Shown: piece after piece, positions 1-34,636 of the stretch
How positions within the stretch are numbered: position 1 is the stretch's first letter
Layout of the letters: every line of letters begins with the position of its first letter
Origin: a virus
DNA: 34,636 nucleotides
Virus record (IMG/VR): IMGVR_UViG_3300009684_000008
Coordinates: 1 to 34,636 of that record
Reading direction: 5' to 3' (one strand)
Made by a program: the position numbers and the translations under genes
Notes under the pieces: model-generated
What the model was told of the DNA's origin: nothing
The model's database searches: none
The model's input: only the letters and a program-made list of their open reading frames with translations

Positions 1-123
1 AAGATCGCCAGCCTCGTTTGTTGAGGCGGCAGTCCAGACGGTGTTATTCTCGCGGCCAGACCACTGGACAAGCCGGGGGTTGCCACCTGCCCCAAGGGCT
101 ACCAGAAAGCGCTCCTCGGTGAC
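1..123. repeat. Terminal direct repeat, left copy (circular closure)
   Basis: These 123 bases are identical to bases 34514-34636. The reading frame of a virion gene continues through the repeat from either end without a stop or a shift, since 123 is 41 codons. This is the usual sign of a contig that closes into a circle, giving a unit of 34,513 bp. It may be an assembly overlap or true terminal redundancy of a headful-packaged, circularly permuted genome. The sequence alone cannot separate these. Confidence 0.95.
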
Positions 124-657
124 CATCAGGGCGCGGTTACCTGTCGGAGCATTAGCGACTGCCGTGGCCTTGTTGGCGACGTTTAGCGTCCATTCATAAA
201 TCTTGCCGTCGGCATTAGAGCACGCAACGAGCTTCTCACCCCAGTTGTCCAGCGACCAAGTCGTTGCCTCTGTATAGTTGCCATTATCTGGGCGGCTTGT
301 GCCAAAAGCACCAACGCCAAAAAGCCCGCCGCCGAAGCCGGTGTTCGCAGCTGCGGTATCAAGGCCAACCGTCAGGCTAACCGGCGTAATATCAGTGACG
401 GTGCCGGTCGAAGACGCCACAGTCAGCTTGCCATAAGACCCTGCGCCAAGCCACCGATCGCCATTCAGCGCGCGCCAGGTGAGCGCAGCGCGAGGGGTCT
501 GCGTGCCCATAGTGACCCGCGCTTCCCATCCGCCGATCGGGCGCATGGTGCCATCGGTCCAGCGCACCAGGCTGGCATCGTACCAGCGGCCCTGGGCCTG
601 GTACTCAGTGCCATTGCGATAGATGCCTGGCGGAAGACGCAGGGGGACTAGGGGCAT
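1..657 (-). CDS. Stopper/tail-tube-like virion protein, N-terminal part (continues across the contig join)
   Basis: ATG at 657-655 opens a frame that is still open at base 1 (219 codons) and continues at base 34513 down to a stop at 33695, giving a 491-aa protein. The N-terminus (MPLVPLRLPPGIYRNGT, then a GRWYDASLVRW stretch) resembles a protein found next to the adaptor in many podoviruses with SU10/BPP-1-like heads. By position it is probably the stopper or tail-hub protein that closes the neck. That role is inferred from gene order; I see no catalytic motif. It starts four bases after the stop of the fibre-assembly-like gene, so it is cotranscribed with the tail genes. Homologues are structural in related virions as I recall, not checked here. 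Confidence 0.85.
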   Translation of the reverse strand, partial: MPLVPLRLPPGIYRNGTEYQAQGRWYDASLVRWTDGTMRPIGGWEARVTMGTQTPRAALTWRALNGDRWLGAGSYGKLTVASSTGTVTDITPVSLTVGLDTAAANTGFGGGLFGVGAFGTSRPDNGNYTEATTWSLDNWGEKLVACSNADGKIYEWTLNVANKATAVANAPTGNRALMVTEERFLVALGAGGNPRLVQWSGRENNTVWTAASTNEAGDL

Positions 658-660
658 GTA

Positions 661-978
661 CTAGGCCGCCGGATAGGGGAAGCGGGCTTTGATCTCTTCG
701 ACTTTGGCAAGCCATTCAGCCTCAGTCGCTTCCCCGCGCTGTGCCTTGAAGAACAACGGGTCGGCTTCTGCACGGTAGGCTTCTGCCCGTGCGGCTGCTT
801 GCACCTCTTGCGATGGCACATAGGGATGCAGCTCTGTAAAGGTAGAGCCGTCATAAAGCCACTTCGGGCCTACGCCTTCAGGCAGTAAAACCCAGCCTTG
901 CTCTTCGGCAAAACCTTCTTCTGCAAGGACAGCGTTAATAACAATGCCATCAGAGATTACGCCATATGAATTTACCAT
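661..978 (-). CDS. Tail fibre-associated protein, possible fibre assembly chaperone
   Basis: A 105-aa protein whose ATG overlaps the end of the tail-fibre gene (fibre stop at 972-974), so the two are translationally coupled. The C-terminal part (residues about 70-103, with DPLFFKAQRGEATEAEWLAK) is a helical motif often seen in small proteins beside phage tail fibres. The N-terminal half looks like a small beta domain. The role may be fibre folding, or a second tip protein; this is inferred from position. It has none of the well-known Tfa signature that I can identify with confidence. No signal peptide or membrane segment is visible. Confidence 0.7.
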   Translation of the reverse strand: MVNSYGVISDGIVINAVLAEEGFAEEQGWVLLPEGVGPKWLYDGSTFTELHPYVPSQEVQAAARAEAYRAEADPLFFKAQRGEATEAEWLAKVEEIKARFPYPAA

Positions 979-2273
979 GTGTAAACCTCCGCATATCCTG
1001 CTGCGCCAGCGCCGCCAGTGCCACCTTGAAAACTAGTGCGTGCTGAACCGCCGCCGCCTCCGCCGCCACCGGGGAATGCACCAGCGCCGCCATTTCCACC
1101 TTTAATACCTGTGGCAGAACCACCGCCACCACCTCCGCATCCAGCGGCAGTTCCAGCGCCGCCCGCTGTCGGTGCGCTTGCGCTACTTGTCCCCGCTGTT
1201 CCACCACCCACAGTATATGGATAGGCAGATACTCCCCCTGTGCCGCCAGTAGTTAATACGTTTGCACTGGTTTCACCGCCACCGCCCGCACCGCCGCCGC
1301 TACCTTTGGCGCTATGGCCACCACGGCCTCCAATTTGAGTGGATAAACTGCCACTACCACCACCGGCGCCACCATAAAATGCGCCACCGCCCGCACCGCT
1401 GCTGCCACCAGAGCCTGCGTAAAGATTTACGTCTGCCGTACTGGCATTAGACCCCCCGCTCCCCGCACCATCTACGTCTCCACCATTACCGCCACCCGCA
1501 CTCGCAGATGTGCCTAGTGACCCACCCCCCGCAACCAGCAGTGTTCCGAAGGAACTATCACCCCCACTAACGCCAGAGGTTGCGGAAGACCCGCCTGTAC
1601 CCGCCGCCCCGACCGTTACGGAAAGGGTTGCTGGGAGGGCGCTGGCAGCTAAAAATAATTCATAGCAGCCACCTGCACCGCCACCACCGCCACCATATTT
1701 TGCAGTTGAAACTGCCCCGAATTGGCCACCCGCTCCACCGCCACCCGCTCCCCATACACGGACAAGCACGAGTTTTGCACCAGCGGGCTTGGTCCATGTA
1801 CCAGAGGCCGAGAAGGTCTGTGTATTAGCTGCTGGGGCATTAGCCAGCACAAAGGCAGTCGTAGCAATCTGCGTGGTGTTCGTAGCAACCGCAGCGGTCG
1901 GCGCAGTAGGCACACCTGTCAGCGCGGGGCCAGCCAATGCGGCCTTTGCGCCAAGCTGCGTCTGGATGGCAGAGGTGACGCCCGAAACATAGCCAAGCTC
2001 AACGGCTGTCGTGGCGACACCAGCCAGCTTGTTGATCTCTGCCGTAGTCGCCGTGACCCCAGCGAGCTTGTTCAGCTCTGCCCCTGTCACCGTGACGACC
2101 GTTCCGCCAACTTGCCAAAGGCTCGCGGTCAGATTTGGCTTGATTGCAGTCGTGCCATCGAGGAGGTCATCGACCAAATCCGATGTTGCGTTGTACTTGC
2201 CGCCCCAAGTGTCCTGCGATGCGCCGACCTCGATCTTCGTAAGACCAAAGGACGTTGTGGTTGTGTCAGCCAT
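972..2273 (-). CDS. Tail fibre / receptor-binding protein with a polyglycine-rich tip
   Basis: A 433-aa protein in three zones. Residues 1-50 (SFGLTKIEVGASQDTWGGKY) match the virion-attachment start common to many phage fibres. Residues about 62-110 hold degenerate repeats of the ELNKLAGVT type, typical of trimeric fibre shafts, then an ALTGVPTAPTA linker. From about residue 153 a FSASGTWTKPAG motif leads into WGAGGGG and about 250 residues dominated by Gly, Ser, Ala and Thr. Such Gly-rich tips form polyglycine-II helix bundles in the known phage S16 adhesin and bind receptors. Receptor binding is inferred from this likeness. The high Gly content produces long GC-rich shadow frames on the other strand. 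Its partner gene overlaps its end. Confidence 0.87.
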   Translation of the reverse strand: MADTTTTSFGLTKIEVGASQDTWGGKYNATSDLVDDLLDGTTAIKPNLTASLWQVGGTVVTVTGAELNKLAGVTATTAEINKLAGVATTAVELGYVSGVTSAIQTQLGAKAALAGPALTGVPTAPTAAVATNTTQIATTAFVLANAPAANTQTFSASGTWTKPAGAKLVLVRVWGAGGGGAGGQFGAVSTAKYGGGGGGAGGCYELFLAASALPATLSVTVGAAGTGGSSATSGVSGGDSSFGTLLVAGGGSLGTSASAGGGNGGDVDGAGSGGSNASTADVNLYAGSGGSSGAGGGAFYGGAGGGSGSLSTQIGGRGGHSAKGSGGGAGGGGETSANVLTTGGTGGVSAYPYTVGGGTAGTSSASAPTAGGAGTAAGCGGGGGGSATGIKGGNGGAGAFPGGGGGGGGSARTSFQGGTGGAGAAGYAEVYTW

Positions 2274-2345
2274 GCTTCACCCCATGAGAATTGATGGCAG
2301 TATAAACCTTTGCACGCCCCACTGATACCTGACGGCCCTGGCGCA

Positions 2346-2972
2346 TCACTGTGGCCCCCGGTTCTTCAGCCGAAGGCCCGTGCCGCTATAGCGCTGCTCG
2401 TCGGACGAGGCGTTGAGGCCATCGAGCGCAGACTGATAAAGCCCTGCCCAGATTGGCGCACGCTGGTCATCTTTGAGGTAAGGCGCAGACTGAACCAGTG
2501 CGCCATAGAGATAGAGATCAGGGCTCAAGGTCAGGAGCCAGTTTGTCGGCGCCGCCGTGGTAAGCGCCGGAACGCTGGCCAGATAAACGAGTTCTGCCGA
2601 ATAGGAGATCGCGGGCGCGGGGAATAGTTCGATCTGACCGCCGGTGATTGCATAGAGCTCCGGGCGACCAGATCCGACAGACGAAGTGCTGCGTTGATCG
2701 GCAATGTCTGCCACTGATGCCAAGCGGATCGGCTGATCCCTGCCGTCGATGTTTAGCGAGAGGCTGACGGTGCTGTTCCAATCGACTGGCAGCGCTGTGA
2801 AGCGGCTGGCAAAGGGCGCAGTGCTGCGCATCTCCATCCGCCAGTGCTTTAAACGGCGGCTGATGTCAGCCTCTGCCAGCGAGATGAAGGTTGGAACCAC
2901 TGCCGCGAGATCATCACGGTTCAGCCAATCAGAGACAGCCGTCTTCAGATCTGAATAGGTGGAGATGCTCAC
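2346..2972 (-). CDS. Head-tail adaptor protein (SU10/P22 gp4-like position)
   Basis: A 208-aa protein starting at GTG 2972, overlapping by four bases (GTGA) the stop of a 26-aa leader-like frame. The N-terminus (YSDLKTAVSDWLNRDDLAAVVPTFISLAEADISRRLK) is characteristic of the small alpha-helical adaptor that docks on the portal in podoviruses with SU10-like heads. The middle (residues about 95-125, with GRPELYAITGGQIELFPAP) is the beta part seen in the same family. It lies downstream of capsid and decoration genes and upstream of the fibre gene, as expected for neck assembly. Assigned by motif and order. Confidence 0.82.
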   Translation of the reverse strand: MSISTYSDLKTAVSDWLNRDDLAAVVPTFISLAEADISRRLKHWRMEMRSTAPFASRFTALPVDWNSTVSLSLNIDGRDQPIRLASVADIADQRSTSSVGSGRPELYAITGGQIELFPAPAISYSAELVYLASVPALTTAAPTNWLLTLSPDLYLYGALVQSAPYLKDDQRAPIWAGLYQSALDGLNASSDEQRYSGTGLRLKNRGPQ

Positions 2973-3049
2973 CGCTTGCCCCTCTTCATGGAAGCTGGTG
3001 CCACCACTGCTATAATGACGATCGTGCGGAGTGCATTTCTAAGCATCAT
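2969..3049 (-). CDS. Tiny membrane-type peptide (26 aa) coupled to the adaptor gene
   Basis: ATG ATG at 3049-3044 opens a 26-codon frame (MMLRNALRTIVIIAVVAPAS, then MKRGKR) ending at TGA 2971-2969. A GAGG sequence lies 3-6 bases before the two ATGs, a good ribosome-binding site. The stop overlaps the GTG of the adaptor gene by four bases, so ribosomes finishing here could restart there. Residues 9-18 are strongly hydrophobic and both ends are basic, so it could span or touch a membrane. It may be a real peptide or simply a coupling leader. I do not recognise it. Confidence 0.5.
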   Translation of the reverse strand: MMLRNALRTIVIIAVVAPASMKRGKR

Positions 3050-3054
3050 GGGCC

Positions 3055-3414
3055 TCAAGCGTGAGTGAAGCTGGTATTCAGCATGAATGCGGTCTGGATC
3101 GTCGCGCCATTGGTATAGACGGCGCGGTAATAACGGGTCGTGATCGGCACAGAGAGGATCACTGCAGCATTGGCCGCAACTGCCTGGTCTGCGCTCGATC
3201 GCCGCCAGGTCGTGGCATCATTGGAGCATTCGATCCTCAAGGTTCCAGCCTGGTCGGCGAATGCCATCACGTTAAATGCGCTGTAGCTTGTCTGTTTAAT
3301 GCCGACATCGCAGCCGATATCGCGCATGGTGCCAGTAAGCACCGCAGCGCCAGCTAGGGGTGTGACAGTATCATTCCAGAAGACATTGTTCTGGGCAACT
3401 CGAGTGGTGGACAT
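3055..3414 (-). CDS. Probable capsid decoration / beta-sandwich virion protein
   Basis: A 119-aa protein with the look of an all-beta fold: alternating hydrophobic strands, a DQAGTLRIECSNDATTWRR stretch near residues 54-72 and TRYYRAVYTNGATIQTAF near residues 92-109. Similar small domains occur in phage virion proteins that coat capsids. In BPP-1 a jelly-roll cement protein is encoded just after the capsid gene, the same neighbourhood as here. Decoration of the capsid is therefore my best guess, inferred from fold type and order. An adhesin-like carbohydrate-binding role is the main alternative. It is packed between a 100-aa gene ending one base upstream and the tiny peptide downstream. Confidence 0.65.
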   Translation of the reverse strand: MSTTRVAQNNVFWNDTVTPLAGAAVLTGTMRDIGCDVGIKQTSYSAFNVMAFADQAGTLRIECSNDATTWRRSSADQAVAANAAVILSVPITTRYYRAVYTNGATIQTAFMLNTSFTHA

Positions 3415-3415
3415 A

Positions 3416-3718
3416 TCAGACCCCTTTGATCCTGAATGCGGCGAAGTCGCCGTCTAACAACTTGCGGTTGCAGTATAGCGCAAATTCGTGTGTTCCGATC
3501 CCAGCGCCACATTCCTTCGACCATTCCTCGGCCAGGGTGAACGGGATCGAACCGACCTTGCGCCACGCCGCATCGCCGAACATCCGGGGCATAAGCTCTG
3601 CCTCGACCCTATTCTGCTCAATCAGAGATTTGACATTCTGCGAGCGCACGATGCGCAGCTTGCCATCATCCTCGATCATCCGCTCATGGATGCCGCTGAA
3701 CTGATCGAAGGTCTTCAT
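3416..3718 (-). CDS. Small conserved head-region protein (100 aa), function unknown
   Basis: The ATG at 3718-3716 directly follows the TAA of the upstream 53-aa gene (TAAATG), so translation is coupled. The 100-aa product is mixed alpha/beta with no signal or membrane segment. It includes a QNVKSLIEQNR helix near residues 27-37 and a WRKVGSIPFTLAEEW stretch near residues 52-66. Proteins of this size and pattern sit between the capsid and adaptor genes in related podoviruses, as I recall. Its place suggests a head-completion or minor capsid role, which is inference only. Confidence 0.7.
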   Translation of the reverse strand: MKTFDQFSGIHERMIEDDGKLRIVRSQNVKSLIEQNRVEAELMPRMFGDAAWRKVGSIPFTLAEEWSKECGAGIGTHEFALYCNRKLLDGDFAAFRIKGV

Positions 3719-3880
3719 TTACTTAGCCACGCGGGCACTGATGAAAGCTACAACTGGGTCAGCCAAGCCTGCATCAATCATAATCTGGCCATCAGCATCA
3801 GAGCACTCAACTACGGCCCCAAGGGCCTGCGGGGCATTGTTGACCCACGGCTCGCGATCACTTGTGATCTTGATTTTCAT
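3719..3880 (-). CDS. Small protein after the capsid gene (53 aa), function unknown
   Basis: ATG at 3880-3878 is preceded by a strong ribosome-binding site (AGGAGACCTAGA then ATG). The 53-codon frame begins MKIKITSDREPWVNNAPQAL and ends ...ISARVAK at TAA 3721-3719, abutting the next ATG. A small domain with such a basic beta-strand start followed by an acidic ECSDADGQI turn is common just after major capsid genes. It could be a minor head or decoration protein. That is inferred from place. The clean start signal, tight spacing and matching strand make it a real gene despite its size. Confidence 0.75.
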   Translation of the reverse strand: MKIKITSDREPWVNNAPQALGAVVECSDADGQIMIDAGLADPVVAFISARVAK

Positions 3881-3940
3881 TCTAGGTCTCCTGTGGAGAG
3901 GCCACCCCAGAAGGGATGGCCCGTTATTAGATCGCTAGGA

Positions 3941-4915
3941 TCAGAGCGCGCCGTTGATGTCGGCGACGACGCCGTGAGCCTTGGAGCTATCGACCTGCAG
4001 GCCGTATTCCACGGCAATCAGGCGGCGCTCGGCGTGGCCGGTTTTAGCCAGCGGGGTCTGCGTGGTGCGCGAGAGGTAAGCGACCTTGGCGTAAGCCGGA
4101 TCGATTACCAGAACGTCGCGTGCGCGGCTCCAGCGGCTCGGTACAATCGTCAACTGCCCAAAATCGCTGACATAAATATCAATCGCCGCCGACAAGGTCT
4201 TTGTCGCAGTCATGTCTTGATATTTGGTGGCCGAGCCGGTGAAGGCTGAGCTGATCTTCTGCTTGACCAAGGAACCACACAGAACCAGCGAAGGCTCAGC
4301 GCCGTTATTCCAGCATGATGCGATCACCGTCTTCAACATGTCCTCGGTGAGGGCACGAAGAGTGCCATCAGTGCCGATCGCATTGACGTAGCCAGTGGTT
4401 GTGCCAGATAGCGTCGGGTTAGTGCCAGAAACGCCTCGAGACACGTTGTCCTTCAAGAAGGCAGGCAAACCGGCAGTCGCGCGGGCAGTGCCTGCAGCGC
4501 CAGCATTGGCGGCCACGTTGTCGAGCAACATGGTTTCCATGTCGCGCTTCAGCTCTTTGAGCTTATACGCAATCTGCTTTGCCAAGGTTTGAGCATCGCC
4601 TGCGCCATTGACGGCGTCAGCTGTCGAGGACACTTCGACCACCTTGTCAGACAACTGCGTGTAGTTGCCCATGCGGTTCGTGTTGGTGGCTGCATCGTTG
4701 CCGGGGGCTGCTTCGCCTTCCAGAACGCGGTTGGAGCTGTCCGGGCTTGCCAGATCAACGGTGGCCCACTCAAAGTAGGTGTTGACCGCCGTCTTGGAGC
4801 CAACAGCCGAAAGGAAGGGGCTGTCGGTGGGCGAGAGCGAGATCAGCGCGTCCTGAAGATCCTCGCGGATCGTCTTGACGTCGTAGGTTTTGTTCGTATT
4901 GGCGTTTACGGCCAT
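3941..4915 (-). CDS. Major capsid protein (SU10/BPP-1-type HK97 fold)
   Basis: A 324-aa protein. The start region (residues about 15-40: TIREDLQDALISLSPTDSPFLS) is the signature of the SU10-type capsid family (once DUF5309), followed by FEWATVDLASP and a VLEGEAAPG loop typical of the E-loop region. The A-domain part (residues about 220-300) ends with the R-x-L-I-A-V-E-Y-G-L motif. The length is close to the BPP-1 capsid protein (about 330 aa). It follows the scaffold gene by three bases, the classic scaffold-capsid order. Hundreds of copies would form the icosahedral shell. No protease gene is seen, so the scaffold is probably released intact or degraded otherwise. Confidence 0.92.
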   Translation of the reverse strand: MAVNANTNKTYDVKTIREDLQDALISLSPTDSPFLSAVGSKTAVNTYFEWATVDLASPDSSNRVLEGEAAPGNDAATNTNRMGNYTQLSDKVVEVSSTADAVNGAGDAQTLAKQIAYKLKELKRDMETMLLDNVAANAGAAGTARATAGLPAFLKDNVSRGVSGTNPTLSGTTTGYVNAIGTDGTLRALTEDMLKTVIASCWNNGAEPSLVLCGSLVKQKISSAFTGSATKYQDMTATKTLSAAIDIYVSDFGQLTIVPSRWSRARDVLVIDPAYAKVAYLSRTTQTPLAKTGHAERRLIAVEYGLQVDSSKAHGVVADINGAL

Positions 4916-4918
4916 GGT

Positions 4919-5911
4919 CTATCCTAACAGGAATTTCGCAACGTCATCGACGCTGCCGGTTGACTTCATCCGCGCGCGGTTCTTTTGGTCAGAAGTCCTG
5001 CTGCTGTCAGTTTCAGTCCGCTTTGCACCGGGCCGCACCATCGGGCGGTTTACCTGTGCCACCTTCTCCTGCATGGATGCCTTGCCAGCCATAAGCTGGC
5101 GGTAGCGCATCGCGTCATGCAGCACCTGGACATGCCTGGCGTCCGATACCTGGTTCAGCTCGTCGGCTGAAAAGCCGTAGACCTGATTGCCTGTCTCGAT
5201 CAGCTTTGCCTTGAGATCGCCTGCCTTCTTGGCGTCGGCGAAGTCAGGAATGCGCTGCGTCAGCAGCTGCGCCTGCTCGGACAAGTAAATGCCGTGCGCT
5301 TGCGCTTGCTGCTCTGACTGATGATACTGCAAATAGGCTTGGTGCTGGGCCAAGGCTTGGCTCTGCTCCATGTTGTCCCGGTAAGCGGCATCTTCTTCGA
5401 GGTATCGGATGGGGTCCGTCTTGAGGAGCTCTCGCGACGGGGGTTTTGCGGAAACATTCGCAGCAAATTGCTGCTGAACGACAGCAAGAGACTGAGCCAA
5501 TTGGGCGCGCTCTTGTGTTAGTGCATGGTAAGTGGCTTCATTTTCCTTGCGGATCTCAGCCGTCTCTTGCATGCGCTTTTGGATGTAGCCTTGGCCTGCG
5601 AATGACCGCTTAAGGTCGTCGAGGGTAACCTCCTGCTCCTGACCGTCTACTTTGACGCGGTGCTTGGTTTGTGGTGCCTCTTCGCCGTCAGTCTCGTCGC
5701 CATTAGTTTCATCCGTATCAGCGGCTTCTTCACCGCTGTCGTCACCATCAGAAGCGTCATCTTCAGGTGCAGCATCGTCGGCTTGCGTTTCCGCGTCAGC
5801 CTCTGCCGCATCGTCCTTGGCGTTCTTTCGGCCATCATCTTCGTTAATGAAGAGTGAATTCGCGACGCTGTCGATATCGCCAGCGCTCAGATCTTGGTCA
5901 GGGGTCGTCAT
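4919..5911 (-). CDS. Scaffolding protein
   Basis: A 330-aa protein between portal-side and capsid genes. Residues about 24-82 are highly acidic (long runs of D, E and A), then a KHRVKVDGQEQEVTLDDLKR domain at about residues 83-103, which is a common entry motif of phage scaffolds. Residues about 105-220 are Gln/Ala-rich coiled-coil helices. The basic C-terminal third (RPMVRPGAKRTETDSSR region, then VDDVAKFLLG) would bind the capsid floor, as in P22 gp8. It guides assembly of the procapsid and leaves before DNA fills the head. Role assigned by composition and position. It overlaps the upstream 81-aa gene by four bases. Confidence 0.88.
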   Translation of the reverse strand: MTTPDQDLSAGDIDSVANSLFINEDDGRKNAKDDAAEADAETQADDAAPEDDASDGDDSGEEAADTDETNGDETDGEEAPQTKHRVKVDGQEQEVTLDDLKRSFAGQGYIQKRMQETAEIRKENEATYHALTQERAQLAQSLAVVQQQFAANVSAKPPSRELLKTDPIRYLEEDAAYRDNMEQSQALAQHQAYLQYHQSEQQAQAHGIYLSEQAQLLTQRIPDFADAKKAGDLKAKLIETGNQVYGFSADELNQVSDARHVQVLHDAMRYRQLMAGKASMQEKVAQVNRPMVRPGAKRTETDSSRTSDQKNRARMKSTGSVDDVAKFLLG

Positions 5912-6153
5912 TGCGGTGCCACCTTGGTTTGACGCCGATCGAAGACCATGCCGTCATCGATGAAAGATGAAAGCCGAGCCTCAAGGGCATCGAGCGACCA
6001 CATGATGTGGCGCGCTTCAGTTACTGCTTCGACGGGCCCGTGGCCGACGAAGACCTTCACCTGATCCTCTCGCAGCCCATCAATGGCGTCCCGGAACACC
6101 GGGTCAGCCAGAAGGTTGCGGGCCTGTGCGGCCTTGTTCCTGATATCCATCAC
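5908..6153 (-). CDS. Small helical protein between portal and scaffold (81 aa)
   Basis: ATG at 6153 overlaps the portal stop by four bases and its own stop overlaps the scaffold start by four bases, so it is tightly coupled to both. The product looks all-helical: an N-terminal IRNKAAQARNLLADPVFRDAIDGL helix pair (written here in part) and a C-terminal EARLSSFIDDG helix. Small helical proteins at this place are frequent in podoviruses of this head type. Their function is unknown to me; a portal or scaffold cofactor is possible. No catalytic motif, signal peptide or metal-binding residues are seen. Confidence 0.72.
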   Translation of the reverse strand: MMDIRNKAAQARNLLADPVFRDAIDGLREDQVKVFVGHGPVEAVTEARHIMWSLDALEARLSSFIDDGMVFDRRQTKVAPQ

Positions 6154-8270
6154 ATGCCACCCTGCGGGTTAGGCTGGCCCTGTGGGGGCTGCATCATGCC
6201 AGGCGGCATACGAGGGGCTGCCTGCTCGGCCTTGATGCGTGCGGTGTCTACCGTCGCGCCATAGCGGGCCACGATCTCTGCGGCCTGCAAGGCGAGATCC
6301 TGGGCCATCTTGTCGCGCTCGCGGTCATCGAGCTGCTGGGCCTTCATGGCCTCAAGCTGCACCTTTTGCAGCTCAGCCTGGCCGCGTGCCATAGCCTTCA
6401 TCTGCTCGGCCTGTAGGTAGGCCGCAGATTGCGGGTCTTGTGGCGGGGGCTGGCCTGCAGCGGCCTGCTGCTGCTGTTGAGCGAGCTGCTGCTCCATTTG
6501 GGCATTCATCGGCTTGTAGTAGCGCTCGGAGGTGCGGATACCGGCATTGAAGAGGATGTCAGACAGCGTGTTGCGCAGCTCTGTCAGGCCAACCAGCGGG
6601 TTGCTGGGGCCATAGGTCTGCAGGATCTGCGTCTGGGTCTGCAGCGTGGCAATCAGCGCCTGCTGCTTCTCTTCTTCGCGCCCGGTGCCCAGGCCGATGT
6701 TAATCGACACATCCATCTCGGCGTTCCAAACGCGGGGATCGATCGGCACGAAGGTGTTAGTCAGGCGGGCCATCTCAGGCGCGCGGGCGTGCTTAATGGT
6801 CAGCCGCAACATCAGCCGGAACAGGCTGCGCATGCCGCCCTCGGCCAGATTGCGGGCCATCGTCTCGACCTGCCCTGCGGCTGCTTGGATTGTGGCAGTG
6901 ACGGCAGCCTTGGTGGTGCTTTGGAGGGCGTCAGGGTCAAGGCCTTGAGATGCGCGCGTCACGCCTGTTTTCTCTTCGACGAGCATGTCGATGTATTGAA
7001 GTGCGGGCAGGGTCTGCCCTGCCACAAAGGGCACCGATAAATCCTGAATTTGGCCAACTTGGCGCATGCGGACAATGCCGCCGATCTCGTTATTCATCAG
7101 GTCCGAGACGTTCACCTGGCCCTCGACATAACCAATGCGCGGGCTGTTGGTCATCGTGACGTTGTCGAGGATGCCGCGCAGGGTCGCGGTGGCCGCGTCC
7201 TGCTCGTTCTTGATCAGGTCATAGATCGACCGGCCAAAGAAGGCGTGCGGCTCCGGGTCAATCTCGAAAATGGCGAAAGGGCTCTCGTCGCAGGGGCCAT
7301 AGTCGAGAAGCTCGTAACCGACACCGCCAAGCAGAAAGCGGTGCAGGACGGGCACGCCGGTGCCGTCCACATCGACCCGCATGTAGGCCTCGGTCAGCGT
7401 CACCTTCTTCATTGAAGGGTCGGCGGGGCTCTCGTCATTTGTGACGGTGGTCTTGCGCGGCAAGCGCGCCATGCGCTCTTGCTCGCTCAGATCGTTGCCG
7501 CCATCGTCGAAGCTGCCAAGGTCGGCCACAGCGTCGAAGGCAAAGCCCATCTCAACCAAGTCGCCGACGCGCAGCTCAACACGCTGGCCGTGGATGTATG
7601 CCGTATGGACATCGCGGGCGCGGCTATCGACGAAGAACTCTTCAGGCGGCACGCTGTCCACCATGATCTGGCCATGCGTCTCTGTGCGGCTGATCTTGAT
7701 ATCATGCGCTGCAGCCATCGCTGGCTGGCCGTCAGGGCCAATCACCTGGTCCTGTGATTGCGAGTGCTCGATCACCTCGACGCCAGGCTCGTTGACGACA
7801 AGCATCAGCTCTTCGTCGGTCAGGTCGGTGAACGTGAAGATCTCAGCCTTGGACTTGTCTTCCCACCAGGCCTTGACGATGCCGGTCTTCTTGCGAAGGG
7901 CGTCGTCAAAGGCATCATTGAGAATGCGAAAACCACCAGCCTGCTCGAACTTCTTCTGAACATAGACCGTGGCCTGGGAAGCGCCCGCTACATCTTCGGG
8001 GCCGATCGGGATGAACTCGACGGGCTTTTCATGCGACAGAAAGATCCGCATGAGGCTCGGCTTGATCGCCCGGATGGTGTCGCGGATCTTGGTGGCGACG
8101 ACCTTGGAGCGGCCCTCTTCCTCGCCAATATCCACGCCGCCATCGAAGTAGAGCTGCGCTTTAATGCGTTCGGGGGCGAGGTCGCTTTCAATGAAGCTGA
8201 TAGCATCGCCAATGGCGCTGGAAACCAGCGCCTGCAGCTCATCCTTGGTCTTTGCTTTTAGCTTCGCCAA
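6150..8270 (-). CDS. Portal protein (SU10/P22-like)
   Basis: A 706-aa protein, the usual size of podovirus portals that carry a barrel. It starts with a helical wing segment, has an IRDTIRAIKPSLMRIF motif near residues 62-78, and a central clip/stem region including SIYDLIKNEQDAATATLRG near residues 350-368, both hallmarks of the SU10/BPP-1 portal group. The last 130 residues are rich in Q, A and M (coiled coil, then a Pro/Gly/Met tail), fitting the barrel that extends into the head. The dodecamer is the DNA channel and terminase dock. It follows a likely promoter at 8297-8325 and leads the head gene cluster. Confidence 0.92.
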   Translation of the reverse strand: MAKLKAKTKDELQALVSSAIGDAISFIESDLAPERIKAQLYFDGGVDIGEEEGRSKVVATKIRDTIRAIKPSLMRIFLSHEKPVEFIPIGPEDVAGASQATVYVQKKFEQAGGFRILNDAFDDALRKKTGIVKAWWEDKSKAEIFTFTDLTDEELMLVVNEPGVEVIEHSQSQDQVIGPDGQPAMAAAHDIKISRTETHGQIMVDSVPPEEFFVDSRARDVHTAYIHGQRVELRVGDLVEMGFAFDAVADLGSFDDGGNDLSEQERMARLPRKTTVTNDESPADPSMKKVTLTEAYMRVDVDGTGVPVLHRFLLGGVGYELLDYGPCDESPFAIFEIDPEPHAFFGRSIYDLIKNEQDAATATLRGILDNVTMTNSPRIGYVEGQVNVSDLMNNEIGGIVRMRQVGQIQDLSVPFVAGQTLPALQYIDMLVEEKTGVTRASQGLDPDALQSTTKAAVTATIQAAAGQVETMARNLAEGGMRSLFRLMLRLTIKHARAPEMARLTNTFVPIDPRVWNAEMDVSINIGLGTGREEEKQQALIATLQTQTQILQTYGPSNPLVGLTELRNTLSDILFNAGIRTSERYYKPMNAQMEQQLAQQQQQAAAGQPPPQDPQSAAYLQAEQMKAMARGQAELQKVQLEAMKAQQLDDRERDKMAQDLALQAAEIVARYGATVDTARIKAEQAAPRMPPGMMQPPQGQPNPQGGM

Positions 8271-8296
8271 GTGATGCCCCCATGCGATCTAGGGGC

Positions 8297-8325
8297 AATA
8301 TACAACTTTTACGGGTTGTCTACAA
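8297..8325 (-). promoter_or_regulatory. Likely late promoter upstream of the portal gene, overlapped by a palindrome
   Basis: On the minus strand TTGTAG (8325-8320), a 17-base spacer and TATATT (8302-8297) form a sigma70-like promoter about 27 bases before the portal ATG. The palindrome GGTTGT-CT-ACAACC (8314-8327) covers the -35 box, so a regulator could act here. The -35 match is only half of consensus, so activation may be needed. Confidence 0.45.
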
Positions 8326-8340
8326 CCAGAGCGGATGCTT

Positions 8341-8721
8341 TCACTCCGTGGCGGTATAATCCTTGCGCTCCCAGGCCTGGCAGGCGCGCAGGTTGTGGCA
8401 GATGAAATCGAACTTGTGGCAGAAGCCGCGCCCGCCGCCGTCAGCATCGAATGCGTTGAAGGGGATGGCCTCCATGGCGCGTATCATCTCCGGCGTGTTC
8501 TCGAAATAGTCGCAGTTGGCGCAGAGCTGGCGGCGCGCTTCGCCGTCAGAGATGCCCCAGATCTCGGCAAGACGGGCCCAGTATTCTGGGTTCGCGCCTG
8601 GCTTCGGCGAGGCCTTCTCCGGGCCAAGGTTCCAATCAGCCGCAACGCGGTCGAGCGTCTTCTTGTTCTGTGCCGCTGTGACCATCTTTGGCGTGATGAT
8701 CCGCCCGGTTGTCGTATCCAT
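8341..8721 (-). CDS. Cys-rich protein, possible metal or iron-sulfur binder (126 aa)
   Basis: The start overlaps the outer-spanin stop (TAATG). The N-terminal third is a basic linker; residues about 53-90 hold a helical GISDGEARRQLCANC region, and the C-terminal half carries Cys-x2-Cys, then GFCHKFDFICHNLRACQAW, giving five Cys and two His in about 50 residues. The spacing of Cys with a following CxAW tail recalls small phage proteins in marine podoviruses that I have seen described as iron-sulfur-like or structural. Whether it binds zinc or an iron-sulfur cluster cannot be told from sequence. It lies between lysis genes and the portal promoter, so it may be a virion or lysis-timing protein. 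Confidence 0.68.
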   Translation of the reverse strand: MDTTTGRIITPKMVTAAQNKKTLDRVAADWNLGPEKASPKPGANPEYWARLAEIWGISDGEARRQLCANCDYFENTPEMIRAMEAIPFNAFDADGGGRGFCHKFDFICHNLRACQAWERKDYTATE

Positions 8722-8960
8722 TAGTTAAACCTTTTCAGCTTCGGGCAGGCCGCAGCCTGAATGTCGTAAGCGCGGCCAATCTCGGCCTGCGTCTGCTCGG
8801 TGTCGTGACGCGATCTGCCAGGCAGACTGTCGCGCCACTGGATGCACACCTCGCGCTCAGTCTCTGTATCCACGGAGATCTGCGGGCTGCAGGCTGATAG
8901 GATCAGCGCGCACAGCGTCAACATGGTCGCGGATCTGATTGGCATGCTCACGGTCAACAT
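8721..8960 (-). CDS. Outer-membrane spanin subunit (Rz1-like lipoprotein)
   Basis: I place the start at ATG 8960, with AAGG six bases upstream. The 79-aa product begins with a signal (MLTVSMPIRSATMLTLCALI) followed by the lipobox L-S-A-C, so Cys24 would be lipidated and the mature protein anchored to the outer membrane. The rest is short and polar with two more Cys. Its first 104 bases overlap the inner spanin gene in another frame, the classic Rz/Rz1 arrangement. The pair would fuse inner and outer membranes after endolysin action, which implies a Gram-negative host. Assigned from lipobox plus overlap; spanins share little sequence. Confidence 0.8.
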   Translation of the reverse strand: MLTVSMPIRSATMLTLCALILSACSPQISVDTETEREVCIQWRDSLPGRSRHDTEQTQAEIGRAYDIQAAACPKLKRFN

Positions 8961-9069
8961 CCTTTGCCTTGGCGACTGCCACAGCAGCCCCGCTCCCCTT
9001 AGCAACTGCTCCACCGAGCAAGATGCCAAAGATCACGGTGACCGCCCTGATGATCGCCGACCAGATCAC
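8857..9069 (-). CDS. Inner-membrane spanin subunit (Rz-like)
   Basis: The most likely start is GTG 9069, overlapping the holin stop by four bases (GTGA), which gives 70 aa. An in-frame ATG at 9108 would lie inside the holin frame and add a non-membrane leader, so I disfavour it. Residues 2-22 (IWSAIIRAVTVIFGILLGGA) form an N-terminal membrane anchor, followed by Ala/Lys-rich and charged helix (VAKAKDVDREHANQIRDHV) that would cross the periplasm. This is shorter than typical Rz. The outer-spanin gene begins inside it. Function is inferred from topology, overlap and its place after holin and endolysin. Confidence 0.68.
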   Translation of the reverse strand: MIWSAIIRAVTVIFGILLGGAVAKGSGAAVAVAKAKDVDREHANQIRDHVDAVRADPISLQPADLRGYRD

Positions 9070-9257
9070 TGAGGAGCCGCAACCTTGCGCTTGGCCATGT
9101 AGGACCATGCACCGGCGGCAATCGTGGCGCCCGCGCCGCCAACGGTGGCGACAAGCTCGGCGTCAGCCCAGCCCTTGCCGATTGCGTAACCGCCAATGGC
9201 GGCAATGAGAGCGCGGACGATGCCGCCGATTTGATCGCCAGACATGTGTTTTTCCAT
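9066..9257 (-). CDS. Holin (two membrane segments, Pam3 gp28-like), possible dual start
   Basis: A 63-aa protein with two hydrophobic helices: residues about 10-27 (IGGIVRALIAAIGGYAIG) and 33-53 (LVATVGGAGATIAAGAWSY), ending in a basic tail MAKRKVAAPQ. Size, Gly content and position right after the endolysin fit small class II holins such as the Pam3 gp28 group. A second ATG at codon 5 (9245) has a GGA eight or nine bases upstream, while the first ATG has no clear site. The two products would differ by MEKH, which recalls dual-start holin/antiholin pairs. It would form membrane holes at the programmed time. Confidence 0.78.
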   Translation of the reverse strand: MEKHMSGDQIGGIVRALIAAIGGYAIGKGWADAELVATVGGAGATIAAGAWSYMAKRKVAAPQ

Positions 9258-9263
9258 TCTATG

Positions 9264-9668
9264 TTACGGGTAGGCTTTGAACGGCAGCTGGTAGTGCGGG
9301 CCGTCGGGAAATGTCGTCCAAGTGCCGCCCCACTCGATCGGGATGTGCACATCCTTGGCGGCCAGGACGACCCATGGGGCCAGCTTGCGCATTACGGGCC
9401 AGTTATACATCTCCTCGACCTCGATCTTGCCGTCCTTGTCGAGGTCCAGAAGGGGCACCAGATCCACGGCATGGCCGGTGATGTGGCGGCTCTTCATCGT
9501 CTTAGATGCGCCCTTCGCGACCATCTCAACCTGGCGCGCCTTGGTGCGCAGGCCTTCGGTGATCACAAAGTCGATTGGGCTGCTCTCCAGCGCACGGTCC
9601 ATGATCTTGCGCAGATCAGGGTGGATGCCCTCGAGGCCCTTTAGGCTGCGCGCCGACCAGGTTTTCAT
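9264..9668 (-). CDS. Endolysin: M15-family L-Ala-D-Glu peptidase with an EF-hand loop
   Basis: A 134-aa zinc peptidase of the VanY/M15C type. Zinc ligands are His62 and Asp69 in SRHITGHAVDL and His125 in DGPHYQ; Glu112 in EWGGTW is the expected catalytic base. Residues 75-86 (DLDKDGKIEVEE) are a perfect canonical EF-hand loop (D-x-D-x-D-G-x-I-x-x-x-E). The phage T5 peptidase of this family is known to be calcium-regulated through a similar loop. No signal peptide is seen, so it needs the holin to reach the wall. The ATG overlaps the previous stop (ATGA). It cuts the peptide stems of peptidoglycan. Confidence 0.92.
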   Translation of the reverse strand: MKTWSARSLKGLEGIHPDLRKIMDRALESSPIDFVITEGLRTKARQVEMVAKGASKTMKSRHITGHAVDLVPLLDLDKDGKIEVEEMYNWPVMRKLAPWVVLAAKDVHIPIEWGGTWTTFPDGPHYQLPFKAYP

Positions 9669-10034
9669 TGTAGGTGCTCCTTGATCGACGAGGCCATGTG
9701 CTCAGGCGTGAATTGGCCAACCGCGCAGCGCTGCTGCATCTGGTCGCCGGGGTATATTAGCACAACCTCTGGTGGCAGTGCGACCAGGGCCACAATGTTG
9801 GTGTTGGCCGTCACATTGCCCTTAAAAAAGCTGAATGTGTCATTTTTTGCCATCGATGCCGTCTTGACCTGTACCGTCAGCAGCCTGCCGCTTGGCGTCC
9901 TGATCCAGAAGTCGTGTTCGTCGCGGTTGACGTTGGCCACCTGGATGCCGTTGCGCTCGAGGATGTATGCCGCGAGGAGCTCGCCAACCCTGCCAACCTT
10001 GTGAGCGGCGCGTCTTCGGTCCAGGGTTACCAGG
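9665..10034 (-). CDS. PD-(D/E)XK nuclease-like protein, start codon uncertain
   Basis: From a GTG at 9940 the frame gives 91 aa, but the family core starts earlier. Upstream codons encode RRAAHKVGRVGELLAAYILE, the conserved GxxGE..AA..L helix of PD-(D/E)XK proteins, then NVNRDEHDFWI, then GRLLTVQVKTAS with the D...QVK catalytic pattern. That frame is open back to about 10060, yet holds no ATG, GTG or TTG before the helix; the candidate is CTG at 10034, right after the stop of the 75-aa gene (TAG at 10037). The full product would be about 122 aa. It may be a small nuclease or a structural relic of one. It sits inside the lysis cassette, which is unusual. Confidence 0.7.
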
Positions 10035-10262
10035 CTATTTCCGCAACGCGGCTTCGATGCTGTCGAGCTTGGTCACAATGGCGTCCAGCGTCCGCCGCAT
10101 ATCGCGGAACTCGCGGTCATGCGCCTGCTTGCCAGCCTCGATCTGCGCTTCCATCACCGCCAGCTTGGTCGCGTGGGCCTGCAGCTTTGTGTGCAGCATC
10201 CACACGAAACCCGCGACGGGGAAGATGACGTACTTCAGGAACATGTCGAGCATGTCGGTCAT
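10035..10262 (-). CDS. Small membrane protein with a coiled coil (75 aa)
   Basis: Residues about 6-22 (DMFLKYVIFPVAGFVWM) form one membrane segment, followed by a charged helix to the end with heptad-like spacing (LAVMEAQIEAGKQAHDREF and MRRTLDAIVTKLDSIEAAL). The topology resembles XhlA-type or Rz-like proteins: an N-terminal anchor with a long cytoplasmic or periplasmic coil. It lies at the head of the lysis cassette, just after the 569-aa gene, so a holin-associated or extra spanin-like role is possible. I cannot choose between these from sequence. Confidence 0.7.
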   Translation of the reverse strand: MTDMLDMFLKYVIFPVAGFVWMLHTKLQAHATKLAVMEAQIEAGKQAHDREFRDMRRTLDAIVTKLDSIEAALRK

Positions 10263-10296
10263 GGGCGGGTGCCTTTGGTGTTATGATGGGTCGCCA

Positions 10297-12006
10297 TCAG
10301 TATTCTTCCCGTGGGTCACGAGATAGCAGCCCGCCACCCAGGGCCGTTGCGGTGCCACCCACGCCAAGTGGAACGGCCAACGGAGAGTTGCGCGCAGCAA
10401 AGTCAGTGAACTGCCCCAAGCGGTCAGTGCCGCGCTCCCTGGCGCGCTTATCAAGCGTGCGCCGGAAGAGATCCATAAACGTGCCCTGGCTCTCATCTGC
10501 CAGGCCCGTTACGTCGCCCGCACCCATCCACAGGTTCGCCTGGAACTGCGCCGGTGTCATCCCCCGTGCCGCAGAGAGGCGTTGGGCCATCGTTTCAAGA
10601 GAGGAGTACTCGTTGGCGTTCGGCACATCGAGCCATGCTTGAGGGACATCCTTGAAGAGCGAAGTATCCTTCAGAACGCCATCCTGCGCAGCCTTGTATA
10701 GGTTTGCCTCGGTGACCATCTGGCCCGTGCCCGTCTTGCGGGTCTTGATATAGGGGTCAATGGCATCGCCGTAGGCATTCCTTAGCCTTTCAAGGTTAGC
10801 GCCGGAGAGGCCAGCCTGAGCTGATAGAAAGTCGGTTCCGCCATCGCTCATTGCGAGAATGCGCATAAAGTGCTTGTCGGCAGCGATGTTTGCCTCAGAT
10901 CCAAGCAAGTCATTACGGAAGCCCTTCACCTTCGGGTTAGCTTTCAGCCAATTGCTCCGCTCGCCCTTAGTCAGGCCCGCCGGGGGGGTTTCAACCCACC
11001 GTCCATCAAGTTGGGCCAGTATGTTCTTGGCATGGTTGCCCTGCATGACGTGGCCATAACGATAGTTGTCGGGGGCATTGGGCACATTGATGCCAAGCTC
11101 TTTTGCTGCGTCTGCCGGTGTGATGCCGCCGAGCGAAACACGTTCAGCCACCGCCCGACGCGGGCCGGGGGCCAGATTAAAGTAGAAACTCGCATTGCGC
11201 ATATTTGATGGCACATCTGAGCCGGTGGATGTCGCGCCGACCGTGTCGATATAATCACGCCATAATGTATCGCCAGCGCCTTCGCCATACTGATCCATGA
11301 ACCAGTTACGCATCTCTTCGCTGTTGTACCAATCTGACCCGCCCAGGGTCTGGCCCCTGCCGATATAGCTGTCAAATGTCGAATGGATCGGATGCGCCGG
11401 GTCTTCTGTTGACCCAATCAGGCGTGCCATGCGATCGGTGGGCTTCGTCGGCTCATAGCGCGGGTATTCCGTTGTGCGGTTAGGGGCCGCGCCCCGGTAT
11501 TCCGGCAGAGACCCGGCGGGCCAACCCATTGTCTCAACGCCAGGGCGCATCACTGGGCCGCCGTTGTGGCCAATCATCGCAGACCTGGGGAAGTCCATGC
11601 CCATCCGCAGAGCGCCCTCTGGTGAGGGGCCAGCACCAGCGCCGAGGGTTACTAGGCCAGCCATACTCCCAATGTCGCCGTAAGAGACCGGCTTGCCTGC
11701 CATGGCATTGGCGGGGACTGAGATGGCATCCCAAATACCTTTGGCCACGCCATTGGCTAGGCCGCTGGCAGTGCCGACAGGGTCATCCCGCACGGATCGA
11801 TATGCGCCCTTGATGGCAGACTGTGTTTTGGGTGCGGTGGGCTCAAACAGGTATTCGGTGCCATCGAACCGAGATCTTCGGATCTTTTGGCCAAGCTCAT
11901 CATGGCCGACAATAGGATCGATTTCAGGATTTGCCCCGGCAGGCAACCCCATAGGATTATATGCGAGGCCGTCCGCCTTTGGGGCGAGGAAATCGAAGAC
12001 CCCCAT
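10297..12006 (-). CDS. Large probable internal virion protein (569 aa), function unknown
   Basis: A 569-aa soluble protein between the large terminase and lysis genes. The N-terminal 120 residues include a glycine/alanine-rich weakly hydrophobic part (about residues 75-125). The middle has a TRP-rich patch around residues 215-250 and an ADAAKELGI motif (about 300), and the C-terminal third holds a MTPAQFQANLWMGAGDVTGL stretch then a TFMDLFRRTLDKRARERG helix. I recall this last pattern in conserved phage proteins of unknown role. ATG at 12006 has no clear ribosome-binding site; it overlaps the TGA of an 11-codon frame starting at 12041, so coupling is possible. Internal virion or injected protein is a guess from size. 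Confidence 0.6.
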   Translation of the reverse strand: MGVFDFLAPKADGLAYNPMGLPAGANPEIDPIVGHDELGQKIRRSRFDGTEYLFEPTAPKTQSAIKGAYRSVRDDPVGTASGLANGVAKGIWDAISVPANAMAGKPVSYGDIGSMAGLVTLGAGAGPSPEGALRMGMDFPRSAMIGHNGGPVMRPGVETMGWPAGSLPEYRGAAPNRTTEYPRYEPTKPTDRMARLIGSTEDPAHPIHSTFDSYIGRGQTLGGSDWYNSEEMRNWFMDQYGEGAGDTLWRDYIDTVGATSTGSDVPSNMRNASFYFNLAPGPRRAVAERVSLGGITPADAAKELGINVPNAPDNYRYGHVMQGNHAKNILAQLDGRWVETPPAGLTKGERSNWLKANPKVKGFRNDLLGSEANIAADKHFMRILAMSDGGTDFLSAQAGLSGANLERLRNAYGDAIDPYIKTRKTGTGQMVTEANLYKAAQDGVLKDTSLFKDVPQAWLDVPNANEYSSLETMAQRLSAARGMTPAQFQANLWMGAGDVTGLADESQGTFMDLFRRTLDKRARERGTDRLGQFTDFAARNSPLAVPLGVGGTATALGGGLLSRDPREEY

Positions 12007-12067
12007 CAGCAGCGCTGGCCAATAGATTTGCTGGTCTTCATCACAGGATCACCCTCGCCTAGCCATA

Positions 12068-12089
12068 TGTATGCTGCGCGCAGCATACA
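12068..12089. promoter_or_regulatory. 22-bp perfect palindrome between the large terminase and the 569-aa gene
   Basis: The half-site TGTATGCTGCG is followed directly by its exact reverse complement, with no loop, in the 117-bp gap between two minus-strand genes. No T-run follows on either strand, so it is not a standard terminator. It could be a dimeric regulator's operator or an RNA processing hairpin. Confidence 0.6.
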
Positions 12090-12123
12090 CTACCGAGAGT
12101 TGTAGAGGAATGCAGGGGCCGGA

Positions 12124-13581
12124 TCAGGCAACGCCCTTCAAGCCGCGCTTCATTGGCTTGTTCCAGTTGCCGCTCGAGGAGGAGCCGTAGAGGGCCACGG
12201 CAGCGTCAGCTGCCATGGTCATCACGACAGCGTCAGCAAGGTCAGGCGAGCGCAGCCCGCGCTTCTTCAGGTCGCCCTTGCTCTCGACCTGCATCTTGCC
12301 AGAACTGCTGAACTTAAAGCGCGGACCGGCAAGCTCTGCCATCAGATCCTCATCCTTGGGCAGGCGGCAGCCGCGCTGCTCCAGCCAGGCCTTCGTCGCA
12401 AACCACAGCTCGGCCCGCAGGTTGATATAGGTACCCTTCATCGACGGGCTCTCGCTGACGTTAATGCCGCGCGCGGGCAGCTTGAGCTCGCGCAAGCGGT
12501 CAACAACGCCAGATCCAAGGCCAATGCTGTCCACCAAGATCTCGACCGGCTGCAGGTAGGTCGGCTGCGATTGGTACTCGGCCACAACGGCGCCGGTGAG
12601 CTGCATCAGATCGAGACCCGCCCACCGCTTCACCTCGGTGATCACCTGACCCCGGCGCTTCGCCAGGGCCGATCGGTCAGTGCCAAAACGCGCCACATCC
12701 AAAGCCCAGATTGCCGGGGCCTTGTCGTCCTCGACGATGTCGCGGTTCATCGCCGCGTCAGTCAAGTGCATGGGAATGACGGTGTCGTCGTCGGACAGGG
12801 GGAACTCGCCAAGAACGCGCACCCTGAAGGCGTTGCTGTCCTCGCCGTACCGCTGTTTCATCTCCTCGACGTAGACCTTGGACACGCGGGGGCTATCCAC
12901 GCACGACACGCGCTTGGTCCACCAGTGCTCTTTGAGCCGGTTGTGCGTGTCAAAGAAAAAGCCGCTGGATCTCGTCGGGTTGCCAAGAAGGATCGTGGCA
13001 GCCTCAGTGCCAGACATCGACCCCGCCGCAGCCTCAAACACCGCCTCCGGCACACCAGAGGCCTCGTCGGCAATCAGCAGAACATGGTCAGCGTGAATGC
13101 CAGCAAGGGCCTCTGGGCTCTCTGCGCGGCTCGTCCGTGCCGATATAAAGCCGGTTTCCGGCGCAGCCTTGATCTCAATGCGGTCGCTCTTCACGATCAG
13201 CAGCTCTTGGAGCTGCTCCGGCAGCTGGTTCACCCAGCGCTTAATCTCGGCAAACAAGGCGTCGAAGAGCTGCGCGCTGGTCGGTGCCGTGATCACGATC
13301 TTGACCGGGTAGCGGGTCAGCAAGAACCAGATGCACAAGATGGCCACCGTCGTCGACTTGCCAACGCCGTGGCCGGAACGGATCGAGATGCGGCGCTCGC
13401 CGGTGGCCACGGCCATCATCACCTCGGCCTGCCATGGGTCGAGATCGATCCCCAGCACCTCCTTGGCAAACAGCACAGGATCGTCACGGTAGCGGCGCAC
13501 CCAATCAACGAAGGCATTCGCATCCGGCAACGGCGGAGCCGGGCCCGCCATGGCCTTGTCGCGCTCTTCGCGCGCCGTCAA
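12124..13581 (-). CDS. terL: Terminase large subunit
   Basis: A 485-aa DNA-packaging motor. The ATPase has Walker A at residues 69-77 (SGHGVGKST) and Walker B at about 166-173 (HVLLIADE, with the following Glu as catalytic). The nuclease domain has Asp295 in ALDVARFGTD, Asp351 in VDSIGLG and Asp447/Asp450 in RSPDLADAV, the expected RNase H-like triad. It docks on the portal, pumps DNA into the head and cuts it. The frame opens at TTG 13581 (TTGA overlap with the previous stop); ATG 13551 inside it is an alternative. The circularly closed contig would suit headful cutting, but this cannot be shown from the gene alone. Confidence 0.95.
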   Translation of the reverse strand: MTAREERDKAMAGPAPPLPDANAFVDWVRRYRDDPVLFAKEVLGIDLDPWQAEVMMAVATGERRISIRSGHGVGKSTTVAILCIWFLLTRYPVKIVITAPTSAQLFDALFAEIKRWVNQLPEQLQELLIVKSDRIEIKAAPETGFISARTSRAESPEALAGIHADHVLLIADEASGVPEAVFEAAAGSMSGTEAATILLGNPTRSSGFFFDTHNRLKEHWWTKRVSCVDSPRVSKVYVEEMKQRYGEDSNAFRVRVLGEFPLSDDDTVIPMHLTDAAMNRDIVEDDKAPAIWALDVARFGTDRSALAKRRGQVITEVKRWAGLDLMQLTGAVVAEYQSQPTYLQPVEILVDSIGLGSGVVDRLRELKLPARGINVSESPSMKGTYINLRAELWFATKAWLEQRGCRLPKDEDLMAELAGPRFKFSSSGKMQVESKGDLKKRGLRSPDLADAVVMTMAADAAVALYGSSSSGNWNKPMKRGLKGVA

Positions 13582-13796
13582 TTCACCCGCTCCTGCACCA
13601 AAGGCTCAAAGCCGTCGATCTCGATCTCGTCCGCCATCTCGCGCAGTAGGTCGATGGCGTCGTCTTCGCTGAGAGAGGTGACGGTCGTCACCTCACCCTT
13701 GGCGTCAGACCTGATCAGGATAAAGTCATCGTCTGGGCCGAAGTCCATTAGGGTGCGCTGGATCGCTGGCTTATCGCCCTCACTCATCGGTGACAT
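13578..13796 (-). CDS. Small acidic protein between the terminase genes (72 aa)
   Basis: ATG 13796 has GGAGG six bases upstream inside the end of the small terminase gene, so it is the better start; ATG 13787 is the alternative. The product is acidic, with a short beta hairpin (DDDFILIRSDAKGEVTTV) and a helix (SEDDAIDLLREMADEIEI). Its stop overlaps the large terminase start. Coupling with both terminase genes suggests a packaging or structural cofactor, but I do not recognise the family. Confidence 0.68.
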   Translation of the reverse strand: MSPMSEGDKPAIQRTLMDFGPDDDFILIRSDAKGEVTTVTSLSEDDAIDLLREMADEIEIDGFEPLVQERVN

Positions 13797-14274
13797 CGAC
13801 AGCCTCCGCGTCTATGGGCTCGTTGGCCGTTTGGTCTGCCGGTTCGCTGATGGTGATCGCAATCTCTGACTGCACCTTGCGCAGGGCGTCGAGGTGCAAG
13901 CCGCCAATGCTGATATTCACCTGCGCCGTCTTGACGCCAAAGCGGTCGGGGTCATCGACCCCCGCCAGCCACCGCCGAGTGTCTATGCGGATCTTGGCCT
14001 TATTGATCGCGTTCGGGTCTTCGGGCACGTTGTCAGCAATGTCGAGCGTCTCCTCCGCCCACCTCTCCGCCCGCCCCCGGCGGGCCACAATGATCCGCTC
14101 GCGCACACCCGGCGTTCTGTTCAGGGTCATTCCAAGCATCTGCCGCGAAATGCCAAGCTCTGTCGCGATCGACTGAAACGTGTCGCCGTTCTCGATCCGA
14201 TCAATGACCGCATCAACGCCGCCCATCTTGGTAATGTCGGCCCACATCTGGAGCTCGATCTTCTTGCCAGCCAT
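13780..14274 (-). CDS. terS: Terminase small subunit (probable)
   Basis: A 164-aa protein with an N-terminal helix-turn-helix: the helix pair around residues 33-52 (FQSIATELGISRQMLGMTLN) would bind packaging-site DNA. It is followed by a long helix (RRGRAERWAEETLDIADN) used for oligomer formation, then the KIRIDTRRWLAGVDDPDRFG pattern found in many small terminase proteins, and an acidic tail. It sits two genes before the large subunit. It would recognise the pac or cos site, which often lies in or near its own gene; the structured gap just upstream (14275-14927) is a candidate. Confidence 0.83.
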   Translation of the reverse strand: MAGKKIELQMWADITKMGGVDAVIDRIENGDTFQSIATELGISRQMLGMTLNRTPGVRERIIVARRGRAERWAEETLDIADNVPEDPNAINKAKIRIDTRRWLAGVDDPDRFGVKTAQVNISIGGLHLDALRKVQSEIAITISEPADQTANEPIDAEAVDVTDE

Positions 14275-14709
14275 TGTGCTACCCCCGCCGCAGGTCTTGC
14301 GGCTATCTCATCTATCGCCACCATAGGCCGCGTTTGGCCAGTAAGGCAGGGGTGCCACCCTCCCGCGCCTTCCCCGCCATTATGGTTCCTGTGCGGTCCA
14401 TGTTTGAGAAGGTGCAGGTGGGCGACAAAAAAATGCCCCAGTGCGCGATAGCGCCCCAGGGCAAGTTAGCTGCAGAACCACCGGGAGGTGAGCGGCGCAG
14501 CGATGGTCGCCGTCCAGGCCTATGGATTGGTCTAGGTGTCGTTTTGGAAGGGAGCAAGGGGGTGGGCGCGGAGCGGGTTTTTCTATAATTTGCACAATTT
14601 TTTTTCGGTGAGTGTCGACCTGTCATTGACGCGGCGGGGGCGTCGGCGCGGGGCCGGGGGGGGTGCGCGCGGGCCCTGCCCTGCCCCGCATCGGGCCGCA
14701 TTCCGCTCT

Positions 14710-14725
14710 ATGTTATCGATAACAT
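14710..14725. promoter_or_regulatory. 16-bp perfect palindrome
   Basis: ATGTTATC followed directly by GATAACAT. It lies in the gene-free stretch, next to a second imperfect palindrome. The symmetry suggests a binding site for a dimeric DNA-binding protein. No partner can be named. Confidence 0.5.
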
Positions 14726-14813
14726 CCGATAATGCGTATTATGTAAAGTCTCGGTCATAACGATATCAATGGGTTAGCCGCTTTGGGGTATCAGAACACC
14801 GCGTTTATTCCCC

Positions 14814-14915
14814 TCGGTAAACACCGACCCCCTCGATCGGGGCAAAACGCTATAGCTGGACGGCTATAACGTCGGCCTCTCGCGAGGGTTGCGGCACGGT
14901 TCGGCGTCTCGCCGA
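14814..14915. other. Cluster of four hairpins (structured RNA, terminator or packaging site)
   Basis: Four inverted repeats lie in about 100 bases: TCGGT-AAAC-ACCGA (14814-14827), CCCC-6 nt-GGGG (14829-14842), TATAGC-TGGACG-GCTATA (14851-14868, extended by ACG/CGT with one mismatch) and TCGGCG-TCT-CGCCGA (14901-14915). They start 13 bases beyond the stop of the last minus-strand early gene, so they could end its transcript, but no long U-run follows. Confidence 0.5.
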
Positions 14916-14927
14916 GGGGCTCCGATG

Positions 14928-15251
14928 TCAGGTTGGCACTGTGCGCAAGCGCACACTCAGCCCTCCGAACCCCCCGCTTGTGCGCAACTGCGCACGGTCA
15001 CGCTCGAGCTCTAGCCGGTCACCGATCAGGTGCGACACGATGTCGAACTCGCGCTGCACATCGGCAAGCGTGCGCTGATCGAGTGCGACGATTGAGCCGT
15101 CGCGCGCTTCCACGCTTTCGATCAGCTCCATCACCATGTCATGCAGGCGCATGCCGGTGACATCGTCACCGATCTGCAGCATCACACTGCCATGATCGAG
15201 CGACATGCCTACGTTCATCGTCACCCGCATCGTGCCATCAAACTTGCTCAT
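14928..15251 (-). CDS. Hypothetical early protein (107 aa)
   Basis: ATG 15251 overlaps the previous stop (ATGA). The product has an N-terminal beta-rich part (DGTMRVTMNVGMSLDHGSVM) and a C-terminal long charged helix (LADVQREFDIVSHLIGDRLE). No catalytic motif, signal or membrane segment is seen, and I do not recognise it. It is the last gene of the minus-strand early group, just before the hairpin cluster. Confidence 0.65.
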   Translation of the reverse strand: MSKFDGTMRVTMNVGMSLDHGSVMLQIGDDVTGMRLHDMVMELIESVEARDGSIVALDQRTLADVQREFDIVSHLIGDRLELERDRAQLRTSGGFGGLSVRLRTVPT

Positions 15252-15472
15252 GCCGCCACCTCGATCATCTTTGGTTCACCTGGCATTGGCATCCAGTGTG
15301 TCGGCTCCATATCAAAGTCTATATACGCCCACCAAAAACCATCTGGCGTTTCGTGGTCGGTTGCTTCCCAAAATCCCATCGACATTACAAACCCAGGCGC
15401 TTCCCACCTCGGCGCGGCCAATAGGATCAAATCATGCAGCGGTGCCGTCTCGATCGGCTGCCAATCCATCAT
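15248..15472 (-). CDS. DUF551-type protein (74 aa)
   Basis: The N-terminal DWQPIETAPLHDLILLAAP and C-terminal THWMPMPGEP are the two signature ends of DUF551, a short domain common in phages of Gram-negative bacteria, with aromatic residues (FWWAYIDF) between them. Length fits a stand-alone DUF551 domain. Its biochemical role is unknown. ATG 15472 lies just after the stop of the 91-aa gene, and its own stop overlaps the next gene's start. Confidence 0.83.
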   Translation of the reverse strand: MMDWQPIETAPLHDLILLAAPRWEAPGFVMSMGFWEATDHETPDGFWWAYIDFDMEPTHWMPMPGEPKMIEVAA

Positions 15473-15474
15473 GC

Positions 15475-15750
15475 TCAGATCTCTTTCACGGTGACGGTGA
15501 CTGCCTCGGTCGTGCGCATGTACGGCGCGACAGCCGCCTCTCCCAGAGCCTCGCGCAGGGCCTTCGTGTCCAAGCTAGACCGCCCTACCATCGACACCGA
15601 CACGATGGCGTAGCGCCCCGCACGCTCGCTCTCCGGCAGTGCTACGCACGCCGCCTTCAACCCCACCTCCTCGTCTTGTAGTTTCTTGATCCTCTGCCGG
15701 ATCATTGCCAGCTTATCTGCCGGGTGGTTCAAGCCATCGGTCTCGCTCAT
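15475..15750 (-). CDS. Hypothetical early protein with an N-terminal coiled coil (91 aa)
   Basis: I choose ATG 15750 (MSETDGLNHPADKLAMIRQR) because the open frame upstream is low-complexity and a GGGGCG ribosome-binding site precedes this ATG. Residues 10-40 are a charged helix (IRQRIKKLQDEEVGLKAA); the second half has a beta pattern around YAIVSVSMVGRSSLDTKALR and an LREALG motif. I recall small phage proteins with this helix-then-LD..AL..ALG pattern in alphaproteobacterial phages, of unknown role. It follows a possible promoter at 15880-15908. Confidence 0.68.
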   Translation of the reverse strand: MSETDGLNHPADKLAMIRQRIKKLQDEEVGLKAACVALPESERAGRYAIVSVSMVGRSSLDTKALREALGEAAVAPYMRTTEAVTVTVKEI

Positions 15751-15879
15751 GTAGTGCGCCCCTGTATGCCGTCCCTGTTCGCCGTAACGTCCGCCGTCTT
15801 GGTTGCTGCCTGCCGCCTTGGTTGCTTCTGCCGTAGGCAGAACCGAAGTAGAGGAGAAGTAGAGGATCAGTAACACCTT

Positions 15880-15908
15880 AGTTTGACCATCTAGTCAACA
15901 ATCATCGC
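15880..15908 (-). promoter_or_regulatory. Possible promoter for the 91-, 74- and 107-aa genes
   Basis: On the minus strand TTGACT (15908-15903), a 17-base spacer and TGTTAC (15885-15880) resemble a sigma70-type promoter. The inverted repeat TTGAC-CATCTA-GTCAA (15893-15908) covers the -35 box and could be an operator. The -10 match is weak. Confidence 0.4.
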
Positions 15909-15937
15909 ATTGCGCTTTCGAATATTCAGTATTGGCC

Positions 15938-16552
15938 TTATCGGCCTGCGGCCTGTGCGGCTTTGAACGCATCCCTACGGCCACCTTCGCGTTTGAGCCA
16001 CGCAAACAGCGCTACATCGTCGCCATCGCCAGGATTTGGGTCAAGGGGATCTGCCCACGGCGCGATGTACGGCTTTTGTACGGACACTGGCACTGCCACT
16101 GCCGCTGGCGCTGCTGGCGCAGCTGCCACACTCTCCGGCGTTGGTTCATGCCATACGCCTCTGGCGTCTCTCGTCCATCCAGCCGCACGCTTCAAGTCGC
16201 CCGCTGCTTGGCTCTTCTCTCTGGCCGCATCGTCCCTTGCACGCTTCCGATCGGCTGACCGTTCCACCGCAGACTTCGCTGCCGCCTTCGGCGTCACCTG
16301 GCGCGCCTCCGGCGCTGGCCGCTGCAATACGCCAACGATGCGCGCCTCTGTCACCGGCACCCCTGCGGCATTGATCATCATCTTGTCATTGGAGCCATTC
16401 CAGAATGCCACTGGCGTCCCAGCCTTGCGGTTATGCTTCTCCGCCACCGATCGATAGAGGGCCGGTAGGCCGGTCATCGAGATCTGTGACCAGCACACTT
16501 GGCCATCGATCAGAGTGAACATGTGCACGATGTCATCGTCTAGTAGCGCCAT
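15938..16552 (-). CDS. Hypothetical early protein (204 aa)
   Basis: The start is ATG 16552 (MALLDDDIVHMFTLIDGQVC), with GAGG eight bases upstream; the frame extends further but without a better site. Residues 1-80 look like a small mixed domain with an FWNGSNDKMMINAAGVP core. Residues about 85-125 are a basic, Ala/Arg/Lys-rich helix (ADRKRARDDAAREKSQAAGD), then an Ala/Pro-rich linker and a C-terminal acidic-plus-helix piece ending GRRDAFKAAQAAGR. I do not recognise the family. A nucleic-acid-binding role is conceivable from the basic helix, but unproven. Confidence 0.62.
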   Translation of the reverse strand: MALLDDDIVHMFTLIDGQVCWSQISMTGLPALYRSVAEKHNRKAGTPVAFWNGSNDKMMINAAGVPVTEARIVGVLQRPAPEARQVTPKAAAKSAVERSADRKRARDDAAREKSQAAGDLKRAAGWTRDARGVWHEPTPESVAAAPAAPAAVAVPVSVQKPYIAPWADPLDPNPGDGDDVALFAWLKREGGRRDAFKAAQAAGR

Positions 16553-16919
16553 TGCAATTACCTCAACTTCTATTCTGCCGTGAGATGCCCGTATAAACCC
16601 TGCCATTTGGTAAAGCAAACACAGCCACCCACACTTCCCACCGCACTCTCCACACCTCTATAAGTCAAGTGGTGTATGTCTTGCCCCCGATCGCGCCTCG
16701 TCCGTAGTATTGATGCCCTAAAGGGGGCGCATCCAACACCACCCCCCTCTTGCTAAAGCAGAGGAGAGTGGATGTTTCCGCTCCCCCATTGTTTATGGCA
16801 GAGAGGAAAGTGCGGCATGGTAGGGCAAATGGGCATTGCAAGGTGTATGCAAGGTGTATGTAGGTGTATGTTTGGCCCCCAACAGCCCATGCAAGCGGCT
16901 CCGCTTGCCTGGCACGGCA
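16553..16919. other. 367-bp gene-free stretch with short repeats
   Basis: No gene is supported. It holds four copies of GGTGTATG (16671-16678, 16842-16849, 16853-16860, 16863-16870), an imperfect hairpin GATGCCC-TAAA-GGG...GCATC at about 16712-16733, and AT-rich patches. It lies between two minus-strand early genes, so it probably carries a promoter for the 204-aa gene and perhaps an origin-like or regulator-binding array. Confidence 0.55.
16842..16870. repeat. Tandem GGTGTATG repeats (three copies, 10-11 bp period)
   Basis: GGTGTATG starts at 16842, 16853 and 16863, spaced 11 and 10 bp, about one helical turn, so proteins bound there would lie on one DNA face. A fourth copy sits at 16671. 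This resembles iterons or an operator array. No binding protein is known. Confidence 0.65.
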
Positions 16920-17234
16920 TCACCCGCCCTCCAGTTTAGCCAGCACGACATCTGCAGTATGCAAAACACCTTTTTCCTTAGATACATAAAGCCGCAATGC
17001 CTTCACCGCCTTGGCGAGTTTGGCTTCTAGCTTTCCCCGTTCCACAGCATACAGGCGCTCAAACAATGCGTGGTGGCCCATGCAAACATCTGTGGGCGTG
17101 TCATAGTTACAGGCGCACGATTGCAAGTGCCGTGCCTCATCCAGCTCCCGCTCCAACTGTTCGATGCGGTCGGCTGCGTCATCCCACCCTTGCAAGCGTA
17201 GGGCTTCGATCATGTCTTTGTCGTTTTCACTCAT
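16920..17234 (-). CDS. Hypothetical early coiled-coil protein (104 aa)
   Basis: I choose ATG 17234 (MSENDKDMIEALRLQGWDDA), preceded by AAGGGGG at good distance. The product is almost all helix: residues 8-38 form a leucine-spaced coil (AADRIEQLERELDEARHLQ), then a CACNYDTPTDVCMGHH turn with three Cys and two His that could bind a metal, then KLAKAVKALRLYVSKEKG. I do not recognise it. It is the last of five tightly packed genes that begin with the Cro-like regulator. Confidence 0.65.
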   Translation of the reverse strand: MSENDKDMIEALRLQGWDDAADRIEQLERELDEARHLQSCACNYDTPTDVCMGHHALFERLYAVERGKLEAKLAKAVKALRLYVSKEKGVLHTADVVLAKLEGG

Positions 17235-17244
17235 GGTGGCCCCC

Positions 17245-17493
17245 TTAGTGGCTGTGGCTGGTTGCTGCATCGATCGCCTCCTCGCCGTCGAGCCCCGCCA
17301 AGGCGCTGCGCGCCAGGCTGGAGCACTCAGAGCAATAGTCGCTGGCCATCCCCCGCAGCGCGGCAATGACGGCCATCAGGCGGCTCTCTGCCGCGCCCAG
17401 ACGGTAGGCAGACACCGAGGCCAGGTGAATGGCCATGTCGCGCTCCTTGGTCAGGCGCTCGACCTCTGCATAGCTTTCTTCCTGACTGATCAT
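17245..17493 (-). CDS. Hypothetical early helical protein (82 aa)
   Basis: ATG 17493 overlaps the previous stop by one base (TGATG); the longer frame upstream is only the shadow of the neighbouring gene. The protein begins MISQEESYAEVERLTKERDM and continues as helix with a DYCSECSSLARSAL segment containing two Cys. A coiled-coil or small accessory role is possible. I do not recognise the family. Confidence 0.65.
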   Translation of the reverse strand: MISQEESYAEVERLTKERDMAIHLASVSAYRLGAAESRLMAVIAALRGMASDYCSECSSLARSALAGLDGEEAIDAATSHSH

Positions 17494-17720
17494 CACACGC
17501 CCCTCCAGTAGCTTGCCATGACCTGCGCTGGCGTCTCGACGCCATTGATCACACTGGCGCGCAGATCCTCGTCCAGGATGCGGTTGCACATGTTGCGGAT
17601 GCGCGAGGATGGCAGCCCGCACCACCTGGCCACGGCGGACGCCTGGTAATGCAAACGCATTGCCAAGATCTGCAGAAGGTCGTCGTCGTCTTCGCGGGTC
17701 TTTAGAATGTTGGCGCTCAT
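17493..17720 (-). CDS. Small helix-turn-helix-like protein (75 aa)
   Basis: ATG 17720 overlaps the RuvC-type gene's stop (ATGA). After an acidic start, residues about 26-48 (YQASAVARWCGLPSSRIRNM) look like a helix-turn-helix, followed by a short helix CNRILDEDLRASV. It may bind DNA and regulate early genes or assist replication. The motif match is by eye only. Confidence 0.62.
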   Translation of the reverse strand: MSANILKTREDDDDLLQILAMRLHYQASAVARWCGLPSSRIRNMCNRILDEDLRASVINGVETPAQVMASYWRGV

Positions 17721-18193
17721 TTCATCATCTCCGAGCCGTAGAGGGCGATCAGGGCCGCCTCGGCCCTGCCATCATCGCGCACCCTGGCGAACAGGGCCGC
17801 TTGCGCTGGGAAGCGCTGCATGGCGATCGACCGGGCTGCGCCCTTGTCGGCGCTCAGGCCGTAGTGCCGCTTCCACACGGCAGGCGTCACCCAGCGCAGC
17901 TGGTGACCGTGGCCAGCGCATGCCATCTCCAGGGCCCCTAGCTGTTGGCCAAAGCGAAACATCGAGCTGACGCCCTGCCCCGGCCTAGCCCCGACCTTCT
18001 CGATCCACACGATGGCCCCAGCCTCGCCTGCGTCGAGGATGTCGAACATGGCGTGGTGGTTGAGGTCGGTCTTGCCCTTCTGGCCCACGACCACCGGCAT
18101 GTCGTGGATGTAGAGCTGGCCAGATCCTATGTGGAGTTCGGCGATCGCGCCGCCAAATCCGGGGTCAATTCCAAAGGTGATCTGGATGCTCAC
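17717..18193 (-). CDS. RuvC-like Holliday junction resolvase
   Basis: A 158-aa RNase H-fold nuclease. Acidic residues match RuvC: Asp10 in GIDPGFGGAIA, Glu65 in VWIEKVGARPGQGVSS, and Asp140/Asp141 with Glu145 in DDGRAEAALIALYG. Length fits RuvC (about 170 aa). In phages such enzymes cut branched DNA during recombination and before packaging, which suits the Sak4-based recombination module on the other strand. The start is GTG 18193, overlapping the Cro-like gene's stop (GTGA), so both are made from one transcript under the operators at 18446-18507. Confidence 0.88.
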   Translation of the reverse strand: MSIQITFGIDPGFGGAIAELHIGSGQLYIHDMPVVVGQKGKTDLNHHAMFDILDAGEAGAIVWIEKVGARPGQGVSSMFRFGQQLGALEMACAGHGHQLRWVTPAVWKRHYGLSADKGAARSIAMQRFPAQAALFARVRDDGRAEAALIALYGSEMMK

Positions 18194-18387
18194 GCTGCCA
18201 CCCCCAGCACCCAGTCATTCGGCTGCACCATGCCTAGCGTTGCCCGGTGGATGCGGCGCATCATCTTGGGCTCAGGCACCCGCTCTTGGTTGATCCAGCG
18301 GTAGACGGCGACGTTGGACACGCCCAGCTTTTCAGCGAATGCGACGGCATTCAGGTCCATCGCGGTCAGATATTCTTGCAGCTTCAT
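18190..18387 (-). CDS. Cro-like helix-turn-helix regulator (65 aa)
   Basis: A small DNA-binding protein. Residues 11-34 (DLNAVAFAEKLGVSNVAVYR) form the helix-turn-helix, followed by WINQERVPEPKMMRRI, a pattern typical of Cro-type regulators in proteobacterial phages. It reads away from the plus-strand early operon across a 170-bp intergenic region with three ACCR-NNN-YGGT palindromes. It is thus the first candidate for binding these, as Cro binds OR in lambda. It starts a leftward operon with the RuvC-like gene. Whether it represses or activates, and its relation to the S24 repressor at 25159-25737, must be tested. Confidence 0.82.
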   Translation of the reverse strand: MKLQEYLTAMDLNAVAFAEKLGVSNVAVYRWINQERVPEPKMMRRIHRATLGMVQPNDWVLGVAA

Positions 18388-18557
18388 TGGCTCACCCCAT
18401 GCTGTTTAGCCTGCCATCACCTTAAGCATGGTGGACTGCACGAGCAACCGTTCCGGTTATTTAATCTGCACCAAATCGGTAATTGGCTGTTGACTTACCA
18501 TTCTGGTTGGCGGATGGTCTACCAAGACGGAAGCAACACAAAACGAGGACCAACGCC
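18388..18557. promoter_or_regulatory. Divergent early control region with three operator-like palindromes
   Basis: Three copies of an 11-bp palindrome lie between the Cro-like gene and the plus-strand operon: ACCG-TTC-CGGT (18447-18457, within AACCG-TTC-CGGTT), ACCA-AAT-CGGT (18470-18480) and ACCA-TTC-TGGT (18497-18507), centres 23 and 27 bp apart. A plus-strand -35 box TTGACT (18490-18495) touches the third site, but its -10 is poor. The AT-rich TTATTTAA at 18457-18464, between sites one and two, may serve the leftward promoter. An outward-facing TGGT-CT-ACCA lies at 18515-18524. The layout resembles the three-operator immunity region of lambda. Confidence 0.72.
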
Positions 18558-18770
18558 ATGAACGCCAATCAACAGATCGACAAGTTGAAGTCACAAGGCC
18601 AATACCGCGACGCCGGTATCATAGCGGCAGCAAACGGGAAGGGCCGCTCCTATGGCTGCCACTTTGGGATGCGCTCGGGATTGAACGCCGCCGTTGAAGC
18701 GTTTCAAGCGGGCTTTGATGAATTTGAAGCGGCAGAGCGCCACGCCCGCCATCTGTCAGCGTCCAACTGA
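18558..18770 (+). CDS. First gene of the rightward early operon, unknown (70 aa)
   Basis: ATG 18558 has GAGGA eight bases upstream. The 70-aa protein is helical and Gly/Ala-rich, with a NGKGRSYGCHFGMRSG centre and a C-terminal helix (AFQAGFDEFEAAERHARHL). No family is recognised. As first gene after the operator region it may be an early host-takeover or regulatory protein. The hairpin at 18782-18802 starts 11 bases after its stop. Confidence 0.72.
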   Translation: MNANQQIDKLKSQGQYRDAGIIAAANGKGRSYGCHFGMRSGLNAAVEAFQAGFDEFEAAERHARHLSASN

Positions 18771-18781
18771 CCCATCGGTTC

Positions 18782-18802
18782 GCTGGCCCCGGCAGGGCCA
18801 GC
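18782..18802 (+). terminator. Strong hairpin after the first early gene (possible attenuator)
   Basis: GCTGGCCC, a five-base loop CGGCA and GGGCCAGC make a perfect eight-pair GC-rich stem. No U-run follows, so a full stop of transcription is unlikely. It may pause polymerase, protect the upstream message end, or lower downstream gene dose. Confidence 0.45.
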
Positions 18803-18827
18803 ATCCAATGCGCCAGGGAGGATGCAA

Positions 18828-19022
18828 ATGCTGAAACTGAAAGAGCTCACCGAAGAGAGGCTGACAGCGATGTTGGTAGACGCTGATGAGGCGCTGACGC
18901 GCCGCATCGAGATGCGCGGCACTAGCACGCTCAAGTCCGATCAGGCTTGGGTCGATGAGGCGTATTGCCGCGTCATGTTCCTGCGCCAAGAGGTTGCAGC
19001 GCGGGCGGCCAAGAAGCCGTGA
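18828..19022 (+). CDS. Hypothetical early protein (64 aa)
   Basis: ATG 18828 lies six bases after GGGAGG, so it is preferred to the in-frame ATG at 18822, which is too close. The protein (MLKLKELTEERLTAMLVDAD...) is a helical, charged coil with a basic end (ARAAKKP). No family is recognised. Its stop overlaps the GTG of the next gene (GTGA). Confidence 0.7.
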   Translation: MLKLKELTEERLTAMLVDADEALTRRIEMRGTSTLKSDQAWVDEAYCRVMFLRQEVAARAAKKP

Positions 19023-19333
19023 AGCACGACACAGCTCAATCGCTTTGGCACCGGGTGCTGGTGCAGGCGGTCCGCGATGCGGTGGCTTCACCTAACGTCG
19101 TCCGCAAGAACGACAGGCTGGCCATTGGGCACGCTCAGAGCTGGCTCGAGAGTGGCGGCAATGACTTCGCCACCGTCTGCACTCTGGCAGGGCGCGACCC
19201 TGACCAGACCCGCGAATGGTGGCTCTCGATCAAAGACGATCCGGCAAAAATCACAGCCGTAAGGCTGAACATGAGGGATACAGGCAATGACACATCAAGC
19301 GCCGGTAAGCAGTTACCCAGCGATCAAAGATGA
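19019..19333 (+). CDS. Hypothetical early protein (104 aa)
   Basis: The start GTG 19019 overlaps the previous stop. Residues about 30-65 (DRLAIGHAQSWLESGGNDFA and the following TVCTLAGRDPDQTREW) match a pattern I have seen in small proteins of alphaproteobacterial phages, where a DF..VC.LAG.DP helix recurs; the function is unknown. The C-terminal 20 residues are polar. It overlaps the next gene by 47 bases. Confidence 0.65.
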   Translation: MKHDTAQSLWHRVLVQAVRDAVASPNVVRKNDRLAIGHAQSWLESGGNDFATVCTLAGRDPDQTREWWLSIKDDPAKITAVRLNMRDTGNDTSSAGKQLPSDQR

Positions 19334-19553
19334 CCAGATCCGGCAGGAATTGCAGTTTGCTTTGCACGACTGGCTCGACGGCCAGATCACCGATCGGCGT
19401 GTGACTGCGCGCCAGGCGCGGAACCGCCCCTTGCCACACCATGAGGCCGAGATGCTGAAGTCGGCATTCAATCTTGCCACCGAGGGCCGCATCTCGGTCA
19501 TTGTGAAGAAGAAGGACGGCATCACGACCTTCCTCGCGGAGCGTGTGCTGTGA
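19287..19553 (+). CDS. Hypothetical early protein (88 aa)
   Basis: ATG 19287 starts inside the previous gene in another frame. The protein has a helical body with basic residues (DRRVTARQARNRPLPHHEAE) and ends with a beta hairpin (RISVIVKKKDGITTFLAERV). No catalytic motif is visible, and no family is recognised. Its TGA overlaps a GTG that starts a 26-aa membrane peptide. Confidence 0.65.
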   Translation: MTHQAPVSSYPAIKDDQIRQELQFALHDWLDGQITDRRVTARQARNRPLPHHEAEMLKSAFNLATEGRISVIVKKKDGITTFLAERVL

Positions 19554-19630
19554 GCGCTGCGAAGGCCATCGAGCTGGCAGCCGAGATCTTCGTGTGCGCC
19601 GTGTTCTTTTATGTCTTCTGTCTTCTGTAA
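19550..19630 (+). CDS. Tiny membrane peptide (26 aa), translationally coupled
   Basis: GTG 19550 overlaps the previous stop by four bases (GTGA) and opens 26 codons to TAA 19630. The product (MSAAKAIELAAEIFVCAVFF, then YVFCLL) is a single membrane helix. Coupling and composition suggest a real peptide, perhaps acting on the host membrane or a membrane enzyme. It is followed by a seven-T run (19642-19648) and then the internal promoter before the Sak4-like gene. Confidence 0.5.
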   Translation: MSAAKAIELAAEIFVCAVFFYVFCLL

Positions 19631-19663
19631 GATCGGACCGCTTTTTTTAACGCCCAATCGAAT

Positions 19664-19702
19664 ACCGATATGGTTGCTAACTGAAAACCGTTGCGGTAGG
19701 CT
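19664..19702 (+). promoter_or_regulatory. Internal promoter with two operator-like palindromes before the Sak4-like gene
   Basis: TTGCTA (19674-19679), a 17-base spacer and TAGGCT (19697-19702) form a possible promoter. ACCG-ATA-TGGT (19664-19674) touches the -35 and ACCG-TTG-CGGT (19687-19697) fills the spacer. Both match the palindrome seen three times at 18446-18507, so the same regulator could repress this promoter. Confidence 0.6.
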
Positions 19703-19727
19703 GCACATCTTGTCTCTGGAGGGAACA

Positions 19728-20522
19728 ATGGCATTCAAGATTATCAGCGCCGAAGAGCGCATGGCGCAACCGCGCCGAATTAAGGCCTGTGTGTTTGGCC
19801 CCAGCGGCGTCGGCAAGACGAGCCTTCTGCGCACGCTCACCATCCCGTCGCTGTTCGTAGATCTTGAAGGTGGCGATCTATCGATCGCTGACTGCAAGGT
19901 GGACAGCATTAAGATCCGGCGCTGGGAAGAGGCCCGCGACCTGGCCTGCCTGATTGGTGGCCCCAACCTGGCAGCCGGTGCTACCGACCCCTACAGCGAC
20001 GCCCACTATGCCCATGTCGAGCAGACGCTTGGGCCCCGCGCCGATGTCTTGGGCAAGTATGAGCTGATCTTCCTCGACAGCATCACAGTGCTGTCACGGC
20101 TCTGCATGGCCTGGGCTGAAGTGCAGCCTGAGAACATATCCCCCAAGGGTGCGAAAGACACCCGGGGGGCATATGGGATGATGGGCCGCGAGATGCTCAA
20201 GCTTCTGTCGCATGTGCAGCACTGCACCGACAAGCACATCATCTTCGTGGGCATCCTTGACGCCAAGACTGACGATTTCAACCGTCAGATCTGGGAGCCC
20301 CAGATGGAAGGCGCAAAGGTTGGCAGAGAGATGCCAGGCATCGTCGATGAGGTGCTGTCCATGGTCACCATGGATGACCCAGACAAGCCTGGCGTGAAGC
20401 ACCGCGTCTTCGTCACGGGCCAGAACAACCAGTGGGGCTACCCCGCGAAGGATCGCTCTGGCCGCCTCGACCCGATCGAGCGCGCCGACCTGCAATTCAT
20501 CATCGACAAGATCAACGCTTAA
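19728..20522 (+). CDS. Sak4-like RecA-type ATPase, single-strand annealing/recombination (264 aa)
   Basis: ATG 19728 follows GGAGGGAACA. Walker A is at residues 24-31 (GPSGVGKT) and Walker B at about 112-117 (ELIFLD, Asp117), within a compact RecA/AAA_24 fold. Sak4 proteins are phage Rad51-like recombinases that work with an SSB, and here an SSB-like gene follows directly, with a RecB/Cas4-like nuclease two genes later. The enzyme probably pairs single-stranded ends during phage replication. The frame extends upstream through the promoter, but the ATG with the ribosome-binding site is clear. A RepA-type or other AAA_24 role is the main alternative. Confidence 0.85.
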   Translation: MAFKIISAEERMAQPRRIKACVFGPSGVGKTSLLRTLTIPSLFVDLEGGDLSIADCKVDSIKIRRWEEARDLACLIGGPNLAAGATDPYSDAHYAHVEQTLGPRADVLGKYELIFLDSITVLSRLCMAWAEVQPENISPKGAKDTRGAYGMMGREMLKLLSHVQHCTDKHIIFVGILDAKTDDFNRQIWEPQMEGAKVGREMPGIVDEVLSMVTMDDPDKPGVKHRVFVTGQNNQWGYPAKDRSGRLDPIERADLQFIIDKINA

Positions 20523-20536
20523 CCAAGGAGCGACCC

Positions 20537-21112
20537 ATGGCTTTTCTAGACCTGAACACGGCTGAGGCCAGCACAGGCTCGTCCAGCAGCGATCCGATCC
20601 CTGACGGCACGGTGGCCCGCGCCATCCTGACCATCCGCCCTGGCGGGGCTGGCGAGGGTGGGTGGCTGAAGGCGGCCAAGACTGGCGCGCTGATGATCGA
20701 CGCCGAGTGGACGATCACCACTGGCCCCCATGCCAAGCGCAAGGTTTGGCGCAACATGATGATGACCGGCAACGAGGTCGCGGTCGGCATTACGATGCGG
20801 CAGCTTCGCGCCGCCATCGAGGGCCACTTCGGCATCAAGCCTGACGACATGAGCGAGGCTGCGCAGACCAAGCGCCGCGCCACCTTCGAGCAGCTGAACG
20901 GGCTTGAGGCCTGCGTGCTGATCGCGATCGAGAAGCAAGAGGGATATGAAGCCCGCAACACGATCAAGGCGGTGATCGCCCCCGGCGAGAGCAAGTTCCT
21001 TGGCGCGGGGCAAGCCCCGTCTGCGGCACCGGCGGCTGCTAACTTTGCAACCTTTTCTGCACCACCTGCCGCAGCTGCGAGCGGTGGCAACAAGCCCGCC
21101 TGGGCCAGTTGA
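20537..21112 (+). CDS. Probable single-stranded DNA-binding protein (191 aa)
   Basis: ATG 20537 has AAGGAG seven bases upstream. Residues about 20-150 show a beta-rich domain (GTVARAILTIRPGGAGEGG, LMIDAEWTITTGPHAKRKVW, NTIKAVIAP) like the OB-type SSB-like proteins that accompany Sak4 in phages. The last 45 residues are an Ala/Pro/Phe-rich linker ending NKPAWAS, without the acidic tip usual for bacterial SSB. An acidic tip of that kind is instead on the next gene product. It should coat single-stranded DNA and load the Sak4-like ATPase. Confidence 0.75.
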   Translation: MAFLDLNTAEASTGSSSSDPIPDGTVARAILTIRPGGAGEGGWLKAAKTGALMIDAEWTITTGPHAKRKVWRNMMMTGNEVAVGITMRQLRAAIEGHFGIKPDDMSEAAQTKRRATFEQLNGLEACVLIAIEKQEGYEARNTIKAVIAPGESKFLGAGQAPSAAPAAANFATFSAPPAAAASGGNKPAWAS

Positions 21113-21591
21113 AACCCAGGGTCACGATCAGGTCCAAGGGGGAGGCGCGTCAGCCGCCCTTGCCCCCCTCACCTTCGGACGAGGCGCAGAGGGCGGCGCT
21201 GAATGCAGCCGCTGACACGCTGGCCCGGATCTGCCCTGCCGCCAAGCTTCAGGCCACGCAGATCGCCGAGTGGGTCATCACTGCGCACATTATGAAGTTG
21301 GCGGAATTGGCCCACACAGATCCGGCGATTGAAGCAGCTCTCACATCGGAAAGGCCTTGGGACATGGTCCGTTTAGTCGACAAGACGAAGCAAGAAGAGG
21401 CGGCCAGTCTTGGCGCGCTGCCGATCGTTGGTGACCTCGTCGCCGAGATGGACCCAGACGGGGTCAAGCCGCTGTTCGCGTATTCCAAGGACGAGATCGT
21501 CCGGGTGTTCGAGGCGGTGATCTGGTGCTGGGAAGAGAGCCGGTCGAGCCGGTCGAAGCTCGGCATTCTGGACGAAGACATTCCTTTTTGA
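21109..21591 (+). CDS. Recombination-module protein ending in an SSB-type acidic tip (160 aa)
   Basis: The frame opens at TTG 21109, overlapping the SSB-like gene's stop. The N-terminus is basic and Pro-rich (MKPRVTIRSKGEARQPPLPP), the middle helical. The last residues, SKLGILDEDIPF, closely resemble the SSB C-terminal tip (DDDIPF) that recruits replication and repair proteins in bacteria. I recognise no other domain. With the SSB-like protein lacking this tip, the two may act as a pair, one binding DNA, the other recruiting host partners. This is inference from the sequence tip and gene order. Confidence 0.68.
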   Translation: MKPRVTIRSKGEARQPPLPPSPSDEAQRAALNAAADTLARICPAAKLQATQIAEWVITAHIMKLAELAHTDPAIEAALTSERPWDMVRLVDKTKQEEAASLGALPIVGDLVAEMDPDGVKPLFAYSKDEIVRVFEAVIWCWEESRSSRSKLGILDEDIPF

Positions 21592-21603
21592 GGGGCCGGA
21601 AAC

Positions 21604-22362
21604 ATGGATATCGATCTCAACAGCACAACGCTCCTGCGCAACATGGAAGGCCAGCCCATCATCGATGCGATGGACCGCGCCATCCTGGCCAAGCAGGCCA
21701 AGCAGACGCCGCGCCAGTACCTTGGCGGCTCGTACATCGGCAACGACTGCGAGCGCCAGATCCAGTATCAGTACACGGTCACGCCGGTGGATGAAGGCCG
21801 AGGTTTCCCCGCCAACATCCTGCGGGTATTCGAGCGCGGGCACATCACCGAGGACATGGCCGCCGCCTGGCTGCGCGAAGCTGGGTTCATCCTCAAGACC
21901 GAGGGGGCCGATGGCAAGCAGTTCGGCTTCTCATCCGCCCTGGGCCGCTTCAAGGGCCATGCTGACGGCGTGATCACTGGCTGGAAGGGCGAGGGCGAAG
22001 CGCCGTGTGCCATGCCCGCCCTCTGGGAGAACAAGGCCCTGAACACCAAGACCTGGGCCAAGGTCGCGCAGCGCGGCGTCAAGAAGGTCAAGCCCGTCTA
22101 TTACGCTCAGGTCGCGCTGTACCAGTACCATCTACAGCTGATGGACAACCCGGCGATCTTCACCTTCGTGAACGCCGACACGATGCAGATCGGCGTCGAG
22201 CTGGTCCACTTCGACCCTCTCGAATGCCAGCGCATGATCGACCGTGCCGCGCGGATCATCCAGGCGACCGACGCGCAGGACCAGCTGCCGCGCATCTCCA
22301 GCGAGGCCGACCACTTCGCCTGCCGGTTCTGCTCGTTCAATGCGCGTTGCTGGAATACTTGA
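21604..22362 (+). CDS. Cas4/RecB-like PD-(D/E)XK exonuclease with a likely Fe-S cluster (252 aa)
   Basis: Catalytic residues fit the family: His80 (ERGH), Asp121 in GHADGVI, Glu142 and Lys144 in LWENKAL, and Gln169 in YYAQVALYQ. Four Cys placed as in Cas4/AddB-type nucleases (Cys49 near the start; Cys240, Cys243 and Cys249 in CRFCSFNARCW) could hold a 4Fe-4S cluster. Such phage enzymes degrade DNA ends to give single strands for Sak4-type pairing. The gene lies ten bases before the primase gene and on the same transcript as the SSB-like and Sak4-like genes. There is no CRISPR or Cas1/Cas2 nearby. Confidence 0.88.
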   Translation: MDIDLNSTTLLRNMEGQPIIDAMDRAILAKQAKQTPRQYLGGSYIGNDCERQIQYQYTVTPVDEGRGFPANILRVFERGHITEDMAAAWLREAGFILKTEGADGKQFGFSSALGRFKGHADGVITGWKGEGEAPCAMPALWENKALNTKTWAKVAQRGVKKVKPVYYAQVALYQYHLQLMDNPAIFTFVNADTMQIGVELVHFDPLECQRMIDRAARIIQATDAQDQLPRISSEADHFACRFCSFNARCWNT

Positions 22363-22372
22363 AGGATCTGTC

Positions 22373-22894
22373 GTGGCACAAATCATCGACTTCAACCTAG
22401 TCCTGGCTGCCGCTCCGCGCAGCATCTCATTCGACGAGGCCGAGCGCCGTTTCATGGAGCTGGCCGCGTCGATCGGGATAGACACGCGGGATATCAACAG
22501 CTTCGGGCCGACAGATGATGTTGTTCGGGTCGATACGATTGACGACAAGCGCGGCAAGCGGTCGGGCTGGTATTGCATCCACGAAGAGGCGGGGCTGCTG
22601 TATGGCGTCCTGGGCAACTGGAAGACCGGCGAACAGACCAAGTTCTATGGCCGCGACGAGCGCCAGATCGATGTCGAGCTGCTTGCCACAATGCGGATCA
22701 AGCAACAGATCCGAGAGCGCGAGGCTGCGGAGATTAAGCGCAAGAACGCCGCAGAAGCTGCAGAGATGATACGCTTTTGCAGAAGTGCCCAGACGATCAC
22801 CCCTACCTGGTACGCAAGCGGATCAAGCCAAACGGCACACTGGTCATGGGATCTGACCTACTTCTGCCGATCTATGACATGGACGGCAACGTGA
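22373..22894 (+). pseudogene. Primase-helicase, N-terminal fragment (frame broken at 22775-22778)
   Basis: GTG 22373 has AAGGAT seven bases upstream and opens a frame beginning MAQIIDFNLVLAAAPRSISF. It carries the SGWYCIHEEAGLLYGVLGNW and TGEQTKFYG parts of the N-terminal domain seen in Toprim primases of phages. Past about 22776 the reading becomes nonsense (RSAQTITPTWYASG...) until a stop at 22894, while the primase continues in the -1 frame. One added T in the CGCTTTTGC tract would fuse both as ...EMIRFLQKCPDDHPYLVRKR.... So this is one gene split by a frameshift, either a real mutation, an assembly error, or programmed slippage. Confidence 0.72.
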
Positions 22895-24414
22895 TCTCGA
22901 CCCAGACGATCGCACCTGACGGCGAGAAGACCTTTCGCACCGGCTGCAGCGCGAAGGGCATGTACGTCATTGGCGCACAGACGCCCTGCGTCGTGGTCTG
23001 CGAGGGTTTTGCCACAGGGGCCGCGATCCACGAAGCCACCGGGATGCGGGTCTATGTCGTGTTCAGCGCCGGGAACCTGCCAGCGCTAATCGAGGGCATC
23101 TCGGCACTTGAGGCAAAGAACGGCGCGCAAGTCGTTATTGCCGCTGATAATGATCTGTCTGGCACTGGCAAGCGCGAGGCTGAAAAGGCCGCAGAGAAGA
23201 TTGGTGGCGCGCAGGTGATCATGCCCGCCGAGGTCGGCGCGGATTGGAACGATATTGCTACCCGGCGGCTCGACGAGCTCAAGCAGGCATTCGCAACCAT
23301 TCGGCCCCTGTTCCAATCGTGGGACATCATAGACTTCGCGCTGATCCCGCGCCGCCAGTGGGTCTACGGCCACACCTACATCCGCCAGTTCTGCAGCCTC
23401 ACCGTGGCCCCTGGGGGCCTCGGCAAGAGCACGCTCGTTATGACTGAGGCCATCGCTATGGCCACGGGCCGCGACCTCCTGGGCGTCGATCCTGGCGAGC
23501 CTAAGAGGGTCATCTACTTTAACGCCGAAGACCCCCTGGTGGAGCTTCAGCTTCGCGTCGCAGCCATCTGTATTCGCTTTGGAATTGATCAGCGCGATCT
23601 GGTCGGCAAGCTGTTCTTGCAGTCTGGCCGCGAGGCCGAGATCCTGCTCGCCACCGGCGATCCGGGGCAGCTGATTGAGGCGGCATTTACGCGCATCGAG
23701 GGGTTCCTGAAATTCCACGGGGTGGATGTGCTGATCCTCGACCCTTTAGCTAACATGCACGAAAGTGAAGAGGACAACCGCACCTACCGCAAGCTCGGCA
23801 AGCGCCTGTCGCGGATGGCAGACGCCTATAACGTCGCCATCCACATCGTCCACCACACCAAGAAGCTTGGCGGCCAAGCGGCTACTGTCGAGGACAGCCG
23901 GGGCGGGTCCGCCCTGATTGGCGCAATGCGGGTTGCCCGCGCCATCAACCCGATGGAGCCCGAAGAGGCTGCGCGGTTTGGCCTCGACACCCACATCGAC
24001 CACTTCAGGATCGAGGCCGCTGGCAAGAATAACCTCGCCCGCCCGTCTGACAAGGCCGAGTGGTATGTGCGCGAAGGTGTGCCCGTAACCAACGGGGAAT
24101 ATTGCGCGATCGTCGAGCGCTGGTCGCCCCCAGATCCATTTGAGGGCATCGGCCTTGAGCATGCCAAGCGCTGCCAGGTGCTCTTGATGAAAAGCACGCC
24201 AGGCGATTGGCGCGAGAGCTCGCAGGCGAGCAACTGGATCGGCGTTTTGGTCGGCGATGTTTGCGGCATTGATCCAGAGGATCGGGTCGGCAAGGCCAAG
24301 ATCAAGGGCATCGTAAAGCAATGGATCAGCACCGGCATTCTTGCCGTTGAGCGGATCAAAGACCCAAGAAACGGCAGGGAAATCCCGGCAGTTGTCTGCG
24401 GAAATATCGAGTAA
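22777..24414 (+). CDS. Toprim primase and RecA-type helicase, C-terminal main part (545 codons)
   Basis: The frame opens at TTG 22777. The Toprim part has CEGFATG (Glu76) and AADNDLSGTG (Asp124 and Asp126). The helicase part has Walker A APGGLGKST (residues 211-219), Walker B VDVLILDP and HIVHHTKK. It resembles RepA/Toprim-helicase proteins of phages, which lay primers and unwind DNA. It would be whole if joined to the frame from 22373. No phage DNA polymerase is present, so host polymerase must copy the DNA. Ribosomes could also start at TTG, making an N-truncated enzyme with the Toprim core intact. Confidence 0.85.
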   Translation: MQKCPDDHPYLVRKRIKPNGTLVMGSDLLLPIYDMDGNVISTQTIAPDGEKTFRTGCSAKGMYVIGAQTPCVVVCEGFATGAAIHEATGMRVYVVFSAGNLPALIEGISALEAKNGAQVVIAADNDLSGTGKREAEKAAEKIGGAQVIMPAEVGADWNDIATRRLDELKQAFATIRPLFQSWDIIDFALIPRRQWVYGHTYIRQFCSLTVAPGGLGKSTLVMTEAIAMATGRDLLGVDPGEPKRVIYFNAEDPLVELQLRVAAICIRFGIDQRDLVGKLFLQSGREAEILLATGDPGQLIEAAFTRIEGFLKFHGVDVLILDPLANMHESEEDNRTYRKLGKRLSRMADAYNVAIHIVHHTKKLGGQAATVEDSRGGSALIGAMRVARAINPMEPEEAARFGLDTHIDHFRIEAAGKNNLARPSDKAEWYVREGVPVTNGEYCAIVERWSPPDPFEGIGLEHAKRCQVLLMKSTPGDWRESSQASNWIGVLVGDVCGIDPEDRVGKAKIKGIVKQWISTGILAVERIKDPRNGREIPAVVCGNIE

Positions 24415-24426
24415 CAGGAGGTAGAG

Positions 24427-24603
24427 ATGCACGTTCGAAAGAAGATTGCACAATTAGCGTTGGTGCCCAAGCCGGGGCTGCGCCCGCAGAATACGCGGGT
24501 TGTGAAGATCCGGCCCTACATCGGCGACGCCGATAAGGTCGGCTACAGAATGTCAATCACGTTGCCACGCGCGCCGTGGGAACCAGCCGAGCAGGTGCTG
24601 TGA
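24427..24603 (+). CDS. Small basic protein (58 aa), unknown
   Basis: ATG 24427 follows AGGAGGTAGAG, one of the strongest ribosome-binding sites in the window. The 58-aa product starts MHVRKKIAQLALVPKPGLRP, is basic at the N-terminus, and ends WEPAEQVL. No family is recognised. Its TGA overlaps the next ATG (TGATG). It was missed by length cut-offs but the start signal and coupling support a real gene. Confidence 0.75.
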   Translation: MHVRKKIAQLALVPKPGLRPQNTRVVKIRPYIGDADKVGYRMSITLPRAPWEPAEQVL

Positions 24604-24893
24604 TGGGGTCCAACATCCCCGCAGCTCGCGCCCTGCTGACCGAGGCGCGCAGGAAAGGCCACTCGGCCGAGACTGTCGACCACCTGATCGAAACCGCCCT
24701 GGCGGTGATGACGCGGCGACGCGTAAAACGGGTGACGGCAGCCAAAGAGGGCCGCAAGATCACGGTGGGGCTGGCAGACCAGATCTATGAGACGTATCTG
24801 CGCCACCCCAATTGGTCGGTCCTGAGCGTGGCCAATCAATACGATGTTAACCCCGGGCGCGTGTCCGAGATCATCTCAGCGCGGGCAGCATGA
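24603..24893 (+). CDS. Helix-turn-helix-like early protein (96 aa)
   Basis: ATG 24603 overlaps the previous stop. A basic middle (TRRRVKRVTAAKEGRKI) is followed by residues about 55-92 (DQIYETYLRHPNWSVLSVAN and the following QYDVNPGRVSEII), which look like a helix-turn-helix. It probably binds DNA. Related small proteins occur near replication genes of alphaproteobacterial phages, as I recall. Its stop overlaps the next gene's start. Confidence 0.7.
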   Translation: MGSNIPAARALLTEARRKGHSAETVDHLIETALAVMTRRRVKRVTAAKEGRKITVGLADQIYETYLRHPNWSVLSVANQYDVNPGRVSEIISARAA

Positions 24894-25162
24894 GCGCCGT
24901 TAATATGCGGACCCAGATCTTGCGCGAGGCTGAGTTGCTGATCAATGGCGACCGGGCCTTGGCCTACGGCCCGCCACAGCAAAACTTTTTGCGCATCGCG
25001 ATCGGCTGGTCGGTGATCCTCGGCGCTGAAGTGGACGAGCAACAGGTCGCCCTGTGCATGGCATGGCTGAAGATCGCCCGCCTGGTGCAGGGGCCAAGCT
25101 TTGACGGGTTTGTTGATGGGGCTGGATACCTAGCCCTCGCGGGCGAGCTGGCCATTACTTAG
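24890..25162 (+). CDS. DUF6378-type protein (90 aa)
   Basis: The pattern ILREAELLINGDRALAYGPP, then a Trp-containing helix, VALCMAWLKIARL and DGFVDGAGYLALAGEL matches DUF6378, a small all-helical phage family whose acidic and His/Asp pattern recalls MazG-type folds. The function is not established. It is the last gene of the rightward early operon, and its stop overlaps the stop of the S24 repressor on the other strand, so transcripts meet here. Confidence 0.87.
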   Translation: MSAVNMRTQILREAELLINGDRALAYGPPQQNFLRIAIGWSVILGAEVDEQQVALCMAWLKIARLVQGPSFDGFVDGAGYLALAGELAIT

Positions 25163-25737
25163 ACTACCCCACCGGCCCACAGGACGCGCCCCAGGACAGC
25201 CAGATCCTCGGGGCGCGCCATCATCTCAGGCGCACGCTTGGCATTGTCAGCGCTCACGCGCAGAGAGCCGTCAAGCTGCATGTTAATCCGGCGCACCGCT
25301 TCCATCACCCCGATCTGGATCAGATAGAGCCCGTCTCGGCTCACACTGGCTGACCCAACGTTGACCACCGCAATAGCACCCTTGGCCAGCGTCGGCTCCA
25401 TTGCGTCGTCCTCGATCTGCACCGCCTCGACGGCAGACCCACCAGCCAGACGTTCTAACATCGCCCGGTCGAACATCATGCTGCGGCCCTGGCCGCGCAC
25501 CTTCACCATTGCCGCAGCAGCGACGAATACCGTTTCGGTATCCGAGACGATATCAAGCGGCCTCACTCCCAAGGCATTCGCGATGTCGATTATAATTGGC
25601 AACGTAAGCCGCTGGTCCTCTGTTTCGTAGCGCCCAACATTTACTCCGGGGTTGCCGGTGGTCATGCCCATGCGAGCGCCCAGCTCCGCTTGCGTCAGCC
25701 CTGCGGCCAACCGCAGCTCCTTGACCCTGTTTTTCAT
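25159..25737 (-). CDS. CI-like repressor, helix-turn-helix plus S24 domain with lost cleavage residues
   Basis: ATG 25737 has GAGG seven bases upstream and gives 192 aa; the longer frame lacks such a site. Residues 3-65 form an XRE helix-turn-helix (KELRLAAGLTQAELGARMG, then VNVGRYETEDQRLTLP). Residues about 100-192 are the S24 (LexA-like) domain. The position of the nucleophile Ser in the SMEPT motif is Ala112 (DDAMEPTL), and the Lys usually in VKR is Arg149 (AVRRI). It can thus dimerise but should not cut itself. It probably maintains lysogeny and binds the ACCR-NNN-YGGT sites or others. An antirepressor may be required for induction. Confidence 0.85.
   Translation of the reverse strand: MKNRVKELRLAAGLTQAELGARMGMTTGNPGVNVGRYETEDQRLTLPIIIDIANALGVRPLDIVSDTETVFVAAAAMVKVRGQGRSMMFDRAMLERLAGGSAVEAVQIEDDAMEPTLAKGAIAVVNVGSASVSRDGLYLIQIGVMEAVRRINMQLDGSLRVSADNAKRAPEMMARPEDLAVLGRVLWAGGVV
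25527..25541. promoter_or_regulatory. Operator-like palindrome inside the repressor gene
   Basis: ATACCG-TTT-CGGTAT is a 15-bp inverted repeat containing ACCG-TTT-CGGT, matching the operator consensus of 18446-18507. It could be an intragenic site for feedback, or a chance match. Confidence 0.35.
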
Positions 25738-25955
25738 TCCAAACCTCGCCAGTTTGTCAGCCTTAGTGGCAAGACACACACATGATTGCAAGCGCTGAAG
25801 CGGACTGAACTTACACACAGCATTTGCTCGTGTTTAAGTAGTTTCTGACTAGAATATTTCAACCGTAGTGGTTATCTTTATCATGAATTTCAGAAACAGA
25901 AAGGGGAATTCAATGGTTATCCACAGGATTTACAATCTTAACGGGAGGGGTCGGC
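25738..25955. promoter_or_regulatory. Repressor/integrase intergenic control region with one operator-like site
   Basis: The divergent region holds ACCG-TAG-TGGT at 25862-25872 inside AACCG-TAG-TGGTTAT, almost the same as the first early site (AACCG-TTC-CGGTTAT). A plus-strand TAGAAT (25850-25855) lies just before it and could be a -10 box for the integrase, with TTGCTC 20 bases upstream (too far for a good fit). On the minus strand TTGAAA at about 25861-25856 could be a -35 for the repressor, with a poor -10. CACACA-type repeats occur near 25770-25820. Confidence 0.55.
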
Positions 25956-25969
25956 GTGTCACGATCTAG
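25913..25969 (+). CDS. 18-aa leader frame overlapping the integrase start
   Basis: ATG 25913 with AAAGGGGAATTCA before it opens MVIHRIYNLNGRGRRVTI and stops at TAG 25967-25969, past the integrase GTG at 25956. Translation of this leader could hide or feed the integrase start, whose own site (GGGAGGGG) lies inside it. It may be a regulatory leader or chance. Confidence 0.35.
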   Translation: MVIHRIYNLNGRGRRVTI

Positions 25970-27170
25970 CCTCCCCTTAGATGGCAGCGACCCACTGGCT
26001 GCGCCGGGGCTCATGCAAGTCAAAGACTTCCTCTATTGGCGCGCCCCGCGCCCAGACATCAGGGCGGGGCATAGTTCCAGCTCAGTCCGTCTTCCGGGGC
26101 GTGCCGGTGACGGCCAAGATGCGGCCCGCGCCAAGCTTTGCCGCAAGCTCGAGGCCGATCTGATCCGCTGGCGCGCCAAGCTCGCTAAGCCCGCCAAAAG
26201 CGCCAAGCCCACCCAGCGAACATTGGCGCACTCATGGCGTTGGATTATGAGGCGATACCTCACTGACGAGTTCAGCCCGTTCAGCGAGGTTAAGGCCAAT
26301 ACGCAGGTCAGCTATCGCGACGAGCTGGCATATTGGGACGAGGCCATTGGCAACGTCTTAGTGTCCGCCACCGACTATGTGGCGATTAAGCGCTTGCAGC
26401 GCGACATGCAGGCTGGTGGTCGATCGCTATCATTCATCGCCCGTAAGTTCACGATGCTGCGCATCGTGGCGAACTATGGTGCCGCGATTGCCCCAAAGAT
26501 GTTTATCGATATCCGCATGATCCTTTCGACCATCAGGTTTAAGAAGCCTGGCCCGCGTGACGTTTTCCCGACTGAGGCGCAGGTCATGGCAATCATCAAT
26601 GTCTGCGACGATGCAGGCGATCCAATGATGGCCCTGGGGTTGGCACTGCAATGGTGGCTGACGCTGCGCGCCAGAGATGTGCGCGGGGATTGGATGGGCA
26701 CAGGCAAGGACGCCCGTTGGGTGGATGGCCTAACCTGGTCCATGATCAAGGGCGACATGGCCGAGATCCGCAAGGTCGTCTCTAAGACGGCTGCCAGCGA
26801 TCCGCGTGAGATGGTTTGGGATCTGTCACCTTTGCCAGACATCCAGGCCCGCCTTCGCGCCATCCCACTCGATCAGCGTGTCGGCCCGGTGATCCGGCAG
26901 CCGGATGGCCAGCCGTTCCACCGCAATCGGTTCACGGAAAAGTTCAGAAAGTATCGCGCGGTCGCTGGGGTACACAAAGATGTGAAGATGATGGACACCC
27001 GCGCGGGGGCGATCAATCACGCCAAGAGCCTGGGCGCGACTGAAGTTGAGATGCAGCTTCAGGCTGGTCACGCCTCCTCGAGCACGACGCAACGCTACAT
27101 TCGAGGGCGCGAAGCGGAGGTCAACAAGGTGATCAAACTCAGATCCGGGGGTGCAAAAGAACAGGGGTAG
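25956..27170 (+). CDS. int: Tyrosine integrase
   Basis: A 404-aa recombinase. The catalytic half shows Arg238 in LTLRARDV, Lys277 in VSKTA, Arg349 in MMDTRAG, His372 in AGHASS and the nucleophile Tyr381 in TTQRYIRG. The usual HxxR His is replaced by Met/Asp, as in several phage integrases. The N-terminal part (residues about 85-180) holds a basic core-binding domain. The start GTG 25956 has GGGAGGGG upstream. It faces the attP site 76 bases after its stop, which holds a tRNA-His 3' end, so it inserts the phage in that tRNA gene. No excisionase is recognised. Confidence 0.93.
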   Translation: MSRSSLPLDGSDPLAAPGLMQVKDFLYWRAPRPDIRAGHSSSSVRLPGRAGDGQDAARAKLCRKLEADLIRWRAKLAKPAKSAKPTQRTLAHSWRWIMRRYLTDEFSPFSEVKANTQVSYRDELAYWDEAIGNVLVSATDYVAIKRLQRDMQAGGRSLSFIARKFTMLRIVANYGAAIAPKMFIDIRMILSTIRFKKPGPRDVFPTEAQVMAIINVCDDAGDPMMALGLALQWWLTLRARDVRGDWMGTGKDARWVDGLTWSMIKGDMAEIRKVVSKTAASDPREMVWDLSPLPDIQARLRAIPLDQRVGPVIRQPDGQPFHRNRFTEKFRKYRAVAGVHKDVKMMDTRAGAINHAKSLGATEVEMQLQAGHASSSTTQRYIRGREAEVNKVIKLRSGGAKEQG

Positions 27171-27182
27171 AACATACTTTTA

Positions 27183-27216
27183 GTAGCACGTTTTTTCGCT
27201 GTGCTACCTTTTCGCC
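27183..27216 (+). terminator. Terminator after the integrase
   Basis: GTAGCAC (27183-27189), an 11-base T-rich loop and GTGCTAC (27201-27207) form a hairpin followed by CTTTTCGCCTTTTTT. It lies 12 bases after the integrase stop and should end that transcript. It also lies in the likely integrase arm region, so the repeat may play a second role. Confidence 0.6.
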
Positions 27217-27303
27217 TTTTTTACCACCTAAGTCATTGTGAAGATTGGTACCGCTTTCCCGGCTTGAACGGGAGACCTCTAGATCCACAAAAGGTTAAAA
27301 GGT
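27205..27303. repeat. Candidate integrase arm sites (AAAAGGT) flanking attP
   Basis: AAAAGGT occurs as a direct pair at 27289-27295 and 27297-27303, and inverted (ACCTTTT) at 27205-27211; the outer two share nine of ten bases over AAAAGGTA(G/T)C. They bracket the attP core, as integrase arm or excisionase sites do. Sequence evidence only. Confidence 0.45.
27246..27290 (-). other. attP: attP core: 3' 45 bases of a tRNA-His gene
   Basis: Read on the minus strand: anticodon loop TTGTGGA (anticodon GTG, His) at 27290-27284, 3' anticodon stem TCTAG, variable loop AGGTC, a perfect T-arm TCCCG-TTCAAGC-CGGGA, acceptor AAGCGGT, A73 and CCA (27248-27246). The 5' anticodon strand does not follow (AAGGT instead of TCTAG on the plus strand), so tRNA identity stops in the anticodon loop. 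This is the usual crossover core that restores the host tRNA after integration. A73 rather than C73 is known for alphaproteobacterial tRNA-His. Confidence 0.85.
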
Positions 27304-27348
27304 ATCATCTTTTCAATGTTTTAGCTAAAGGCTACGCAGCCCCCGCCG

Positions 27349-29601
27349 TTAGCGTGGGACACTATCCAAGAGGCCCCGCTGCGTCATCGCCGTCGTGCCC
27401 CCCGTGGCAAGGCTGGTGCCGACCATGGATGCGATAAAGCGGTTCTGTTCAGCCGTAAGTGGCTGGCCGTTCATAGCGCCTTCAATCATCTTCAGCGCAG
27501 CCATGGCCTCTGGCCCCTGCTTCTGGGTCAGGGCTCGCGCGATGTCGGCGTAGACCGCTCGCAGCTGCGCCGCAGTGAATTCTGCCGTCTGGCCTGTGAC
27601 CGCTTGGACCAGCGCTTTAGTTGTATTGATTGGCTCACCGGCCATCGCATTGCCAACAATGCCAGGCGCGATGGTTTCCTGCACATTGGCATCCTGGGCG
27701 GCGCGGCGGAAGGTGCCAGAATTGGCGGCCATCGCCGATCGCACCTTGACCGTCTGATAAGCCTCTTCGATCACGCCATAGAGCTTCTGCGCTTCGTCCT
27801 CGCCGAGAAGCTTGACGATCTTCCGCTTGGCATCATCCGACGACACGGCACCAAGCTCGGACAAGAGCTGGCGGGCATCCAGGTTCGGATCTGACGGCAA
27901 GCGCCGCACGGTGGCCACAAGCTTCCCAAGGTAGAGGCGCACCCCCGACCGCGCGGCCTCGAGCGCCGCGCCTGTGGGCTTCGCGCCCAGGGTCAGCATC
28001 ACATCCTCAGCATTCGTGCTGGGGCTCAGGAGCCCCTGGCCGAGCTTGAAGGCCTGTTGCTCGCCGCTGGCATCGCCCCCCATGAGGACAGCCTTGTCAT
28101 AGGCTGGCACAGCATCGCCAAGGGTTCCGCGCAGTTGCCCGGAGAGCATGGCGCTGCGGCGCGCATCGCTATTCAAGCGGCCCGTTATGGCATCAGTGCC
28201 TGCCTCAACCTGACCCTGAAGGCCACGCTTTAGATAGTCGAGCTGCCGCACAGTGGGCTGCTGGAAGAACTGGACCTTTTGGCCGATCACCCTGCCCTGG
28301 GCATCGCGGACATCCACAATCTTGGCGAGGATCTGAGGGCTGTCCTTGATGCCCTCGGCGATCATGTCTTTGTTGGCCCGGTTGATGGCATCCATCATAT
28401 CCGATGGCGGGACGCGGTCGAGCACATCCTGGACTGCCGCCCCTTCGGGCGTCCCGTAGGGGATTGGCGACGCATGGGCTGCGTCATAGGCCGCTTTGCG
28501 GGGCACCGCGTCGCGCGCTGCCATCTCGGCGATCTTGGTCTTCGGGCCTTCGGGGATATCCCCAAACGTAGAGTTGAGCTGGGTTTCCATGTCGTCGAAA
28601 GACTGCGAGGCGCGGTTCTCGATGGCGGTGCGCGCCTGGGTTCCAGCATGGCCGCCAGATTGCGCGGCAGCATCTAGCAGGGTCTGAGCCGCTGGGCCAG
28701 CGTCTGCCAGCATTCCGCGATCGCCTGCGGCCTGGAGGTTTGGGATGGCTACTCTGAAGTCCCCGCCCATCTCGAATGTCTGCTTGATCACCTTTGCCGC
28801 ATTGGACGAGATCCCAAGGCCTGCGGCAATCTTCGCAATGTCGCTGCGCGCTACATAGCCGATTAGGTTTGTTATGCCCCGTGTGACCGGCACAGCGGCG
28901 GTACCAAGAAGACCCCCACCGATCGCACCAAACTTTGCGCCACTTATCGCATTGTCCGCGCGGCTCTGCGGATCTGTGCCAGACCCATAGCCAGACACGA
29001 AGCCTTCCGTCGCGGCCATAGGGGCAGCCACTGCCCCGCCACGCAGCATCGCTGGGATCATGCGCATACCTGCGGGGCCAGCGATGGCCGTTGTGACTGC
29101 AGCCGGTAGGGCCGCCAAGGCAGCCGCCGAATTGACCACACCGCTGCCGATGTTCGCGGCCATCGACATGTTCGGGTGCTGGCGCTCATAAGCGCCCTGC
29201 ACGGCCCGCAGGTCGCCCTGCTTCGAGCCCATCATCTCATCGGCATATTGGCCGGCAAATGGAACACCCTTGATGTATTGCGAGGCGAAGCCTGCGGCAT
29301 TGCCAGTCTGATTGAGGACGCCCTGGTCAAAGCTGTCGCGCGACTGCTGACCAGGCTCTGCCCCAGCCAAGATGGCTGCGATCCTCGCGGGATCGGTCGT
29401 GCTCATGCCGTTAGATACGAAGTATTGCTGGCCATTGGACCGCTGAAGGACGCGACCATTGTCTGGCAGGCCCTTCTTGATGATCTGCGGCATGGTCTCC
29501 CAGTTCTTCCGCACCAGGGCCAGAGCCTCGTCCTGATTAGCTGCGCGGACCTCGACCTCAAACCCGCCGGGGGTCGATATCGTGAATGTCTTATCTGCCA
29601 T
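27349..29601 (-). CDS. Large internal virion / DNA ejection protein (750 aa)
   Basis: The last and largest gene of the virion cluster. Residues 1-35 (FTISTPGGFEVEVRAANQDEALALVRKN) form a small beta-helix start seen on phage internal proteins. Residues about 140-240 hold Ala/Gly-rich membrane-like stretches (VVNSAAALAALPAAVTTAIA and FGAIGGGLLGTAAVPV), the rest is helical. Proteins like this are packed inside the podovirus head and injected to form a channel across the cell envelope. ATG 29601 overlaps the previous stop (TGATG). A weak hairpin GGCT-ACGC-AGCC (27330-27341) follows its stop. Role inferred from composition and order. Confidence 0.78.
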   Translation of the reverse strand: MADKTFTISTPGGFEVEVRAANQDEALALVRKNWETMPQIIKKGLPDNGRVLQRSNGQQYFVSNGMSTTDPARIAAILAGAEPGQQSRDSFDQGVLNQTGNAAGFASQYIKGVPFAGQYADEMMGSKQGDLRAVQGAYERQHPNMSMAANIGSGVVNSAAALAALPAAVTTAIAGPAGMRMIPAMLRGGAVAAPMAATEGFVSGYGSGTDPQSRADNAISGAKFGAIGGGLLGTAAVPVTRGITNLIGYVARSDIAKIAAGLGISSNAAKVIKQTFEMGGDFRVAIPNLQAAGDRGMLADAGPAAQTLLDAAAQSGGHAGTQARTAIENRASQSFDDMETQLNSTFGDIPEGPKTKIAEMAARDAVPRKAAYDAAHASPIPYGTPEGAAVQDVLDRVPPSDMMDAINRANKDMIAEGIKDSPQILAKIVDVRDAQGRVIGQKVQFFQQPTVRQLDYLKRGLQGQVEAGTDAITGRLNSDARRSAMLSGQLRGTLGDAVPAYDKAVLMGGDASGEQQAFKLGQGLLSPSTNAEDVMLTLGAKPTGAALEAARSGVRLYLGKLVATVRRLPSDPNLDARQLLSELGAVSSDDAKRKIVKLLGEDEAQKLYGVIEEAYQTVKVRSAMAANSGTFRRAAQDANVQETIAPGIVGNAMAGEPINTTKALVQAVTGQTAEFTAAQLRAVYADIARALTQKQGPEAMAALKMIEGAMNGQPLTAEQNRFIASMVGTSLATGGTTAMTQRGLLDSVPR

Positions 29602-30977
29602 CAGTTTGACCCCGTCACTGCAAAGCCATCACCGGCAGGGGCCGGAGCTGCGGAAGCGCCCGCGCCGCCCGCGCCGCCCGCGCCCCCGGCTGCGGCGTAA
29701 GCGGCGCTTGCAATTGGGTCATTGCCGATCTTCTGCCATATCTCTTTGATGATCTTCAGGTTCGCAATAAGCCGTTCGGGGCTGGTGTTCTGCTTCACTG
29801 CCGAAAGGCTGTTTGCAAGTAGATCGAGCTCGCGCTCAGAGACGCCGCCAAGCGCGCCACCAGTCTTAGAGGCATCCCGCATTGCCTGCAGGCGACCGAA
29901 TGCGATGTTTGAGGTGATCGTGTCGAGGGTATTTTTAACATCCACGGCCTCTTGATTAAGGCCCCAATCTGCGAGCTTAGAGCCGATGATGCCAGACTGC
30001 GGCAGCGAAAACAGGCCTTGGTCGCCTAGCATGCCAGGCTTGCCGTCCGCCCCGATCAAGCTGTCGATCGCGCCGATGGCCGCATCGCTGTAAACACCAG
30101 CGATCTTTGTTTTTGATGAAGCTGCTGCGGAGGCATTCGCGGCGTCGATTGCCGCAGGGGTGCCACCGATTATTCCGGCCATTGGCATTCCGTCTTTGTC
30201 AGTCTTGACAGATCCATCAGGATTGCGCATCCAAGCCATGTTCGTAGGTGCAGCACCATAATCTGTGCCGGTAGGCCCGACATTAACGGTCGTGCCGCCA
30301 CTGCCAGCCTGGGCTTGCTTCAGGGCATCTTCTGGGGTCATTTTGAAGGCGGGGCCCATGAAGTATTCAACGCGCTTCTGCAGCTCCGTGCGGTTATCAG
30401 GCGGCGGGGTTTTGGTTGCCTGGTACTCCATGAAATTGCCCGGGAAGCCTTGCTGCTTTGCTAAGTTGAACTCGGCTATGTCGTCCGTCGGCTTTGCCGC
30501 CGGATCTTTATCCGTTGCAAACTTCCATGCCGTCGCGGGATCGATGGTGCCCGCTGCAAGCGCATCTGCGGCCTGCATTGCCTGCGGTGTGCCCATTGCC
30601 CTGAGAGTGGCAACGGTGCGGTTGGCGATGCCTTCTGTCTTCAGATCAGCAGCATTCGGATCTACCGCCATGCCCATCTGCACCGCAGTTGCCGCATCGA
30701 TGCTGCCGCTTTCAAGCGCGGCTGCGGCTTTGTTGCCCTGGGCGGTGCCCAGAGACTTCAGCCATGCCACGGGCTTATTGGTGTCCTGATCGGCTTGCCG
30801 CTTGTCCAGATCACCCTGGAGCATGCTCATCAGGCCACGGTTCGGGTTCATCGTCATGCCCTCGAGGCCGATGGCCAAGCGCTTGAAGCGGTCCCGGTTG
30901 TCAGGGCTGAACAGGCCGCCGAGGAGGCCCTGGCGCTGCGGCGCAGCCTGTGCGGGTGGGTTAACCAATGGCAACAT
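29601..30977 (-). CDS. Internal virion protein (458 aa)
   Basis: I choose ATG 30977 (MLPLVNPPAQAAPQRQGLLG), two bases after the transglycosylase stop; the longer frame overlaps that gene. It begins like internal core proteins (GGLFSPDNRDRFKRLAIGLEG), has Ala-rich helical repeats (residues about 70-150) and a conserved-looking C-terminal part (residues about 320-430: QRLQ-like FGRLQAMRDASKTGGALGGV and SERELDLLANSLSAVKQ). The last 25 residues are Gly/Ala/Pro-rich. It sits between a transglycosylase and the largest internal protein, matching the ejection-protein sets of podoviruses. Confidence 0.75.
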   Translation of the reverse strand: MLPLVNPPAQAAPQRQGLLGGLFSPDNRDRFKRLAIGLEGMTMNPNRGLMSMLQGDLDKRQADQDTNKPVAWLKSLGTAQGNKAAAALESGSIDAATAVQMGMAVDPNAADLKTEGIANRTVATLRAMGTPQAMQAADALAAGTIDPATAWKFATDKDPAAKPTDDIAEFNLAKQQGFPGNFMEYQATKTPPPDNRTELQKRVEYFMGPAFKMTPEDALKQAQAGSGGTTVNVGPTGTDYGAAPTNMAWMRNPDGSVKTDKDGMPMAGIIGGTPAAIDAANASAAASSKTKIAGVYSDAAIGAIDSLIGADGKPGMLGDQGLFSLPQSGIIGSKLADWGLNQEAVDVKNTLDTITSNIAFGRLQAMRDASKTGGALGGVSERELDLLANSLSAVKQNTSPERLIANLKIIKEIWQKIGNDPIASAAYAAAGGAGGAGGAGASAAPAPAGDGFAVTGSN

Positions 30978-30979
30978 CT

Positions 30980-31624
30980 TCAGCCCCCAAACAATGCAAG
31001 CAGGCCACGCTTGAACGGGCTCTGCTGCTTCTTCCAATCTTCGATCGATGCCACTTGCTGCGGCGTCTGCTTGTCGAAGCCCTTGAACAGGCCGACGATG
31101 TTATCGAGGCCGGAGTTCGACGCCGGGTCAGTGTAGCCACGGTTAGTCATCATCTTTTCAAACGGCGACATGCCCTTGTAAGGGTTCGCCGGTGGCTGCA
31201 GTGTCGGCGCATTCATCGGCATGTCAGGCGCATAAGTAGACGGGCGGTCGCCCGTAGGCCCACCATTTGCGCCCAAGATCTTCGCCACATAGTGCTGCGT
31301 TTCAGCGTAGGGCGGAATGCCACCATACTTTGAGACAGCTCCGGGTCCTGCATTATAGGCCGCCAAAGCCAATGGCCAGGAGCCAAACTTGGCGTATTGC
31401 TGCGCTAGGTAACGCGCTGACCCTTCGACGTTCTGATAGGGGTCTGATGGATCGACGCCAAGCTCCCTAGCCGTGCCAGGCATGAGCTGACCGACACCGC
31501 TGGCACCCTTGGGCGACACGGCGCTTTGGTCAAAGCCGCTCTCTTGGCCGATCATGCGCAGGAAGATATCGGGCGGGATACCCTTCCGTTGCGCTTCGGC
31601 AATGGCGTATTCGCGCAGATCCAT
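30980..31624 (-). CDS. Virion-associated lytic transglycosylase (214 aa)
   Basis: ATG 31624 overlaps the previous stop by one base (TGATG); the frame upstream is a shadow of that gene. Residues 15-110 are a goose-type/SLT domain: Glu28 in [10 protein letters not shown] is the catalytic acid, followed by [19 protein letters not shown] and [18 protein letters not shown]. The tail is a flexible Pro-rich linker then a helical part. Such proteins are injected with the DNA and open the peptidoglycan locally so the phage can pass its genome. It is distinct from the M15 endolysin used for lysis. Confidence 0.9.
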
Positions 31625-32376
31625 CAGAGCAGGCCAGCGGCCAGGGTGAGGTATTGCATCAAGCCAGGGTTCTGGCTGCTTGTCGTTGTGCTCTGGCCCA
31701 TATTCGCACCGCTTAGGCCAGCGTTGCTTATGGCAGATGCCGCCGCAGGAGCGCCTGTATAGCCCTGCCACTGGGCCTTGGCGGCATCGATGAGCTGCTG
31801 CATCGCTGCCTGCTGCTGGTTGCCCTGAGCCAACTGATTATTCCCAAGCTGCTGGCCAAAGCCGAAGCCCTGCCCTGCCAACTGCGACTGCATGCTCTGT
31901 TGGCCCTGTGCGGCCCCCAGGGCGCTATTCCAACCCTGCATATTCATATTGGCCGAGGTGTCTGCAAGCTGCTTTGCGAAGGCCGCATTGGTGGCTCCTT
32001 CGGCCACGCCATGGCGAGACCCGCCGAAGGCATGCGCTGCGGTGGCCTGTGCGCCAAGCTGGCCCATGGCCGTCTGCTGGGCTGTGCCAATATCATTCAT
32101 CGTGTTGCCCAGCACTTGCTGCTGGTAAGGGTTCATGAATGCCCCGATGTTGGGGCCTGCCAAGGCTTGGCCATAGGCCCCGGCGGCTTGGTCATAGACA
32201 TTGGGCGCAGTTGTCGGCGCGTAGGTTGGCGCGGGCGCAGTCCCATAAGTCGGCGCCGCGGGGCTCGCGGCTGGGGTAGTTGTGCCGGGATTGCCGCCAT
32301 TATGCTGGCCGATGTTTGCGACTTGGCCGCCGCCCTTGCCGCCCATGGCGGGCGATCCGCTTGCTGAACCAGCCAT
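31624..32376 (-). CDS. Internal virion protein, Gln/Ala/Gly-rich (250 aa)
   Basis: A low-complexity N-terminal 70 residues rich in Gly, Pro, Thr and Ala, then a core with [18 protein letters not shown] and [20 protein letters not shown], a motif pattern I know from internal virion proteins of marine and related podoviruses. The C-terminal half is Gln-rich ([20 protein letters not shown]). No signal peptide. It is coupled to the transglycosylase gene and probably co-injected or packed near the portal. Confidence 0.73.
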
Positions 32377-32398
32377 TATTTGCTTTCCTTGTTCGGTG

Positions 32399-33127
32399 TC
32401 ATTTCGGACGAGCCTGGGGCGTGTTGGCAGCTGTAGGCGATCCCTGAGAGCTCACCGCATTTCGAACATCTGCAGCGATGGTATTCTTCCAACTGCCGGG
32501 GTCATTGGTATTCACACCGCCAGGCAGATATGAGCCAACGGTGTTTGCAAAGTTCCCGCTGCCGCCACTACCTGAAGCGCCGCTCATGCCTTGGCCACCA
32601 TCACCACCGTCAATGCGTGCCATCATGGCATTCAGCGCTTCGGCCCCGGTCAAATGAGTAGTGCCGCCGCCTCCGCCGCTTCTGCTGCTTCCGCCCTTCC
32701 CTCCCATCCCACCGCTGTGCCCGCTGCCACCACCCGAAGCGGCCCCAGATTGTGGGTTCACAAAGAGCGAGCTGATCGCAGCAAATTGGCCAGGGTTGGC
32801 TGCCTTAAAGGCATCGAGGGCCTGTTGATACATAGGGTGCGAGCTATAGCCCTGGGTTCCATCTGCAAAGGTCTGGGCTTGCGGCATTCCCGCCATCGGG
32901 TCTGCTGGGCTCGCCATGCCGAAGGCATTGGCCCCGTGGGCTGTGTTCGCGAAGGCAGCCTGCTGCGTGCCGTTAAAGGCCGCAACGTCAGGGCCGTAAT
33001 ATGGCGTATAGCCAATCTCAGAGACCTTGTTAGCCTTGGCGATGTTCGCCTGCGCTGCATCCTGCAGCCATTGCGGGATCGTCACTTTGGAAGTTGTGCT
33101 TCCGCCCTTACCGCCTCCACCGCCCAT
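32399..33127 (-). CDS. Internal virion-type protein, Gly-rich (242 aa)
   Basis: The N-terminus (MGGGGGKGGSTTSKVTIPQW) leads into LQDAAQANIAKANKVSEIGY and YGPDVAAFNGTQQAAFANTA, the usual core of small internal core proteins of podoviruses. It shares a glycine-rich beginning with the next gene product. The middle and end are Ser/Gly-rich linkers. It is placed between the GNAT-like gene and the Gln-rich internal protein, and likely belongs to the inner core of the virion. Confidence 0.7.
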   Translation of the reverse strand: MGGGGGKGGSTTSKVTIPQWLQDAAQANIAKANKVSEIGYTPYYGPDVAAFNGTQQAAFANTAHGANAFGMASPADPMAGMPQAQTFADGTQGYSSHPMYQQALDAFKAANPGQFAAISSLFVNPQSGAASGGGSGHSGGMGGKGGSSRSGGGGGTTHLTGAEALNAMMARIDGGDGGQGMSGASGSGGSGNFANTVGSYLPGGVNTNDPGSWKNTIAADVRNAVSSQGSPTAANTPQARPK

Positions 33128-33129
33128 GC

Positions 33130-33495
33130 TTATATCTCCTTTTCGAGCACGGTCATGACCGGCTTGTATCCGTATTTAGCGAGCACTCGCCGCCAGCCGT
33201 CTCGACCTGCGATCGTCATGCTCACGCATCCTTGTGTCTTGCCCCACGCGACAGCGCTGTCGATCATGTCTATGATCTGGTCCATATCGCCTCCAGCGAG
33301 AAAAACATGCAGGACGTTCTTCTTAGGGTATAGCACAACCTCAGTGACCGCGCATCCTCGCGGGGCAGGCCAGAGCTGCATCCGCCCAGCGACGATGCTC
33401 TCGGCCACATCCTCGAAGACATGCGTGCCACCGGCATATGCCAGAGCATCCTCGACCCATGGGCGGCAGCGATAGAGCTCTTCTGCCAAGGTCAT
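33130..33495 (-). CDS. GNAT-like virion protein (121 aa)
   Basis: The pattern RPWVEDALAYAGGTHVFEDV, an ALTEVVLYPKKNVLHVFL-like beta pair (here CAVTEVVLYPKKNVLHVFLA), GGDMDQI, then CVSMTIAGRDGWRRVLAKYG matches small GNAT-fold proteins that occur beside tail genes in podoviruses of T7 and related types. The acetyl-CoA-binding loop is not clear, so it may be a structural relic of the fold rather than an active enzyme. Its start overlaps the 68-aa gene's stop (ATGA-like). Confidence 0.72.
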   Translation of the reverse strand: MTLAEELYRCRPWVEDALAYAGGTHVFEDVAESIVAGRMQLWPAPRGCAVTEVVLYPKKNVLHVFLAGGDMDQIIDMIDSAVAWGKTQGCVSMTIAGRDGWRRVLAKYGYKPVMTVLEKEI

Positions 33496-33698
33496 GCTGT
33501 CACCGCCGTCAGGACACCGGCATTGCTGACGGCCAGCGCGTAGCGCGTGCCGTTTGGCGAGGTCACGATGAGGCGAGCCTTGCCAATCTCCACATCGCGG
33601 TTGCGCTTATGGTTAAGCTGATCTGCCTTTTCAATCTGACTGAGCACTTCCTGCTGTTCGCTGGCCGAGTAACGATCGGCGGCATGCTTTAACTTCAT
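33492..33698 (-). CDS. Small neck- or tail-region protein (68 aa)
   Basis: ATG 33698 overlaps the stop of the 491-aa gene (ATGA). The N-terminal half is a charged helix (EQQEVLSQIEKADQLNHKRN), the second a small beta sheet (RDVEIGKARLIVTSPNGTRY, then ALAVSNAGVLTAVTA). Similar small proteins sit here in related podoviruses, as I recall. Role unknown, probably in neck assembly. Confidence 0.7.
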   Translation of the reverse strand: MKLKHAADRYSASEQQEVLSQIEKADQLNHKRNRDVEIGKARLIVTSPNGTRYALAVSNAGVLTAVTA

Positions 33699-34636
33699 CG
33701 GCCTGATCCTTGCCGCACATCAAGGCGCGGGATGCCAAAGCGCCAATCGGCGAGGCGTGCGCCGGTCACGCGCATTGTTGTCTGCCGCCCAGTGAAGCGG
33801 ACAGATGTGGGATTAGCGAGGCTGTAGGGGCCGTAGGATCTGACCACATCGTTCGGGTGGAAGCGGGTGCCAAAAGTCAGGGTCACATCGCCTTGCGTCA
33901 TCTCGTCTGGGATAAGCTGCACGGCGCTCATAACTGCATCGCCAGATCCGATCTCGATCGGACCGCTTTGGGCGTAGACTGATGCCCCGCCGTAAGACAG
34001 GCCCTTTTCGTGATTGTAGGCCCCGCCGCCGGTGGTCCACCAGATCGGGGTCGAGAGCACGCCAGCGTCTACGCCAGCCGTGCGGACCATTGAGCCGATT
34101 GACCAGTGGTTTTCTTGGTAATTATAGATCACATAGCGATCGACCTCAGTGCTGCCACCGCTTGGGTAGAACCACCAAATCTCACCATATTTCAAATTTG
34201 AGACACCCCAGGCTTTGCTTGCCTGCGCCGAGTTCATGTTGTTGAAGACGTAGTCGGCAATATCGCTTGGCACTTCCTGCACGGCTCCACCGGCGTATCG
34301 ATAAAAGCCATTGCCTCCCATCCAGAAGACCCCGGCATCGACCGAGACGGCTGTTTTGCGGGAGACTGCGCCGCAGCTCTGGCCGACACGCTCAAACCCG
34401 TAGACGTAGGGCGGGCCTTCATAAGTCATCGTATGAGCGTCAAGGTCAGTTAGGATCAGGGTCTGGCCGCGTGCGCGTATAGCCTGCATGATCTGGCCAG
34501 AGGTCTGCAGCTCAAGATCGCCAGCCTCGTTTGTTGAGGCGGCAGTCCAGACGGTGTTATTCTCGCGGCCAGACCACTGGACAAGCCGGGGGTTGCCACC
34601 TGCCCCAAGGGCTACCAGAAAGCGCTCCTCGGTGAC
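33695..34636 (-). CDS. Stopper/tail-tube-like virion protein, C-terminal part (starts beyond the join)
   Basis: The 3' part of the 491-aa protein whose start is ATG 657 on the other end of the contig. Codons at 34514-34636 duplicate codons at 1-123; below 34513 the frame continues ELQTSGQI then MQAIRARGQTLILTDLDAHT to a TGA at 33695-33697. The ATG at 34489 is internal, not the start. Motif-like parts include SVDAGVFWMGGNGFYRYAGG and VTLTFGTRFHPNDVVRSYGP, beta-rich, fitting a ring-forming neck or tail hub protein. Residues after the join were read in one frame with no stop, which supports the circular closure. Confidence 0.85.
   Translation of the reverse strand, partial: VTEERFLVALGAGGNPRLVQWSGRENNTVWTAASTNEAGDLELQTSGQIMQAIRARGQTLILTDLDAHTMTYEGPPYVYGFERVGQSCGAVSRKTAVSVDAGVFWMGGNGFYRYAGGAVQEVPSDIADYVFNNMNSAQASKAWGVSNLKYGEIWWFYPSGGSTEVDRYVIYNYQENHWSIGSMVRTAGVDAGVLSTPIWWTTGGGAYNHEKGLSYGGASVYAQSGPIEIGSGDAVMSAVQLIPDEMTQGDVTLTFGTRFHPNDVVRSYGPYSLANPTSVRFTGRQTTMRVTGARLADWRFGIPRLDVRQGSGR
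34514..34636. repeat. Terminal direct repeat, right copy (circular closure)
   Basis: Identical over all 123 bases to positions 1-123. See the left copy. It should be removed once when the genome is closed or counted. Confidence 0.95.

Follow-up and report, generated by a model that had tools for sequence, protein, structure and literature searches.

What is the role of the 653-bp stretch at positions 14275-14927 in a viral genome that is otherwise packed with genes? The window, which is the whole 34,636-bp stretch of DNA analyzed here (IMG/VR record IMGVR_UViG_3300009684_000008), codes for both terminase subunits, a portal, structural proteins, a primase/helicase, an S24 repressor, and a divergent tyrosine recombinase. 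The gap lies between the minus-strand terS gene and a small minus-strand ORF at 14928-15251. The initial annotation had described it as a non-coding, hairpin-rich region that might be a packaging site, a replication origin, or a structured RNA.

Genome Context of the Gap

The window has a 123-bp exact repeat at its ends, and the assembly is therefore probably circularly complete. A circular assembly would be expected to leave such a repeat, which is no evidence of a direct terminal repeat (DTR). The terS gene (13780-14274, minus strand) codes for an Sf6-like terminase small subunit (PHROG 1482, E 2e-15; Pfam PF20901, E 3e-16), and terL (12124-13581, minus strand) codes for the large subunit (PHROG 2, E 3e-47; the best match, phrog_5902 at E 3e-66, carries no function). 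Relatives were found with terL as the anchor, and no close DNA relatives of the window were present among GenBank phages. The tyrosine recombinase gene (25956-27170, plus strand) matched PHROG 1 (E 3e-16), with PF00589 below the cut-off and a weak TIGR02225 match. Its product reads DTR in place of the usual HxxR.

Three ORFs overlap the gap, at 14312-14701 (minus strand), 14274-14588 (plus strand), and 14536-14760 (plus strand). Unlike in the neighboring genes, their G+C content is not clearly higher at the third than at the second codon position, and ORF 14312-14701 had no PHROG match. Coding ORFs in the gap were ruled out by this composition and the absence of PHROG matches, which confirms that the region upstream of terS is non-coding. 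A second stretch poor in convincing ORFs lies at 18400-19600, between divergent gene blocks.

A dif-Like Xer Site in the Gap

The 16-bp perfect palindrome noted earlier, ATGTTATCGATAACAT, is indeed present at 14710-14725. The window contains one other palindrome of this kind, 44 shuffles contained at least one when the gap was Markov-shuffled 2000 times, and ATGTTATCGATAACAT was absent at the corresponding place in the relatives G001, G004, and L030. It overlaps the XerC arm of a site that the initial annotation had recognized only as an imperfect palindrome (about 14729-14744), and this second palindrome is the core of that site. Judged by its arms and spacing, the imperfect palindrome belongs to a dif-like recombination site for XerC/XerD, 28 bp long and located at 14722-14749 on the plus strand, with XerC arm ACATCCGATAA, center TGCGTA, and XerD arm TTATGTAAAGT. 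The two 11-bp arms around a 6-bp center follow the layout of known dif sites.

The site was scored with a position weight matrix (PWM) from 44 published proteobacterial dif sites (PMC2731167), in which the six central bases were ignored. It scored 26.7 bits, within the range of 9 to 34 bits of known dif sites. The best score among 300 Markov shuffles of the window was 15.1 bits (mean best 6.0), and the runner-up place in the window, the site's own reverse strand aside, reached 6.0 bits. The XerD arm is that of the Caulobacter, Bordetella, and Geobacter dif sites (PMC2731167 Table 1), and the XerC arm is identical to that of a chromosomal dif-type site, ACATCCGATAA.TTGGTA.TTATGTAATAA, in a Rhodobacteraceae genome. 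The pattern TCSGATAA-N6-TTATGTA was present in 27 of 346 Rhodobacteraceae genomes, and the reversed control pattern had one match among the genomes listed.

Conservation of the Site Beside the Terminase Genes

Dif-like sites were also found near terS/TerL in G001, G004, L030, and phage C72C1, whose TerL proteins are 86, 73, 58, and 47% identical to that of the window and whose site centers are TGTGTA, TCCCGA, TGTGTA, and CGTCCA, respectively. Among the 107 non-redundant IMG/VR loci, that is, the TerL relatives with enough upstream sequence, 62 had a site scoring 12 bits or more in the 2 kb preceding TerL, and none of 109 equal downstream windows had one. The Fisher p of 3e-25 for this difference is optimistic, the loci being related. 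With a PWM limit of 11, 67 of these loci were dif-positive and 40 dif-negative. Plasmid relatives were found only at less than 60% TerL identity.

The exact core ATAA-N6-TTATGT had 7 viral matches in the first locus set, all upstream of and antiparallel to TerL. Spacers of 4, 5, 7, and 8 bp gave 1, 1, 0, and 0 upstream core matches, respectively, so the enrichment was confined to the 6-bp spacer. The 47 distinct core sequences retain the arms and the 6-bp spacing and differ freely in the six central bases, the pattern expected of Xer sites. One subfamily has a non-consensus XerC arm (ACTTTATACAA type; scores of 11-21 bits), and for its members the Xer assignment is weaker. The retention of the site at this place across many related uncultured phages suggests that a host recombinase is borrowed and none is made.

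The C Tract and the Probable Packaging Terminus

A C8 tract (G8 on the plus strand) lies at 14656-14663 on the minus strand, about 60 bp from the dif-like site. A C7-9 tract on the terminase-sense strand was found upstream of TerL in 88 of the 107 loci, including 64 of the 67 dif-positive and 24 of the 40 dif-negative loci. In the controls, a tract of C7 or longer had 2 matches in the downstream windows, and the G orientation occurred 3 times. The tract is mostly followed by a G-rich segment able to pair with it as a hairpin.

The deposited record of Sinorhizobium phage phiM5 (MF074189; TerL 56% identical) gives direct terminal repeats at 1-357 and 43648-44005. It contains a matching C9 hairpin at 315-323, and the annotated repeat ends 34 bp beyond the C tract. 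Since the C9 tract of phiM5 sits 34 bp inside the annotated repeat end, the C tract probably marks the packaging terminus in its relatives as well. The gap thus contains a conserved terminus element near TerL, as in phiM5/LUZ24-like DTR packaging. Extrapolation from the 357-bp phiM5 repeat predicts a direct terminal repeat at 14622-14980 (minus strand) of the window. Its right edge would lie at about 14622, and its high-coordinate end is a guess with the length copied from phiM5. Two contigs, L137 and L302, start close to the C tract, 8 and 6 bp ahead of it. This is suggestive only, and contig ends were set aside as direct proof of termini because a homopolymer and hairpin could break assembly.

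The dif-like site was 5' of the C tract in all 71 loci with both elements, at a distance of 13-154 bp, and was antiparallel to TerL in 57 of them and parallel in 14. Given this order, the site should be inside the terminal repeat, and a repeat of the phiM5 length should enclose it. Taken together, the comparison supports the earlier packaging-site proposal, and the gap is likely the DNA-packaging start of a tailed phage.

Elements on the XerD Side of the Site

The accessory element GATATCAATGGGTTAGCC lies at 14762-14779 (plus strand), 12 bp beyond the XerD arm. Its consensus, TCAAT[GA][AG][CG]TTAGC, was found in one subclade, mostly 11-12 bp beyond the XerD arm and always beside a dif-like site. 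There is one copy each in the window, the G019, G020, and C72C1 genomes, and contig G037; G021, with its two dif sites, has two copies. In another subclade the element is replaced by the DnaA-box-like sequence TTATCCACA, at +10, +51, inverted +66, and inverted +89 from the XerD arm. Regularly spaced arrays of TTATCCACA within 100 bp of the dif-like site were observed in L179, L172, L166, L148, and related loci, where they are a possible origin or DnaA-dependent accessory site. The suggestion of a replication origin found no direct support in the window, whose sole DnaA box is at 25917; the arrays beside the dif-like site belong to the sister subclade.

Hairpins in the Gap

The hairpins reported within the gap do exist at 14790-14927, and this cluster would fall inside the predicted terminal repeat. 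They are only mildly more stable than shuffles, with fold z-scores of -1.8 (plus strand) and -2.3 (minus strand), and for the whole gap the values were -1.0 and -2.6, respectively. Only near-identical copies (L018 and L006) of 14790-14927 align, and the other relatives are non-alignable here. Hairpins did not hold up as the main feature of the gap, and the dif-like nature of one palindrome had been overlooked.

A terminator-like hairpin to which the initial annotation had not drawn attention, TGCCCTGGGGCGCTATCGCGCACTGGGGCA followed by a T7 tail, lies at 14463-14427 on the minus strand and reads towards terS (DNA fold z -3.4). A consensus scan did not pick it up. Its stem-loop at 14463-14434 is the strongest single hairpin in the gap, and none of 200 shuffles was equally stable. 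G001 carries an analogous hairpin (GGCCCCCG/CGGGGGCC) upstream of terS. The hairpin separates the upstream minus-strand genes from terS, and antitermination control of the late genes is possible. No tRNA or Rfam family was found in the gap, and the consensus scan found no promoter-like sites there beyond chance.

Recombinase Genes in Phages With and Without the Site

Recombinases were surveyed in 36 contigs of at least 20 kb, one of 19,987 bp included, some of which are incomplete. Among the 20 dif-positive contigs, none coded for a serine recombinase and 2 (the window and G001) coded for a tyrosine recombinase. The remaining 18, including the complete genomes G007, G019, G020, and C72C1, had no recombinase of their own. 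Among the 16 dif-negative contigs, a small serine resolvase-type gene was found in 8, a tyrosine recombinase in 3, and neither in 5. The resolvase genes are open frames of 222-284 aa, mostly in the same orientation as TerL and 0.2-2.5 kb upstream of it; examples of serine resolvase genes upstream of TerL in dif-negative relatives are G026 7620-8297, G014 22226-22663, and G035 12428-12865. The exchange can be seen in the closest sister group, where the phages G023 and G026 have a terS-like gene and then either a dif-like site and C tract (169-bp gap) or a C tract (53-bp gap) and a resolvase.

The anticorrelation between dif-like site and serine resolvase (0/20 vs. 8/16) gave a Fisher p of 4e-4. 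On the TerL tree the presence of the site switches at least 8 times, and there are 4 well-supported independent pairs, for which a sign test was not significant. Because the pairs are so few, the anticorrelation is only suggestive. The tyrosine recombinases of the window (25956-27170) and G001 (14247-15092) are unrelated, both adjoin an S24-type repressor gene, and neither had matches in a PDB sequence search.

Proposed Role of the Site and Alternative Explanations

The explanation that we prefer, and to which we give about an even chance, is that the gap forms the genome end of a temperate tailed phage that resembles phiM5/LUZ24 in its head and terminase, packages its DNA with direct terminal repeats, and relies on host XerCD for monomerization. 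The sequences themselves show that a dif-like site is present and conserved, that it always precedes the C tract on the 5' side, and that the C tract corresponds to the phiM5 DTR edge. In the terminase sense, the dif-like Xer site is followed after about 60 bp by the C8 tract, the probable packaging terminus, and then by the terminator and terS. The terminase cut would fall immediately 3' of the C tract, so that both ends of the virion DNA would carry the terminal repeat and, within it, the dif-like site. Once the DNA has been injected, or in multimers formed by replication, host XerC/XerD may recombine two copies and free a monomeric circle. The job of Cre-loxP in P1 would thus be performed by a borrowed host recombinase.

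Small serine resolvases typically resolve multimers. Circularization or monomerization is favored because of this function of resolvases and because the window and G001 keep the site despite having unrelated recombinases of their own. XerCD at chromosomal dif normally requires activation by FtsK. The proposed mechanism names no activator, and its DTR position derives from extrapolation of the annotation deposited for a single relative. A wider version, which we put forward tentatively and with somewhat less confidence, is that a large uncultured tailed-phage clade keeps the host dif site in its terminal repeat for circularization or monomerization by XerCD, that the site has been swapped in evolution with a phage serine resolvase, and that the XerD-side element (or DnaA-box array) recruits an activator that replaces FtsK. 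No partition genes were recognized among the sampled early genes of dif-positive genomes, so a plasmid-like lysogen is not evident.

The main rival, which is rather unlikely, is that the dif-like site serves as the attP through which an IMEX-type tailed phage integrates, by Xer recombination, at the host chromosomal dif. Filamentous phages, TLCphi, and GGI provide IMEX precedents (PMC5357621), and tailless vibriophages are found at dif (PMC11630473). As in an IMEX, a dif-like site (a putative attP) is present in the window and no integrase of the phage's own was found in the 18 recombinase-less dif-positive contigs; however, the window and G001 do carry their own integrases. Their retention of the site beside these unrelated enzymes argues against integration as its sole role. 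The center TGCGTA has GTA on the XerD side in common with the frequent Rhodobacteraceae dif centers TCAGTA, TCTGTA, and TCGGTA, but many other site centers are unlike chromosomal ones. Moreover, TerL searches of about 1,560 genomes and of a collection of genome contigs found no integrated dif-positive relative; the dif-positive matches were all on short MAG contigs (L046, L056, and L058). The sampled prophage relatives on long host contigs had no strong site, and a pair of strong dif sites was absent from the prophages G040-G043.

The 61.9-kb contig G021 (IMGVR_UViG_3300025570_000015) bears on the same question. In it, two related phages with about 85% identity follow one another head to tail, as expected of a tandem array at dif; the identical 28-bp dif-like sites, at 21290 and 57429 (36,139 bp apart), have the canonical center TGTATA. 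An array at dif, a dimer, or an assembly artifact would each explain this arrangement, which was rejected as proof of integration because strain-mixing assembly is equally possible. Circularization by host XerCD and integration at dif could both apply.

It is improbable that the palindromic core is mainly a packaging signal, bound by terminase or TerS, with its resemblance to dif due to convergence. Its fixed closeness to the C-tract terminus and terS/TerL would agree with such a role, but the core is missing in 40 of the 107 relatives (PWM limit 11), 24 of which still have the C tract, and its orientation is flipped in 14 of 71 loci. In addition, the arms match dif at 22 positions around a free center, which is the signature of Xer sites, and the PWM score is far above those of shuffles. 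It is still harder to regard the core as the attachment core of the phages' own tyrosine integrase, dif-like through shared tyrosine-recombinase ancestry: the window and G001 do encode such enzymes, but these are unrelated to each other and lie more than 11 kb from a site that both phages share, and 18 dif-positive contigs have no recombinase at all. Nor is the gap at all likely to be a structured regulatory RNA or small-RNA gene, as had been suggested, since the T7-tailed hairpin and the modest extra fold stability of the minus strand are set against weak fold z-scores, the absence of an Rfam match, promoter-like sites not above chance, and relatives without an alignable RNA.

Comparison With Known Systems

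Xer sites have so far been known in chromosomes, plasmids, islands, and filamentous (PMC5357621) and tailless (PMC11630473) phages. In the searchable, non-subscription literature, we found no description of tailed phages in which Xer sites are a conserved feature of the packaging region. If true, our proposal would explain the circularization or lysogeny of many tailed phages that lack an integrase and would allow packaging termini to be recognized from sequence in metagenomic genomes. It could also aid host prediction because the arms resemble the dif sites of candidate hosts.

The plasmid sites cer and psi consist of an XerCD core plus accessory DNA, and are interchangeable with resolvase systems in plasmids. 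The phage site resembles these multimer-resolution sites in having a core with accessory DNA, but differs in that its putative accessory elements are on the XerD side. The LUZ24-like phage phiM5 has in common with the window its TerL and the C-tract hairpin at the DTR edge, but it differs in having no dif-like site in the first 6 kb around TerL and in having a tyrosine recombinase (a 311-aa open frame). With the chromosomal dif/XerCD system of proteobacteria, the site shares the 28-bp layout, the 11-bp arms, the 6-bp center, and the arm sequences (Carnoy and Roten, 2009; PMC2731167). Unlike chromosomal dif, it is located on a tailed-phage genome beside the terminase genes, normally once per genome, and has phage-specific flanking elements. 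The IMEX phages CTXphi, VGJphi, and TLCphi similarly carry a dif-like site, mostly without a recombinase (PMC5357621), whereas the phages described here have tailed dsDNA genomes of about 35-39 kb, with the site beside the probable packaging terminus. The proposed role is closest to that of loxP-Cre in P1, in which site-specific recombination keeps the genome monomeric or circular (PMC2409434); however, P1 encodes Cre, and the recombinase here would be host XerCD.
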